The position numbers and the translations under genes are program-made. From the NCBI RefSeq assembly GCF_030161875.1, contig NZ_BSVA01000001.1:744001-808000 (forward strand): a stretch of DNA of 64,000 nt, given 5' to 3'. Below are positions 1-64,000 of the stretch, in pieces. Positions within the stretch are counted from its first letter, which is position 1, and every line of letters starts with the position of its first letter. The DNA is from Homoserinibacter gongjuensis (GTDB lineage Bacteria > Actinomycetota > Actinomycetes > Actinomycetales > Microbacteriaceae). The notes beneath the pieces are model-generated. The model was not told the origin of the DNA and made no database searches. It saw nothing but the letters and a program-made list of their open reading frames with translations.

Positions 1-38
1 CACTTTGGCATTTCCGGACCCGTCGCGCCGGGTGGGCG

Positions 39-188
39 TCAGCGGCGACCGGTCTTGGCCAGGGGAGAACCACCGACGATGTGCCAGCCGGCACAATAGG
101 GGCAACCAACCACCTGAGACGGCTTGTTGCCGCGCCGAAGGGAGTTCGGTGACGTCCCTGGGGGTGGTGTAGTTCTCGGGCTCGGGTG
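39..188 (-). pseudogene. possible truncated zinc-ribbon ORF tail
   Basis: A leftward open frame with no good start codon ends at a TGA at 39-41. It contains the peptide CPYCAGWHIVGG, where a CxxC pair followed by WH resembles a small treble-clef or zinc-ribbon protein. The frame is closed upstream by a stop at 189-191. The only in-frame start candidate is a GTG at 111-113, which would give 24 residues. It lies beside the transposase remnant and may be the 3' end of a gene cut by the element. The family is not recognised and a chance open frame is possible. Confidence 0.2.
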
Positions 189-206
189 TCACGTCGTTGA
201 CGTGAG

Positions 207-276
207 GAGCCATCGTGCGATGGTCAGTGAGAACTGTCTAGGAATCTCACGGAAGGACACAAACGCACGATGGCTC
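207..276. promoter_or_regulatory. inverted repeat spanning the transposase start codon
   Basis: GAGCCATCGTGCG at 207-219 is repeated perfectly inverted as CGCACGATGGCTC at 264-276. The loop is 44 bases and the second arm contains the ATG at 270. In RNA read in from outside, the stem would hide the transposase start codon. IS10 and IS50 limit transposase translation from external transcripts with such fold-back structures. Here the role is inferred from position only. Confidence 0.45.
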
Positions 277-650
277 TTGACCAGTCTGCCCTCCTCGAGC
301 TGCTCGGGGAACTGAAACTCACCGATGTCACTGACCGGATCCGGGTCGCGACCGAGACGCTCTATCAGGAACTGATCGACGCGGAAGCGACCGCGGTGAT
401 CGGTGCGAGCCCGTTCGAGCGCTCTGCGACCCGTACCACGCAGCGCAACGGCTTCCGGGCGAGGACGCTGTCCACGACTGCCGGGGATCTGGAGTTGCGG
501 ATCCCGAAGCTGCGGCAGGGCAGCTTCTTCCCGTCGCTGCTGGAGGTGGCGTCCCGCCTGACCGCCCGTTCTACTGGAGCCTCTATTAGCCCTGCTTGGG
601 TCCGGGAATGGCTTGACATGCGGTTGGCGAGACGTCACCGACGTGTCTGA
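270..650 (+). pseudogene. IS256-family (MULE) transposase, N-terminal remnant
   Basis: The first ~92 residues read as the N-terminus of an IS256-family transposase. They include the LYQELIDAEATAVIGA segment, the TQRNGFRARTLST motif and DLELRIPKLRQGSFFPSLLE. IS256 transposases are usually about 400 residues with a DDE catalytic domain. Here similarity stops near base 546 and the remaining ~34 codons are unrelated. All catalytic residues are missing, so the gene cannot be active. It lies just past the end of the helicase gene and marks the outer edge of the accessory island. Confidence 0.75.
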
Positions 651-710
651 GGGTTCGATCGGCGCAGTCGACACCGGGACCGGCGACAGTTTCAGTCGCA
701 TCCTGCCGGA

Positions 711-3700
711 CTAGTCCTCGGACAAAAGCCCGATGGTCAGCTCGTCCGACTCGATGTTCAACTCGAGTCCGAATCCAGTGTCCAAAATGCTCTGTACATC
801 CGAGTGGTCGCCTGACGCCACAAACGCCACTGCACGCTCATCCATGTAGACGACGAGCGGCGCCGGGGGCGTCTCACCGTCCAGCGATCGCAGTGCGATG
901 GACCCTGAAGTTTCCGGGTTGAGCTCAATCCAGGACAAGGATGCTCTCGCGACGCCGTCCTCAAGCAAAGAGCGAAGAAGGCTTCGCCGGCGGACTCGAG
1001 TGAAGTCAACGAGGTCCAGAACCTCCGAAGATGTCGCCGCGAACTGGTTACGCCAATCGCCGATGCTGAGTTCAGCCAGCCAACTACGAAGTTCATCCAC
1101 CGATTCGGCCTCAATTGGCGCACTTTCGGCAAGCACGTTGGCCAACCGGCGCGATCGGAAGCCTGACCTCATCAAGCGAAGTGCGCGCAAATCTTTGACC
1201 CCATACCGAATGTAGCCAGAGAGCTCGGGGCAAAGCCTTTCCTCTGAGTCGAGACGTTCGAGATGGAGATTGATCAGGTCGACCAGGGCGCCGACGGTCC
1301 ACGCGAAGTAGTGCTCGCAGTGGTTGGTCACCGCGGTGACAGCCTGCTCCAACCTCCACGACGGCGGTTCGACCGCCGACAGGAACTGTTCTGCAAGATC
1401 CGGAAGCGACGCGCCGTTCATCCAAGAACGAACAAGGTCGGCTGGGCCAACCGAGACATCTTGGCCGCGAGGGGTGACGCGAAACTCCCATTTGGGCGCT
1501 TCCGGTAAGTCGAGCAGTGTCGGCAAGTATGGGCCCAAGAAGGAAAGAGCGACCGACGGGGAGCCGAGATCCTGGGAGCCGTCAACTTCAGAAGCAAGTC
1601 GAAACGCAAGGTGATCCATCCACCGTGCTGTCGAAATTGAGGTCCCGGTGCGGGGCCACCGCCGTCGCTCCGTTGGCTCTGTGGCGAGGTAAGCAAGTTT
1701 GGTTGCCTCGGCGAGGGGCTCGTAGACCGCGCGAGCAGCTAGCGACTGGGAGGCCATCAGGGTGGAACCGACAATCGCTTCGACGTCCGCAGAGAATGAC
1801 TCGGGTGACTCTGTCTCGTCGGTCGCCAGCATCAACCAGACAAAGCTAATGAAGTCAGCGGCAACGCCGGCGGCCGAGAAGATCGCGTCGGTGTCTTCTC
1901 GAGCCGATCGCTCCAGCGCCGCAACCGATACCAGAGCATCCTCGACAATGAGAGAGGACGTTACGGCGAGCTCGTCAGCGTCGGGATTGAGATCGTCGAA
2001 GTCCTGCGAAGATGGCGCGGCAGCCCGCACCAGAACTATCCATCCCTCGGTTTCTCGACCAGCGCGACCTGCTCGTCCCATCGCATTCACGAGCCTCGCC
2101 CCGCGCAGACGGCTGTCCTCGGGCTGGCCCTGGTAGCTCTGGTCGTACAGAACGACTGTTCGAACCGGCAGGTTTACGCCGTCAGTCAGGGTCGACGTGC
2201 ACGTCAAGAACGGCAGCGAATCGTCTTTGACCGCCTCTTCCAGAGCCTCGAGAACCTCAACAGGCAAGCCGGCGTGGTGAAACGCTGCACCACCGAGGAG
2301 TGCCTGTACTAAAGGATGCTCCGGTCCCAGCTGCTGCCGCACGAAGTCGACGAGCGAACTCAGCCTTGGGTGCTCCACCTCGTTCGATGCTGCAAGGGCA
2401 GCAGCGAGGGATTGGGCTTGGAGCTTCGTGGTGGCCACCACAAGAACGGAACCTGCGTGACCGAGCGCCCGAACCATGTCTGCCGCAATGACATAATTCT
2501 TGGTCGAGCGATCTCCGTCGACCTTCGTCTGTTGAGGCCGCTCTCCCCGTCCTTCGACTTGCGAACCAACCGCCACCCGGTGTCGCCCTGGGTCGACAGA
2601 GTCGTGACCTGACCGTTCGCGAGACGAAGGCGAATGAGTCCCTTCAGCTCAGTCGTGTGCCGGAAAGGCCAAACCGTACCCGCGCCACTCTCGACCGATG
2701 TGAGCTCCCAGTCGGCATCGGTGTTGAAGACGGCATGGAGTCTGCGTGGCCCTCTCCAGTCAGACTCATTGACCAGAGCCGCTCCGTTGGGGCTAAGCCA
2801 TTGCGCTATCGATCCCACGTTCCCCATTGCCGCCGAGATCAGAACGATGCGGTGGTCGGTTTCTCGAGTCAGGAGATCGAGCGCTGAGATCGCTGACTCG
2901 AGCGCGAATCCGCGCCCTTGCTCCTTCAACAGTTGGGCTTCGTCAAACACGAACATCCCATACCGATCCAGAGTGCCCGATGCGTCATGTCGAATGAGTT
3001 GGACGAGTCGTTCGGGCGTCATCACGTCGACGTCGGAAGGCTCGTCATTCCCACCGTCGAACGTCATTAGATCCCACAGCGTCGGATAATCGGGAAGCTC
3101 GGGCCCTGCCTCCTTCTGGAGCATTCGCACTCGCCGAGCCATCGCACGCCGAACTTCTCGGCCCAGGCTTCTGGTTGGCACGACGTAGCAAACGCTTCGA
3201 TTACTCTCGGCCAAGAAGTTCGCAGCAAGTAGTTGCGCCATCAAGGTTTTGCCGCCGCTTGTTGGAACGGCCAGGACCATTCGTGTGACGTTGCCATTGA
3301 GCGGTGATGGCGTCGACGCCAGGAGATTCCGCTGCGGCTCCCACAGCGTTACCACTGCAGGGCTGCCCGACGCGAAGGTCTGGCGGACTACCGACGGAAC
3401 CGAGGGCGGAAGGATCGTTGGGTTCCAGACCGAGCCCGCCCACGCCTCGTCCACGAATTGAAGGATGTGTCCGGCAACCCATCTCGCGTTCAGGTCCTCG
3501 GGACCAACTTCGTCTGCGACTACAGCACGCAACCGTTGCAGGCCTCGATCACGCCTCTCCAGATTTCCGCGAACCAAGAAGTGAAGTAGGTCCTCGGCTC
3601 CAAGAGTGACGAATTGCGACGGACCGTAGGCAGTTGATCGGAGATCAGTCAGCTCCGAGATTGTGGCAAGGTCGGCAAACTGACGTCTCCAAACCGCAAA

Positions 3701-4186
3701 TCGCTGGAACAGAGTGCGGGCGTCCAGTCCCAGAAAGGCCGCGCCCACCTCGAGTGGTGCGAGAGCGAGCTGACGGGTTACGTCGAATTCTTCTTGATCA
3801 TTGGTCTTACGCAGGCGTTCGGAAATAGCCGTTGCGTTCGGCTCCCGGCCGCCTCTGCGATAGCCGATAGCCGAAGCGAACCCGAACGACAGCATCTCTT
3901 CGCGCGTGCGATCGGGATTCGCCATCGCCAGATCGAACACGTGGGCGCTCACCAGGAACGCTTGGCGCTGCCTGACCAGCGTGTATCTTTCGGCAGCCCC
4001 GCTCACGGAAGCGATCCCGTGAAGGTACCAAGCCGTGTCGAGCAACTCTGGCGCGATTCGATCCCGCCGCAGTATCAGACCGATCTCGGCGGTCGCGAGC
4101 AGATCCTGCAATTGCTCGGGAGTTGGAAGCCCCGAACGCTGGGCCAGGGCGCCACCGAGTAATGCGATATCTAGAGCCCGCTCCAC
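711..4186 (-). CDS. Ski2-like DEAD/DEAH helicase (HamB-like), one frameshift
   Basis: This is a superfamily 2 helicase of about 1,158 residues. The N-terminal ~300 residues have no motif I recognise. They are followed by motif I VPTSGGKT (residues ~307-314), motif Ia VVPTRSLGREV (~335-345), motif II DEAQ (~415-418), motif III SAAMGN (~451-456) and, in the second half, motif VI NAMGRAGRAGRE. The reading frame shifts near 2541-2548, and restoring one base in a GA/G-rich stretch reconnects both halves. The GTG start overlaps the upstream nuclease gene by 16 bases, so the two are probably translationally coupled. A nuclease plus Ski2-like helicase pair is the composition of Hachiman anti-phage systems. 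The stop codon shares the palindrome CTAG at 711-714 with an open frame on the other strand. Confidence 0.75.
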
Positions 4187-5016
4187 ACGATGTCCTTCAC
4201 TCTCGATGCGAAGCCCGCAAAGTCGGGAATGGCGACGACAATTGCCTCCGTTTGCGCGGGGAGCGCGAACGCGGGGAAGGTGGCGCGAATTGAACCGAAG
4301 CTGCGGTGGCTATGTGGAGCCGTCGACGCCGACGTGCCGACCGAGACGCCCACCCCGGCCTTCGCGCTGCGGTCGAACCACAGATCAACCATCGAGGAGT
4401 ACATATCTCTCAGGGAGACGTCTTCAATCATCGACTCCGGCCCCGAAAGTTTGGCGAGGTATTCGTGCCCGCGCTTCGCGAGTTGCTTTCCTGCGCGGTT
4501 GATGGTCCCAGAAATGACCGCTTGAGCAGTGTGCTTCTTAATCTCCCAAAGACGGAACACGTAATCGCCAGAAGGATTCGCGTAGACAACAAGCCCATCG
4601 CCTCCCGGCTCGAGCGGATCTGCTTTCACGGGATGAGCGCGAACCAGAACACGGCCGTCCCGCGCGACGAGACGTTCGGCAATAACGAGGTACCAAATCA
4701 GCTCCGCTATGTGCCCTTGAAGGTGATCGTCGTTCGGTGGGTTGTCAGGCGTGCCAAAACCGATCGACATGAAGGTTTCGACCGCCTTCAACGCCGTGCC
4801 AGTTTCGGGCGGCCCGCCGTCACGCCTGCCGCGCCACCGGTCAAGGACGGGAGACTCGCCGCAAACGATTTGCATAGCAGTGTCAGCGAGCAACTGAGCC
4901 GCAGCTTCTCGTTCGGCGCCTCCGAGCTCGAGGCCTCCGATCACGTACTCGACAGCAGAGTCCGCGGTGCTCTCGCTCAGTACCAGCAGCGGCGTTAGTG
5001 CGGTTGCGCGCGCCAA
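4171..5016 (-). CDS. PD-(D/E)XK-type nuclease (HamA-like/DUF1837-like)
   Basis: This is a 281-residue protein upstream of the helicase. A plausible PD-(D/E)XK core is visible: GHIAE with Glu105, GGDG with Asp140 and WEIKK with Glu158-x-Lys160. That order and spacing fit the nuclease fold of Hachiman HamA (DUF1837), but I could not check homology. I use the TTG start at 5014-5016 because a strong AGGAGG Shine-Dalgarno sits at 5021-5027. In Hachiman, HamA is the DNase effector held in check by HamB bound to DNA. Alternatives are a type II-like restriction nuclease or another nuclease-helicase defence pair. Confidence 0.6.
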   Translation of the reverse strand: MARATALTPLLVLSESTADSAVEYVIGGLELGGAEREAAAQLLADTAMQIVCGESPVLDRWRGRRDGGPPETGTALKAVETFMSIGFGTPDNPPNDDHLQGHIAELIWYLVIAERLVARDGRVLVRAHPVKADPLEPGGDGLVVYANPSGDYVFRLWEIKKHTAQAVISGTINRAGKQLAKRGHEYLAKLSGPESMIEDVSLRDMYSSMVDLWFDRSAKAGVGVSVGTSASTAPHSHRSFGSIRATFPAFALPAQTEAIVVAIPDFAGFASRVKDIVWSGL

Positions 5017-5251
5017 CCTGACCTCCTCTCCGAGCAGAGGTTATCGATGTCGGCAGCCAGATTGGGTTAGATGCACCTACTCATACGCACGCCGGCCCGC
5101 GAGGCCAATGATCTACTGGCCTCCGCCTCGTAGATCGGCGCGAGACGTGGCCAAAATGTGGCCAAATGGCCACAACTGACGAGCAACGAAAGGCGGCTCA
5201 TCTCATCCACGCCTTTGAATGGACCAGAAGAACCCCTGATCAGACCATGTG

Positions 5252-5325
5252 TAGCTGAGGCGGGACTCGAACCCGCGACCTCACGATTATGAGTCGTGCG
5301 CTCTCACCAACTGAGCTACTCAGCC
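5252..5325 (-). tRNA. tRNA-Met (CAT), elongator type
   Basis: The minus strand folds as a 74-nt cloverleaf. The acceptor stem is GGCTGAG/CTCAGCT, the D arm contains AGCTCAGTTGGTGAGAGC, the anticodon loop is CTCATAA and the T arm is GCGGGTTCGAGTCCCGC. The anticodon stem lacks the three G-C pairs of initiators, so it is an elongator. An Ile tRNA with a modified CAT anticodon is less likely. CCA is not encoded. It marks the boundary between the defence island and the core region. Confidence 0.93.
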
Positions 5326-5369
5326 GCACGTCCACCGGCCTGAGGGTGGAGCCCCGGACCGGTGAACAG

Positions 5370-5441
<72 letters not shown>

Positions 5442-5472
5442 GCACCGCGGATCACGCCGAGGCACCGCAAGA

Positions 5473-5500
5473 GCCTACCATCCGCCAAGGGGCCGTCACG
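5473..5500 (-). promoter_or_regulatory. candidate promoter for the tRNA-Thr/tRNA-Met unit
   Basis: On the minus strand GTGACG (5495-5500) and TAGGCT (5473-5478) are separated by 16 bases. They resemble -35 and -10 boxes of a housekeeping sigma factor. The -10 box lies 31 bases upstream of tRNA-Thr. The call rests on two imperfect hexamers. Confidence 0.35.
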
Positions 5501-5648
5501 CCATCCGCCGCCGCCCCTGCGACGCCCTCGCGGGTGCCTTCGCACGGCATCCGATCGACGTCAACCCCTCGCCGTGACGGCGCCGCGTGGCTAGCGTCGA
5601 AGCTGCGACGCGTCCGTCGCGCCTTCCCCCTGACGACGAAGGGCGCCC

Positions 5649-7834
5649 ATGCACACCTGGCCCGGATCGGCCTACCCGCTCGGAGCGACCTTCGACGGCA
5701 ACGGCACCAACTTCGCCCTCTTCAGCGAGGTCGCCGAGAAAGTCGAACTCTGCCTGTTCGACGACGACCTCGTCGAGACGCGCTGCACGCTCACCGAGGT
5801 CGACGGCTACGTGTGGCACGCCTACCTGCCCGGCATCCGTCCGGGGCAGCGCTACGGATACCGGGTGCACGGCCCGTGGGACCCCGCGAGCGGGCAGCGC
5901 TGCAACCCCGCGAAGCTGCTGCTCGACCCGTACGCGAAGGCGACGACCGGCGAGATCCGGTGGGGGCAGTCGCTGTTCTCGTACCGCTTCGGCGAGGAGG
6001 ACTCCTTCGACGACACGGATTCGGCATCCGACATGATGCACGGCGTCGTGGTCGACCCGTTCTTCGACTGGAGCGGCGACCGCGCACCGCGCACGCCCTA
6101 CGACGAGACGATCATCTACGAAGCCCACGTGAAGGGGCTCACCCAGCTGCACCCCGAGATCCCCGAGGAGCAGCGCGGCAGCTACGCGGCGCTCGGGCAT
6201 CCCGTGGTGATCGCGCACCTGCAGAAGCTCGGCATCACGGCGCTCGAGCTCATGCCCGTGCACCAGTTCGTGCACGACTCGGTGCTGATCGAGCGCGGGC
6301 TGCGCAACTACTGGGGTTACAACTCGATCGCGTTCCTCGCGCCGCACGCGGAGTACGCCTCCGCCGGTGCCCCCGGTCAGCAGGTGCAGGAGTTCAAGGG
6401 CATGGTGCGCAGCCTGCACGCGGCCGGCATCGAGGTCATCCTCGACGTGGTCTACAACCACACGGCGGAGGGCAACCACCTGGGGCCCACCATCTCGATG
6501 CGCGGTATCGACAATGCCGCCTACTACCGGCTCGTCGACGACGACAAGCGCTACTACATGGACTACACGGGCACCGGCAACTCCCTCAACGTCGGCCACC
6601 CGCACACGCTGCAGCTCATCATGGATTCGCTGCGCTACTGGGTGACCGAGATGCACGTCGACGGCTTCCGCTTCGACCTCGCGGCGACCCTCGCCCGCGA
6701 GTTCTATGAGGTCGACCGGCTGGCCACCTTCTTCGAGCTCGTGCAGCAAGACCCGATCGTGTCGCAGGTGAAGCTCATCGCGGAACCGTGGGATGTCGGA
6801 CCCGGCGGCTACCAGGTGGGCAATTTCCCGCCGCAATGGACCGAGTGGAACGGCAAGTACCGCGACACGGTGCGCGACTTCTGGCGCGGGCATCCCTCGA
6901 CCCTCGGCGAGTTCGCCTCGCGCATCACCGGATCGGCCGACCTCTACGAGCAGACCGGGCGGCGCCCCGTGGCGAGCATCAACTTCGTAACTGCCCACGA
7001 CGGTTTCACGCTGCGCGACCTCGTCTCCTACGATGAGAAGCACAACGACGCCAATGGCGAGAACGGCGCCGACGGCGAATCGCACAACCGCTCCTGGAAC
7101 AGCGGAGCCGAGGGCTCCACCGACGACCCCGCCATCCAGGCACTGCGCGCACGCCGCCAGCGCGACCTGCTCGCGACCCTGCTGCTCTCGCAGGGCGTGC
7201 CGATGATCGCGCACGGCGACGAGCTCGGTCGCACTCAGCAGGGCAACAACAACGTCTACGCGCAGGACTCCGAGCTCAGCTGGGTGAACTGGGAGCAGGC
7301 GGACACCGCGCTCATCGAGTTCACGGCGGCCCTCGCCGGCCTGCGGCGCGATCACCCCACCTTCCGCCGCCGCCGCTTTCTCGAGGGCCACCCGCTCGAT
7401 GAGACGCGCGATGCGCGCCCCGACATCGCGTGGCTCCGCCCCGACGGCCAGCGGATGCGACCGGAGGATTGGGATGCCGACTTCGGCAAGTCGATCGGCA
7501 TGTACCTGGGCGGCGGCGCGATCCCCGGTCGTGACGTGCGCGGCGAGCGCATCGTCGACGACGACTTCCTCGTGTACTTCTCCTCGCACGACGGCGACGT
7601 CGACGCGACGCTGCCCGACCTCGGCCCCAGCGCCTGGACGGTGCTCGTCGACACGAGCGGCGCCGCGGTCAACGCGACCCTGCGCACCGGCGACACCCTC
7701 ACACTCGCCCCCTTCTCGATGGTCGTGCTCACGGAGTTCATGGCCGAGGAGGAGACGGGCGACGACGCGGTGAGCAGTTCGCTCACGACGGCGGCGGCAG
7801 CTCGCCCGCCCGCCGTCGTCGACCCGGGGGTGGC

Positions 7835-7838
<4 letters not shown>
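5649..7838 (+). CDS. glgX: glycogen debranching enzyme GlgX/TreX (GH13)
   Basis: This is a 729-residue isoamylase-type debranching enzyme that hydrolyses alpha-1,6 branches of glycogen. An N-terminal CBM48-like domain starts at PLGATFDGNGTNFALFS. The GH13 barrel follows with DVVYNHT, GFRFDLAATL (nucleophile Asp near 342), AEPWDVG (acid Glu near 378) and VTAHDGF. Length and motifs match full-length GlgX/TreX. Its last bases overlap the next gene as ATGA. In the treX-treY-treZ order the debranched maltodextrin feeds trehalose synthesis. It is one of the few long genes here with no frameshift. Confidence 0.95.
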
Positions 7839-10163
<2,325 letters not shown>

Positions 10164-10167
<4 letters not shown>

Positions 10168-11864
10168 TCGCGCGGGTGTGGGCGCCGCGAGCCGCGACGG
10201 TAGAGCTCGACCGTGCCGGCATGCGCGAGCCCATGCACGCCGTGGGGGCGGCTGGTGGGAGGGCGGTGAGCTCGCGCCCGGTGAGCGCTACGGCTTCGCG
10301 GTCGACGGCGGGGCGACCCGGCCCGATCCCCGCGGCCGCGAGCTTCCCGACGGCGTGCACGGCCTGAGCGCGGCCCGGCCCACCCCGGCGGCGCCGCTCG
10401 CGACCCCGGGCTGGGCGGGCCGCGAGCTCGCCGACGCCATGCTCTACGAGCTCCACATCGGCACCTTCACCCCTGGCGGCACCCTCGACGCCGCGATCGA
10501 CCGTCTCGATCACCTCGTCCGGCTGGGTGTCGACGCCGTCGAGCTGCTGCCCGTGAACGCCTTCAACGGCGTGCAGGGCTGGGGCTACGACGGCGTCGCC
10601 TGGTACGCGGTGCACGCCCCCTACGGCGGACCGGATGCCTACCTGCGCTTCGTCGAGGCGGCCCATGCGCGCGGGCTCGCCGTGATCCAAGACGTCGTGT
10701 ACAACCACCTGGGACCGAGCGGCAACTACCTGCCCGAGTTCGGTCCCTACCTGCGCGAGGACCGCAACAGCTGGGGCGAGACGCTCGACCTCGACGAGCC
10801 CGAGGTGCGGCGCTACATCCTCGACAACGCGGCCCTCTGGTTCGAGGAGTACGCCGTCGACGGTCTGCGACTCGACGCCGTTCATGCGCTCGACGAGCGC
10901 GGCGCCCCCACCTGCTGGCCGAGCTCGCGGCCGAGACCGAGGCACGCGCGGCGCGTCTCGGCAGGCCGCTCACCCTCATCGCCGAGTCCGACCTCAACGA
11001 TCCGGTCATGTTCACGCCGCGCGCGGCGGGTGGGCACGGCCTCACCGCCCAGTGGAGCGACGACTACCACCACGCCGTGCACGTCGCGCTCACCGGAGAG
11101 ACGCAGGGCTACTACGCCGACTTCGCGCCGATCTCCGCACTCGGCATTGCGGCGACGCGCGGCTTCGTCCACGCGGGCAGCTACTCCTCGTTCCGCGAGC
11201 GCGTGCACGGCCACCCCATCCCGCCCGACACCGAGGCGTGGCGGCTCGTGACCTTCTCGCAGAACCACGACCAGGTCGGCAACCGCGCGGCGGGCGATCG
11301 GCTCACCGCCCAGCTCTCGGAGGAGCGTCTGGCGATCGCCGCGGTGCTCACGGTGCTCTCGCCCTCGACCCCCTGCTCTTCATGGGCGAGGAGTGGGCGG
11401 CATCGACCCCGTGGCCGTTCTTCACCTCGCATCCGGAGCCCGAGCTGGCCGAGGCGGTCGAAGCCGGCCGCCTCGCCGAGTTCTCCCGCATGGGATGGGA
11501 TCCCGACGAGGTCGCGCACCCGCAGGATCCGGCGACCTTCGCGCGCGCCCGGCTCGACTGGAGCGAGCTCGCCGAGCCGTTCCACGCCCGCATGCTCGAG
11601 CGCTACCGCACGCTCATCGCCCTGCGCCGCGCCGAGCCGGAACTGCACAGCCCACGGTTCGCCGAGCTCTCGGGCACGTGGGACGACGACGCCCGCACGA
11701 TCGCTCTCGCGCGCGGCGGCATCACGATCCGTGTGAACCTCGGAACGCGACCCTGGCGTGCGGGCGCCGCCGAGGAGGTGCTGTTCACCACGACCGGCGC
11801 TCCACCCATCGCGGGCGGTGAGCTCGTGCTGCCTCCCGACAGCGCGGTCGTCAGCCGCCGCTGA
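10164..11864 (+). CDS. treZ: malto-oligosyltrehalose trehalohydrolase, three frameshifts
   Basis: TreZ releases free trehalose from the TreY product. The chain begins [15 protein letters not shown] with a GTG at 10164 that overlaps the treY stop. It carries [19 protein letters not shown] (nucleophile), LIAESDLND (acid) and SQNHDQVGN. The frame is lost near 10248-10252, 10905-10909 and 11372-11376. Each time one extra G or C in a run of five restores it, giving about 567 residues, a normal TreZ length. It is the last gene of the trehalose operon and is convergent with the next gene, 6 bases away. Confidence 0.88.
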
Positions 11865-11879
11865 GGCGGGTCACGCCTC
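11863..11879. terminator. short hairpin over two convergent stop codons
   Basis: GAGGCG (11863-11868) and CGCCTC (11874-11879) pair around a five-base loop. The stem includes part of the treZ TGA (11862-11864) and the loop holds the stop of the opposing GH13 gene (11871-11873). There is no U-tract. It may act as a weak bidirectional attenuator between converging operons. Confidence 0.35.
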
Positions 11880-13750
11880 GAACGCGGGCAGCGTCACCCC
11901 CGGCAGCCGCCAGGCGACGAACGCCGGTCCGGCGGTCGAGACGCTCCCGCCGGCCACGGCAACGGGCGCTCCTCCGTTCTCGGCGAGCAACAACTCGGCA
12001 TCCTCGGGCAGCTCCCCCGCGAAGTCGACGGCCGCGAGAGCGCGGGTCGCGAGCACGAGCACGCACTCCGCAGCGTGCTCCCGCACGAAGGCGACCGCCT
12101 CATCCGAGACGTGCAGCCAGCGGATGCCGCCCTCGGCAAGCGCCGGATGTCGCCGGCGCAGCGCGATCAGGCGGCGGTACAGCGAGATCGTCGGCGCGAA
12201 CTCGTCGATGCGCTCCCACGGGATCGGCGTGCGCGACTGCTCGCCGTCGGATGCGGTGAAGCCGAACTCGTCGCCCGCCCACACCACGGGGATCCCCGGC
12301 AGCGTCATCGCGAGCCCCGCCGCGACGGGAAGTGCGCCCTCGCGCGCCGAGGTGAGGAAGCGGGGGTGTCGTGGGTGTCGAGCGCGTTCATCGTGTGCAG
12401 CCGTGTGCGCCAGGGCAGCGCCGCCACGAACTCGCGGTGCGCCGCATAGAAATCGCGGCCCGTGTAGTCGGTGGTACGCCCGAGGGTCATGCCGAGGCCG
12501 CCGCCAGCCGGGCTGCCCGGCATCGAGAGCCAGTTCCACAGCGGGCGCGTGAAGTTCGCGTAGGTCATGGCGCCGTGCCACGCGTCGCCCGTGAAGTCGC
12601 CGCCCGAGGCGTCATTGGTCGACTCGGCGATGAGCAGCGTGTCGGGGTTCACCTCGATCATGGTGCGGCGAATGCTCGTGCGCACCGCCTCGTTGTGGTC
12701 GTCGTCGCGGTAGCGGCCGGTCATGTTGGCCACGTCGATGCGCCAGCCGTCGAGTTCGAACGGCTTCTGCAGGTAACGGGCGACGATCGAGTCGACGCCC
12801 TCGATGAAGCGCGCCTTCAGCTCCGGCGAGTTCCAATTGAACTTCGGCAGACTGCGGTGTCCGAGCCACGACACGTAGTCCGACTGCCGTTCGTCACGCC
12901 ACAGGTAGAACGCGCTCTCGGCCGCCTCGGGGTTCTCATAGGCGGCGCGGAACCACTCGTGCGCATCGCCCGAGTGGTTGGTCGTGAGATCGCCCATCAC
13001 CCGGATGCCGCGCGCGTGCGCCGCCTGCACGAGCGCGACGAGCGCCTCATCCCCGCCGAGCAGCGGGTCGACGTGGTCGAACGACTCGGCGTCGTAGCGG
13101 TGATTCGAGCGCGCCGCGAAGACGGGCGTCAGATACAGCAGGTCGACGCCGAGCAGGGCGAGGTGATCGAGTCGCTCCCGGATGCCGTCGAGGTCGCCGC
13201 CGTAGAACTGCCGCCCCGTCGACGCACCCTCGTGGATGACGGGGTCGCCCCAGTCGGCCGGCTCCGCCCAGTCGGGAAGCTTTCGCGCATCCGCCGCGGC
13301 CGAGCGTGCGAAGCGGTCCGGGAACACCTGGTACATCACCGCCCCGCACGCCCACGCGGGCGGGGCGGGGAAGGTCACGAGGCGGAAGTCATCGATGTCG
13401 CGCGTCTCGATGCTCGAGAGCCCGTGCGAGGTGAGCCACCAGGTGTTCGCGGCGAAATCCTCGAGCAGCCAGCGGTAGCCGTGCACGGGGTTCTCCACGC
13501 GCACCTCCGCCTGCCACCAGATGGCATCCGGCGTCTCGTGCGCGACCCGCGCATCCGCATAGCTCGGCTCCCGATCGGGGTTGGAGCGCACGCGCACCAC
13601 CCGCAGCGGCGGGAAGCCACGCGGCACGCGCAACCGCAGTCGCACGGCCTCGCCGAGTTGCGGCTGCTGCGTCGAGACGTAGAGCGGCGAGCCGTCGTGG
13701 TGCGGCAGCGCCGCCGGATGCCGAACTCCCGAGCCGTGCGCCGCCGTCAC
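11871..13750 (-). CDS. GH13 alpha-amylase family enzyme (cyclomaltodextrinase/neopullulanase-like), one frameshift
   Basis: This protein of about 626 residues has an N-terminal beta-domain (residues ~1-115), then a GH13 barrel starting at AVMYQVFPDRFA. Visible motifs are MGDLTTNHSGD, GWRIDVANMTG (nucleophile), LIAESTNDASG (acid) and LDTHDTPRF. The frame breaks at a five-G run (plus strand 12362-12366), and one added base restores it. GTG at 13750 overlaps the malG stop as GTGA, so it is the last gene of the malEFG operon. It lacks a signal peptide, so it probably hydrolyses imported maltodextrin or cyclodextrin in the cytosol. The exact specificity is not deducible. Confidence 0.85.
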
Positions 13751-14642
13751 TTCACGGCGCCCGCGGTGATGCCGCCGACGATGTAGCGCTGCAGGGCGAG
13801 GAAGAGCGCCACGACCGGGATCGCCGCCATGATGGCGCCCGCCGAGAAGGCGCTCCAGTCGGCGTAGCGCGGGTTCGACACGAGCTTCACGAGGCCCACG
13901 GCGAGCGTCTGGTTCTCGGGGTCGATCAGCAGCACGCTCGCGATGAGGTACTCCGACACCGAGGTGATGACCGACAGCAGGGCGACGACCGCGAGGATCG
14001 GCGCCACGAGTCGCAGGATGATCGTGAAGAAGATGCGCGCATGTCCGGCACCGTCGATCTTGGCGGCCTCGTCGATCTCCACCGGCACGGTGTTGAAGAA
14101 GCCGTACATGAGGTAGGTGTTCACGCCGAGCGCCCCACCGAGGTACACCATGATGAGCCCGGTGTGGGTGTTGAGCCCGAACGCGGGGAACACGTCGCCG
14201 ATGGCGCTCATCATGAGGAAGATCGCGACCGCGCCGAGCAGCTGCGGGAACATCTGGATCACGACGATCGTGATGAGCCCGAAGCGGCGGCCGGCGAACC
14301 GCATCCGCGAGAACGCGTAGGCGGCGAGCGCCCCCATGAGCGTCGAGGCGACGGCCGTCACAGTGGCGACCTTGAGCGTGTTCCAGAACCACAGCAGGTA
14401 GGGGCTCTTGTCGTCGCTCAGGATGCGCCAGAAGCTGTCGATGCCGATCTTCGAGAACAGCGCGTTCGATCCGGTGAGCGTGCCGTTGGGGTTGAGCGCG
14501 CTCGAGAGCACGAACAGCAGCGGGAACACCGCGAACACCGCCACGACGAGCGCGATGAGGTGACGCCATCCGGTGTCGGCGAACCAGCGGCCGAAGCTGC
14601 GTCGCCGCGGGGCGGTGCGCGGGAGGGTGCCGTCGTGGTCAT
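13747..14642 (-). CDS. malG: maltose/maltodextrin ABC transporter permease MalG, one frameshift
   Basis: This inner-membrane permease of about 298 residues has six predicted helices. The EAA loop reads EIDEAAKIDGAGHARIFFTIILRL and the typical C-terminus is QRYIVGGITAGAVK. ATG at 14640-14642 overlaps the malF stop (ATGA), but the ATG frame and the conserved frame differ by one base. Adding a C in the run at 14621-14627 joins them. It pairs with MalF to form the membrane pore. No MalK-type ATPase is encoded nearby, so a shared MsiK-like ATPase elsewhere is probable. Confidence 0.9.
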
Positions 14643-16231
14643 CGCTGGATCTCCTCGAGAGCCTTGGTCCTCGAGAAGCTGACCACCGCGATGATCGCCA
14701 CGATGAGGAAGATGATGATCGAGAACGCGGATGCCAGACCGTAGTCGCGGTTCTGGCCGGTGAAGGCCACCTTGTAGACCATCGAGATGAGCAGGTCGGT
14801 GTGTCCCACCGGCAGGCTCGTCGTGGTATCTCGTGGACCGCCGTTGTTGAGCAGGTACACGAGGTTGAAGTTGTTGAAGTTGAAGGCGAAGGATGCGATG
14901 AGCACCGGCGCGGTCGTCGACAGCAGCAGCGGCAGCTTGATCTGCCGGAAGACCTGCCAGCCCTTGGCGCCGTCCATCGTGGCAGCCTCGGTGAGCTCGT
15001 CGGGGATCGCCTGCAGGGCACCCGTGCAGATGAGGAACATGTAGGGGAAGCCGAGCCACACGTTCACGAGCAGCGCGCTCGCCTTCGCGAGCGTCGGATC
15101 GGTGAGCCACGGGATGGCGGCCCCGCCGAAGATCACCTGGTTGAGGAAGCCGAAGCTCTCGTTCATCATGCCCTTCCACACGAGGATCGAGAGGAAGGCC
15201 GGGAACGCGTACGGCAGGATCAGCAGCAGTCGGTAGTACTTGACCCCGCGCATCCGGGCGTTCTGGAAGGTGATCGCGAGCAGCAGCCCCAGCCCGAAGC
15301 AGAGGGCCACGGATCCGATGGCGAAGACGAAGGTCCAGATCGTCACGTAGATGAGCGGGCCGCGGATGGACTGCTCGGTGAACGCCCGCACGAAGTTGTC
15401 GAAGCCGACCGTGATCTGCCATCCGGGGCGGAGTTCCGCACCGTCGTCGGCGACGAAGGCGCCCGTGCCCCGGTCGGTGTAGACCACGCCCGTCTGGGTG
15501 TTGGTCATCGTGCCGGCCTGCGCGTCGAACTCGAGGGTCGACAGGTAGCGGTAGGCGTTGGAGCCGTCGGGGGTGCGCAGGGCGCCGTCGTTCGGGTCGG
15601 ACGAGTAGGGCACCGCGAGCGAGGTGATCTCGTCGGTGCGCGCGATGACGTCCTGGAAGGTGAGGCTCGTCCATCCGGGAGCGGCGACGGCCTTGCCGCC
15701 CTCGAGGGTGGCCCCCGACACGCGGCTGAGGGGCTCGTCGTTCGTGCCGACGAAGGCATCGCCCGTCTCGGGGTCGGTCACGAGCAGCCCGAGCTCGCCC
15801 AGGCGGTCGACGACGGTCACGGGGTAGGTCGGCGAATCCTCGACGCGCTGCAGCGAGGAGGCCAGCAGCGATGACACGGCCTGCTCCTTGGTGCCGTTGT
15901 GGCCCGTGCCGTAGTTCGTGAAGCCCACGTAGCAGGTGTAGAGCAGCACGAACACCTGGAAGACGGCGAGGAAGATGAGGCCCGGCGTGAGGTACTTGGC
16001 GGGCAGGAGGCGCCGCGAGAAGTAGACCCAGTTCACGAGCGCGGTGACCACGAGCACCACGATCGCGACGACCCAGTTGTCCTGCAGCACGAGCATGAAC
16101 GCGGCGAAGATCGAGATCGCGTCGATGATCGCGAGCAGCACGATCTTCAGCAGCAGGGCGCGCACCGAGGTGCTCGGCAGAGCCGGCTGGCGCGACGCGG
16201 TGCGGCGCGGGCTACGAGTGGACAGAGCCAT
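14639..16231 (-). CDS. malF: maltose/maltodextrin ABC transporter permease MalF
   Basis: This 530-residue permease has an N-terminal helix pair, then a further helix near residue 85. A large extracytoplasmic region (~110-270) corresponds to the MalF P2 loop, and the binding-protein-dependent permease core follows. The EAA loop is ELTEAATMDGAKGWQVFRQIKLP. NNFNLVYLLNNGGP is the characteristic MalF segment before the last helices. It lies between malE and malG, overlapping malG by four bases. Confidence 0.93.
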   Translation of the reverse strand: MALSTRSPRRTASRQPALPSTSVRALLLKIVLLAIIDAISIFAAFMLVLQDNWVVAIVVLVVTALVNWVYFSRRLLPAKYLTPGLIFLAVFQVFVLLYTCYVGFTNYGTGHNGTKEQAVSSLLASSLQRVEDSPTYPVTVVDRLGELGLLVTDPETGDAFVGTNDEPLSRVSGATLEGGKAVAAPGWTSLTFQDVIARTDEITSLAVPYSSDPNDGALRTPDGSNAYRYLSTLEFDAQAGTMTNTQTGVVYTDRGTGAFVADDGAELRPGWQITVGFDNFVRAFTEQSIRGPLIYVTIWTFVFAIGSVALCFGLGLLLAITFQNARMRGVKYYRLLLILPYAFPAFLSILVWKGMMNESFGFLNQVIFGGAAIPWLTDPTLAKASALLVNVWLGFPYMFLICTGALQAIPDELTEAATMDGAKGWQVFRQIKLPLLLSTTAPVLIASFAFNFNNFNLVYLLNNGGPRDTTTSLPVGHTDLLISMVYKVAFTGQNRDYGLASAFSIIIFLIVAIIAVVSFSRTKALEEIQR

Positions 16232-16331
16232 CGGGGGTCACATCTCTCTGCGCAGGGGTGGATGGGAAGAGGATGCGGGGCGCGTCCACCCCTGCGGCGG
16301 CACGCCCCGCATCCTCAGCCGGTCGAGCGGC

Positions 16332-17561
16332 TCAGCCGATCGCGGCGGACACGTCCGCGACGAGCTTGTCCCACGTCGCCTTCGGGTCCTCGCCGTTGAT
16401 GATCGCGGCCTCGGAGACGCCCCAGTACTGCCACACCGAGCCCATCGCGGGAATCGCGGGCATCGGCACGGCGTCGCCGCCGACGGCCTGGAAGCCGGCG
16501 ATGATCGGGTCGCTCGCGGCGGTGTCGGCGGCGGCGCTCAGGGCGGGCAGGATGTTGCCGGCCTGGAAGAGCTCGAGCTGCACGTCCTCGGAGCCGAGGT
16601 AGTTCACGAGGAAGTCGGTCGCCGCGACCTTGTTCTTCGACTCAGCGGAGAGGAAGAAGCCCTTCACGCCGGCGAACGGCTGGGCCGCTTCGGCCGTCGG
16701 GCTCGGGATCGGGTCGATCGCGACGTTGATGCCTGCGTCGACCGCGGCGCCCACGTTCCACGGGCCAGTCAGCCAGAAGGCGGCCGTGCCGTCGAGGAAG
16801 GCCTGCTTGGCGATCGCGCCGTCGATGTCGGTGTTGAACACGCCGGTGCCGGTCTTGCCCTGGCTCGCGAGCCACGCGGCGAACTCGTAGCCGCCCTCGC
16901 TGCCGAGCTGCAGGTCGCCGGCGTCGTAGCTGCCGGAGTCGTCGGTGCCGAACACCGGGGCGCCGAACGCGGTCTGGAACGGGTAGAGGTGGTACGGGTT
17001 GCCCTCGGCGCCCTGCTCGACGACGAACGGCTGAGCGAGGCCGGCGGCCGTGCCCTTGGCGATCATGTCGTCGAAGCTCGTCGCGGCCTCGGGCACGAGG
17101 TCGGCGTTACGCAGCACGGCGATGTTCTCGACGGCGTACGGAAGCATGTAGACGGTGCCGTCGTAGGTGGCGGCCTGGATCGCGACATCGAGGTAGTCGC
17201 CGGCCGAGTCGCCGAGCTCGAGGGGAGCGACGACACCGTTGGTGGTCAGCTCGCCGAGCCAGTCGTGCGCGCCCATGACGATGTCGGGGCCCTCACCGGT
17301 GGGCACCTGCTGGATGAAGTCGTCCTTGATGGTGGCGTTGTCCTTCGCCACGAGGTCGACCTCGACACCGGTCTTCTCGGTGTAGGCATCGGCCGCGCCC
17401 TGCAGCGCGTCCACGCGCTCCGCGTCGACCCAGACGGTGAGGCTGCCGCTGGCCTGCTTGTCGCCGCCGTCGTCGCTCGAGGCCTGGCAGCCGCTCAGCA
17501 CGAATGCGGAGGCGACGGCGATCGCGCCGAGTGACAGCGCGCCCTTCTTGGTCACCTTCAT
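16332..17561 (-). CDS. malE: maltose/maltodextrin-binding lipoprotein MalE
   Basis: This is a 409-residue family 1 solute-binding protein. The signal peptide ends in a lipobox LSGC with Cys near residue 25, so it is a membrane-anchored lipoprotein. The mature protein starts with a Ser/Asp-rich linker and then SLTVWVDAERVDALQGAAD, typical of MalE. ATG at 17561 follows an AAAGGA ribosome site. It is the first gene of the malEFG-GH13 operon, whose promoter carries a LacI-type operator. Confidence 0.93.
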   Translation of the reverse strand: MKVTKKGALSLGAIAVASAFVLSGCQASSDDGGDKQASGSLTVWVDAERVDALQGAADAYTEKTGVEVDLVAKDNATIKDDFIQQVPTGEGPDIVMGAHDWLGELTTNGVVAPLELGDSAGDYLDVAIQAATYDGTVYMLPYAVENIAVLRNADLVPEAATSFDDMIAKGTAAGLAQPFVVEQGAEGNPYHLYPFQTAFGAPVFGTDDSGSYDAGDLQLGSEGGYEFAAWLASQGKTGTGVFNTDIDGAIAKQAFLDGTAAFWLTGPWNVGAAVDAGINVAIDPIPSPTAEAAQPFAGVKGFFLSAESKNKVAATDFLVNYLGSEDVQLELFQAGNILPALSAAADTAASDPIIAGFQAVGGDAVPMPAIPAMGSVWQYWGVSEAAIINGEDPKATWDKLVADVSAAIG

Positions 17562-17627
17562 TGGTGTGGTCCTTTCCCTGTGTACGGATTCGGCCGCACG
17601 TGGGAGGCCGTTCTCCGGAACGCTCGG

Positions 17628-17674
17628 TGCAAGCGTTTGCAGACATGAGAACCTAGAAGGACCCCGCGTGTCAA
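17628..17674 (-). promoter_or_regulatory. malE promoter with LacI/MalR-type operator
   Basis: On the minus strand TTGACA (17669-17674) is followed after 17 bases by TTCTCA (17646-17651). The near-palindrome TGCAAGCGTTTGCA, centred on CG, lies at 17628-17641 just downstream of the -10 box. Its shape is that of a LacI/GalR-family operator. Binding there would block transcription start of the malE operon. Confidence 0.6.
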
Positions 17675-17711
17675 GTTGATTCGATCACGTCCTGATAACG
17701 CCCGGCCGGAA

Positions 17712-17740
17712 TTGACATCCGAGAATGGAAACGTTTACAT
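17712..17740 (+). promoter_or_regulatory. alpha-glucosidase promoter with LacI/MalR-type operator
   Basis: TTGACA (17712-17717) and TTACAT (17735-17740) are separated by exactly 17 bases. The perfect palindrome AAACGTTT (17729-17736), within GGAAACGTTTAC, lies across the spacer and -10 box. It shares the CG-centred core with the malE operator, so one LacI-family repressor probably controls both divergent units. Confidence 0.65.
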
Positions 17741-17840
17741 GTGGTCACGTCAACGCGGGGCGCAGCGGATGGCGCATCCACGTCACTGAGGATCGTTAGC
17801 ATCGAAAGCGCCCCCGGATCCCACCGAAGGAAGCAGCAGC

Positions 17841-19501
17841 GTGAACACGACGATCGACCGCGCGACGCAGCGCGACGACTGGTGGCGTACCGCCGTCATC
17901 TACCAGGTGTATCCGCGTTCCTTCGCGGACGCCGACGGCGACGGTGTCGGAGACCTGCCGGGCATCACCCAGCGGCTCTCGGCCCTCGCCGAGCTCGGCG
18001 TCGACGCGGTGTGGCTCTCGCCGTTCTTCACCTCGCCGCAGGCCGACGCCGGCTACGACGTCGCCGACTACTGCGACGTCGATCCGCTGTTCGGCACCCT
18101 CGACGACTTCGATGCGATGCGCGAGCGCGCCCACGAGCTCGGCCTCAAGGTGATCATCGACCTCGTGCCGAACCACTCCTCGAGTGCGCACGAGTGGTTC
18201 CAGGCGGCTCTGGTCGCCGCGCCCGGGTCGCCCGAGCGCGCCCGCTACATCTTCCGCGACGGTAGGGGCGAGCGTGGTGAGCTGCCGCCCAACAACTGGG
18301 AGTCGGTGTTCGGCGGCATCGCCTGGACGCGGGTGACCGAGCCCGACGGCACGCCCGGCCAGTGGTACCTGCACCTCTTCGACACCTCGCAGCCCGACTT
18401 CGACTGGACCAACCCCGAGGTGCGCGAGTACTTCCGCGACGTGCTGCGGTTCTGGCTCGACCGCGGCGTCGACGGCTTCCGCGTCGACGTGGCGCACGGT
18501 CTGGCGAAGGCCGAGGGCCTGCCCGACTACACGCCCCCGCCGACTCCGGCAGCATGGGCGGCGACGAGGCGGATGTGCCCTACTGGGCGCAGGACGGCGT
18601 GCACGAGATCTACCGCGAGTGGCACGAGGTGCTCGCCGAGTACGGTCCCGACCGCATCCTCGCCGGTGAGGCGTGGGTCGAACCCCTCGCCAAGCTCGCG
18701 CAGTGGGTGCGCCCCGACGAGATGCACCAGACCTTCAACTTCAGCTACCTCGAGACGCCGTGGAAGGCCGAGCCGCTGCGCCGTGTCGTCGACGAATCGC
18801 TCGCGGCCTTCGGCTCCGTCGGCGCGCCGAGCACCTGGGTGCTCTCGAACCACGACGTCATCCGCCACGCCACCCGACTCGGGCTCACCCCTCCCCCGCC
18901 GCAGGGGCAGGGCCTCGGGCCCAAGTCGGAGTCGCATCCGGATGAGGTGGTGGGCCTGCGGCGCGCACGTGCCGCCACGGCGTTCATGCTCGCGTTGCCC
19001 GGCTCGTCGTACGTGTACCAAGGTGAGGAACTCGGGCTGCCCGAGGTCATCGACCTGCCCGACACCGCCCGCCAGGATCCGAGCTTCTTCCGCACGGCCG
19101 GCGAGACCTACGGTCGTGACGGATGCCGTGTGCCGATTCCGTGGGAAGCGGATGCGCCCGGCACGGGCTTCGGTCCGACCGCGGCGAGCTGGCTGCCGCA
19201 GCCCGACAGCTGGCGCGAGTACGCGCGCGACGCGCAGGCCGGCATCCCCGGTTCGACGCTCGAGCTGTACCGCTCACTGCTCGCGGTGCGCCGCGAGCAC
19301 CGGCTCGGCGCGGGTGAGCTCACCTGGCTGCCGAGCGACGAGCCCGACGTGCTGACCTTCCGCAACGGTGACGTGATCGTGGTGGCCAACACGGGCGCCG
19401 GCCAGGCGACCCTGCCTGCTGGCCGCGTGCTCGTCTCGAGCGGCCCCGTCGCCGAGGGCCGCCTGCCCGGCGACACCACGGTGTGGCTCGCGGCGGAGTG
19501 A
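17841..19501 (+). CDS. GH13 alpha-glucosidase (oligo-1,6-/maltase type), one frameshift
   Basis: This intracellular alpha-glucosidase of about 553 residues belongs to GH13. It opens with DDWWRTAVIYQVYPRSFAD and shows IIDLVPNHSS, GFRVDVAHGLAK (nucleophile), LAGEAWVEP (acid) and VLSNHDVIR. The frame changes at the C-rich stretch 18533-18541, and one added base reconnects the halves. It is divergent from malE and shares the operator-bearing region, so it likely converts imported maltose and maltodextrin to glucose. The exact linkage preference is not clear from sequence. Confidence 0.88.
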
Positions 19502-19510
19502 GCCGCTGCC

Positions 19511-19613
19511 GAGCTGGCTGAGGAGCGCATCGCGGAGCGATACGCGTCTCGAAGCCTCCGTCGCACCTGACGCTGGTTTCGAGACGCCGCTGCGCGGCTC
19601 CTCAACCAGCTGA
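19511..19613. repeat. REP-like palindromic repeat, inverted pair
   Basis: Two copies face each other. The right arm (19572-19613) runs GCTGGTTTCGAGACG ... CTCCTCAACCAGCTGAG and the left arm (19511-19555) is its diverged inverse. The spacer contains CCTCCGTCG and TGACGC. Each arm holds an internal hairpin whose stem differs (CCGC/GCGG versus GTATCGC/GCGATGC) but stays paired. It fills the gap between two converging genes. The same layout recurs at 61,989-62,098. Confidence 0.8.
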
Positions 19614-19616
19614 GAG

Positions 19617-20567
19617 CTAGCGCGACGTGTTCTGCGTCAGCCAGATGAACGGGTCGACCCGCACCCCGTTGTCTTCGATCTCGAGGTGCAGGTGCGGCGC
19701 GGTCACCTGACCGGTGGCGCCGACGAGTCCGACGAAGTCGCCCACGGCGATCCGGTCGCCGATCGCGAGCGGCGACGATCCGGTCTGCATGTGCGCGTAG
19801 CTCGAGATGACCTGACGGCCGTCGATGGTGTGCTGGATGCGCACGTAGTTGCCCCAGCTGCCGAAGCCGTCGACGTGGTCGATGACGACGCCGTCGGCGA
19901 TCGAGTAGATCGGTGTGCCCGCACCGGGCACCAGGTCGATGGCGTAGTGGAAGGTCGAGCAGCCACCGCACGGGGCCGGGCGCGCGCCGAAGCCATCCGT
20001 GATGGGTACCTCGTAGGGGAACGGCCAGCGCACCGGCCCGGTCCAGAACACCGAGTAGGCGAAGTTGCCGCGCGAGTACTTGTCGCGCAGCACCTGCGCC
20101 CACGACTTGACCTCGAAAGTGTCGCGCTGGGCGCTGAGGGCCGAAGCATCTGTGTTGGCGATGTCGACCTCCTGGCCCTCGATCGGCACCGAGGGGGCGA
20201 GGTCGGCAACGTCGGCCGCGGCGAGGTCGTAGCCGCCCAGCACGTTGACGGGCAACGACATACCCACCACGAGTGCCCCGGCGGCGGTCAGCGCGCCGAA
20301 CGACAGCAAGCGGGAGCCGAGCCTCCGCCGGGCCGTGCGGCGCGTCGGCGGATGGGTGGCGGCGGTGGCCGCCTGCGGCCGAGGAGGCGGTGCCGAGGAT
20401 GCCGGTGCGGCGGGCAGAGGCAGCGCGGCGGGCAGAGTCGGTGGGGTCTGCGACGGCGCTGCCGACGGCGGAGCAGAACTCGCGGCCGCGGCGGCCGCCG
20501 CGCGCTCACGTTCACGGAGCTCGCGGCGGGATGTCGCTGCAGGAAGCGGACCGTCGGCAGGCGTCAC
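19617..20567 (-). CDS. M23 family metallopeptidase (LytM/murein endopeptidase)
   Basis: This is a 316-residue exported peptidase. A cytoplasmic Ala/Pro-rich N-terminus of ~85 residues precedes a membrane segment near 88-108 (SFGALTAAGALVVGMSLPV), a linker and a C-terminal M23 domain. FHYAIDLVPG carries the first zinc ligands (HxxxD) and APHLHLEI carries HxH. Such enzymes cut peptidoglycan cross-bridges or regulate hydrolases. GTG at 20567 overlaps the stop of a short upstream frame that has a strong ribosome site, so the true N-terminus may be longer. Confidence 0.88.
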   Translation of the reverse strand: MTPADGPLPAATSRRELRERERAAAAAAASSAPPSAAPSQTPPTLPAALPLPAAPASSAPPPRPQAATAATHPPTRRTARRRLGSRLLSFGALTAAGALVVGMSLPVNVLGGYDLAAADVADLAPSVPIEGQEVDIANTDASALSAQRDTFEVKSWAQVLRDKYSRGNFAYSVFWTGPVRWPFPYEVPITDGFGARPAPCGGCSTFHYAIDLVPGAGTPIYSIADGVVIDHVDGFGSWGNYVRIQHTIDGRQVISSYAHMQTGSSPLAIGDRIAVGDFVGLVGATGQVTAPHLHLEIEDNGVRVDPFIWLTQNTSR

Positions 20568-20611
20568 GAGCTCACATCGCGGTCGTCACCGGAGCGCGCG
20601 GCAATGGTCAT
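20564..20611 (-). CDS. 15-codon leader ORF or frameshifted N-terminus of the M23 peptidase
   Basis: ATG at 20609-20611 follows a strong GGAGGAGA ribosome site (20616-20625). It encodes MTIAARSGDDRDVSS and then a TGA that overlaps the GTG start of the peptidase (GTGA). Two readings fit. It may be a coupled leader peptide, or one base is missing and these residues are the real N-terminus. Given how often single bases are missing in this window, the second is more likely. Confidence 0.35.
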   Translation of the reverse strand: MTIAARSGDDRDVSS

Positions 20612-20705
20612 CACGCTCTCCTCCGGGTTACGACACGCTTCTCGGGTTTCGGGAAACCATTCGATGGTAACCGACGGGTCTTGCGGCGGCCAGTGCCGGC
20701 GAGCG

Positions 20706-21604
20706 TCATGACCCCAGGAAGCGGCGTTGCGCCTCCCACAGCTCGGCGAGTTCCTGACCGCGGCCCGGGTAGTCGCGATGGCCGTAGCTGAGCACGAACC
20801 GCCCGATGCGTGAACCCGCGAGGGCGTCGGCGATCGAGAGCTGCCCCGCTGCCGGCACCACCGCATCCTCGCGGGCGACGGCGACGTGCACCGGGAGTGG
20901 CGCGAAACCCGCCGCAGTGGCTGCGTCATACCACCGCAGCACCTCGAGCGTCTCCGGATGCTGCTGCACGTACCGGCTCACTGCCGCACCGCTGCCGGTA
21001 TTCGGCACCGTGATTCGAAGAGGGTGGTTGCCGAAGCTCGGCACGACGAGACAGGCGGCAGCCAGCCGGTCGTCCCACGGGATCGCGAGCGCGCCGATGC
21101 CGCCGCCGAAGCTCGTGCCGAGATAGTCGATGCGCGCCAGACCCGGCACGAGGAGCCCGAGTGCGGTGACCGCGCACCAGAGGTCTGCCACGCACCCCCG
21201 TGCACGTAGCTGTCGCGGTGCTGGATGCCATGGAGCACGTGCTCGTCGGGGCGCCGCGGGATGCCCGGCACGAGTCCCCGATCCGGGAGCCCCCGGGAGC
21301 AGAACCACAGCACCGCAGCATCGTCGACGGGAACGGGGCGCTCGGGGGACGAACGACCGCCGTAACCATGGCCCACGACGAGTCCGCGTGTCGGCTCACC
21401 CGAGGCCGGCAGCTGCAGCCACCCACCCAACTCGACGTGCCCCTCCGAGGTGAAGGCGATGTCGTGCTCGATCCGGTCGCCGAATCGGCGGGTGCCGACG
21501 ATCCGGGGCGCGGGGTCGACAGCCCGTGCCCGCCGGTAGCGGGCGGTCCAGAACTCGGCGAAGCCCTCCGGCGGGGCGGGCGCCGCTGCTGAGGAGCCGC
21601 TCAC
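20706..21604 (-). CDS. acetylxylan esterase / cephalosporin-C deacetylase family (CE7-like), one frameshift
   Basis: This alpha/beta hydrolase of about 299 residues carries an N-terminal EGFAEFWTARYRRA segment, as in AXE1/CE7 enzymes that remove acetyl groups from short sugars. Further on come RDSYVHGG, then the nucleophile elbow GTSFGGG, AREDAVVP with the acid Asp and SYGHRDYPG with the His. The frame is lost at a five-G run (21193-21197), and one base restores it. GTG at 21604 overlaps the upstream gene's stop. It is the last gene of the leftward catabolic operon. Confidence 0.8.
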
Positions 21605-22241
21605 GGAGCCCACCCGTGTGCACGGAGCCAGCGCAGGCAGAGTTCTGTCCACTGCTCGACGTTGCCCGCACCGCGCGCGAGACCGAGCGCGTGGTCGCCG
21701 TCCTCGAACAGGTGGAGCTCGTGCGGAACGTGGTGTCGGGCCAGCGCGGCGCCCAGCAGGTAGGCGTGATCGACCGGCACGATCGTGTCCCCCACCGAAT
21801 GCCAGACGAAGCTCGGTGGCGCCTGCCGGTCGACGAGGACGTCGAGCGAGGTAGCGGCACGTAGCGCGTCGCTCGCATCCTCGCCGAGCAGATTGAGCTG
21901 CGAAGCGCGATGGGTCGCCGACTGCATCGACACCACGGGATAACCGAGCACGACGAAGTCCGCACGGTCCTCCACCGCATCCGCTGGTGCGTAGGCGGCG
22001 AGACCCGCCGCGTGGCCCCCGCCGAGAAGCCGATGAGCCCGACTGGTCCGTTGTGCCGTGCGCGCTGCGTCCGCAATTCCGCCCGGATCGCGTCGAGTGG
22101 GGCGGGGTGCCGCGCGAGCAACGGATAGCGGAAGACCGACGCCGAGACGCCCGCCGAGCCGAGCCATTCCGCCACCGGCTCCGCCGTGCGTTCCGCATGC
22201 ACCGCGTAGCCGCCACCCGGCAACACGATCACGTGCACCAT
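21601..22241 (-). CDS. alpha/beta hydrolase (BD-FAE/esterase-lipase type), one frameshift
   Basis: This carbohydrate-esterase-like hydrolase has about 213 residues. It starts VHVIVLPGGGYAVHAERTAE with the oxyanion HGG-like motif and has the elbow GFSAGGHAAG. SVGDTIVPVDHA carries the acid and EDGDHALG the His. The frame shifts inside the elbow codons at a five-G run (22015-22019), which would destroy the active site, yet the downstream triad is intact. It overlaps the next esterase by four bases. With the sulfatase upstream it probably strips acyl groups from a glycan. Confidence 0.75.
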
Positions 22242-22263
22242 GTATGCGTCCCCTTCCTGTGCC

Positions 22264-23805
22264 TCACCCGGGCAGCGCGCGGCCGCGCGCGCGGAAGTCG
22301 GCGAGCACGTCACTCCAGGGGATCACCCCGTTGGCGTCCGCCCAGTCGTGCCACGCACGCTCCAACTCCGCGACGAGCGTCGGATGCTGCCCGGCGACGT
22401 CGTGCAGTTCGCGGCGATCGATCGCGAGGTCGTAGAGCTCCCACGGCTGATCCGCGTCGCGCACGAGCTTCCAGCGGCCGCGGCGAATCGCGGCGTTCCC
22501 CATGTGCTCCCAGCAGAGGGTCCGCTCCTCGGAGTCGAACGTCCGGGGCGCCCGCAGCAGCTCGAGCAGACTCTCGCCGGCTCCCTCGGCAACTCCGCCG
22601 ACGGCCGTCATGATCGTCGGCGCGACATCGACGATGTGCGCGGGTGCGGCACTCACGCCGCCGCCCGTGACGCCCCCATGCGGCCAGCTCGCCAGGAACG
22701 GAACCGCGATGCCGCCCTCGTGCACCCAGCGCTTGTACCGGCGGAAGGGGGTGTTCGAGAGTTGTGCCCACGACCGCCCGTAGCTCGCGAAGCCATCGTC
22801 GGGCCCCGGTCGGATCGCGGGCTCATTGCCCACGCGCACTTCGCGTCCGTCGCGCGTGCGCCCGGCATGCGCGGTGAGACTCGGCGAGAAGGGTAGCGCC
22901 TCGGCACTCGCCCCGTTGTCGGAGGTGAAGATCACGAGTGTGTCGTCACGCACCCCGTGCGCGTCGAGTGCGTCGAGCAGCCGGCCCACGCCCGCGTCCA
23001 TCGCCTCGACCTGTGCGGCGTAGGTCGCCATCCGCTCGGCCTCCCACTCGAGGGAGGCCGCGCCTGCGAACGGGGGCACCTCGGGATCGTGCGGCAGGTC
23101 GACCACGTGCTCGAGTGCGACTTCACTCAGACGGTCGGCACGCCGGCGGCGCAACTCGTCCCAGCCACGACGGTACCGCTCGCGATAGTGCGCGATCCGG
23201 TGCTCGGGCGCGTGCAACGGCCAGTGCGGCGCCGTGTACGCGAGGTAGAGGAAGAACGGGGTGCCACCGGCGACGGCCGCGTCGACGAACTCGACGGCCC
23301 GCCGCGAGAGATCGTCGGTGAGGTAGTAGTCGGGGTCGTCACCACGCTCGATCCGCTGCTCGCCTTCGTAGAGCGGGGGATCGTAGTAGCTCGCGGCCCC
23401 ACCGAGGATGCCGTAGAACTCGTCGAAACCGCGCCGCGTCGGCCAGGTCTCGTTCGGGGTGTTCGTATCCGACGACAGGTGCCACTTGCCCAGCAGCGCC
23501 GTTGCGTAACCACGCTCTCCAAGTCGCTCGGCCACCGTCGGTACGCGAGGGTCGAGCGAGCCCGGGTACCCGTTCGGCCGGTCGTCGGTCGTGAGGATCC
23601 CCACGCCGACGGAGTGCGGGTGGCGACCTGTGAGGAGGGCAGCCCGCGACGGGCTGCAGCGCGGAGTCGCATAGAACGCGTTCATGCGCACCCCACCCGC
23701 CGCGAGCGCATCGAGTCGTGGGGTGTCGATCTCGCCGCCGAAGCATCCGAGATCTGAGTACCCCAGATCGTCGGCGAGGATCACGACCACGTTCGGGGAC
23801 GTCAT
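22264..23805 (-). CDS. type I sulfatase (arylsulfatase family)
   Basis: This 513-residue sulfatase starts NVVVILADDLGYSDLGCFGG with the metal-binding DD pair. Residues 50-54 are C-S-P-S-R, the signature in which Cys is oxidised to formylglycine. Further motifs are GKWHL, TAPHWPLHAP and FTSDNGA. No export signal is visible, so it may be cytosolic, acting on imported sulfated sugars. The maturase is not in this window. It lies six bases after the DHDPS-like gene in the catabolic operon. Confidence 0.9.
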   Translation of the reverse strand: MTSPNVVVILADDLGYSDLGCFGGEIDTPRLDALAAGGVRMNAFYATPRCSPSRAALLTGRHPHSVGVGILTTDDRPNGYPGSLDPRVPTVAERLGERGYATALLGKWHLSSDTNTPNETWPTRRGFDEFYGILGGAASYYDPPLYEGEQRIERGDDPDYYLTDDLSRRAVEFVDAAVAGGTPFFLYLAYTAPHWPLHAPEHRIAHYRERYRRGWDELRRRRADRLSEVALEHVVDLPHDPEVPPFAGAASLEWEAERMATYAAQVEAMDAGVGRLLDALDAHGVRDDTLVIFTSDNGASAEALPFSPSLTAHAGRTRDGREVRVGNEPAIRPGPDDGFASYGRSWAQLSNTPFRRYKRWVHEGGIAVPFLASWPHGGVTGGGVSAAPAHIVDVAPTIMTAVGGVAEGAGESLLELLRAPRTFDSEERTLCWEHMGNAAIRRGRWKLVRDADQPWELYDLAIDRRELHDVAGQHPTLVAELERAWHDWADANGVIPWSDVLADFRARGRALPG

Positions 23806-23811
23806 GGCGAC

Positions 23812-24729
23812 TCAGCTTCCTCCGATCAGCTCGGCCCGGAACGGCGCGATGAACTCGGCGAGCGCTGAACGCTCCGCCTCGGTGCACGGGGCAAGTGGGG
23901 GTGCCACGTGTGGCGTCAGGAGGCCGAGCTGATCGAGCACCGCCTTCACCGAGGGCACCCCGGCGCGAATGCGGTGCATGCCGGTCAGCAGAGTCGTCAC
24001 CTCTTGCGCGCGTTCGGCGGCTGCGTCGTCACCGACGGCGAGCGCGTCGAGCAGCCGCACGGCGAGCGATGGCGCGATGTTGCCGGTGCCGGGCACGATG
24101 CCGTCCGCCCCCATGCGCAGCCCGGCGAGCAGCGCCGTCTCGCCGCCCTGGCTGACCCCGAAGTCCGGACGCGCGTCTTTGAGCGCGATGAAGCGGGCGA
24201 GCGTCTCGAGGTCTCCCGAACTGTCCTTGACCCCGATCACATGCGAGAGTTCGGGCAGCTGCTCGATGACGGCCGGCGTCAGGTCGTTCACGTAGCGAGG
24301 GATGTTGTAGGCCACGACGGGCGCCTCGAGCGCTGCGAAGCGACGGAAGTGCTCGAGGATCTCGTCGTCACGATGGCGGAAGTAGAACGGCGCACACACC
24401 GCGACCGCGTCCGCACCCGCCGCCACGGCGAGCGCCCCGCGCTCGAGCGCCTCGAGCGTGGCCGGGGCGGTCGCGTTCACCACGACGGCACCGAGCGGAA
24501 CCCGGTCGTGCCAGGCCTGCACCATCTCCTCGAGATAGCCGCGCAACATGCTGGTGGGGATGAGCGGCCCCTCGCCGTTGCTGCCGAGCACCATGAGTTT
24601 CGTCACGCCGGCATCAGCCATGGCATCGAGCAAACGTGCGCTCAGCGTGGCATCCGGGCGGCTTTCGGCATCGAGCCCCGTGACGATCGGCACGATGAGC
24701 CCCGAGAGCAGGTGACGTCCATCGATCAT
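23812..24729 (-). CDS. dihydrodipicolinate synthase/N-acetylneuraminate lyase family protein
   Basis: This is a 305-residue class I aldolase barrel. The GSNGEG pyruvate carboxylate loop is at 49-54, the catalytic Tyr141 is in VAYNIPRY and the Schiff-base Lys168 is in IGVKDSSGDL. The family includes lysine-biosynthetic DapA and catabolic keto-deoxy-sugar-acid aldolases or dehydratases. Its place between a sulfatase and an FAD enzyme in a transporter operon argues for the catabolic role. I chose the internal ATG at 24729, which shares one base with the preceding stop. Confidence 0.87.
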   Translation of the reverse strand: MIDGRHLLSGLIVPIVTGLDAESRPDATLSARLLDAMADAGVTKLMVLGSNGEGPLIPTSMLRGYLEEMVQAWHDRVPLGAVVVNATAPATLEALERGALAVAAGADAVAVCAPFYFRHRDDEILEHFRRFAALEAPVVAYNIPRYVNDLTPAVIEQLPELSHVIGVKDSSGDLETLARFIALKDARPDFGVSQGGETALLAGLRMGADGIVPGTGNIAPSLAVRLLDALAVGDDAAAERAQEVTTLLTGMHRIRAGVPSVKAVLDQLGLLTPHVAPPLAPCTEAERSALAEFIAPFRAELIGGS

Positions 24730-26345
24730 CAGTACGGCCTCACATCCGGGTCGTCCGGCCAGGCGAGCTCGATGCCCTCGGCCACCAGCAGCTCCTGGAA
24801 CTCGGCGAGCGACGCCGGGTCGTTTCGCACAGCGGCGGGCGCCAGCTCGCGTTCGAGACAGTATGACGCGAGCAGCCCGGCGACCTCGCCGACGTTCCAT
24901 TCCACCGGGTGCAGGCGAAAGCATCCGTTGGTGATGTGCGTCGTGCCGATGTTCTTGCCCGCAGCGAGCAGGTTCTCCACCCGCACCGGGATGAGCGCCC
25001 CGAGCGGGATCTGGAACGGACAGCTCGCGACATCGATGTAGTTGTCGCCTCCGGTCGACGGGTGCAGGTCGATCCGGTACATCCCGATCCCGACGCTGTC
25101 GGGATACGACACGGCGCCCGCCTCGCCGCGCACGGCGAGCGAGACATCCTGTTCGACGACGGTGTACTGGGCCCGGATGCGACGCGACTCTCGAATGTAG
25201 GGCGCCTTTGCAAAGCCGTCGTCGGTCCCCATCACGTCGGGGCGGAGCCGCAGACCCGGCCAGCCCCGTCCGCCATCCGGACGCGGAGCCTCCGTCTGCA
25301 GCCAGTAGAGCATGCTTGCCGCGAGATCCCGGCTGCCCTGCAGGTGGCGCTGCTTCTCGTCGTCGTCGACGCCGATGAGGGCACCCGGCAGATAGTCGAT
25401 CATGGGCCAGTTGACGATCGTGACCTCGCTGTCGCAGAAGCCGGGTTCGAAGACATCACGCGAGACGATCCTCCGGAACGCCCACAGTTCGCGGTCACCC
25501 GGATCGAGGCTCTGATCGGCGACGATCTCGCCGACCGGCTCGTGCGGCACGAAGCGTCGCTCGAGCGGCTCGAGCGTTCGCGGGTCGGGTGCCGTCAACC
25601 CGAGCAGCGGCCCCGGCCAGTAGTCGGGCTGGTACGAACGCCAGAAGTCGTAGTCGGCCGGCCGCTCGATCGTGTGGTCCTCCCCTCGCGGTACTCGATC
25701 GCGAAGACCCAGGAGAACGCCTGCATGTTCGACGGCTGCGCCTCGTCGGGCGCGCTCGGCTCGCCCGTCTCGGCACGCGACTCGAATCCCGTGACGTGTT
25801 CGACGTCGCCGACTGCCAGCACATCGCCGAGCTCGGTCGCGTCGAGCACGTAGCGGGCCCGCACCTCCACCCTGTGCTCGGGCCCCTGCAGATGCACAGA
25901 GGTGATCGTGTCGCCCGAGGTCTCGACCTCGACGGCGACGTGTCGATACAGGATGCGCATCCGTCCCGAGGTGAGGTACGGCGACACCATCGACTCGAGC
26001 ACGGATGCCGCGACCCGCGGTTCGTGGCAGAGCCGACTGACCTTGCCTTTGCCCGGGTTGAGCTCGGGGTCGGCGAGGGCGTCCGGTGTCAGCGGATACC
26101 ACCGGCGGTAGTGCTCACGGATGCCGTCGCGAACCGCGCGATAGCTGCGCGTCGCACCGAACCGCTCGATCCAGGGATGCTCGTCGGGGGAACCCCTGAC
26201 TCGTGAGCTGCCCGCCGATCCAGTCGGTCTCCTCCGTGACGAGCACGCGAAGGCCGCGGCGCGCGGCGCCGAGTGCCGCGGCGACGCCTCCCAGCCCGCC
26301 GCCGACGATCAGCACGTCGCATGTCTCCACTCGAACCCCTGTCAC
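24729..26345 (-). CDS. FAD-dependent oxidoreductase (FAD_oxidored family), three frameshifts
   Basis: This flavoprotein of about 539 residues has an N-terminal dinucleotide fold [12 protein letters not shown] and [12 protein letters not shown]. It then has [13 protein letters not shown] and a C-terminal [20 protein letters not shown] that closes the FAD site. Near 26188-26198 two bases are missing; the family motif [10 protein letters not shown] is recovered with one extra G and one extra C. A third is missing near 25683. GTG at 26345 follows GGGAAAGG. Family members are often found in sugar catabolic loci, and the substrate here is unknown. Confidence 0.78.
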
Positions 26346-26372
26346 CCTGTGCCTTTCCCTGATGTTGTTGAC

Positions 26373-27176
26373 CTAGTCGTCGGCGCCGGCGAGATCGAGC
26401 GCGGCGTCGAGAAGCTGACGGGTGTACTCGTGCGCAGGGTGCACGAAGATCTGCTCGGCGTCGTCGAACTCGACGATCTCGCCGCGGCGCATGACGGCGA
26501 CGCGGTCGGCGATCTGCCGCACGACCCCGAGATCGTGCGAGATGAACAAGAGGGAGAGTCCGTGCTCCTCCTTGAGGTCCACGAGCAGTCGCAGAATCTG
26601 GGCTTGCACCGACACGTCGAGGGCGGAGACGGCCTCGTCGCACACGAGCAGGGTGGGCTTGAGCGCGAGCGCACGTGCGATGCTCACACGCTGACACTGT
26701 CCGCCCGAGAGCGCCGCCGGCCGGCGGTCCGCGACGCTGGGGTCGAGCCCGACGTCGTCGAGGAGCTCGGCGAGCGCGGTTGCCCGGTCGCGAGGTGCGA
26801 TAGCGGGGTGCGTTCGCCACACTTCGTTGATGATGGCGCGCACGGTCATGCGCGGGTTGAGCGAGGAACGCGGATCCTGGAACACCATCTGGATCTCGCG
26901 CTTGAGGGCGGCCGGCCGGCGCGATACGGTGCGCAACTCGGTCCCGTGGAAGCGAATGGAGCCCGCGCCGAACTTCTGGAGGCCGACGACGCTGCGGGCG
27001 ACGGTCGTCTTTCCGGAGCCCGACTCGCCCACGATCGCGAGGGTCTCGTTGTGTCGGAGGCTCAAGCTCACACCGTCGACGGCCTTGCGCGGGGGTTCCT
27101 CGCCGGGTCGAAGACGGCGACGGCGGCGGGAGAAGTCCACGACGAGCCCGTCGACTTCGAGCAGTGGCCCGGTCAT
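26373..27176 (-). CDS. Dpp/Opp-type ABC transporter ATP-binding protein (DppF-like)
   Basis: This is a 267-residue ATPase. Walker A is GESGSGKTT and the Q-loop is MVFQDPRSSLNP. The signature is LSGGQCQRVSIARAL, with Cys in place of the more usual Arg/Gln, and Walker B is LLVCDEAVSALD. The last part, EQIFVHPAHEYTRQLLDA, is the oligopeptide-transporter C-terminal motif. It overlaps the upstream ATPase gene by four bases. Confidence 0.9.
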   Translation of the reverse strand: MTGPLLEVDGLVVDFSRRRRRLRPGEEPPRKAVDGVSLSLRHNETLAIVGESGSGKTTVARSVVGLQKFGAGSIRFHGTELRTVSRRPAALKREIQMVFQDPRSSLNPRMTVRAIINEVWRTHPAIAPRDRATALAELLDDVGLDPSVADRRPAALSGGQCQRVSIARALALKPTLLVCDEAVSALDVSVQAQILRLLVDLKEEHGLSLLFISHDLGVVRQIADRVAVMRRGEIVEFDDAEQIFVHPAHEYTRQLLDAALDLAGADD

Positions 27177-28158
27177 GCGGGGACCTCCTCGGCGAAATGG
27201 CAGGCAGAGCGCCGCACCTCGTCGATGGCGATGAACGGCGGCTCGACGACGCGGCAGATGTCCTGCGCCATCGGACAGCGCGGATGGAATGGGCAACCGC
27301 TGGGGCGCGACCGCGGGTTGGCGGGGGCGCCGGGAAGGGGTTCGGCGAGCGCGCTCTTGGTCGTCACCGCGGGCACGCTCTTCACGAGTGCGCGGGTGTA
27401 CGGATGCTTGGGTCGGGCGAGCAGGTCGGCCGCCGGTCCGCGTTCGGCCACACGCCCCGCATACATCACGACGAGGTCGTCGGCGACGTGCGCCATGACC
27501 CGCAGATCGTGGCTCACCAGCAGCATCGCCATCCCCTCGGTCTGACGCAGAGAACTCAAGAGGTCGAGGATCCGCGCCTGCACGGTGACGTCGAGTGCCG
27601 TCGTGGGCTCGTCGGCGAGCATGAGACCGGGAGAGCCGGCGAGTGCAAGCGCGATCATGGCGCGCTGGCGCATGCCCCCGAGAACTGGTGGGGGTACTCC
27701 CGGGCGCGGCGTGCAGCATCCGGGATCCCCGCTCGCGTGAGCAGCTGCACCGCCGCATTGCGCACCTCCTGACGACCGGCACCGTTGCGGCGGAGGATCT
27801 CACCGACCTGCGTGCCGATGGTCTGGGTCGGGTTCAGGGCGGCGAGCGGGTCCTGGAAGATCATGGCGATCTCGCGGCCGCGCACGGCACGGCGCTCCGC
27901 CTCGCTCATCGCGAGGAGGTCGCGTCTACGCCACCAGATCTGCCCCTGGGTGGTGGAGCCCGGGGGCAGCAATCCGATCACGGCGTTCGCCGTCATCGTC
28001 TTGCCACTCCCGGACTCTCCGATGAGACCCGTGGTCCTCCCGGGCCGCACGCTGAACGAGACGTCGTCGACGATCCTGATGGGTCCGCCCGCGCCGGGCA
28101 CGTCGACCGACAGGCCGACGACCTCCAGGAGCGGCCGCTCATCCGTTGCTGATGTCAT
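27173..28158 (-). CDS. Dpp/Opp-type ABC transporter ATP-binding protein (DppD-like), one frameshift
   Basis: This ATPase of about 328 residues has Walker A GESGSGKTM, Q-loop MIFQDPLAALNP, signature FSGGMRQRAMIALAL and Walker B LMLADEPTTALD. The C-terminal oligopeptide-transporter domain includes CPFHPRCPMAQDIC, a Cys cluster typical of OppD/DppD. The frame is lost exactly in the signature motif at a five-G run (27674-27678), and one base restores SGGMRQR. Confidence 0.87.
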
Positions 28159-28176
28159 CGACGACGCCTCGCCCTC

Positions 28177-29688
28177 TTAGTTGGACGCCGAGATGGTCAC
28201 GGAGGCGAAGCCCGGACGTCCGTCGGGCGCCAGGACGAGACCGTCGACGTTCTTGTTCCAGGCGTACGCGAGGCGTGTGAACATCGGGTACATGCCGACC
28301 GCGTCGTTCCAGATGATCTCGATCGCCTGGGCGTAGTACTCCTCGCGCTTCTCGACATCACCCGTCGAGCCGGCCGAGGCGAGCAGAGCGTCGAGCTCCT
28401 CGTTGCAGTAGCCGGTACGGTGCGCCGCACACGGGTAGAGGCGGCCGACGTTGGTCGCAGCATCGAACCCCTGCGAACCGATCATCTGGATGTTGATGTC
28501 CCAGTTGAGAGCGAGCAGGTCCTCGAGGAACACCGCCTGCTCCTTCTCGAGCACGTCGACCTTGACGCCGATCTTGGCGAGGTCGGAGGCGACGGCCTGC
28601 GTCACCTCGGCGAACTGCGGTTGCGAGTACTGGAAGCGCAGCGTCGTCGAGAAGTCGAACCCGGCATCCTCGAGCGCCTCCTTGGCAGCATCCGGGTCGT
28701 ACGCCACAGGCTCCTGCGGGGCGTACCCCAGCACCGTCGGCGCGACCACCGAATCGGCGGGGCTGCCGGTCTCGGGGAAGAGGCTCGTGATGATCGTCTC
28801 GAAGTCGACCGCCTGCCACAGCGCACGCCGCACCGCGGGATCCGCGATGGCGGGGGTAGAGCTGTTCATCCACATCGTCATGACGGCGTTGGTCTCGATC
28901 GCCTCCACCTGGAGGTCGGCGTTCTCACGCAGCATGGCGACCTGGTCGTCGGGCATACCCCACGCCACCTGGATCTCGCCGGTCTGCAGCGCGGTCATGC
29001 GAGCCGCGATCTCCGGGATCGTCCGGAGCTCGAGCACGTCGAGCGTCGGCTCCTCGCCCCAGTAGTTGGGGTTCGGCACGAGCCGAAGGGTCGAGCCGGG
29101 CACGAACTCGTCGACGACGAACGGTCCGGAGCCGATCGGCTCGCCGAAGCTGTTCTCGTCAACGTCCGCAGGTGTCACCACGAAGAGCTGCAGCTTGCCG
29201 AGCAGCGCCGGCTCGGGTCCGGGCGCCGTGAAGACGACCGTCTTGTCGTCGGGCGCCGCGACCGTGAAGCCCTTGAAGTTCGAGGAGAGCGGTCCGGCGA
29301 GCGCGAGCACGCGTTCGAACGACGCCGCGACGTCCGCTGACGTCAGCGGGGAGTCATCCGAGAACGTGAGGCCGTCGCGGAGCGTGAAGGTCCACACGCT
29401 CGCGTCGTCGTTCGGTTCCCAGGACTCGGCGAGTTCGCCCTCGAATTTTCCCGGCCCGACGGTGTTGACGAGCTGGCTGAAGATGGCCTCTGCTGCCAAT
29501 TGGGTGCCGGCGTCTTGCGATGACGCCCCGTGCGGATCGAGGTTCTCGATCGGATACTGCACGCCGACGGCGAGTTCCTGATCCTCGGCGAGAGTGGGCC
29601 CGGAGGTGGTGGTACACGCCGCAAGCGACGCCGCTGTGACGATGGCCGCGGCCCCCGCCATCAGTCGTGTTCGGAATGTGATGGGCAT
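28177..29688 (-). CDS. family 5 extracellular solute-binding lipoprotein (DppA-like)
   Basis: This binding protein of about 503 residues starts MPITFRTRLMAGAAAIVTAA and has a lipobox LAAC. I chose ATG at 29688 because AAAGGAG lies 8-14 bases upstream; a longer frame to 29751 has no ribosome site. Family 5 motifs include ENLDPHGAS, LAESWEPNDDASVWTFTLRDGL and the VRRALWQAVD segment. Such proteins bind peptides or, in sugar operons, oligosaccharides. The neighbours favour an oligosaccharide. Confidence 0.9.
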   Translation of the reverse strand: MPITFRTRLMAGAAAIVTAASLAACTTTSGPTLAEDQELAVGVQYPIENLDPHGASSQDAGTQLAAEAIFSQLVNTVGPGKFEGELAESWEPNDDASVWTFTLRDGLTFSDDSPLTSADVAASFERVLALAGPLSSNFKGFTVAAPDDKTVVFTAPGPEPALLGKLQLFVVTPADVDENSFGEPIGSGPFVVDEFVPGSTLRLVPNPNYWGEEPTLDVLELRTIPEIAARMTALQTGEIQVAWGMPDDQVAMLRENADLQVEAIETNAVMTMWMNSSTPAIADPAVRRALWQAVDFETIITSLFPETGSPADSVVAPTVLGYAPQEPVAYDPDAAKEALEDAGFDFSTTLRFQYSQPQFAEVTQAVASDLAKIGVKVDVLEKEQAVFLEDLLALNWDINIQMIGSQGFDAATNVGRLYPCAAHRTGYCNEELDALLASAGSTGDVEKREEYYAQAIEIIWNDAVGMYPMFTRLAYAWNKNVDGLVLAPDGRPGFASVTISASN

Positions 29689-29747
29689 TGCTGATATCTC
29701 CTTTTCTGACTTCCTTGTCGTGGGCAGTTGAGTTCGAAGACGACGGC

Positions 29748-30614
29748 TCACCGTCGGTCGCCGGTGAGTCGCGCGGTAAGCCGGTCACCGAGCAGTCCGG
29801 CGCTGATGACCAGGCCACTCAGGGCGATGCCGGGGAACGCCGAGACCCACCAGGCGCTGCCGAGGTAGCTGCGTCCGATCGCGATCGTCTGACCCCAGGA
29901 GACCGACGAGGGCGGCAGCCCCAGCCCGAGGAAGCTGAGTCCCGCCTCGGAGAGGATGGCGAGCGCGAACTCCGTCGTCGCGAGCGCGGCGACAGGCCCG
30001 ATCACGAACGGAATGATGTGCCGCAACAGCAACAGGGGTGACGGCACACCGACGAGGCGGGCCGCATCGACCCACGGTCGCTCGCGGAACGACAGGGCGA
30101 TCCCTCGCGAGAGCCGCGCGAACCCGATCCAGTTGGCGACCGACAGGGCGAGGATGACCACCAGCATGCTGCGGTCGAGCACGCCGGCGATGATGATCGC
30201 GAGCAGGATGCCGGGGAAGGCGAGCAGAACGTCGATGAGGCGCGAGATGGAGACATCCGCCCAGCCCGAGAAATAACCGGCCATCGTGCCGAGCAGCACG
30301 CCGACCACAGCGGAGATCCCCACGACGGAGACCCCGATGATGAGCGAGGTGCGCGCGCCGTAGATCAGTTGCCCGAGCATGTCCCGGCCGACGCCGTCGG
30401 TGCCGAGCGGTCGCGGCTCGCCCGCCGCGCTCACCGATCCGGGCGGGAGCAGCCGGTCGCCCACCGAGGTGATGACCGGGTCGTAGAACACGAACATGGG
30501 GCCGATGACCGCCACCAGCACATAGAGGCCGATGATGATCGCGGGGATCGTGCCCTGCGGCAGGCCGCGGGTCGAGCGGCGCGTGCGAGCAGGGGTCGTC
30601 AAGAGCTTCGTCAT
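29748..30614 (-). CDS. Dpp/Opp-type ABC transporter permease (DppC-like)
   Basis: This 288-residue permease has an N-terminal helix (PAIIIGLYVLVAVIGPMFVF), the PLGTDGVGRDMLGQLIYGARTSL motif of DppC proteins and five further helices. The EAA loop is DAARLVGVPSPLLLLRHIIP. Its start overlaps the DppB stop by four bases. The solute-binding gene follows after a 59-base gap. Confidence 0.92.
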   Translation of the reverse strand: MTKLLTTPARTRRSTRGLPQGTIPAIIIGLYVLVAVIGPMFVFYDPVITSVGDRLLPPGSVSAAGEPRPLGTDGVGRDMLGQLIYGARTSLIIGVSVVGISAVVGVLLGTMAGYFSGWADVSISRLIDVLLAFPGILLAIIIAGVLDRSMLVVILALSVANWIGFARLSRGIALSFRERPWVDAARLVGVPSPLLLLRHIIPFVIGPVAALATTEFALAILSEAGLSFLGLGLPPSSVSWGQTIAIGRSYLGSAWWVSAFPGIALSGLVISAGLLGDRLTARLTGDRR

Positions 30615-31533
30615 GAGCGCACCAGCCGGATCCGGGGTCGAGTCGGGCGTACAGGATGTCGATGAGCAAGTTGATGGTGACTACGATCACGGCAGCGACG
30701 AGCGTGGCCGCTTGCACGATCGAGTAGTCGCGATTCGAGACCGATGAGACGAGCAGGGTGCCGAGACCGGGCCAGGCGAAGACGTTCTCGATGATGACGG
30801 CGCCGCCGAGCAGGGCTCCGACGTGCAGCCCGACGATCGTGACGACGGGAATCGAGGAGTTCCGCACGACGTGCCCGAAGAGCACCTGCCGGGGTGTGAG
30901 CCCCTTCGAGATCGCGGTCTGCACGTATCCCTCCGCCATCGACTCCGCGACGCTGCTGCGCGTGATCCGGGTGATGACGGCGATGAACGGGATGGCGAGC
31001 GTCACCGCGGGCAGCACGAGGTGGGCGGGGCTGCCGGTGCCGGCACTCGGCAGCACCTGCAGCTGGAGGGCGAAGAACAGGATGAACATGATGCCGATCC
31101 AGAACGGCGGTGCGGCCTGGAGCGTCAGTGCGAACCCGGAGATCGCGCGATCCAGCCTGCTGCCGGGCCGCGAGCCGGCGATCGCACCGAGCAGGAGCCC
31201 GATGGTCGCGACGACGGTTGCGGCGAGAGCCAGCTCGGCGGTCGCGGGGAGTCGCTCGAACACGAGCTCGATCGCGGGACGCCCGAAGCGGTAGGAGTCG
31301 CCGAAGTCGAGTCGCACCACGTTGCCGAGGTAGATCAGGTATTGCACCGGGAGCGGCGCGTCGAGCCCGAGCTTGGTCCTCAGCGACTCGACCTCCTCGA
31401 GGGTGGCGTCGGGGCCCAGCAGGATGGTGGCCTGGTCGCCGGGAGCGGCGCGAACGATGATGAAGACGAGCGTCACCGCACCCCAGATGATGAAGAGGCC
31501 GGTGGCGATCGAGCGAGCGAGGTACCGGATCAC
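30611..31533 (-). CDS. Dpp/Opp-type ABC transporter permease (DppB-like), frameshift near the end
   Basis: This permease of about 307 residues has the DppB hallmarks RYLARSIATGLFIIWGAVTL, RAAPGDQA, YVQTAISKGLTPRQVLFGHVVRN and VFAWPGLGTLL. The final codons shift frame near 30637-30640. One added C gives the usual ending ILYARLDPRIRLVRS. GTG at 31533 overlaps the regulator's stop as GTGA, so the LacI gene and the transporter are one transcript. Confidence 0.88.
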
Positions 31534-32597
31534 GCCTGCACCCGGAAGGTCGGGGACAGTGCGATCGAGTTGCCGTCGGTCGGCTTGCAGGGCAGCAGCA
31601 CCTGTTGCGCATCGGCACCGGGTTCCTCGAGCAACCGCACGAGCATCTGCACGGCCTCCCGCCCCATCTCGGTGCGCGGCAGAGCGAACGACGTCCAGAT
31701 GCGTGTCGCAGTCGGGGCAGGCGCCTCTCCCAGGAAGACGACGGAGCAATCGCCGGGGATGTGGATGCCGGCTTGCTCGGCGGCCCGCTCGATCGCCTCG
31801 GCGAGACCGGCGGACTCACTCGGCTCGACGAGGATGGCGGTGACGCCTGCGTCGATCCACGACCGCATGAGCTCTGCGTCGACCTCGGCGTTCTCCGAGA
31901 TCACATGCACCAGTTCCGGCCCGTACGCGAGCCCCGCCTCCGCGAGCCCGTCGCGGTGGCCGGCCTCGCGGTCGGCACTCGGCTCGTCTCCGTTGGACTG
32001 CTTGAGCAACAAGATGCGGCGGTGTCCCATGGCGGCGAGGCGCCGCACCATGGAACTCGTCGCAGCGGCGTAGTCGGCACCGACGTACGACAGCTCCACA
32101 CCGTCGACCTCTCTGCGGCCGATGAACACGAACGGGAAGTCCTCACGAGTGAGGCGAGCGAGGTCGTCCCGCGCCAGGTGGCGACCGAGCAGCACACAAC
32201 CGTCTGCCTTGAGCAGTCGGTTGGAGCCGCCCGCGTAGACGCTGCGCTCCCCGGAGACGCCCGCGGAGGTGAAGAGGAGCATGTCGTAGCCCAGCAGGGC
32301 CGCCTCCGCCTCGACGCCGAGCAGGAACGGGAAGTAGAAGTCGCGCTCGCTCACGGGGAAGACGGACTCGAAGGTGTAGAGGCCGAGGATGCGGTTGCCC
32401 CCGCCGCGCAGCCCGCGCGCCATCGGGTTGACCGAGTAGCCCAGCTGCGCGATGGCGTCGAGCACGCGCTGCCGCTTCTCCTCGGAGACCTGCGCGCCAT
32501 TGCCGTTCACCACCGTCGAGACGGTGGCCTGAGACACCCCGGCCAGGCGCGCGATCTCGACCTGGGTGGGGCGGCGACTTCCTCGTCGTGTGCTCAT
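31530..32597 (-). CDS. LacI-family transcriptional regulator of the catabolic operon
   Basis: This repressor of about 355 residues has an N-terminal helix-turn-helix, TQVEIARLAGVSQATVSTVV, and a hinge region ending near NPMARGL. The periplasmic-binding-protein-like effector domain follows. Of two adjacent ATGs the second (32597) is better spaced from GAAGG. It is the first gene of the transporter operon. A perfect palindrome lies just upstream, so autoregulation and control of the divergent genes are likely. The effector is probably a sugar derived from the operon's substrate. Confidence 0.9.
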   Translation of the reverse strand: MSTRRGSRRPTQVEIARLAGVSQATVSTVVNGNGAQVSEEKRQRVLDAIAQLGYSVNPMARGLRGGGNRILGLYTFESVFPVSERDFYFPFLLGVEAEAALLGYDMLLFTSAGVSGERSVYAGGSNRLLKADGCVLLGRHLARDDLARLTREDFPFVFIGRREVDGVELSYVGADYAAATSSMVRRLAAMGHRRILLLKQSNGDEPSADREAGHRDGLAEAGLAYGPELVHVISENAEVDAELMRSWIDAGVTAILVEPSESAGLAEAIERAAEQAGIHIPGDCSVVFLGEAPAPTATRIWTSFALPRTEMGREAVQMLVRLLEEPGADAQQVLLPCKPTDGNSIALSPTFRVQA

Positions 32598-32607
32598 CAT
32601 GGCCTTC

Positions 32608-32664
32608 GATACGTATCAGAAAACGGGTCTGCGTCAGAGTACATACGCCCTTCACATTCGTCAA
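32608..32664 (-). promoter_or_regulatory. promoter and palindromic operator of the LacI-led operon
   Basis: On the minus strand TTGACG (32659-32664) and TACTCT (32636-32641) are spaced by 17 bases. GATACGTATC, a perfect 10-base palindrome at 32608-32617, lies between the promoter and the ribosome site. The related sequence ACTTATACGAAAC near 32740-32752 lies upstream of the divergent FAH gene. Assignment to this LacI protein is inference. Confidence 0.5.
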
Positions 32665-32791
32665 GCGCCGCCTCGGACCCGTTGCAAAGGCCAAAAAACG
32701 GGCTTGCGGCGGCAGGCCGGCGCGGCTACCGTAGCGAACTACTTATACGAAACAGGCCTGAGTTTTCCGGGCCAGGCGGCAAAGGAGCCCC

Positions 32792-34585
32792 GTGAGACTG
32801 GCCACGTTCCTCCTCGAGAACACCGAAAGCTGGGGATTCGTGATCGCCGACCCGGTTTCGGGCGAGGAGCGGATCGTCGAGCCAACACGGGTGCCCGCGG
32901 TGCTCGAGCGCACCATCCTGAGCACGTCCGGGTACGCCCACTCCCGCCCCGAGTTCCGCGACGACTGGCCGGCCGATCTCGCGGGAGCGCTCGCCTCCGG
33001 CGACGACGGCCTCTCGGAACTCGCGCGGCTCGCACGTTTCCTCGAACGCTATCTCGCGCAGTCGGATGCCGCGGTTCTCGACCTCGTGTCCCATCGCGTC
33101 GCCGATGTCGAACTTCTCGCCCCGATACCCCGGCCTCGACTGTGCTGGGGCCTGGTGACCAACGCTCCGTCGTTCGTGCGCAACAAGGTCGGGATCGACC
33201 ACCTCAACCTCTTCCCCCTCGGCCACCAGCGACCACAGGGAAGCGTGATCGGTAGCGGCGCACCGGTCATCATGCGCGGTGGCCACCACGTGCCGCTCAT
33301 GTCGTACAACGTCGAGCTCGGGGTCGTCATCGGACGGGGCGGCCGGTACATCGCGCTCGAGGACGCGATGGACCACGTCGCGGGCTTCACGACCGTCACC
33401 GACGTGGCGGGCACCTACTACTACGGCGTCGTTCCCGGCAACGAGGGTCGCGGATACCACCTTCCGCCGGAGTACGACGATTGGCTGTACCAAGCGACCG
33501 CCTCGTGGGGCGGCAAGATCGCCGACAGCCTGTGCCCGGTCGGGCCCTACCTCGTCACCAAGGACGAGGTAGGCGACCCGTACGACCTCCTCGTCTACAC
33601 CCGTCAGAACGGCCGGCAACGGGATCGCGCACACACCTCGGCGATGATGCTCGGCATCGAGCGCGTCATCCACTGGTACTCCTCGTTCGCGACGCTGCAC
33701 CCCGGCGATGTCATCCACTTCGGCACGATGGGCGTCGACGGGCTCCCGATACCGTCGGAGCAGCTCGAGCGGAACCCGACGGTGCTCGAATCGGAGATCG
33801 AAGACGTCGGACTGTTGCGCAACCCCGTGCGGGTGATCGAGCCACACGAGCCGGTGCCGTTCGAGAGCCACCCCTCGTACGCGGTTCGCCGCGCCGCACA
33901 GGAGCCGCCCCTCACCGCGAGCGAGTGGAGCGTCGAGCAGGCGCGCCACGTGTACACCGCCTTCGGAAACCACGAGCAGGCGGCCGGCGAGGGCCTGCCC
34001 CGACTCGCCGTTCCGCGCTTCCTCAACGGACCCGCGAGCTCCCTCGGTGCGAGCGGCACTCCCGTCGAGCTGCCGGTGCGCGCCACCGAGCTCGAGGTCG
34101 CGATCGAGCTCGCCGTCGTCATCCGCCGGCTCACCTCGGGGACCGCGCGCGGTGGGGCCAAGGACGCCATGCTCTCCCTCAGCCCCCTCGTCTCGCTGTG
34201 CGACCTCTCCTTCGCCGACACCGTCATCGAGCCCGCCCGCGCGGGTGAGCGCCACATTCCGGCGGTCTACGGTCGTTGGGCCGACGGGTTCAACGTGCTC
34301 CCGAGCGTCGTCGGCGGCGAGGTCGGTGAATGGCGCGAACGGCGGATGGCACTCACCGTCGGCGACGAAGAAGTCTCGGCCTCCACGTCCGACTATCTCT
34401 TCGGGCCCGAGGACCTCATCGAAGCCATCTCCGCCCAATCGACGCTGTTCCCAGGCGACGTCGTGACGCTCGGCAGCACGACGGCACGGGTCGTCCGCGT
34501 GACGGCCGAAACCCCCGTGCGCGTCGCGGCCGCCATCGACGGCCTCGGCACGATCGCGTTCGACATCGTGCCGGCGTCCCACTGA
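32792..34585 (+). CDS. tandem fumarylacetoacetate hydrolase (FAH)-family domain protein
   Basis: This 597-residue protein carries two FAH-like halves. The first (~1-350) contains NVELGVVIGRGGRYIALEDAMDHVAGFTTVTDVAG and HPGDVIHFGTMGVDG. The second (~375-597) repeats the pattern with EVAIELAVVIRRLT, VSLCDLSFAD and LFPGDVVTLGSTT. FAH enzymes cleave C-C bonds or dehydrate 2-keto-3-deoxy or diketo acids. GTG at 32792 follows AAAGGAG. A single-domain protein is usually ~250-400 residues, so this is a fusion. The second half lacks an obvious full set of metal-binding acids and may be structural. Confidence 0.72.
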   Translation: MRLATFLLENTESWGFVIADPVSGEERIVEPTRVPAVLERTILSTSGYAHSRPEFRDDWPADLAGALASGDDGLSELARLARFLERYLAQSDAAVLDLVSHRVADVELLAPIPRPRLCWGLVTNAPSFVRNKVGIDHLNLFPLGHQRPQGSVIGSGAPVIMRGGHHVPLMSYNVELGVVIGRGGRYIALEDAMDHVAGFTTVTDVAGTYYYGVVPGNEGRGYHLPPEYDDWLYQATASWGGKIADSLCPVGPYLVTKDEVGDPYDLLVYTRQNGRQRDRAHTSAMMLGIERVIHWYSSFATLHPGDVIHFGTMGVDGLPIPSEQLERNPTVLESEIEDVGLLRNPVRVIEPHEPVPFESHPSYAVRRAAQEPPLTASEWSVEQARHVYTAFGNHEQAAGEGLPRLAVPRFLNGPASSLGASGTPVELPVRATELEVAIELAVVIRRLTSGTARGGAKDAMLSLSPLVSLCDLSFADTVIEPARAGERHIPAVYGRWADGFNVLPSVVGGEVGEWRERRMALTVGDEEVSASTSDYLFGPEDLIEAISAQSTLFPGDVVTLGSTTARVVRVTAETPVRVAAAIDGLGTIAFDIVPASH

Positions 34586-34647
34586 CCTGCTCCCCCACCA
34601 CCGCACCACCACGCGGCCACGGTCGCACGACGAACAGGAGAATGACC

Positions 34648-35990
34648 ATGTCGATCACGAGACGTCACATCCTCGGGAGCGCGGGTATCGCCGCGCTCGG
34701 CGCCGCGACGTTTGCGGGAGGGCCACCGAGTGGAACTCCGGCAGCATCCAACGTTCCGTGGGCTTCCACGGTCACGACGCCGCAAGACTTCGGGGCGGTC
34801 GCGGACGGAGTCGCGGATGACACCTCCGCGATCCAGCAGGCGATCGACGCGCAGGGAACGCGCGACAACAAGATCGTCTACTTCCCGCCCGGCACCTATC
34901 GGATCACGCAGACGCTCACCGTGCCCGACGGGACCGGCCCGACCGGCAACTTCAGTCGCCTCGTGCTCGCGGGGGCGGGCACCATGGGATCGCGCACCTC
35001 GATCATCCAGGTCGACTTCGACGGCACGGCCCTGCACATCGCCGCACCGCTCTCGGCACTGTACGGACTGTGCTTCGTCGTCGCGGCCGGGCTCAAGAAC
35101 TCGCTGGGCGTCCTCACGGCGCGCGATCCCGGGATCGGCGAGGCGACCAACACCGACGACGTCGACACGACGATCACCGAGTGCACCTTCGTGGAGTTCT
35201 ACACCGCAGTGAAGCACGTCGGTCGGGGGATGGTGTTCACGAACAATCTCGTCGCGACCGGCGACTTCGGCCTCGACATCTCGTGGCCCGAGGAAGGTGT
35301 CGCCGGCAGCGGCGTTCACCTGCTGCCTTACGGCATGCGCAAGTGGCTCATCGAGGGCAACCACTTCCACAGCATGGGCACCGCGATCCGCACGACGGGA
35401 CCACACGCGGCGAGCTTCCGAGGTGCGATCATCGCGAACAACATCCTCGACATCGGACGCCGCCTCTTCGCCGGCGGCGTGATCAACTCCACTTTCGCCG
35501 GGAACGTCGTCGAGAACGCCTCGGGGGACCGGTGGTCAACGTGACCTCGGGCGGCACGAACCTCACGTTCACCGGCAACGTCTTCGGCGGCAGCGAACCG
35601 ACCGGCGGCGGGCGGCCGCCCTACGCGATCGCCTTCGGAACGGAGGTCGACGCGCGCAACGTGACAGTCACGGGAAACTCGTTCAACTGGCTGACTCGCT
35701 CTCCCGTCTACTTCGGGGCCGCAGCATCGGAGATCTCGATCTCGGCCAACTCGTTCGACAACTGGAACCTCGACGAGGAAGAGCGCTGGTCGGCCGTGCG
35801 GATCAACGGCGACGCGTCGCAGGTCTCGATCATGGGAAACATCTTCGGAGCGAACCCGGTGTCGGCGCCTCCGATCCGCGTCATCGGAGCTCTCTCGCAC
35901 TCGTCGATCGTCGGGAACACCTTCCCGGGGAATACCGACGTGCTGTACGCAGGGTCACAGGGAGGTGGCAACTACATCCCGACGCCGTAG
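34648..35990 (+). CDS. Tat-exported right-handed beta-helix protein (pectate-lyase-like superfamily), one frameshift
   Basis: This protein of about 447 residues starts MSITRRHILGSAGIAALGAA, a twin-arginine signal. QDFGAVADGVADDTSAIQQAIDA, the usual opening of pectate-lyase-superfamily beta-helices, follows. Repeated N-x-F/I turns (GNVFGGS, GNSFNW, ANSFDN, GNIFGAN, GNTFPGN) fit helix coils. The frame is lost at a five-G run near 35523-35527 and one base restores it. ATG at 34648 has AGGAG seven bases upstream; an ATG six bases earlier is too close. It is probably an extracellular polysaccharide lyase or hydrolase. Catalytic residues cannot be assigned. Confidence 0.75.
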
Positions 35991-36017
35991 CAAGGAGAAC
36001 CGGCTCGAGAGCGCCTT

Positions 36018-36245
36018 CTACTCGACCTCGCGCACAGTATTGCGAAGAACGCCGAGCGCTCCGATCTCGACTTCCACGACGTCTCCATCGTGCAACAGCT
36101 TCGGCGGGTCCATGAACATGCCGACCCCGGCGGGCGTGCCGGTGACCACGACATCTCCCGGCTCCAACGCCGTGAACGTCGTCACGAACTCGAGGATCTC
36201 CGGGATATCGAAGATGCCGATGCCGCTAGCACGCTGGTGGGGCTT
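36018..36245 (-). pseudogene. C-terminal fragment of an FAH-family hydrolase
   Basis: Seventy-odd codons read SGIGIFDIPEILEFVTTF, then LEPGDVVVTGTPAGVGMFM and a terminal DGDVVEVEIGALGVLRNTV. This is the standard last third of an FAH-family enzyme. The upstream sequence does not continue the family in any frame, and no start codon with a ribosome site is seen. It lies directly behind the beta-helix gene in the opposite direction. It is a truncated relic, perhaps left by rearrangement of the neighbouring catabolic locus. Confidence 0.7.
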
Positions 36246-36345
36246 CGGACTCGTCTGGCTTGCCCTCGTACTCGTGCTCACCGACCTCGGCTGGAGTCAG
36301 CTACAGGGGAAGGCCGGCCGGCCCTAGGGCTCCCGCCAGCGGGTC

Positions 36346-37143
36346 TCACGCCCCCAGCTCATCGAGCAGCTCTTCGAGCGGGCCCACGACATCCGGGTGC
36401 CCTGCGATAAGGAACTCGCGGCTCGGGCTGGCGGCCCCGCGGCCCTTGACGATGGCACCGGCCTCGCGAGCGATGAGCTCGCCGGCGGCGTGGTCCCACG
36501 GGTTGAGGGTGCGCTCGTAGAAGCCGTTGAGGCGGCCGTTCGCGACGCCCACGAGGTCGAGCGACGCCGTGCCGAGGCGCCGGATGTCGCGCACGTGCGG
36601 CAGCAGTCGCGCAACCAGCGCGCCCTGCTCTCCGCGGATCGCGGCGTCGTAGGAGAACCCGGTGGCGATGAGCGCCTGCTCGAGCGGCACGGCATCCGCA
36701 ACCCGGATGCGCTGCTCACCGAGGTATGCGCCGCCGTCGCGCGCCGCCGTGAACAGCTCGTCGATCGCGGGGTTGAAGACGGCGCCGGCGAGCGGAGTCC
36801 AGCCCGCGGGATCGGGATCGCCCTCGACCACCGCGATGCTCACGGCGTAGTGCGGGATGCCGTAGAGGTAGTTGACGGTGCCGTCGATCGGGTCGACGAG
36901 CCACGTGATGCCGCTCGTACCCCCGCTTGCACCACCCTCCTCGCCGAGGATCGCGTCCTGGGGGCGCGCCGCCTCGATCCGAGCGCGGATGAGCTCCTCC
37001 ACCTCGCGGTCGGCCGCGGTCACGACGTCGACGATGCTCGACTTCGTCGCGGCGACCTCGACACCCTCGCGTCGCCGCTGGGCGGCGAGCTGCCCTGCCT
37101 CGAGGGCGATCGCACGGGTCAGTTCGAGAAGTTCGGTGCTCAT
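36346..37143 (-). CDS. inositol monophosphatase family protein
   Basis: This 265-residue magnesium-dependent phosphatase shows all three family motifs: GEEGG (~69-73), WLVDPIDGTVNYLYG (~82-96) and NPWDHAAGELIAREAG near the C-terminus. Substrates in the family include inositol-1-phosphate, histidinol phosphate and fructose-1,6-bisphosphate, and the sequence does not choose between them. The gene stands alone between the FAH fragment and the TOPRIM gene. Confidence 0.92.
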   Translation of the reverse strand: MSTELLELTRAIALEAGQLAAQRRREGVEVAATKSSIVDVVTAADREVEELIRARIEAARPQDAILGEEGGASGGTSGITWLVDPIDGTVNYLYGIPHYAVSIAVVEGDPDPAGWTPLAGAVFNPAIDELFTAARDGGAYLGEQRIRVADAVPLEQALIATGFSYDAAIRGEQGALVARLLPHVRDIRRLGTASLDLVGVANGRLNGFYERTLNPWDHAAGELIAREAGAIVKGRGAASPSREFLIAGHPDVVGPLEELLDELGA

Positions 37144-37185
37144 GCCTCCAGCCTGGCATGCGGCTGAGGCGACGTGTGCGGCCGC

Positions 37186-37671
37186 TCAGCCGCGCGCGAC
37201 CGCCGCCAGCAGCTGCACGAGCGGATGCGGCACGCGATCCTGCGGGACGGCGGCCGCGAGCAGCCGCGCGTAGCGCACCTTGTTGCCGCTCCGACCGGCG
37301 AAGAACAGCATGAGCTGCTGCTCGAGCGGTCGACCGCGCTGCGCGGGCTGCCGCTGCAGCACCCGGAAGGAGCGCCCTTCGCCCTGTTCCTCGATGAGGG
37401 CGAGCACGCTCTCGGCACCGAGTGCGCGCACGAACTCCGCCTCGAGATCCGGGTCGCACACGAAGAGCTCGTCCACGAGACCCGCGAAGTCGGCCTGCTC
37501 GGCGCGGTCGACCAGGCCGAGCAGCCGCTCACCGGCGAGTTCGGCCACGGCCCGCCGTGCGCCCTTCGAACCGCCGACGACGACGAGGCGCGGCCTCGCC
37601 AGCCCCAGGCGTGCCGCGAGCGTCTCGACGGCGAGGGCGTCGCTGGCGCCTTCGACGAGCACGACGGTCAT
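37186..37671 (-). CDS. stand-alone TOPRIM-like domain protein
   Basis: This 161-residue protein begins VVLVEGASDALAVETLAARL, the glutamate-containing first strand of a TOPRIM fold. VVVGGSKGARR follows, then ELFVCDPDLEAEFVRALG resembling the DxD part. OLD-family nucleases carry such a domain fused to an ABC ATPase; here the ATPase is absent. It may be a nucleotidyl-transfer/hydrolase accessory protein of unknown role. Confidence 0.6.
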   Translation of the reverse strand: MTVVLVEGASDALAVETLAARLGLARPRLVVVGGSKGARRAVAELAGERLLGLVDRAEQADFAGLVDELFVCDPDLEAEFVRALGAESVLALIEEQGEGRSFRVLQRQPAQRGRPLEQQLMLFFAGRSGNKVRYARLLAAAVPQDRVPHPLVQLLAAVARG

Positions 37672-37722
37672 GGTCCATCGTTACCACGTGCGGGCATCGG
37701 TCGCGCGGCCTAGGGTTGCCGC

Positions 37723-38391
37723 ATGCCCGCCGACAAGGCCGCGGTGCCCGCACCGATGCTCGACCCGATCGTGCTGCCCGAGCTGCAGGCAGGCGACGGC
37801 TACGACCTCGAGCCGTCGGCCTCGCTCGAGGCCTTCGCGTTCGAGAGCATCAGCACGGATGCCGTCCAGCTCGGCGGCGCCCGGATCGAATCGTGTCGGG
37901 TCACCGGGCTGCACGCTGCCGAGGCGGAGCTGCGCGGTACGACGATCATCGAGACCGTGCTGGAACACCTCGACATCCCGGTGTTGCGAGCCTCGCGCAC
38001 CCGCTGGCGCGACGTGCGGATCGAGGGTGGCCGCCTGGGCTCCGCGGAGCTGTACGACGCCGACTGGGAGTCCGTGGAGTTCGTCGGATGCAAGCTGAGC
38101 TTCGTCAACCTGCGCGGAAGCACGTTGCGCGACGTGCGATTCACGGACTGCACGATCGAGGAGCTCGACCTGGGCGCGGCCGAGGTGCTGCGCCTCGCGT
38201 TGCCGGGCACCCGCATCCGGCGCCTCGACGTGTCGCGCGCGACGCTGCAGCACGCGGACCTGCGCGGGTGCGAGTTCGCGGAACTGACGGGCGCCGGCTC
38301 GCTGCGCGGCGCCGCGATCGACGGGGATCAGCTCACGCTGCTCGCGCCGTTGCTCGCGAGCGAACTCGGCATCACGGTCATCGAACCGTGA
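37723..38391 (+). CDS. pentapeptide-repeat protein
   Basis: This 222-residue protein contains A(D/N)LXX-like repeats from about residue 45 onward, for example LGGARIESCRV, AEAELRGTTI, SFVNLRGSTLRDVRF and QHADLRGCEFAEL. They should form a right-handed quadrilateral beta-helix. Some such proteins mimic DNA and protect gyrase; many have no known role. Its 3' end overlaps the convergent GH3 gene by 14 bases. Confidence 0.85.
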   Translation: MPADKAAVPAPMLDPIVLPELQAGDGYDLEPSASLEAFAFESISTDAVQLGGARIESCRVTGLHAAEAELRGTTIIETVLEHLDIPVLRASRTRWRDVRIEGGRLGSAELYDADWESVEFVGCKLSFVNLRGSTLRDVRFTDCTIEELDLGAAEVLRLALPGTRIRRLDVSRATLQHADLRGCEFAELTGAGSLRGAAIDGDQLTLLAPLLASELGITVIEP

Positions 38392-40632
38392 AGCGCGCCG
38401 CGAGCAGCACCTCCTCGCGCGACGACGGCCCCACGAGCACGTCGAAGTCGCCTGGCTCGACGACGCGGTTGCCCGCCGCGTCGACGATCGTGCACGCGGA
38501 CACCGGCAGCTCGATCTGTACGCGCTGCGACTCCCCCGGTGCCAGCAGAACCTGACGGTAGGCCTTGAGCTCACGGTCGGCCCAGCTCGCGCTCGTGACG
38601 TCGTCGCGCACGTAGAGCTGCACCGTCTCGCGCACCGGGCGCGCGCCCGTGTTCGCGACGGTCACCTCGGCCTCGATCGTGTCGGCGAGCCCGAGCGAGG
38701 TCTCGGCGAGCGTCAGTTGCGAGTACTCGACGCTCGAGTACGTGAGCCCCTCGCCGAACGCCCAGGCCGGCGACTGCGTGAGGTCGGCGTAGCGGTCGCC
38801 GTGCTGGCCGCGGATCTGGTTGTAGTACGTCGGCTGCTGCCCGACGTGCCGCGCGAACGAGATCGGCAACCGGCCCGAGGGCTCGGTGTGCCCCAGCACG
38901 ATCTCGGCGAGCGCCCGCCCGCCCTGCATGCCGGGGTTGGCGACCCAGAGCACGGCCGCCGCCCGGGCGACCGACGGCGGCAGCACGAGGGCTTCGACGC
39001 CAGCAGCACCACGATCACCGGCGTGCCGGTCGCGATCACGGCGTCCAGCAGCGCGATCTGGCCGCCGATCAGCTCGAGGGTCGCGGTGGAACGCCCCTCG
39101 CCCACGAGCTCGATCGCGTCGCCGACCACCGCGACCACGGCATCCGCCGACTCGGCATCGGCCACCGCCTGGGCGATGAGCGCATCGTCGGGCGGGCAGG
39201 CACGCACGACGGGCGGCCGCGGCTGCCCGTCGGGGTGCGTGGCGCCGAGCGGATGCGGTTCGAGCGTGAGGATGTCGGCGCCACGCGCGTAGCTCACCTC
39301 CGACCCCGCCGGCGCGAGCTCGCGCAGACCGTCGAGCACCGTCGTGATGAGCTCGCGCGGCTGCCCGTCGAGCCATCCGGCCTGACCCGAGCCGCCGGCC
39401 CAATCGCCCAGTTGGTACTGCGCGTCGTCGGCGAGCGGGCCGACGACGGCGAGCTTGAGCGGCCGCGTCGCGGCCCCCGCCGTCCCCGCATCCACTCCGA
39501 GAGGCAGCGTGCCGTCGTTCTCGAGCAGCACGATCGAGCGCCTGGCGGTCTCGAGATTGAGCTCGCTGTGCGCGGCCTGTCCGACGATCGCCTCATGCCC
39601 GACGACGGGCAGCCGCGGATCCTCGAAGAGGCCCAGGTCGAACTTGATGGTGAGGATGCGCGCGACCGCATCGTCGAACGCGTCGGCGGGCAGCATCCCG
39701 GCTTCGACCGCCTCGAGCGCGCCCTCGAAGAAGCGCGGCGTCGTCATGATCATGTCGTTGCCCGCCTTCGTGGCGGCGGCGGCGGCGTGCGCGTAGTCGG
39801 GCTGCACGCGCTGCTCCCACACCATCCGCCCCACGTTGTCCCAGTCGGTCACGAGCGCGCCCTGATAGCCCCACTCGCCCTTCAGCACGTCGGTGAGCAG
39901 CCACTCGTTGAGCGTGATCGGCACCCCGTCGGTGGTCTGGTAACCGAGCATGAAGATGCGGCACCCCTCGCGCGCGACGCGCTCGAAGGGCGGCAGGAAC
40001 CACGAGCGCAGCTTGCGGCGCGAGATATCGGCCTCGGACGCATCCCGCCCGCCCTGGGTCTCGCTGTAGCCGGCGAAGTGCTTCGCGGTCGCGAGGATCG
40101 CGGTGCGATCGTGCAGCCCCTCGCCTTGGTAACCGCGCACCATGGCCGAGGCGTACTCGCCGATGAGGAACGGGTCCTCGCCGAACGTCTCGTTCACACG
40201 CCCCCAGCGCAGCTCGCGCGCGATGCACAGCACAGGCGAGAAGGTCCAGTGGATGCCGGTGGCCGCCACCTCGATCGCCGTCGCGCGCGCCACGCGTTCG
40301 AGCAGCTCGGGATCCCAGGTTGCGGCCATGCCGAGCTGGGTAGGGAAGATCGTCGCCCCGGGCCAGAACGAGTGGCCGTGGATGCAGTCCTCCGCGACGA
40401 GCAGCGGGATCCGCAGGCGCGTGGCCGCCGTGAGCCGGTTCGCCTCGAGGATCCGCTCGGGCGAGGTGTGCAGGATCGACCCGGCGTGACGATGCTGCAC
40501 GGCGTCGACCAGATCCTCGCGCGCGTCGAGCTGCAGCATCTGCCCGACCTTCTCCTCGAGCGTCATCCGTGCGAGCAGGTCGGCCACGCGATCCGAGGTC
40601 GAGCGGGTCGGGTCACGGAACGGTTCGGTCAT
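38378..40632 (-). CDS. GH3 beta-glucosidase, one frameshift
   Basis: This cytosolic glycoside hydrolase family 3 enzyme has about 751 residues. The N-terminal barrel has LARMTLEEKVGQM, KHFAGYSETQGGRDAS and VTDWDNVGRM, where Asp is the expected nucleophile. The C-terminal sandwich and a fibronectin-III-like domain (ETVQLYVRDD) complete the usual layout. The frame is lost near 38995-38999, where an extra C restores SKPLVLPPSVA. It is the last gene of the second ABC operon and overlaps the permease by four bases. With the CelR-like operator upstream, cellobiose or cello-oligosaccharides are the likely substrate. Confidence 0.9.
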
Positions 40633-41648
40633 TCTGAGGCTTTCTGGGTCGTTGCGTCGGATGCGGTGGTCGGGGTGGCAGCGCGCACGACGGTCACGGC
40701 GTCGTTCACGTCGAGGCCCTTCTTCTTCATCGCGCGAGCCCGCTCGCCCGCCGAGCGCAGCCGGGGGTTCACATACTCGTCGATGCCGAAGTTGATGAGC
40801 GAGAGGGCGACGCCGATGATCGCGATGCAGAGGCCGGGCGGCAGGTACCACCACCACTGGTTCTGCTGGAAGGCGCCCTGGGCGGAGGCCCAGTTGAGGA
40901 TCGTGCCCCAGTTGTAGGTGGTCACCGGGATGACGCCGATGTACGAGAGCGTCGTGAGGCTCAGGATCGCTGCGGTGACGGTGCCCACGAAGCTCGCCGC
41001 GATGAGCGCCATGAGGTTCGGCAGCATCTCGACCGCGATGATGCGGCGCAACGGCTCGCCGTTGGCGCGGGCCGCCTGGATGAAGTCGCGATTGCGCAGC
41101 GACATCGTCTGGGCGCGCAGCACCCGCGCGCCCCACGCCCAGCCGATCAGGCCAAGGACGGCGGCGATCAGCCACAGCGGCGGGTCTTCGAAGATCGACG
41201 CGACGATGATGATGAGCGGCAGCCCCGGGATCACCAGGAACACGTTCGTGAGCGCCGAGAGGCCCTCGCTCTTCCAGCCCGAGAGGTATCCGGCGATCAC
41301 CCCGATCGTGATGGCGATGAAGGTCGCGATGATCGCGGCGAGGAATCCCACGACGATCACACCGCGGGTGCCGTGGATCACCTGGCTCAACACGTCTTCG
41401 CCGATGTGCGTCGTGCCGAGCCAATGCGCGGCCGAGGGCGCCTGGAAGCGCGAGGTGTTGTCGACCTTGGTCGGCGAATACGGGGCGAGCACGTCGGCGA
41501 AGATCGCGACGAGCACGAAGAAGCCCAGGATCGCGAGCCCGGTGATCGACTTGGCGTTGCGGAACATCGCGAAGGCCGAGCCGAGACGGGCCCAGAAGCT
41601 CGTGCCGCGCGGCGTCTTCTCCGCGAGCTGAGCTGTGCGGATGGTCAT
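40629..41648 (-). CDS. Dpp/Opp-type ABC transporter permease (DppC-like)
   Basis: This 339-residue permease has the DppC motif HWLGTTHIGEDVLSQVIHGTRGVIVVG, six helices and the EAA-like loop QAARANGEPLRRIIAVEMLPN. ATG at 41648 is the first in-frame start. A better-placed ATG at 41704, four bases after the preceding stop, encodes MATTDDTRTRPRA. It would join the frame if one base were missing in the GC-rich stretch near 41660-41675, so the true protein is probably ~358 residues. Confidence 0.88.
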   Translation of the reverse strand: MTIRTAQLAEKTPRGTSFWARLGSAFAMFRNAKSITGLAILGFFVLVAIFADVLAPYSPTKVDNTSRFQAPSAAHWLGTTHIGEDVLSQVIHGTRGVIVVGFLAAIIATFIAITIGVIAGYLSGWKSEGLSALTNVFLVIPGLPLIIIVASIFEDPPLWLIAAVLGLIGWAWGARVLRAQTMSLRNRDFIQAARANGEPLRRIIAVEMLPNLMALIAASFVGTVTAAILSLTTLSYIGVIPVTTYNWGTILNWASAQGAFQQNQWWWYLPPGLCIAIIGVALSLINFGIDEYVNPRLRSAGERARAMKKKGLDVNDAVTVVRAATPTTASDATTQKASE

Positions 41649-41707
41649 CGTCTCGGGGGCGCCCGCGCGCGGGGCCGCGTGCGGGTGTCGTCGGTCGTTG
41701 CCATGGC

Positions 41708-42772
41708 TCAGGCCTCCGTCTGTCGGGTGCGCGGGTCGAGGAAGGCGTAGGCGAAGTCGGCGAGCACGTTGGCCACGAGCACCGAGATCGTGATCACCAG
41801 GAACACACCCTGCATGAGCGCGTAGTCCTTGGCGTTGGTGGCATCCAGCAGCAGCTTGCCGATACCCGGATAGCTGAACACCATCTCCATGACGATCGTG
41901 CCGCCCACGATGAAGCCGATCGAGAGCGCGAAGCTCTGGATCTGCGGAAGCACGGCGTTGCGTGCGGCGTAGCCCCACAGCACGCGGCGGTTCGGCAGTC
42001 CCTTCGCCTGGGCCACCGTGATGTAGTCCTCATCGAGCACGGTGAGCATCATGTTCCGCATGCCCAGCATCCATCCGCCGAGCGAGGCGATCACGATCGT
42101 CACCGCCGGCAGCGTGCCGTGATGGATGACCTGGCCGATGAACTCGAAGGTCCACTCCGGCCGCATCCCCACGCCGTACGCCTTGCCGATCGGGAACCAT
42201 CGCAGGTTCACCGAGAAGGCGGCGATCGCGAGCAGGCCGAGCCAGAAGTACGGGATGGTGCCGAGGAACGTCGTGATCGGCACGAACACGTCGAGCTTGC
42301 TGCCGCGCCGCCAGCCGATGATGCCGCCGCCGATCGTGCCGATCGCGAACGAGACGATCGTGGCGAAGCCGACGAGCCCCACGGTCCACGGCAGGGCCTG
42401 ACTGATCACCTCGGTGACCGGCCGCAGCCCATGCAGCAACGAGACGCCGAGGTCGCCGCGCAGCAGGTGGGCCCAGTAGTCGAGGTACTGCTCGACGAGC
42501 GACTTGTCGGTGTCGAGGCCGAGCAGCGCACGCAGCGCGTCGGCCGCCTCGGGCGTCACGTTGCGGTTGCGCGCGAGGTACTGGCTGACCGCGTCGCCCT
42601 TCATCATGCGGGGCAGGAAGAAGTTGATGGTGATCGCGGCCCACAGGGTGAAGAGGTAGAACGCGGCGCGGCTGCCGAGGAAGCGCCACGGGATGCGGGA
42701 GTGGCCCGAGACGACGCGCGTCGCGGTGGTGCCGACGGCGATCGCGTCGAGCTGGGGCTGGGCGCCGCTCAT
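41708..42772 (-). CDS. Dpp/Opp-type ABC transporter permease (DppB-like)
   Basis: This 354-residue permease has an N-terminal helix FYLFTLWAAITINFFLPRMM, then an extracytoplasmic segment and the DppB core. YITVAQAKGLPNRRVLWGYAARNA and FSYPGIGKLLLDA are the family motifs. It overlaps the ATPase gene upstream by four bases. Oligosaccharide-type members of this family are common in GH3-containing operons. Confidence 0.92.
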   Translation of the reverse strand: MSGAQPQLDAIAVGTTATRVVSGHSRIPWRFLGSRAAFYLFTLWAAITINFFLPRMMKGDAVSQYLARNRNVTPEAADALRALLGLDTDKSLVEQYLDYWAHLLRGDLGVSLLHGLRPVTEVISQALPWTVGLVGFATIVSFAIGTIGGGIIGWRRGSKLDVFVPITTFLGTIPYFWLGLLAIAAFSVNLRWFPIGKAYGVGMRPEWTFEFIGQVIHHGTLPAVTIVIASLGGWMLGMRNMMLTVLDEDYITVAQAKGLPNRRVLWGYAARNAVLPQIQSFALSIGFIVGGTIVMEMVFSYPGIGKLLLDATNAKDYALMQGVFLVITISVLVANVLADFAYAFLDPRTRQTEA

Positions 42773-43578
42773 GGTGCACCTCCGAGGTCGCGGGCGGCCG
42801 AGGCGAAGAACGACTCGGGATCGGGGGATGCCGCGCGCAGTTCGCGGGTATACGGGTCCTGCGGGGTGAGGATCACCTCGTCGGCCGTGCCGTGCTCGAC
42901 GACCCGACCCTGGTTGAGCACGATGATCTCGTCGCTGAAGTGCCGTGCGGTGGCGAGGTCGTGGGTGATGTAGAGCACCCCGAGCCCTTCATCCCGCTGC
43001 AGCTCGGCGAGCAGGTTGAGCACGCCCAGCCGGATCGAGACGTCGAGCATCGACACCGGCTCGTCGGCCACCAGGATCGCCGGCCGCGAGGCGAGGGCGC
43101 GCGCGATCGCGATGCGCTGCCGCTGACCGCCCGACAGCTCGTGCGGGCGGCGCTCCATCACCGCATCCGGGTCCAGGCGCACGCGCTCGAGCAGGCGGCG
43201 CACCTCGGCCTCGGTCTGCGCCTTGGGCACGACGTCGTCGAGGCGCAGCGGACGCTCGATGTGGTAGCGGATGGAGTGGTACGGATTGAGTGAGGCGAAC
43301 GGATCCTGGAACACCATCCGCAACTGCTGCCGGTACCGGCGCAGGGCCGTGCCGTGGCGCGGGATCGGGGCGCCGTCGAGCCGCACCTCACCGCTCGTCG
43401 GGGTCTCGAGCTGGGTGAGGATCTTGGCGATCGTCGACTTGCCGCTGCCGGACTGGCCGACGAGGCCGATCGTCTGGCCGGAGCGGAGCGTGAAGCTCAC
43501 GTCGTCGAGCGCGCGGATCTGCCCCGCGCCGCGCACGTTGTAGATCTTGGTGATGTGGTCGAACTCGAGCACGGTCAT
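42769..43578 (-). CDS. Dpp/Opp-type ABC transporter ATP-binding protein (DppF-like)
   Basis: This 269-residue ATPase has Walker A GQSGSGKST, Q-loop MVFQDPFASLNP, signature LSGGQRQRIAIARAL, Walker B ILVADEPVSMLD and the H-loop ITHDLATARH. It overlaps both neighbouring genes by four bases. Confidence 0.93.
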   Translation of the reverse strand: MTVLEFDHITKIYNVRGAGQIRALDDVSFTLRSGQTIGLVGQSGSGKSTIAKILTQLETPTSGEVRLDGAPIPRHGTALRRYRQQLRMVFQDPFASLNPYHSIRYHIERPLRLDDVVPKAQTEAEVRRLLERVRLDPDAVMERRPHELSGGQRQRIAIARALASRPAILVADEPVSMLDVSIRLGVLNLLAELQRDEGLGVLYITHDLATARHFSDEIIVLNQGRVVEHGTADEVILTPQDPYTRELRAASPDPESFFASAARDLGGAP

Positions 43579-44399
43579 CGCGCCACCACGCCCCTCTCGC
43601 CGGTGAGCCGCGGGAACGAGCTCAGCAGCGTCTTCGTGTAGTCGTTCTGCGGATCGGTCCAGATGCGTTCCGCGGTGTCGAGCTCGACGATCTCGCCCTC
43701 GCGCATGATCGCGATGCGGTCGCTGATCTCCAGCAGCAGCGGCAGGTCGTGGGTGATGAAGATCACCGAGAAGCCGAATTCGTGCCGCAGTTGCGAGATC
43801 TGCCGCAGGATCTCGCGCTGCACGAGCACGTCGAGGGCGGTGGTCGGCTCGTCCATCACCATGAGCTGCGGACGCAGGGCCAGCGCCATCGCGATCATGA
43901 CGCGCTGCCGCATGCCGCCCGAGAGCTCGTGCGGGAAGGAGCGGGCGCGCTGTGCGCCGACCTTGACGATCTCGAGCAGCTCGGCGACCTCGGCGCGACG
44001 TTGCCGCGCCGACATCCGGGGGCGGTGCACCTCGAAGACGTCCTCGAGCTGCGACCCGATCGGGGCGACCGGGTTCAGGGCGTTCATCGCGCCCTGGAAC
44101 ACCATCGACACCTTGTCCCAGCGGAACCGGCGCATCTGCTCGGCGTCGAGGGCCCCCAGGTCGACGTCGTCACCGGATGCGTCGTGGAACACCACGGAAC
44201 CGCTCGTGATCACGGCGGGCGCCTTGAGCAGCCGCTGCACGCCGTACGCGAGGGTCGTCTTGCCGCATCCGCTCTCGCCCGCGAGGCCGAGCACCTCGCC
44301 GCGCTGCAGTTCCAAGGTGACGTGGCTGACCGCCTCGACGGGCGGATCGACGTCGTACACGACCGAGAAGTCGCGCACCGAGAGAAGCGGTTCGTTCAT
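43575..44399 (-). CDS. Dpp/Opp-type ABC transporter ATP-binding protein (DppD-like)
   Basis: This 274-residue ATPase has Walker A GESGCGKTT, Q-loop MVFQGAMNALNP, signature LSGGMRQRVMIAMAL and Walker B LMVMDEPTTALD. I chose ATG at 44399 (MNEPLLSVRDFSVVY). The longer frame to 44468 adds residues with no family similarity. It follows the binding-protein gene by 73 bases. Confidence 0.92.
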   Translation of the reverse strand: MNEPLLSVRDFSVVYDVDPPVEAVSHVTLELQRGEVLGLAGESGCGKTTLAYGVQRLLKAPAVITSGSVVFHDASGDDVDLGALDAEQMRRFRWDKVSMVFQGAMNALNPVAPIGSQLEDVFEVHRPRMSARQRRAEVAELLEIVKVGAQRARSFPHELSGGMRQRVMIAMALALRPQLMVMDEPTTALDVLVQREILRQISQLRHEFGFSVIFITHDLPLLLEISDRIAIMREGEIVELDTAERIWTDPQNDYTKTLLSSFPRLTGERGVVAR

Positions 44400-44472
44400 C
44401 GCCTGCTGCTCGCTTTCCTGTCCGACGGAGGGTGGATGCGCGTGGCGCACCCACCCCCGTTTCCGCACTGAC

Positions 44473-46131
44473 CTACTTGGCGGGCTTCAGCTTCGTGAGG
44501 ATCTGCACGATGCCGGGCTGCGTCGGGTCGGCCGAGGCGTACTGGTCGCTCTCGGTCGGGAATCCGACGTAGTTGCGGGTGTTGTACTCGCCCAGCAGCG
44601 GGTGCGCACCGAGCGGGATCGCCGGCACGTTCTCCGCGAAGGCCTTCTGCAGAACGGCGCTCGCGGCCTGACGCTCCTCATCCGAGGATGCGTTCGCGTA
44701 GGTGTTCAGAGCAGCCGTCACCGCGGGGTCGTTGAAGCGACCGAAGTTGAACTGCGCCTTGTCGTCGACGATCCACTTGGGGTCCATCGTGGAGGTGTAG
44801 AGGCCGTAGGCGTTGCCGGTGTCCTCGAGCCAGTGGATGATCGCCTGGAAGGTGCCCTCCTGGCGCGCGGCGTCCCAGCCGCCCCAGTCGGGCTGGTCGA
44901 CCTTGACCTCGATGCCGAGGGCCTCGTCGAGCTCCTCGGCGATGAGCGCCTGCTCGGTGTTCCAGTCGCTCCATCCGGCGGGCACCGAGATCGAGAACGA
45001 GACGGCCTCGCCGTCGGGGTCGATCAGCGCGTCGTCCTTCCAGGTGTAGCCGGCATCCGTGAGGATCTGCTTCGCCTTGTCGACGTCGACCGCGTAGTTC
45101 TGGTCCTTGTACTCGGGCAGGATCTCGTCCTCGAGCAGCGCGCCGAGGCCCGTGACGTTCCAGACGGCCTCGCTCGCGCCCTCGCGTGCGATGTCGACGT
45201 AGGCCTCGCGGTCGATCGTCCAGGCGAGCGCCTCACGCAGGGCGGGGTTGTTGAACGGCTTGGTCTGCAGGTTCATGAACAGCGTGCCGGCACCCGCGGT
45301 GGGCGAGGCCAGGAAGTGGTTGTTCTCGTCGGCGGCCAGGTAGCTGTTCTCGATCTGCGGGATGAACGCCTGCGCCCAGTCCGCGTCGCCCGAGACGAGC
45401 GCCGTGGTGAGCGCGGCGTTGTCGCCGTAGGACACGTAGTGCAGCTCGGGCACCGCGAGTTCGCCGCCCCAGTAGTCCTCGTTGGCCTTCAGGGTGACCG
45501 ACTCCGTCGACCAGTTGTCGAGCACGTACGGTCCGGTGCCGACGGCGAGACCCTCATCCGTGAGCGGGTCGGTGTTCGGGTCGGCGATGTTCTCCCAGAT
45601 GTGCTTCGGCACGATCGGGGTGTGCAGCACGCGCGACTGCGCGGTGTACTTCGAGTCGGCGAACTTCAGCGTGATCGCGTCGCCCTCGACGGTCGCGCCC
45701 TCGTACTTGAGCCCGGAGGTGTCGCTGAGCTTGCCGCTCAGGTACATGTCGAAGGTGAAGACGATGTCGTCGCCGGTGAAGGCGGTGCCGTCGCTCCACT
45801 TCACGCCGCTGCGCGGCACGACGGTGAGCTCGGTGTAGTCGTCGTTCCACTCGACCGATTCCGCGAGCCACGGCGTGGTGCCGAGGTCGCCGGTGGGGTT
45901 GACGAGGGCGAGCGGCTCGAAGATGACCTTGGCGTAGCCGTACTTCGAGGCCGAGGAGTCGCCCAGGAACGGGTTGTGGGATTCGGTGGTGATGGCGCCG
46001 TCGGGCTTGGCGATCGTCAGGGCGGCCCCCGACGTCGAGCCGCTGTCGGTGCTCGGCGAGCACCCGGCCAGCACCATGGTGCTGAGAGCGACGATCGCAC
46101 CGACGGCGATCACGGACTTCTTGAGCTTCAT
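44473..46131 (-). CDS. family 5 extracellular solute-binding lipoprotein, probable cello-oligosaccharide binder
   Basis: This 552-residue binding protein has a signal peptide ending LAGC (Cys near 24). The mature chain has a Ser-rich linker, then SHNPFLGDSSASKYGYAKVIFEPLALVNP. This resembles cello- and xylo-oligosaccharide members of family 5 more than peptide binders. ATG at 46131 follows AGGAGA. It is the first gene of the operon that ends with GH3. The substrate call rests on operon context and the operator upstream. Confidence 0.88.
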   Translation of the reverse strand: MKLKKSVIAVGAIVALSTMVLAGCSPSTDSGSTSGAALTIAKPDGAITTESHNPFLGDSSASKYGYAKVIFEPLALVNPTGDLGTTPWLAESVEWNDDYTELTVVPRSGVKWSDGTAFTGDDIVFTFDMYLSGKLSDTSGLKYEGATVEGDAITLKFADSKYTAQSRVLHTPIVPKHIWENIADPNTDPLTDEGLAVGTGPYVLDNWSTESVTLKANEDYWGGELAVPELHYVSYGDNAALTTALVSGDADWAQAFIPQIENSYLAADENNHFLASPTAGAGTLFMNLQTKPFNNPALREALAWTIDREAYVDIAREGASEAVWNVTGLGALLEDEILPEYKDQNYAVDVDKAKQILTDAGYTWKDDALIDPDGEAVSFSISVPAGWSDWNTEQALIAEELDEALGIEVKVDQPDWGGWDAARQEGTFQAIIHWLEDTGNAYGLYTSTMDPKWIVDDKAQFNFGRFNDPAVTAALNTYANASSDEERQAASAVLQKAFAENVPAIPLGAHPLLGEYNTRNYVGFPTESDQYASADPTQPGIVQILTKLKPAK

Positions 46132-46161
46132 TGCTTCTCCTAGTGGCGGGATGCCGGGATT

Positions 46162-46177
46162 CCGGGAGCGCTCCCGG
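46162..46177. promoter_or_regulatory. CelR/CebR-type operator palindrome
   Basis: CCGGGAGCGCTCCCGG is a perfect 16-base palindrome in the leader between the promoter and the binding-protein start. Its core GGGAGCGCTCCC equals the core of the known CelR/CebR box TGGGAGCGCTCCCA that controls cellulose and cellobiose genes in Thermobifida and Streptomyces. A -10-like TAACAT lies about 20 bases upstream on the minus strand. The cognate LacI protein is not identified. Confidence 0.7.
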
Positions 46178-46216
46178 GACTGTGATTATGTTACCCAGCC
46201 GCACCCGGTGGGTTCA

Positions 46217-46236
46217 CTTACTTACCGGGCAGTAAG
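46217..46236. promoter_or_regulatory. TetR-type operator in the divergent intergenic region
   Basis: CTTACT (46217-46222) and AGTAAG (46231-46236) form an inverted repeat around TACCGGGC. It lies near the -35 area of the leftward ABC operon and 64 bases before the rightward TetR gene. The layout fits autoregulation and control of the transporter by that TetR protein. Confidence 0.55.
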
Positions 46237-46299
46237 CTGGGTGGGGCCAGGCTACCGATGGAGTAGCAAATTGACAAGACGGGGCGAAGCGAGGGTGGC

Positions 46300-46953
46300 G
46301 TGGTGAAGACGGTGAGCGACGCGGGCGCCGGCGGACCACGCAGTCGGCCCGCGACAGCGCGCAAGCGCACCGAGATCCTGAAGGCCGCCATCGAGACCTT
46401 CGGCGCAAAGGGCTCGACCAACGGCACCCTGACCGACATCGCCGAGCAGGTGGGCATGACGCACGCGGGCGTGCTGCACCATTTCGGCTCCAAGCAGAAG
46501 CTGCTGCTCGAGGTGCTCGCCTACCGCGACCGCAGCGACCCCGGCCTCGTCGACCAGCACATCCCGGGTGGACCCGAGCTGTTCCTGCACCTCGTGCGCA
46601 CCGCCTACTCCAACGCCCTGCGCCCCGGCATCGTGCAGGTCTACACCGTGCTGTCGTCAGAGTCGGTCACCGATGACCACCCGGGCCGCCCCTACTTCGA
46701 AGATCGTTATCGCGTGCTGCGCGAGGAGATCCGCAGCGCCTTCGCGCAGCTGTGCCTGCAGCAGGGCGTGACCGATCCGGGCACGATCGACACGGCATCC
46801 GCGTCGATCCTCGCCGTCATGGACGGCCTCCAGCTGCAGTGGCTGCTCGACCCCGCGGCTCTCGACCTGGGCGCAGCGACCGAGTTCGCCATCCGTGCGA
46901 TCGTCACCGAGGTGCTGCGGCCGGGGCCGCCGCTCGAGTCGTACGCGGGCTAA
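46300..46953 (+). CDS. TetR/AcrR-family transcriptional regulator
   Basis: This 217-residue regulator has an N-terminal helix-turn-helix, TDIAEQVGMTHAGVLHHFGSKQKLL (residues ~45-69), and a C-terminal ligand domain. The rightward GTG start at 46300 is divergent from the ABC/GH3 operon. The shared intergenic region carries a TetR-type inverted repeat, so it probably represses itself and perhaps the transporter operon. The ligand is unknown. Confidence 0.9.
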   Translation: MVKTVSDAGAGGPRSRPATARKRTEILKAAIETFGAKGSTNGTLTDIAEQVGMTHAGVLHHFGSKQKLLLEVLAYRDRSDPGLVDQHIPGGPELFLHLVRTAYSNALRPGIVQVYTVLSSESVTDDHPGRPYFEDRYRVLREEIRSAFAQLCLQQGVTDPGTIDTASASILAVMDGLQLQWLLDPAALDLGAATEFAIRAIVTEVLRPGPPLESYAG

Positions 46954-46980
46954 GGTCGCGCGCGGCGCGGCCGGCGTCGC

Positions 46981-47037
46981 CGAGACGGCAGTTTCGACCC
47001 TTCCGCGGCGCGTCTTCGGGTCGAAAGTGCCGTCTCG
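46981..47037. repeat. gene-end inverted repeat (20-base arms)
   Basis: CGAGACGGCAGTTTCGACCC (46981-47000) and its inverse at 47018-47037 match in 19 of 20 positions around a 17-base loop. It sits between two convergent TetR genes and has no U-tract. It may stop transcription from both sides. Similar structures with other sequences occur at four more gene ends in the window. Confidence 0.7.
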
Positions 47038-47062
47038 ATGACCTGCGCGTCGTGCGGTGCGG

Positions 47063-47785
47063 CTAGGTCGCGGCGGCGCGGCGCTGCAGGCCGTCGAGGA
47101 TGAGGTCGAGCGCGAAGAGGAACTCGGCGTCGTCGTCGCACGCACCCAGCACGCCGTCGTGGGCCGCTGCGAGCGCGAGCTCCGCGACGTGCGGCAGCGT
47201 CGGGGCCCACGCGCGCACCTGAGCCGCGACGAGCGCCGGGTCCGTCTCGGTGGGCGCGTCGTCGAAGAGGTTGGCGTCGAAGCCGAGCACCCGGCTGCCG
47301 AGCACGTGCAGGGCGTGGTGGGCGAGCTCGAGCGAGACGCCGCCCGTGCGCAGGATGCCGAGCACGCGGTCGATGTAGGCGACGGTCGCGGGTCCCGCCT
47401 GGTCTCGGGAGTCGAGCACGCGCGCGGACCACGGATGCCGCAGCATGGTCGCCCGGGCGGCGAGGATGAGATCCCGCAGCTGGGCAGGCCACTCTCCCGA
47501 CGGTTCCGGAAGGTCGATCTGCGCCACGAGGGCATCGCCCATGGCGTCGAGCAGAGCCTCCTTGTCGCGCAGGTGATGGTAGAGCGACATCGGATCGACC
47601 TCGAGCGAGGCGGCGAGGCGGCGCATGCTGAGCCCGTCGATCCCGTCGCGGTCGGCGAGGGCGATGGCCTCCGCGACGATGCGCTCACGACTGAGGCGCT
47701 CGGGACGCGCGGCGCTGCGGTCAGGGCGGCGCGCCGTGGCCGGCGGCGCGGCAGGCGCAGCGGCGGGATCGGGGCGTCGAGGCAT
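47063..47785 (-). CDS. TetR-family transcriptional regulator
   Basis: This regulator of about 240 residues has an Ala/Pro-rich N-terminal extension, then RERIVAEAIALADRDGIDGL and the helix-turn-helix MRRLAASLEVDPMSLYHHLRDKEAL. The large C-terminal domain resembles the tetracycline-repressor C-terminal class. I chose ATG at 47785. It is divergent from a nitroreductase-like gene, and the 83-base gap holds three copies of one operator half-site pair. Confidence 0.9.
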   Translation of the reverse strand: MPRRPDPAAAPAAPPATARRPDRSAARPERLSRERIVAEAIALADRDGIDGLSMRRLAASLEVDPMSLYHHLRDKEALLDAMGDALVAQIDLPEPSGEWPAQLRDLILAARATMLRHPWSARVLDSRDQAGPATVAYIDRVLGILRTGGVSLELAHHALHVLGSRVLGFDANLFDDAPTETDPALVAAQVRAWAPTLPHVAELALAAAHDGVLGACDDDAEFLFALDLILDGLQRRAAAT

Positions 47786-47810
47786 CGTCCGCAGTCTAGT
47801 GCTTGACGGG

Positions 47811-47858
47811 TCTACACCGTAGAGGTACTGTTTCCTACCGTGTAGACCTACATTGTAG
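47811..47858. promoter_or_regulatory. three CTACnnnGTAG operators
   Basis: CTACACCGTAG (47812-47822), CTACCGTGTAG (47835-47845) and CTACATTGTAG (47848-47858) share the form CTAC-N3-GTAG. They fill the region between the divergent TetR and nitroreductase-like genes. The last copy is 10 bases before the ATG at 47869. They are the probable binding sites of the TetR protein. Confidence 0.7.
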
Positions 47859-47868
47859 AGGAACGACC

Positions 47869-48336
47869 ATGGACACCACCTCATCCACCCCATCGCCGCC
47901 GCCGCGCGCACTCATCCGCGCGATCTGGCGTGGCCACCGCCTGCTCGTGCGACTGAGCGGCGCGCGCCTCGGACTGCCCGCCCCGCGCCGCGGCAAGCGG
48001 ATGGGCATGATGCGCGTACACGCGATCGGTCGCAACTCGGGAGAACCCCGCCCGGTCGTGCTCGGCTACTTCGACGACGGCGACGCGCTCGTCACCCTCG
48101 CCATGAACGGCTGGGCGGCGGCGGATCCGTCGTGGCTGAAGAACCTGCGCGCCCACCCCGAGGTGCGCGTCGACCTCGGCCGCACGCGCCGCACGGTGCG
48201 CGCCCGCATCGCCGCGGGCGAGGAACACGAGCGCCTTTGGGCACGCTTCGCCGACTACCCGGGCTGGGGCGACCTCGACGCCTTCGCGATCCGCCGACCG
48301 AAAGGGACGGCGGTCGTCGTGCTGGACCCCGCATGA
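47869..48336 (+). CDS. nitroreductase/deazaflavin-dependent (DDN-like) family protein
   Basis: This 155-residue protein reads MMRVHAIGRNSGEPRPVVLGYFDDGDALVTLAMNGWAAADPSW, then LKNLRAHPEVRVDLGRTRR. That is the split beta-barrel of the F420-dependent nitroreductase (DDN) family. Members bind F420, FMN or other flavins and reduce quinones or nitro compounds. Control by the adjacent TetR protein suggests an inducible detoxification role. Confidence 0.82.
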   Translation: MDTTSSTPSPPPRALIRAIWRGHRLLVRLSGARLGLPAPRRGKRMGMMRVHAIGRNSGEPRPVVLGYFDDGDALVTLAMNGWAAADPSWLKNLRAHPEVRVDLGRTRRTVRARIAAGEEHERLWARFADYPGWGDLDAFAIRRPKGTAVVVLDPA

Positions 48337-48360
48337 CGCGCCCGCCGCGCAGCTCGCGAA

Positions 48361-48394
48361 CGTGAAAGACCCCGCCGAAGCGGGGTCTTTCACG
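48361..48394. terminator. bidirectional hairpin terminator
   Basis: CGTGAAAGACCCCGC (48361-48375) and GCGGGGTCTTTCACG (48380-48394) form a perfect 15-pair stem with a CGAA tetraloop. It lies between the rightward nitroreductase-like gene and the leftward tRNA-Tyr. The A/T-rich upper stem supplies short U stretches in both directions. Confidence 0.75.
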
Positions 48395-48395
48395 T

Positions 48396-48480
48396 TGGTG
48401 GCGAGTGAGGGATTCGAACCCCCGAAGGCTACGCCGGCTGATTTACAGTCAGATCCCTTTGGCCGCTTGGGTAACTCGCC
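48396..48480 (-). tRNA. tRNA-Tyr (GTA), CCA encoded
   Basis: The minus strand folds with acceptor GGCGAGT/ACTCGCC, anticodon loop CTGTAAA (GTA) and a long variable arm as in class II tRNAs. The T arm is GGGGGTTCGAATCCCTC. The discriminator A is followed by an encoded CCA (48396-48398); without CCA the body is 48399-48480. Confidence 0.93.
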
Positions 48481-48612
48481 AGATGCGCTCACGGCCCGTG
48501 TGATCACCAACCGCTCGCGCCCATCAAGGATACAAGGTCGCAGCAGCTCACGAGACCACGCGTGAGGCCGCCGATAGGATGCCAGCAATCATCACCCAGC
48601 ACAGGAGGACGC

Positions 48613-49620
48613 GTGCCCGGCATCCACGAGGTCGCCCGGGTCGCGGGCGTCTCCGCCGCGACGGTCTCGCGTGCGCTGTCGGGCCGTGGCTCGGTGTCCC
48701 CCACCACCCGCGAGCGCGTCGTCGCGGCCGCCACCGAGCTCGGCTACGTCGTCTCGTCGAGCGCCTCGGGCCTCGCCACCGGGCGCACCCGCAACGTCGG
48801 GGTGGTGATCCCCTTCCTCAACCGCTGGTTCTTCGGCGCGGTCGTCGAGGGCGCCGAATCGGCGCTGCTCGAGCGGGGCTACGACCTCACCCTCTACAAC
48901 CTGGGCGGCAGCGACGAGGAACGACGGCTCGTCTTCCAGCACTTCCTGTTGCGCAAGCGCGTGGATGCCGTGATCGCCGTCTCGCTCGAACTCACGGGCG
49001 ACGAGGTGCAGCGGCTCATCGACCTCGACAAGCCCATCGTCGGCGTCGGCGGCCCCCTACCGGGCGTGCGCACGCTGAGCCTCGACGACACCGAGCTCGG
49101 GCGCCTCGCCACCGAGCATCTGCTGGCCCTCGGCCACACCGACATCGCGCACATCGGCGGCGAAGCCCTCGAGATGGACTTCCACCTGCCCACCAACCGC
49201 CGCCACGGCTACGAGCAGGCGATGCACGCCGCCGGCCTCGAGACCCTCGACCGTCATTTCCACGCGGCCGACTTCACCATGGAGGGCGGCTACCGGGCCG
49301 CCAAGCAGCTGCTCGGCAACCCGAGCGGGCGTCCCACGGCGATCTTCGCCGCATCCGACGAGATGGCGATCGGCGCGATCCTCGCCGCCAAAGACCTCGG
49401 CATGCACGTTCCCGGTGACGTGTCGATCATCGGCATCGACGACCACGAGTTGGCCGAGTTCTTCGGGCTCACGACGATCGCGCAGTTCCCCGACATGCAG
49501 GGACGCATGGCGGTCGAGGTGCTCATGGACGAGCTGCACCCCGGCGAGCGCAGCGAGGAGACCCTCAACATCGACCTGCCGTACGAACTCGTCGTGCGCT
49601 CGTCCACGGCCCGGCGCTAG
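48613..49620 (+). CDS. LacI-family transcriptional regulator
   Basis: This 335-residue repressor has the helix-turn-helix IHEVARVAGVSAATVSRALSG at the very N-terminus and a hinge ending at SASGLATGRT. The sugar-binding domain ends with QFPDMQGRMAVEVLMDEL. I chose GTG at 48613 because AGGAGG lies 5-10 bases upstream; a longer frame to 48562 adds residues before the normal start. It is a solitary gene, so its target is unknown. The mal operators and the CelR-like site in this window are both candidates. Confidence 0.88.
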   Translation: MPGIHEVARVAGVSAATVSRALSGRGSVSPTTRERVVAAATELGYVVSSSASGLATGRTRNVGVVIPFLNRWFFGAVVEGAESALLERGYDLTLYNLGGSDEERRLVFQHFLLRKRVDAVIAVSLELTGDEVQRLIDLDKPIVGVGGPLPGVRTLSLDDTELGRLATEHLLALGHTDIAHIGGEALEMDFHLPTNRRHGYEQAMHAAGLETLDRHFHAADFTMEGGYRAAKQLLGNPSGRPTAIFAASDEMAIGAILAAKDLGMHVPGDVSIIGIDDHELAEFFGLTTIAQFPDMQGRMAVEVLMDELHPGERSEETLNIDLPYELVVRSSTARR

Positions 49621-49629
49621 CCCACCTCC

Positions 49630-49773
49630 GCTGTTGTGCAGGAATTCTGCTGTTGTGCAGGAATTCTCGCCAGCATCGGCGGCTGAAAGCCCCGACTTCT
49701 CCTATTTCTCGGCGAGGACGCGCGCGCGAGCTGCGAAGGATCCTGCACAACAGCAGAACTCCTGCACAACAGC
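49630..49773. repeat. four-copy 19-base word: two direct plus two inverted
   Basis: GCTGTTGTGCAGGAATTCT occurs twice in exact tandem (49630-49648, 49649-49667). After 68 bases two inverted tandem copies follow (49736-49754 with a diverged edge, 49755-49773 with one mismatch). The block fills the gap between a convergent LacI gene and transglycosylase gene. The copies could fold as one long or two alternative hairpins. Confidence 0.85.
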
Positions 49774-49776
49774 ACG

Positions 49777-50547
49777 TCAGCGAGCCACGGCCGCCGCCTC
49801 GGCATAACGGATGGCGTACTGCGCGACCGTGCCGAGGTACACCTCGGGCGAGTTGTAGGAGCGGATGCCGGCGCGCCATCCGTCCTCCGTCTCGTAGGCG
49901 GTGCTCGCCCGGCACAGGTAGTTCGCGGTCGCGAGCACGGAGTCGTCGATGTTCTGCGGGTCCTCGACTCCGTCTCCCCCACCGTCGACGTGCCAGTTGC
50001 GCCACGCTTCGGGGATGAACTGCATCGGCCCGACCGCGCGATCCGCCTCCGCGTCGCCGTCGATCGCGCCGCCATCGCTGTCGGGCACGAGCGCGACGCC
50101 GTCGCCGTCGAGCGCCACCCCGAAGATGCCGGGCACCGCCGTGCCGCCCTCATCGAGGCGCGCACCGCCGTGCCGCCCGTGGTCGGACTCGGTCGCCCCG
50201 ACCCCGGCGATCGTCGCCCAGCTCAGCCCGCACTCGGGCATCGTCTCGGCCTTCACAAGCGCAGCCCCTGCGTAGGCGGCGAGCGCGCGGCGCGGGATGC
50301 CGGTCGCGTCGGCCACCTCGTCCAACCAGTCCGGGTCGGCCAGGCCCGCAACGCCCGGCCCGGTCGGCGTCGCGGCGGCAGGCGGCGGGGTGGCGGGCGG
50401 GGCCCAGCTGGGAAGCGGGGTGCGCTCGGCACCCGGCGTGGCATCGCGGCCGCGTGGGGCGAGGAACACCACGACGGCCACCGTCAGCAGGGCGAGCGCC
50501 ACCACGACCGCGGCCACCGGCACGAAGGTCTTGAGGGCGGGGCGCAC
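49777..50547 (-). CDS. lytic murein transglycosylase (SLT-like)
   Basis: This 256-residue protein has an N-terminal membrane anchor (residues ~8-30) and a Pro/Ala linker. The lysozyme-like domain contains ATIAGVGATESDHGR, with the catalytic Glu in ATESDHG, VGPMQFIPEAW and the NYLCRA segment. It is typical of actinobacterial exported transglycosylases that cleave peptidoglycan glycan strands. It is divergent from yajQ with a 22-base gap. Confidence 0.9.
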   Translation of the reverse strand: MRPALKTFVPVAAVVVALALLTVAVVVFLAPRGRDATPGAERTPLPSWAPPATPPPAAATPTGPGVAGLADPDWLDEVADATGIPRRALAAYAGAALVKAETMPECGLSWATIAGVGATESDHGRHGGARLDEGGTAVPGIFGVALDGDGVALVPDSDGGAIDGDAEADRAVGPMQFIPEAWRNWHVDGGGDGVEDPQNIDDSVLATANYLCRASTAYETEDGWRAGIRSYNSPEVYLGTVAQYAIRYAEAAAVAR

Positions 50548-50569
50548 GCCTAAGACCTAGCATGGCTGC

Positions 50570-51058
50570 ATGGCAGATTCCTCTTTCGACATCGTGAGCA
50601 AGGTCGACACGATGGAGACCCAGAACGCCCTCAGCCAGGCCCAGAAGGAGATCGCGCAGCGCTACGACTTCAAGAACGTGGGCGCCTCGATCGAGTTCTC
50701 GGGCGAGAAGATCCTCATGAAGGCGAACGCCGAAGAGCGGGTGAAGGCCGTGCTCGACGTGTTCGAGCAGAAGCTCATCAAGCGCGGCATCTCGCTGCGC
50801 TCGCTCGACGCCGGCGAGCCCTTCGCATCCGGCAAGGAGTACCGCATCGAGGCCCGCATGAAGGAGGGCATCTCGAGCGAGGACGCCAAGAAGATCTCCA
50901 AGATCATCCGCGACGAGGGCCCCAAGTCGGTCAAGTCGCAGATCCAGGGCGATGAGCTGCGCGTGCAGTCCAAGAGCCGCGACGACCTGCAGGCCGTCAT
51001 CGCGCTGCTGAAGGGCAAAGACCTGGATGTCGCCCTGCAGTTCGTGAACATGCGCTGA
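50570..51058 (+). CDS. yajQ: YajQ family nucleotide-binding protein
   Basis: This 162-residue protein matches YajQ over its full length: [31 protein letters not shown] at the front and [18 protein letters not shown] towards the end. Some members bind cyclic di-GMP and act with a transcription factor. The function in actinobacteria is not settled. Confidence 0.96.
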
Positions 51059-51068
51059 GCGCCGATCC

Positions 51069-51128
51069 GCCGCGGTTTCGGCGTTCCGCGCGCCGCGAAA
51101 CCGCGGCACCTCGCCGAAACCGCGGCAC
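51069..51128. repeat. gene-end inverted repeat with an extra direct copy
   Basis: GCCGCGGTTTCGGCG (51069-51083) is perfectly inverted as CGCCGAAACCGCGGC (51112-51126). The 13-base part GAAACCGCGGCAC occurs twice in the right half (51097-51109, 51116-51128), so two alternative stems are possible. It follows yajQ and precedes the same-strand cls gene. Confidence 0.7.
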
Positions 51129-51159
51129 AACCGCGCCCCGACGCTGACAGACTGAGTAC

Positions 51160-52629
51160 GTGGAGGGTGGATTCGCCGCGTGGCTCTCACTCGCGACCGT
51201 CGTCGCGCTCATCCTCATCGACCTCGCCGTGCGCATCACGGCCCTCATCGTGGTGCCGCGCAACCGCAGACCGCAGACCGCCATGGCGTGGCTGCTCGCG
51301 ATCTTCTTCATCCCCTACGTCGGCATCCTGTTCTTCCTGCTGTTCGGCAGCGCGCGGCTGCCGCGCAATCGCCGACGCAAGCAGCGCGAGATCAACGAGT
51401 ACATCCTCGAGACCACCGAGGGCATCGAGCTCGTGCAGAAGGATCCCGCTTGGCCTCCGTGGCTCGAGCCGCTCGTCGAGCTCAACCGCACCCTCGGCGC
51501 CATGCCCCTCGTCGGCGGCAACAGTGCGCAGATGTGGGCCGACAATCAGCAGGCCTTCGACGCCATGACCGAGGCGGTGAAGGCGGCCAAGCGCGTCGTG
51601 CACGTCGAGTTCTACATCCTGTCGCTGGATGACACCACGCGCCCGTTCTTCCAGGCCCTCGCGGATGCGCGTGCCCGCGGCGTGAAGGTACGCGTGCTGC
51701 TCGACCACCTCGGCAACCTGCAGTACCCCGGGTTCCGCCGCACGAAACGCTTCCTCACGCGGGCCGGCATCGAGTGGCACCTCATGCTCCCGTTGCAGCC
51801 GCTCAAGGGACGCTTCCAGCGCCCCGACCTGCGCAATCACCGCAAGCTGCTCGTGATCGACGGCGAGGTGGCATTCACCGGCTCGCTCAACGTGATCGAG
51901 ACGCCGTACCAGAAGAAGAAGAACCACAAGCGCGGCCTGCACTGGAAGGACTACTGGGTGCGCTTCGAGGGCCCCGTGGTGGCCGGCATCGACGCGATCT
52001 TCGTGACCGACTGGTACTCCGAGACCGACGAGCTGCTCGTGCGCGAGGCCGCCCCCGTGCGCCTCTCGGGCGACGGGCATCTCGACTGCCAGGTCGTGCC
52101 GAGCGGCCCCGGCTTCTCGGGCGAGAACAACCTGCGGCTGTTCAACTCGCTCGTCTACAACGCCCAACGTCGCATCGTGCTCGTGAGCCCGTACTTCGTG
52201 CCGGATGACTCCATGCTCTACGCGGTCACCACCGCCGCGCAGTCGGGGCTGCACGTCGAGCTCTTCGTCTCCGAGATCGGCGACCAGTTCATGGTGTACC
52301 ACGCCCAGCGCAGCTACTACGAGGCGCTGCTCAAGGCCGGCGTGAAGATCTACCTCTACCCGGCACCGACCATCCTGCACGCCAAGCACATGACCTTCGA
52401 CGACGAGGTCGCCATCATCGGCTCCTCCAACATGGACATGCGCTCGTTCACGCTCGACCTCGAGATCTCGGTGATGATCCACGGCGAGCCGTTCCTCTCG
52501 CAGCTGCGCCAGGTGGAGGACGCCTACCGCGCGGTGAGCCGCGAGCTCACCCTTGAGGAGTGGCGCGAGCGGCCGTTCCGCCTGCAGACGGTCGACAACC
52601 TCATGCGCTTGACGGCCGGGCTGCAATAG
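51160..52629 (+). CDS. cls: cardiolipin synthase
   Basis: This 489-residue membrane enzyme joins two phosphatidylglycerols, or PG and CDP-diacylglycerol. Two N-terminal helices (~1-22 and ~42-60) precede two phospholipase-D motifs: NHRKLLVIDGEVAFTGSLN near 225 and LHAKHMTFDDEVAIIGSSNMD near 405. Length and layout match bacterial Cls. The start is GTG at 51160. Confidence 0.93.
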   Translation: MEGGFAAWLSLATVVALILIDLAVRITALIVVPRNRRPQTAMAWLLAIFFIPYVGILFFLLFGSARLPRNRRRKQREINEYILETTEGIELVQKDPAWPPWLEPLVELNRTLGAMPLVGGNSAQMWADNQQAFDAMTEAVKAAKRVVHVEFYILSLDDTTRPFFQALADARARGVKVRVLLDHLGNLQYPGFRRTKRFLTRAGIEWHLMLPLQPLKGRFQRPDLRNHRKLLVIDGEVAFTGSLNVIETPYQKKKNHKRGLHWKDYWVRFEGPVVAGIDAIFVTDWYSETDELLVREAAPVRLSGDGHLDCQVVPSGPGFSGENNLRLFNSLVYNAQRRIVLVSPYFVPDDSMLYAVTTAAQSGLHVELFVSEIGDQFMVYHAQRSYYEALLKAGVKIYLYPAPTILHAKHMTFDDEVAIIGSSNMDMRSFTLDLEISVMIHGEPFLSQLRQVEDAYRAVSRELTLEEWRERPFRLQTVDNLMRLTAGLQ

Positions 52630-52636
52630 GGTCGGC

Positions 52637-52681
52637 GATTTCGAGACGCGTCGCCTGCGGCGGCGCTCCTCAATCACCTCG
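52637..52681. repeat. REP-like palindromic repeat, single arm
   Basis: GATTTCGAGACGCG and GGCGCTCCTCAATCACCTCG flank a hairpin with stem GTCGCC/GGCGGC-type pairing. It is a single copy of the dispersed element, placed between the converging cls and ferredoxin-reductase genes. Its end abuts the reductase stop codon. Confidence 0.7.
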
Positions 52682-54040
52682 TCAGTCGGCGGACTCCCCG
52701 CGCGAGATCTCGACCATCTCCTCGCGCGGCACGACCTTGATACGCGCGCGCCCGTGCGGCTCGCCGAGAGCGACCTCGTGCGTGTCGAGCCGGTGCCAGC
52801 CCTCGAGATCCGTGTACGCGATGCCGCGTTCCTCGAGCAAGGTCACGATGGATGCCTCGGCGGGGTCGGCGGGATCCCACCAGTTCGCCTGATCGGTCAC
52901 GAGGTGCGAGATGGTCTCCATGGCATCCGACTTGGTGTGGCCGATGAGACCCACCGGGCCGCGCTTGATCCACCCGGTGGCGTAGACGCCGGGCACGACC
53001 TCGTTGTGGTGGTCGAGCACCTGACCCTCGTGGTTGGGGATCACGCCGCGCTCCTCGTCGAACGGGATGCCGTCGAGGGGTGACCCGAAGTAGCCGATCG
53101 CCCGGTACACCGCCTGCACCGGCACCTCGCGGATCTCGCCGGTGCCGCGCACGCCGCCCGAGCCATCCGGTTCGGTGCGCTCGTAGCGGTAGGCGGTGAT
53201 GCCGTGCTCGTCGCCGACGATCTCGACGGGCTTCGCGTAGAAGTGCAAGTGCAGCCGGCGCGAGGCCTGACCGACTTCACGCTGGCGCCACTGGGTGAAC
53301 ACCTTGTCGATCACGAAGACCTGCTTGTTCGACTCGATCGCCCGGCGCGAGGCCTCGTCGTAGTGGAAGTCCTCCTCGTCGAGGATCATGTCGACGTCGC
53401 GCAGCTCGCCGAGCTCCCGCAGCTCGAGCGGCGTGAACTTCACCTGCATCGGCCCTCGCCGACCGAACACGTGCACATCCGTCACGGGCGAGGCGACGAG
53501 GCCGTCGTAGACGTTGTCGGGGATGTCGGTCGAGAGCAGGTCCTCGGGGTGCTTCGCGAGGATGCGCGCCACGTCGAGCGCGACGTTGCCGTTGCCGATC
53601 ACGGCCACCGACTGCGCCTCGAGCGGCCAGGTGCGCGGGAAGTCGGGGTGGCCGTCGTACCAGCTCACGAAATCGGCGGCACCGAAGCTGCCGGGCAGAT
53701 CGACGCCCGGGATGTCGAGGCCGGCATCGCGCACGGCGCCGGTCGAGAAGATCACCGCGTGGTAGTGCTTCTTGAGGTCGGCGAGGGTGATGTCGCGCCC
53801 GTAGAGCACGTTGCCGAAGATGCGGATGTCGCCCCGGTCGACGATGTCGCGCAGCGCCCCGATGACGCCCTTGATGCGCGGGTGGTCGGGCGCGACGCCG
53901 TAGCGCACGAGACCGTACGGGGCCGGAAGCTGCTCGAACAGGTCGATCGAGACGTCGAAGCTGCGCTCGTACTTGAGCAGGATGTCGGCCGCGTAAATGC
54001 CGGCGGGACCGGCTCCCACGATCGCGAGACGGAGCTTCAT
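52682..54040 (-). CDS. NADPH:ferredoxin/adrenodoxin-type reductase (FprA-like)
   Basis: This 452-residue flavoprotein has FAD-binding LRLAIVGAGPAGIYAADIL, then YGLVRYGVAPDHPRIKGV. The NADP-binding site is VAVIGNGNVALDVARIL, and GRRGPMQVKFTPLELREL follows. The C-terminus has ATGWIKRGPVGLIGHTKSDA. These are hallmarks of adrenodoxin-reductase-like FprA, which passes electrons from NADPH to ferredoxins. Confidence 0.93.
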   Translation of the reverse strand: MKLRLAIVGAGPAGIYAADILLKYERSFDVSIDLFEQLPAPYGLVRYGVAPDHPRIKGVIGALRDIVDRGDIRIFGNVLYGRDITLADLKKHYHAVIFSTGAVRDAGLDIPGVDLPGSFGAADFVSWYDGHPDFPRTWPLEAQSVAVIGNGNVALDVARILAKHPEDLLSTDIPDNVYDGLVASPVTDVHVFGRRGPMQVKFTPLELRELGELRDVDMILDEEDFHYDEASRRAIESNKQVFVIDKVFTQWRQREVGQASRRLHLHFYAKPVEIVGDEHGITAYRYERTEPDGSGGVRGTGEIREVPVQAVYRAIGYFGSPLDGIPFDEERGVIPNHEGQVLDHHNEVVPGVYATGWIKRGPVGLIGHTKSDAMETISHLVTDQANWWDPADPAEASIVTLLEERGIAYTDLEGWHRLDTHEVALGEPHGRARIKVVPREEMVEISRGESAD

Positions 54041-54134
54041 GCGGGGGTTTCCTTCCTGTGCGCCGAAGCGCGGGATGCGGGATGCGGAGCGGAGCGCTCA
54101 TCCGAGGGCGCCGCGGGCAGGCGCCCGGGCGCGC

Positions 54135-55196
54135 TCAACCGGAACGCTCGACGATCGCCTGGGCGAAGCGGGTGAGCGACTTCTTGACGGGTCCCTCGGG
54201 CAGCGGTGCGAGGGCCGCGACCGCATCGTCGGCCCAGCGTCGCGCCTCGGCGAGCGTAGCGGCCGTCACCGGGTGCGCGTGCAACTCCGCCACCGCGCCG
54301 GTGAACGCGGCGGGGTCGGCATCGGGGGCGAGCCCCTGTTCGAGGCGCGCCAGCAGCGCAGCGGATGCGGCATCCGTCTCGGCGTCGCGGCGCAGGTAGA
54401 GCAGAGGCAGGGTGGGCACGCCCGCACGCAGATCGGTGCCGGCCTCCTTGCCGGTGTGCTCGATGGCTCCCGAGAGGTCGATGACGTCGTCGACGAGCTG
54501 GAACGCCACCCCCACGCGCTCGCCGAACAGCTCGACGGGCTCGCGGTACTCATCCGGGGCGTTGGAGAAGATCACCCCGATGACGGCCGCACAGGCGATG
54601 AGCGATCCGGTCTTGTCGGCGAGCACCTGCAGGTAGTGCTCGATCGGGTCGTCGCTCGGGCGCGGCCCGATGGTCTCGTGCAGTTGGCCGAGGCACAGCC
54701 GCTCGAAGACGTCGGCCTGGATCGTGAGGGCGCGCTCGCCGAGCCCCGCGATGAGCTGCGACGCGCGCGCGAACAGCAGGTCGCCCGTGAGGATCGCCAC
54801 GGAGTTGCCCCACACGGTCTGGGCGCTCGGAACCCCGCGACGCATCTGCGCGTCGTCCATGACGTCGTCGTGGTACAGCGACGCGACGTGGGTGATCTCG
54901 ACGGCCTGGGCCGCCACGACGACGTCATCGTTCACGCCGTCGCCGAGCTGGGCGGTGAGCAGCGCGAGCACGGGGCGCACCCGCTTACCGCCGGCGTCGA
55001 AGAGATAGCGACCCGCGGCATCCGCGATGTCATCGGCGAAGGCGAGCTGCCCCGCGAGACCGGCCTCGACCTTGTCGAGTCCCTTCTCGATGGCGCGTGC
55101 GAAGTGCCGTTCCTCGCTCGAGGCGAAGAGGGCGTCGCCGAGGCCGAGCGAGGCGCCGAGCGTGCGGCGCCGGGCGATCGAAGGGGTCGGGGTCAC
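54135..55196 (-). CDS. polyprenyl diphosphate synthase, menaquinone side chain
   Basis: This 353-residue trans-isoprenyl synthase has the first Asp-rich motif LYHDDVMDDAQMRRG and the second QLVDDVIDL. GGKRVRPVL and GKEAGTDLRAG are the other family motifs. Its place directly downstream of menG points to the long-chain synthase that makes the menaquinone tail. Chain length cannot be read from sequence alone. Confidence 0.92.
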   Translation of the reverse strand: MTPTPSIARRRTLGASLGLGDALFASSEERHFARAIEKGLDKVEAGLAGQLAFADDIADAAGRYLFDAGGKRVRPVLALLTAQLGDGVNDDVVVAAQAVEITHVASLYHDDVMDDAQMRRGVPSAQTVWGNSVAILTGDLLFARASQLIAGLGERALTIQADVFERLCLGQLHETIGPRPSDDPIEHYLQVLADKTGSLIACAAVIGVIFSNAPDEYREPVELFGERVGVAFQLVDDVIDLSGAIEHTGKEAGTDLRAGVPTLPLLYLRRDAETDAASAALLARLEQGLAPDADPAAFTGAVAELHAHPVTAATLAEARRWADDAVAALAPLPEGPVKKSLTRFAQAIVERSG

Positions 55197-55214
55197 GTTG
55201 TGGCCGTTCTGAGG

Positions 55215-55988
55215 TCAGCTGGTCGGGCGCGGGGTCGAGGGGCGCGGACGGGTGCCGCCGCGGCGACGGGCGGCGGATGCGCGCACGGCCGGATCGACGG
55301 GCTTGCGTCCGCGGTGCAGGGCGACGACGCCGCCCGTGAGATTGCGGTAGGCCACGCGGGCGAAGCCGGCGCCGCGGATCCATTGGGCGAGGGTCTGCTG
55401 ATCCGGCCACTGCTCGATCGACTCGAGCAGGTAGCGGTAGGCGTCGGGGTTGGAGCTCGCGAGCTTGGTGACGAGCGGCATGCCGAGCTTCATCCAGCCG
55501 TCGTAGCCGAGCCGCATGAGCGGGTTGCTCGGATGCGAGAACTCGCAGATCACGAGGCGCCCGCCGGGCTTCAGCACCCGGTACATCTCGCCGAGTGCCA
55601 CGATCGGGTCGGCGATGTTGCGCAGGCCGAAGCTGATCGTGACGGCGTCGAACTCGTCGTCGCCGAACGGCAGGCGTTCCGCGTCTGCCTCCACGAACTC
55701 GAGGTGCGGGTGGCGGCGGCGCCCTTCGGCGATCATGCCGGGCGAGAAGTCGACGGCCACCACCGTGGCGCCCGACTTCGCGAGCGCGGCCGAGGAGGTT
55801 CCCGTGCCCGCAGCGATGTCGAGGATGCGCTCGCCCGGTTGCGGGTCGATCGCACGCACCGTGGCGATCCGCCAGAGCGGCGCGTTGCCGAGCGAGAGCA
55901 GGTCGTTGGTGCGGTCGTAGCCGCGCGCGACGTCGTCGAACATGCCGGACACCTCGTCCGGCCGTTTCTCCATATCCGCCCTGTTCAC
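55215..55988 (-). CDS. menG: demethylmenaquinone methyltransferase
   Basis: This SAM-dependent enzyme of about 257 residues makes the last step of menaquinone synthesis. MFDDVARGYDRTNDLLSLG and ILDIAAGTGTSSAALAKSGA (SAM motif I) are MenG/UbiE signatures, with ISFGLRNIADP further on. I use GTG at 55988 (VNRADMEKRPDEVS). A GTG just before it and an ATG at 55973 are alternatives. It is divergent from menF. Confidence 0.93.
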   Translation of the reverse strand: MNRADMEKRPDEVSGMFDDVARGYDRTNDLLSLGNAPLWRIATVRAIDPQPGERILDIAAGTGTSSAALAKSGATVVAVDFSPGMIAEGRRRHPHLEFVEADAERLPFGDDEFDAVTISFGLRNIADPIVALGEMYRVLKPGGRLVICEFSHPSNPLMRLGYDGWMKLGMPLVTKLASSNPDAYRYLLESIEQWPDQQTLAQWIRGAGFARVAYRNLTGGVVALHRGRKPVDPAVRASAARRRGGTRPRPSTPRPTS

Positions 55989-56073
55989 CACGCGCCATCC
56001 TATCCAGCCCACATGCGCCGTGCCCGGGGCCTTCGACCCTCGTGTGCGCGCGCGATGAGCCTAGGGTGGAGGG

Positions 56074-57324
56074 GTGACCGTTGCCCCAGGCGAGGTGCCC
56101 GTGCTCGCCGCCCGCACACGGGTCGTGGATCCGCTGACCTCGCTGCTCCCGATCCTCGATGCGCGTGCTCCGCTGCTGTTCATGCGACGCGGTGAGGGGG
56201 TCGCCGGGCTCGGCGAGGCGGTGCGTCTCACCTTCCGCGGAGCAGACCGCATCGCCCAGGCGGCGGAGACCTGGCGGCGCATCACGGCATCCGCGACGAT
56301 CGACGACCCGGTGCGCAAATCGGGCACCGGCCTGCTCGCCTTTGGGGCCTTCACCTTCGACGAGCGCTCGGCGTTCGAGAGCGTGCTCATCGTGCCGCGC
56401 ACGATCGTCGGCCGCCGTGACGGGGTGAGCTGGGTGACCGAGGTGCGCGTGGCCGGCGACGAGACCGAACCGCCCGCGGCGGTCGCGCACGAACTGGGCG
56501 CCGAGTTCCGGTTGAGCCTGCTGCCGGGCGAGGTGGGGCCCGCGCGGTTCCGCGAACTCGTGGCTGATGCCGTGAGCCGCATCCGCGCGGGAGAGTTGCG
56601 CAAGGTGGTGCTCGCGCGCGACCTCGTGGGTCACCTGCCTGAGGGCGGCGACCTGCGGCGCGTGCTCGCCGAACTCGCGCTCGGCTACCCCGACACCTGG
56701 ACCTTCGCGATCGACGGCCACCTCGGCTCGAGCCCCGAGACCCTCGCGCGCGTGAGCCACGGCAAGGTGACGGCGCGCGTGCTCGCCGGCTCGATCGCGC
56801 GTGGCGCCGACGCGGAGTCCGACCACGCGGCGGCCCTGCGCCTCGCGACCTCGACGAAGGACCTCGACGAGCACAGCTACGCCGTGCAGAGCGTGCTCGA
56901 CGCCCTCGCTCCGCATGCCCGCTCCGGCATCTCGGCGAGCGAGATCCCGTTCGCGCTCAAGCTTCCCAACCTGTGGCATCTCGCGACCAACATCGAGGGA
57001 GTGCTCTCGGATGTGTCCTCGGCGCTCGACCTTGCCGCCGCCCTGCATCCCACGGCGGCGGTCGCCGGCACCCCGACCGCGAAGGCACTCGAGGTGATCC
57101 ACGAACTCGAGCCCCTCGACCGCGGCCGCTACGGCGGGCCCGTCGGCTGGGTGGATGCGGCGGGCGACGGCAAGTGGGCTGTCTCGCTGCGCTCGGCGGA
57201 GGTGTCACCGGAGGGCGACATCCGCGCCTATGCCGGGGGCGGCATCCTCGCGGCGTCCGACCCCGATGTCGAGCTCGCCGAGACGAAGCTCAAGTTCCGG
57301 CCGATCGTGGAGGCCTTCGGCTGA
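56074..57324 (+). CDS. menF: isochorismate synthase (menaquinone)
   Basis: This 416-residue chorismate-binding enzyme has the core RIRAGELRKVVLARDLVGHL, ARVLAGSIARGAD and a metal-binding HPTAAVAGTPTAKAL segment. The C-terminal YGGPVGWVDAAGDGKWAVSLRSAE is typical of isochorismate synthases. The start is GTG at 56074. It converts chorismate to isochorismate for MenD. Confidence 0.92.
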   Translation: MTVAPGEVPVLAARTRVVDPLTSLLPILDARAPLLFMRRGEGVAGLGEAVRLTFRGADRIAQAAETWRRITASATIDDPVRKSGTGLLAFGAFTFDERSAFESVLIVPRTIVGRRDGVSWVTEVRVAGDETEPPAAVAHELGAEFRLSLLPGEVGPARFRELVADAVSRIRAGELRKVVLARDLVGHLPEGGDLRRVLAELALGYPDTWTFAIDGHLGSSPETLARVSHGKVTARVLAGSIARGADAESDHAAALRLATSTKDLDEHSYAVQSVLDALAPHARSGISASEIPFALKLPNLWHLATNIEGVLSDVSSALDLAAALHPTAAVAGTPTAKALEVIHELEPLDRGRYGGPVGWVDAAGDGKWAVSLRSAEVSPEGDIRAYAGGGILAASDPDVELAETKLKFRPIVEAFG

Positions 57325-57339
57325 CGCCCCACCCGGGGT

Positions 57340-57405
57340 CCGCGAAAGTACGTGCTTTTGCGCCTCAAACGGCCTCCGGAGGCTTAAGAGTGCGTACTCT
57401 CGCGG
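57340..57405. repeat. gene-end inverted repeat with 27-base arms
   Basis: The arms 57340-57366 and 57379-57405 pair around a 12-base loop. Written as plus-strand RNA, 25 of 27 positions pair, four of them as G-U wobbles. As DNA there are six mismatches. It lies between the converging menF and PPK2 genes. Tolerance of wobble pairs points to an RNA role on the menF transcript, such as termination or 3'-end protection. Confidence 0.7.
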
Positions 57406-57412
57406 AGAGCGG

Positions 57413-58242
57413 TCAGACGGTGGCCGCCAGCAGGCGCTGCTGCTCCTCCACATCGAAGTCGGCGGGTGGCCAGCTCTGCCCAAGGGAACGCAGCGCATCG
57501 GTGAGCAGCTCGGCGACCGCGAGCCGCGCGTACCACTTGTGGTTCGCGGGGATCACGTACCAGGGCGCGGCATCGGTCGAGGTGCGCTCGATCGCCAGCT
57601 GGTAGGCCTGCTGGTACTCGGGCCACAGCGCGCGCTCGGCGATGTCGCCGGGGTTGAACTTCCAGTACTTGTCAGGCCGCTCGAGGCGCTCGGCGAGGCG
57701 CTCGCGCTGCTCGTCGGGCGAGATGTGCAGCATGCACTTCACGATGACGGTTCCGGATGCCGCGATCCGCTGCTCGAAGTCGACGATCGCCCCATAGCGG
57801 CGCTCGATCTCGGCGGCATCGGCGAGCTGGCGCACCCGCCCGATGAGCACGTCCTCGTAGTGCGAGCGGTCGAAGACCCCGATGCGTCCGGACTCCGGCA
57901 GCTCGCGCTCGACCCGCCACAGGAAATCGTGCGCGAGCTCCTCCTCGGTCGGGGCCTTGAAGGAGTGGATGTGCACGCCCTGCGGGTCGACCGACCCCAC
58001 GACGTGCCGAAGGATGCCGCCCTTGCCGGCAGTGTCCATCGCCTGCAGCACGAGCAGCACGCTTCGCGGGTCGTGCTGGGTGTTGGCGAACAGCAGCTCC
58101 TGCAGCCGGTCGAGCTCGGGCTCCCCGCCGCGAGCGCCTTCTCGCCTGCCTTCTTGTCGCCCGCGAAACCGGGAGTCGCATCCGGATCCACCTCGGCGAG
58201 ACGGAAACCGGCCCCCGCCCGCAACAGTTCGGCGCAACTCAT
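57413..58242 (-). CDS. polyphosphate kinase 2 family protein, one frameshift
   Basis: This protein of about 276 residues belongs to PPK2. Walker A is LQAMDTAGKGG, Walker B is FDRSHYEDVL, and KYWKFNPGDIAER and YVIPANHKWYARL lie toward the C-terminus. PPK2 moves phosphate between polyphosphate and nucleotides. The N-terminus (MSCAELLRAGAGFRLAEVD) is in another frame, and one added G near 58122-58126 joins the parts. Confidence 0.87.
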
Positions 58243-58282
58243 GCCGCCACGCTAGCGCTGCCCATGTCTCATGCGGGAGACG

Positions 58283-58393
58283 GGGCTTCGAGACGCATCG
58301 CGCTGCGCGCGACGCTCCTCAGCCACCTGAACCGCTCAGCGGGCGAGGGCGGCCTGCGCCCCTCATCGGGCGAGGCGGCCTGCGCTCCTCAGC
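58283..58393. repeat. REP-like repeat arm followed by a 26/27-base imperfect tandem
   Basis: GGGCTTCGAGACGC ... GACGCTCCTCAGCCACCTGA (58283-58330) is one arm of the dispersed element. It is followed by two related units, GGGCGAGGGCGGCCTGCG... (58341-58367) and GGGCGAGGCGGCCTGCG... (58368-58393). The last unit ends in CTCCTCAGC, which supplies the menD stop codon. Confidence 0.65.
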
Positions 58394-60044
58394 GCGCGAG
58401 GGCGACCTCCACGAGGGTGCGGCCGGCGGTCGGGGTGAGCGCACCGTCGAGCTGCCCGCGCTCGGTGACGAGGCGGTGCTCCCAGCCGTAGGCGGATGCG
58501 AGGGCCGCGAGGTCGACATGTTGCGGGGTCAGCAGCACCCGGTCGGCGAGCGCGAGGTCGGCCGAGCGCGCCACCTCGAGCCCGTCGAAGATCGTGCCCC
58601 CGTGATCGTTGCCGACGATGAGCTGCAGGCGCGGCCAGGCTTCACCGTCGCCGCCGAGCAGCGAGCCGACGTCATGCAGCAGCGCGAGGTCGCCGAGCAG
58701 CACGCGCGTGACCCCGGGTCGCGTCTCGTCGCGCTGGGCGGCGAGGGCGATGCCGGTCGCGGTGGCGATCGTGCCGTCGATACCGGCGAGGCCGCGGTTG
58801 GCGTGCACGGGGATGCGCTTGCCGGGAGCCACCCGATCGAGTTCGCGGATGAGGCGCGAGGCCCCCAGCACGAGCCGGTCGTGCGGCCAGCTCGCCGCCC
58901 ACACGGCCTCGACGAGCTCGCGGCGCGTGACGGGTGCCCGCATCCGCTGCAGCTGTTCGCGCGCGAATCTCGCCCGCTCGGTGTAATCGAGGCCGATCGA
59001 GGCGACCGAACCCTCGTCGATCTCGAGCAGCGAGCGTGATGCGTGGGCCCAGCGGCGCGGCCACGACGGGTCGGGCTCGCGCGAGGTGTCGACGACGACC
59101 CGGTCGACGAAACGCGTGACGCGACGGCCGGGGTTGTAGTCGTCGAGGCCCGGGGTGCGCACCACGATCGTCTCGACCCCGCGGCGCTCGATGATGGCCG
59201 GCACCTCCCGGCTGAGGGTGGGGTGCCCGAAGACGACCACGCGCTCGACGCGGTCGCCGAAACCCGCGGCTCCCAGCAGCTCGCGGTACGCGGCCGCCAG
59301 GTTGGGACCGAACCGGGCGCCGCTCGCGACCTCGGCGAGCAACGGGGCGCCGAGCTCGCGCGCGACCTGCTCCGCCACCTCGCCCGCGCCCGAGCCGGCG
59401 ACGACGATCGTGCCGGGGGCCGGAGACAGCTCCGCGGTCTCGCCGAGCGCGACGGGAGGCGGTGTCCACGTCCCCGGCTCGACATCCGGCAGCCGCACGG
59501 CCGAGGAGAGCGGCTCGCGGAAGGCGAGGTTGACGTGACGCGGACCCCGGATGCCGTCGAGCACCTCGGCCGCGAGAGCGTCGGCCGCCTGCTCCTCGCC
59601 CGGGTCGCCCGCGGGGGCCGGAACATCCCACGAGTGCGGCGCGACGCCGCGGAAGATGCCCGCCTGGCGCGTGGTCTGATTGGCGCCGACGCCGCGCAAC
59701 TCCTCGGGACGGTCGGCGCTCACGACGAGCAGCGGAACCCCCGAGTGCGCGGCCTCGAGCACGGCGGGGTGCAGGTTGCCGACGGCGGTGCCCGAGGTGG
59801 TCACGATCACGGCGGGCACGCCCGACTCGATCGCGAGCCCGAGGGCGAGGAAGCCCGCCGAACGCTCGTCGATGCGCACGTGCAGGTTCAGCAGGCCCGC
59901 CTGCTCGAAGCGGGCCGCCGCGAGGGCGAGCGCCTGCGAGCGCGATCCGGGGCACACCACGACATCCGTGACACCCCGGCGCACGAGCCCCGCGAGCAGA
60001 GCTGTGGCGTAGACGCTCGCGGGAGCGTCGGGGCCCCGGCTCAC
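58389..60044 (-). CDS. menD: SEPHCHC synthase (2-succinyl-5-enolpyruvyl-6-hydroxy-3-cyclohexene-1-carboxylate synthase)
   Basis: This 551-residue thiamine-diphosphate enzyme adds succinic semialdehyde to isochorismate. VVVCPGSRSQALALAA and DERSAGFLALGLA are N-terminal MenD motifs. ASRLIRELD, the NRGLAGIDGTIATATG segment and GDLALLHDVGSLL form the ThDP-binding end. It overlaps the small membrane-protein gene upstream by four bases. Its TGA lies inside a repeat-like TGAGGAGCGC. Confidence 0.95.
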   Translation of the reverse strand: MSRGPDAPASVYATALLAGLVRRGVTDVVVCPGSRSQALALAAARFEQAGLLNLHVRIDERSAGFLALGLAIESGVPAVIVTTSGTAVGNLHPAVLEAAHSGVPLLVVSADRPEELRGVGANQTTRQAGIFRGVAPHSWDVPAPAGDPGEEQAADALAAEVLDGIRGPRHVNLAFREPLSSAVRLPDVEPGTWTPPPVALGETAELSPAPGTIVVAGSGAGEVAEQVARELGAPLLAEVASGARFGPNLAAAYRELLGAAGFGDRVERVVVFGHPTLSREVPAIIERRGVETIVVRTPGLDDYNPGRRVTRFVDRVVVDTSREPDPSWPRRWAHASRSLLEIDEGSVASIGLDYTERARFAREQLQRMRAPVTRRELVEAVWAASWPHDRLVLGASRLIRELDRVAPGKRIPVHANRGLAGIDGTIATATGIALAAQRDETRPGVTRVLLGDLALLHDVGSLLGGDGEAWPRLQLIVGNDHGGTIFDGLEVARSADLALADRVLLTPQHVDLAALASAYGWEHRLVTERGQLDGALTPTAGRTLVEVALAR

Positions 60045-60397
60045 TGCGGGTTCTTCGGGGCGTCGTCGTCGCCGAGCTCCGACAGGCGCTTCTCGAGGTC
60101 GCGGATGCGCTGCTCCTGCTCCTTCTCGCGCGCGAGGCGACGCAGGAACTCGGGGTCGTCATCCGGCGCCGAGGGCGCCGTGCGGTACCGGCCGTGCTCG
60201 CGCGGCTCGAGCCGCTCGCGACCGAGGGCGAACCACAGGATCGGGCCGATGATCACGATGCTGATGGCGATGATCACCCAGAGGCCCTTCGGCAGGGCGC
60301 GCACGCGCGAGGGATCGATCCGCACGATGTCGACGACGGCCGCGACGAGCAACACCAGAGCGATGATGATCGGGAGGTAGCGCAGCAGGGCGGCCAT
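60041..60397 (-). CDS. PLDc_N-domain small membrane protein
   Basis: This 118-residue protein has two helices: ~6-24 and ~40-60 (GLWVIIAISIVIIGPILWFALG). The pattern resembles the PLDc_N domain found in small actinobacterial membrane proteins. A charged C-terminal tail, RRLAREKEQEQRIRDLEKRL, may form a coiled coil. It is translationally coupled to menD, but a role in menaquinone synthesis is not known. Confidence 0.8.
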   Translation of the reverse strand: MAALLRYLPIIIALVLLVAAVVDIVRIDPSRVRALPKGLWVIIAISIVIIGPILWFALGRERLEPREHGRYRTAPSAPDDDPEFLRRLAREKEQEQRIRDLEKRLSELGDDDAPKNPQ

Positions 60398-60466
60398 ACC
60401 TTGATTCTAGGCTCTCCGCCCGGCCTTGGCCCGGTCGCCCCGGGACGATCGACCTAGGATGGGCAG

Positions 60467-60757
60467 GTGCCCGCCTGGATCCCGTACACCCTGCTGCGCC
60501 TCGCCCTCTTCGGCGGAACCTTCGCGCTCGTGTACGTGCTGCTGGCGCCCTACGCGCTGCCGGCCATGATGGCCCCGTTGCTCGCCGCGCTGGCAGCGGT
60601 GATCGTGAGCCTCACCGTCTCGTACATCTTCTTCCCGACGCTGCGCAATCGCGTGGCCGCCGAGTTCGCCGCGAGTCGTGAGCGCAGCCGCCAGAAGGCC
60701 GGAGTGCCGAGCTCCGACGAGCGCGGTCCCGACGAGCGCGCCGAAGACCTCGACTGA
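60467..60757 (+). CDS. DUF4229-like small membrane protein
   Basis: This 96-residue protein has two membrane helices (~7-27 and ~31-53) and a hydrophilic C-terminal tail rich in Arg, Glu and Asp. It resembles DUF4229 proteins that sit beside menaquinone genes in many actinobacteria. The function is unknown. Confidence 0.75.
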   Translation: MPAWIPYTLLRLALFGGTFALVYVLLAPYALPAMMAPLLAALAAVIVSLTVSYIFFPTLRNRVAAEFAASRERSRQKAGVPSSDERGPDERAEDLD

Positions 60758-60769
60758 CCCGAGAGTTCG

Positions 60770-60843
60770 GCCAAACGCTGTAGCGTTCGGCGTCGCGCGG
60801 CCGTGATGACGGGTGCGGCGGGTGAAGCGCTACAGCGTTTGGC
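60770..60843. repeat. gene-end inverted repeat (perfect 16-base arms)
   Basis: GCCAAACGCTGTAGCG (60770-60785) and CGCTACAGCGTTTGGC (60828-60843) are perfect inverse copies separated by 42 bases. They lie between the convergent DUF4229-like gene and menA. There is no U-tract. Confidence 0.75.
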
Positions 60844-60855
60844 GCCCCGCGCGGG

Positions 60856-61916
60856 TCAGACGACCGCCGGGATGCCGATCGCGAGCGAGAAGGCGAGCGC
60901 CGCGCCGAGGCCCACGCCGTAGGCGAGGGCCGTCAGGAGCGTGAGCTTGAGCGCCGTGACGTACTCACGCGCGGTGCGCGCCGTCATGACGATGAGGATC
61001 GCCGGAACCGTCGCGAACAGCACGAAGAACACATACGGCGCGAGCTCGTAGAACAGCACGAAGAACACCAGGATGCCGAAGGGCACGAGCACGAAGACCG
61101 TGTAGAGGATGCGCGACGGCAGCTGCCCGATCCGCACCGCGAGGGTGCGCTTTCCGGCTGCGGCATCCTGCTCCCGGTCGCGGAGGTTGTTGACGTGCAG
61201 CACGGCCATCGCGAGGAAGCCGGCCGCCGCACCCCGAGCCACGCCTCGATGTTGACGGTGCCGAGCTGCACGAAGGTCGTGCCCGCGACCGCGACGACTC
61301 CGAAGAACACGAACACGACGAGCTCGCCGAGCCCCGCGTACCCGTAGGGGCGCGTGCCGCCCGTGTAGAACCAGGCGGCGACGATCGCCACGGCGCCCAC
61401 CGCGAGCAGCCACCACTGCTGGGTGACGATCACGAGCGTGAGGCCCGCCACGGCCGCGAGACCGAAGAACACGAGCGCAGCCACGAGCACGTGCCGCGGC
61501 TTGGCGCGACCCGAGCCGACGAGACGCGAGGGGCCGACCCGGTGCGCGTCGGTTCCGCGGATGCCGTCGGAGTAGTCGTTGGCGTAGTTGACGCCGATCT
61601 GCAGCAGGGCGGCAACCGCGAGGCAGAGCACCGCGCGCGCCCAGTGCTCGTACCAGACGTCGAGGCCGAGGGATGCGGCGCCCGTTCCGAGTGCGACCGG
61701 CGCGATGGCCAGGGCGAGGGTCAGCGGACGTGCCGCACCGATCCAGGTGCCGAGGGTTGCGGGCGTCGCCTCGGCCGGCGGGCGGCCCCCGGGCCGACCG
61801 CTCTTGCCGCGGGTCTTCTTGCCGCTCGGCTTGCCCTTGGCGGGCGCCTTCTTCGACGGAGCGTTGCCTCGGGCACGCTCAAGGGCCTGGGGATCGAATC
61901 GCTGCTGCTTCGCCAC
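60856..61916 (-). CDS. menA: 1,4-dihydroxy-2-naphthoate polyprenyltransferase, one frameshift
   Basis: This UbiA-family membrane enzyme of about 353 residues joins the polyprenyl tail to DHNA. The first Asp motif is NYANDYSDGIRGTD and the second is NNLRDREQDAAAGKRTLAVRIG. About eight helices follow a Lys/Pro-rich N-terminal tail of ~50 residues. The frame shifts near 61225-61236, and one base restores GFLAMAVLHVNNL. The start is GTG at 61916; a later start is possible because the tail is not conserved. Confidence 0.9.
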
Positions 61917-61988
61917 GGGGGAAGCCTACTGTCGCGGCGTTGGTCGAGGTGGCGGGCCGTCGGGGCCGCCGCGGTGGCGTCCTGTCGA

Positions 61989-62182
61989 GGTGGCTGAGGA
62001 GCGGCGCCGCAGGCGACGCGTCTCGAAGCCTCCGTCGAAAGGGGACGCTGGTTTCGAGACGCGCGCCGCTGCGCGGTGCGCTCCTCAACCCGCTGAGTCT
62101 TCGGCGCCGCTGCGCGGTGCGCTCCTCAACCCGCTGAGTCTTCGGCGCCGCTGCGCGGTGCGCTCCTCAACCCGCTGAGTGC
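61989..62182. repeat. REP-like inverted pair extended by a 41-base tandem repeat
   Basis: The left arm (61989-62030) and right arm (62047-62098) repeat the layout of 19511-19613, with the same spacer words CCTCCGTCG and GACGCTGG. The right arm's inner part then recurs in tandem with period 41 (starts 62063, 62104, 62145). The third copy ends inside menE: its CTCAACCCGCTGAGT encodes the last three menE residues and stop. Confidence 0.85.
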
Positions 62183-63302
62183 GTGCGGGCGAGGGTCGCG
62201 GCCGCGCGACGGTCGGGCTTGCCGCTCGGCAGCAGCGGTAGCGCCGCCACGCGCACGACCCCGTCCGGTTTCGCGACCGAGCCGAGCCGCGCCTCGACCG
62301 CCACGAGCACGGCCGGGTCATCGACAGCCGCCCCCGCCGCGACCACCACCGGACGCTCGCCCCACCGGGGATGCGCGACGGCGACGACCACGGCATCCGC
62401 GCATCCCGGCTGGGCGCGCACCACCTCCTCGATGTGCGCGAGCGAGATCTTCACGCCCCCGAGATGATGACGTCGTCGCGACGGCCCAGCACGCGCAGCG
62501 TCTCGCCGTCGAACTCGCCGGCATCGGCGGTGCGGAACCAGCGGATGCCGCCGTCGTTCGTGAAGCGCTCCTCGGTGAGCTGCGGGTCGTCGAGGTAGCC
62601 GTCGGCGACCGTCGGGCCGCCGAGCTGCACCTCGCCGTCGACGATGCGCACGCGCGCCCCGCCGATCGGTCGGCCGTCGTAGACGCACCCGCCGCTCGTC
62701 TCACTCGAGCCGTAGCTGCGCACGACGCGGATGCCGCCCTCGCGCGCCCGCTCGAGCAGCGGCTCCGGCGTCGCCTGGCCGCCCACGAGTACCGCCTGGA
62801 AGTCGCGCAGCACGGCGCGCGCGTCGGCATCGTCGAGCAGCGTCGCGAGTTGCGCCGGCACGAGGGCCGTCGCGTGCGCGGTGTCGTCGGACAACGCCGT
62901 CGCGGCCGCGACGAACCCCGCCGCCGTGAAGTGGTCCCCCGCCACCACCTCGGGCGAGGTCTGCGCGCACAGCGACCGCGCGAGCACGTTGAGGCCCGCG
63001 ATGTAGTGCACGGGCAGAGCGAGCACCCACTGGGCAGGTCCGCCGAGCGCCGATTCGCTCGCGGCAGCGGATGCCAGCACGGCGTCGGCCGACAGCACGA
63101 CGCGCTTCGGGCGGCCGGTCGTGCCGCTCGTCTCCACGACGAGCCCCACGTGCTGGGCGACCGCGGCGGGCAGGGGCGCGGCATCCGCTCCCGAAGCGCC
63201 CGAGGCGACGAAGAGCGCGGGACCGCCCGCGAGCGCCGAGCGGAGCGCCTCGAGCACCGCGACGGGGCCCTCGGTTGCGGCGACCGTGACGAGCGGTCTC
63301 AT
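62167..63302 (-). CDS. menE: O-succinylbenzoate-CoA ligase, one frameshift
   Basis: This adenylate-forming enzyme of about 378 residues has the P-loop ETSGTTGRPKRVVLS, the ALPVHYIAGLNVL core, the YGSSETSGG motif and RTADAGEFDGETLRVLGRRDD. The C-terminal hinge continues as GGVKISLAHIEEV, and the catalytic Lys is in LPSGKPDRR. The frame breaks at a five-G run near 62456-62460. ATG at 63302 is one base after the menB stop. The final residues and the TGA come from the tandem repeat. Confidence 0.9.
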
Positions 63303-63303
63303 C

Positions 63304-64000
63304 TCAGAAATGCCAGGGGTAGGGGCCCCAGTCGGGGTCGCGCTTCTCGAGGAACGCGTCGCGGCCCTCGGCCGCCTCATCCGTGCCGTAGGCGAGGCGG
63401 GTGGCCTCGCCCGCGAATACCTGCTGGCCGACCATCCCGTCGTCGACGGCGTTCATGGCGAACTTGAGCATGCGGATCGCCGTGGGACTCTTGCCGAGGA
63501 TCGTCTCCGCCCACTCGAGCCCCGTGCGCTCGAGCTCGGCATGCGGCACGACGGCGTTCACGGCGCCCATCTCGTAGGCGCGTTCGGCGTCGTACTCGCG
63601 GGCCAGGAAGAACACCTCACGCGCGAACTTCTGACCCACCTGCCGCGCGAAGTAGGCGCTGCCATAGCCCGCGTCGAACGAGCCGACATCCGCATCCGTC
63701 TGCTTGAACCGCGCGTGCTCGCGGCTCGCGATCGTGAGGTCGCACACGACGTGCAGCGAGTGGCCGCCGCCCGCAGCCCAGCCGGGCACGAGCGCGATGA
63801 CGACCTTCGGCATGAAGCGGATGAGGCGCTGCACCTCGAGGATGTGCAGGCGCCCTGCAGCCACAGCTGGTTGAGGAGCCCGCGCAGCGGGCGTCTCGAA
63901 ACCAGCATCGCGGTACTCGTACCCGCTGCGCCCGCGGATGCGCTGGTCGCCGCCCGAGCTGAACGCCCAGCCGCCGTCCTTCGGACTCGGGCCGTTTCCG
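63304..64000 (-). CDS. menB: 1,4-dihydroxy-2-naphthoyl-CoA synthase, 5' end outside the window
   Basis: This crotonase-family enzyme closes the second ring of DHNA-CoA. Visible from GWAFSSGGDQRIRGRSGYEY, it continues AGRLHILEVQRLIRFMPKVV, GWAAGGGHSLHVVCDLT and KQTDADVGSFDAGYGSAY, ending DPDWGPYPWHF. The frame is open to the window edge, so the internal GTG at 63864 is not the start. Residues AGFETPAARAPQPA in the middle are encoded exactly by a 42-base REP-like repeat. They lie in the loop that is disordered and variable in MenB structures. Confidence 0.93.
   Translation of the reverse strand, partial: GNGPSPKDGGWAFSSGGDQRIRGRSGYEYRDAGFETPAARAPQPAVAAGRLHILEVQRLIRFMPKVVIALVPGWAAGGGHSLHVVCDLTIASREHARFKQTDADVGSFDAGYGSAYFARQVGQKFAREVFFLAREYDAERAYEMGAVNAVVPHAELERTGLEWAETILGKSPTAIRMLKFAMNAVDDGMVGQQVFAGEATRLAYGTDEAAEGRDAFLEKRDPDWGPYPWHF
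63865..63906. repeat. REP-like palindromic repeat inside menB
   Basis: The 42-base arm has terminal inverted ends GCTGGTT/AACCAGC, the conserved words TTTCGAGACG and CTCCTCAACC, and an inner stem CCCGC/GCGGG. Its length is 14 codons and it keeps the menB frame open. The other four loci of this element are intergenic. Confidence 0.85.

Follow-up and report, generated by a model that had tools for sequence, protein, structure and literature searches.

How repeats enter conserved proteins without breaking them is an old question about coding palindromes, and it is raised here by the end of a 64,000-nucleotide stretch of Homoserinibacter gongjuensis DNA (the window), in which menB, the gene for the DHNA-CoA synthase of menaquinone (vitamin K2) synthesis, carries 42 extra bases. 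An initial annotation had claimed that these bases are a copy of a dispersed element, which adds 14 codons and keeps the frame, and this has been confirmed by an open reading frame, a match to the MenB equivalog NF006186 above its cut-off and at least 84 copies of the element in the genome. The gene measures 497 codons from stop to stop, and its identity is supported both by the equivalog and by the retained Arg and Tyr of the A-loop. The insert (Table 1) consists of an imperfect palindrome plus one base; the outer arms (7 bp) are perfect and the predicted hairpin has an energy of -24.5 kcal/mol. An alternative start bypassing the insert was considered and rejected, the GTG-start frame at 63864 lacking the oxyanion-hole and A-loop part. 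The reading that we favour from sequence comparison, with a probability of roughly 0.84, is that the 42 bases are a dispersed hairpin palindrome that was inserted in frame into menB and is tolerated in the mobile A-loop.

Table 1. Positions in the window of menB, its insert and copies of the repeat family (fam1).
Feature	Position	Strand	Basis
menB, C-terminal 231 codons and stop	63304..63999	-	open frame; NF006186 E 2e-129; gene start past window end
MenB A-loop, fragment residues 19-51	63847..63945	-	alignment to 4eml numbering; PMC3637252
In-frame insert, 14 codons, AGFETPAARAPQPA	63865..63906	-	42 bases read as GCTGGTTTCGAGACGCCCGCTGCGCGGGCTCCTCAACCAGCT
fam1 palindromic element, 41 bp, arms GCTGGTT/AACCAGC	63866..63906	-	repeat searches; non-coding-copy profile E 8e-13
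Three fam1 copies, 41-bp tandem, between menE and menA	62048..62172	+	repeat profile
Inverted fam1 pair between convergent reading frames	19514..19609	.	repeat profile and flanking ORFs
Weak fam1 copy between convergent reading frames	52639..52676	+	profile E 1.6e-4
Weak fam1 copy between two - strand reading frames	58287..58324	+	profile E 1.9e-4

That the insert belongs to a repeat family was readily apparent when the genome was searched. A 401-base query around the insert gave 62 matches, 61 of them elsewhere, with E <= 6e-4 and overlapping the element part, and a 61-base query gave 74; several copies are 98-100% identical to the menB element over 38-43 nt. An iterated profile run on fetched stretches (E <= 0.01) brought the family to at least 84 distinct copies in 45 clusters, a lower bound that includes partial and weak copies up to E 0.01 and for which only part of the candidates were scored. 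The consensus is TGGTTTCGAGACGCCCGCTGCGCGGGCTCCTCAACCAG, and the element has constant arms (GGTTTCGAGACG ... GCTCCTCAACC) around a self-complementary core of variable length. The 56 copies with exact arms measure 32 (18 copies), 34 (19), 36 (5), 37 (1), 38 (3), 40 (8) and 42 nt (2), so that all but one (55/56) are even, which has a chance of 8e-16 at 50:50, although copies of common descent are not independent. Even lengths and constant arms together imply that the core gains and loses whole base pairs, which is what a hairpin constraint on the element would predict.

Where these copies reside qualifies the original description of the element as intergenic, which holds for most of the family and fails for 4/45 clusters, which are coding; fam1 is therefore mostly, not purely, intergenic. 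Coding status was called from codon-usage scores on both flanks together with inspection; one cluster (661022) with a weak spanning-frame score (0.11/0.11) and flanks coding on the opposite strand was counted as non-coding. By a crude codon-usage call over 270 nt of flank, the 41 non-coding clusters lie between convergent genes (19), genes in the same direction (20) or divergent genes (2). Two candidate identities were set aside. A described RNA family is not indicated, since Rfam at gathering scores returned just three tRNAs over the whole window and no family matching the element. Nor is a REP mobilised by a RAYT in this genome, since PF01797 (Y1_Tnp, the RAYT-type transposase) has no match in it (estimated completeness 89.8%), while being present in 5/14 control genomes.

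The four coding clusters lie in menB, nadB, a cydDC fusion and a heavy-metal P-type ATPase gene, and all are in frame. While menB has one single (not paired) copy, the CydD-CydC fusion has three in its linker (one a half copy showing only GAPQPA), the L-aspartate oxidase NadB has two, as an inverted pair between its FAD domain (3-374) and C-terminal domain (429-515), and the ATPase has one in its His-rich N-terminus (these last three from loci L227-L229 of the window genome, G000). The ATPase cluster failed the codon score owing to its low-complexity N-terminus and was called coding by translation and family match, which is above the cut-off of the heavy-metal model and below that of the copper model. 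The initial annotation had proposed a search for GFET..APQP peptides, and these are indeed present in three further proteins of the same genome (NadB, CydDC and the ATPase); as far as we found, it is new for one genome to carry peptides of this kind in four of its proteins. The choice of frame is uniform, all 6/6 forward coding copies (in menB, cydDC, nadB and the ATPase gene, with one half copy) being read in the FETxPxxxAPQP frame, and the reverse nadB copy in the VEERxxQPxASRD frame. Yet 56/56 exact-arm copies are open in all three forward frames, VSRR and FRDA as well as FET; one reverse frame is closed in 56/56, and the other five of the six are open in nearly all copies. A copy that keeps the phase can therefore be translated. 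The FET frame has the lowest mean hydropathy of the three forward frames (-0.80) and the VEER frame the lowest of all (-1.49).

A peptide recurring in one frame in four proteins of one genome could alternatively be a functional module, a Pro/Ala-rich tag that spread to respiratory and redox proteins (MenB, NadB, CydDC and the heavy-metal ATPase). Three of these four proteins are tied to quinone, cytochrome or NAD metabolism, which is what such a tag would lead one to expect, and GFETRPPAAAAPQPA occurs in the MenB of another genus (L363). This explanation is nevertheless improbable, since 41/45 clusters were judged non-coding, the loops of other species are short or filled with different peptides, and the sequence tracks a DNA repeat rather than a peptide.

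If the insert is a tolerated palindrome, as we favour, its position may explain why. Residues 22, 27 and 51 of the window fragment align with Arg82, Tyr87 and Leu96 of Synechocystis MenB (4eml), which places the insert between two conserved residues, the Tyr at 27 and the Leu at 51. According to the available portion of the structural literature, the A-loop (residues 88-106 in E. coli) is disordered in the unliganded enzyme, forms a beta-turn and a beta-hairpin with ligand, and holds a strictly conserved Arg, a conserved Tyr (Tyr-97 in E. coli) and a hydrophobic patch from Leu-106/Leu-96 (PMC3637252). Since the inserts are flanked by this Tyr and this Leu, the conserved A-loop residues are kept, and the insertion site is, to judge from the alignment, a spare but functionally placed stretch of the active-site lid. 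Against the solved MenB structure 1q51, which we take to be that of M. tuberculosis, the whole aligned window stretch is just 5 residues longer. The structure predicted for the window fragment (without N-terminus or oligomer) has a mean pLDDT of 61.8, with residues 14-51 below 50, and that predicted for an Agromyces MenB with a pair of repeats (without oligomer) has a mean of 69.2, with residues 98-146 below 50. These low values fit a flexible loop and do not single out the insert.

The same loop is variable within the genus, where menB was found in 9/9 genomes. Four of these have only a short loop after GYEY: ATGGAG in G008, REGEPPGAG in G004, REGEAPGAG in G001 and REGEPGDAG in G007. G008 is the genome whose menB has the highest identity to that of the window (97%); removal of the 14 codons from the window's loop leaves 6 residues (RDVAAG), the same length as the 6-residue loop of G008. 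An empty site in relatives, which the initial annotation had asked for, is thereby seen at the protein level; even the G008 loop fails to align with that of the window base by base, and neither a nucleotide-level empty site nor a target-site duplication was seen. In a small MenB and NadB tree, G008 is not sister to the window species, whose own position is poorly supported.

The other five genomes have filled loops, and not all with the same element. The loop of the window genome holds fam1, and that of G002 holds fam2 (profile E 2e-4), a related element (GATCGAGTAGC..GTATCGAGATC) with a consensus containing GTAG; by blastn, the G002 loop element had no match in three other loci of its genome. 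The loop of G006 (L013) holds a partial fam2, with one other match in its own genome (83% over 36 nt). The loop of G003 (L015) contains an in-frame element of ~73 bp unrelated to fam1 and fam2, with TTCCGCAACTCAGGAG/CTCCTGAGTTGCGGAA-like inverted ends and a variable interior, which is 62-90% identical to sequence in 8/8 other loci of that genome that were compared (within L174-L184). In G005 (L010), the loop weakly resembles a decayed copy of the NadB element of that genome (71% over 51 nt).

Beyond the genus, Agromyces cavernae (L042) and Agromyces sp. Marseille-P2726 (L054) have a back-to-back pair of fam2 elements, in frame, in the same MenB loop, and this segment has 61 and 136 matches in the respective genomes (both palindrome strands counted). 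For the 135-nt loop segments, in which the palindromes stand inverted in the middle of these menB genes, the predicted folding energies are -75 and -70 kcal/mol. Profiles also matched the loops of three loci in the same family, L146 (g97), L147 (g90) and L363 (g9); the last, from another genus, has a loop of 71 residues that includes GFETRPPAAAAPQPA, a peptide of the same kind and frame as the window's. Other species have different peptides in the same loop (RVAAEGGVSRS, GRVAPPKATRIET and NPPLAVPDAADAAATPELRNRREG). Conservation of the segment in distant genera, named at the outset as evidence against an insertion, was looked for; in the named set of more distant actinobacteria the loops are unrelated, mostly of fixed length and free of visible repeats, and a conserved native loop of actinobacterial MenB was rejected on this ground.

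How strongly the elements are confined to the loop was estimated from 248 menB loci, of which 247 were parsed (L362 was not parsable) and, 6 being duplicates, 241 distinct loops remained. The gene is present in 390/398 genomes; 20 stretches were picked for long loops, and the others were mostly the best-scoring among the matches listed. First profiles, seeded with the window element and one Agromyces menB element, gave 11 matches in seven loops and none elsewhere in menB; since they were circular for the two seed loops, both profiles were rebuilt from non-coding seeds and copies. The non-coding profiles (E < 0.05) gave 12 matches in the same 7/241 loops (L009, L012, L042, L054, L146, L147 and L363), a fraction that is not a prevalence because loops were sampled by length and score. 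These 12 matches fall in 16,038 nt of loop, versus 0 in 201,975 nt of stop-to-stop menB frame outside it; 9 further matches lie outside menB frames. Under random placement in menB, seven in the loop has p = 1.2e-8, and p is still 2.2e-6 for five loops, when the prompting window copy is left out and the two Agromyces are counted once. Two of the profile matches are weak (L146, E 0.012; L147, E 0.033), and L147 also matches 4/4 loci of its own genome and L146 the one locus compared. By blastn, L012 had no match in the few loci of its own genome that were compared, though the profiles do match it. Two loops beyond the seven match repeats of their own genomes (L015, the ~73-bp class of G003, and L013 of G006), and four were not counted, being weak, unproven or motif-only: L010 (G005), L144, L150 and L122 (g64), the last with a fam2 motif on a different stem and no blastn match in two copies from its own genome.

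Some loops have features of their own. In Salinibacterium, two (L090 and L092) are 61 and 57 residues long and Ala-rich (AAAAAGKRRAAAG), with no profile match. The menB loop of L150 (G104) has a perfect hairpin, GCGGAGGCCA/TGGCCTCCGC, which might be a further element, and that of L144 (G210) has CCCTTCGACAAGCTCAGGA, of which 19 nt recur identically at two other places in G210.

Since MenB loops span 12 to 71 residues and several long ones (of Salinibacterium and Humibacter type) are without a repeat, the loop might be merely hypervariable or of low complexity, its likeness to a repeat arising by convergence in GC-rich sequence. This is scarcely credible given that the window copy is 98-100% identical to several genome copies over 38-43 nt and is matched at E 8e-13 by the non-coding profile, for which the remaining 201,975 nt of menB frames gave no match. 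Chance resemblance was rejected on the same identities and on the loop-confined profile matches. Another view is that the hairpin acts as DNA or RNA in menB (e.g. in a transcription or translation pause), the peptide being a by-product. A core that changes by base pairs, the hairpin of -24.5 kcal/mol predicted for the window copy, the folds of -75 and -70 kcal/mol predicted for the 135-nt Agromyces segments and the apparent preference of non-coding copies for convergent gene ends (19/41, with 20 same-direction and 2 divergent, by a crude call) are all compatible with such a role. However, a hairpin is equally expected of a mobile palindrome, 4/9 menB genes of the genus have short loops only, and the confinement of matches to the loop is what protein tolerance predicts, which makes a nucleic acid role distinctly improbable.

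The MenB loop is not the only place where elements recur. Scans with the menB-seeded profiles found elements in the NadB interdomain linker of 5/9 genus genomes (G000, G002, G003, G005 and G008) and in the CydDC linker region of 6/8 gene-bearing ones (G000, G002, G004, G005, G006 and G008; best E 3e-12 to 8e-5), with none in the NadB linkers of 4 other Microbacteriaceae and none in the CydDC linkers of 2 outside genomes scanned. At least three sites in the genus thus take up repeats recurrently: the A-loop of MenB, the linker between the NadB domains and the linker of CydD-CydC. The MenB loop is an acceptor in other Microbacteriaceae too.

The quality of the assembly also has to be weighed, its estimated completeness being 89.8%, versus 98-99% for its genus mates. 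Two neighbours of menB appear damaged: menE (62170-63278, - strand) has its family match in two frames (profile positions 38-269 and 269-359) and looks frame-broken, through assembly error or as a pseudogene, and menA (60987-61916, - strand) has a family match only to profile positions 5-179 of 296, followed by a change as after a frame break. Such frame breaks and the low completeness mean that the assembly probably holds indel errors somewhere, menB itself being open. One could thus suspect a repeat misplaced in an error-prone single-contig assembly, for which the completeness and the state of menE and menA speak. Such an artefact is very unlikely, since the insert preserves the frame and relatives have comparable inserts in the same loop and in the NadB and CydDC linkers.

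The best reading is that these would be elements like the Rickettsia palindromic elements (RPEs), which a single spare loop has tolerated repeatedly. They are probably mobile or formerly mobile palindromes, which insert at many places and persist mostly near gene ends, those surviving within genes being copies that keep the phase in flexible loops. The menB insert would be tolerated because it is located in the mobile A-loop, between the active-site Tyr and the Leu of the hydrophobic patch, and in loops and linkers selection would retain a hydrophilic frame rich in Pro and Ala, FETxPxxxAPQP in one orientation and VEERxxQPxASRD in the other. We infer that the MenB insert is roughly neutral and that the protein is made and active, neutrality being a guess because the A-loop is catalytically important. 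These observations suggest that repeat DNA keeps adding short peptides to loops that proteins can spare. A broader proposal, which is speculative and on balance doubtful, is that several unrelated palindrome classes are a standing source of in-frame peptides in Microbacteriaceae, with the MenB A-loop a recurrent landing pad across genera, so that mobile DNA, not point mutation, would determine how long a catalytic loop is and what sequence it has, and might tune the enzyme. Since the same loop can be compared when (i) short, (ii) filled with different elements and (iii) filled twice, tolerance, frame choice and catalytic effect become testable. There is also a warning: differences between MenB loops in alignments, including those taken as adaptation, may be repeat insertions.

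Among the closest known systems are the RPEs described by Ogata, Claverie and co-workers, which are dispersed palindromes found between genes and in frame within conserved protein genes (PMC2229807, PMC3733652). The window element is likewise dispersed, intergenic and coding in frame, and the earlier claim of an in-frame dispersed palindrome in MenB comparable to RPEs is supported by the short loops in 4/9 genus genomes, the at least 84 copies and the peptide in three more proteins. That such in-frame elements are known from Rickettsia was correct, but coding palindromes had, in the accessible text of PMC3733652, already been described outside Rickettsia as well. Two differences stand out: the window element, at 41 bp in Actinobacteria, is set apart from the RPE family by size (105-146 bp according to the available part of PMC2229807), and a single protein loop is here filled by unrelated element classes, depending on the species.

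Of the same mode are the intragenic REPs (GTAG and CGTC superfamilies), described in the same portion of PMC3733652 as palindromes of 20-40 bp that occur singly or as dimers, mostly between genes, with a preference for convergent or same-direction gaps, and sometimes inside ORFs; that text also offers one precedent for different REPs at about the same site, in recB of two Xanthomonas species. The window element is also palindromic and mostly intergenic, with some copies in ORFs. However, fam1 has GAGGAG rather than GTAG beside the core (fam2 of the relatives does have GTAG), and the window genome has no RAYT (PF01797) match. In REPINs, two palindromes stand in inverted orientation; the menB copy is single, whereas many other clusters, nadB included, are inverted pairs. 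MITE-type coding elements such as ERIC and Correia/NEMIS (107 bp) resemble fam1 in having open frames through a non-autonomous repeat and in being fused in frame to genes (PMC2229807, available part), and differ in size, the ~73-bp G003 element with its inverted ends being closer to that type. PMC3733652 lists phyla without Actinobacteria, a word absent from its main text, and the open-licence literature yielded, among the papers listed, no earlier report of coding palindromes in Actinobacteria or Microbacteriaceae, nor, as the initial annotation had surmised, in actinobacterial menB; the related work that it lists concerns Rickettsia, Wolbachia, REPs and MITEs. As far as we found, what is new here is the occurrence of such elements in Actinobacteria and the entry of several element classes into one catalytic loop across genera.
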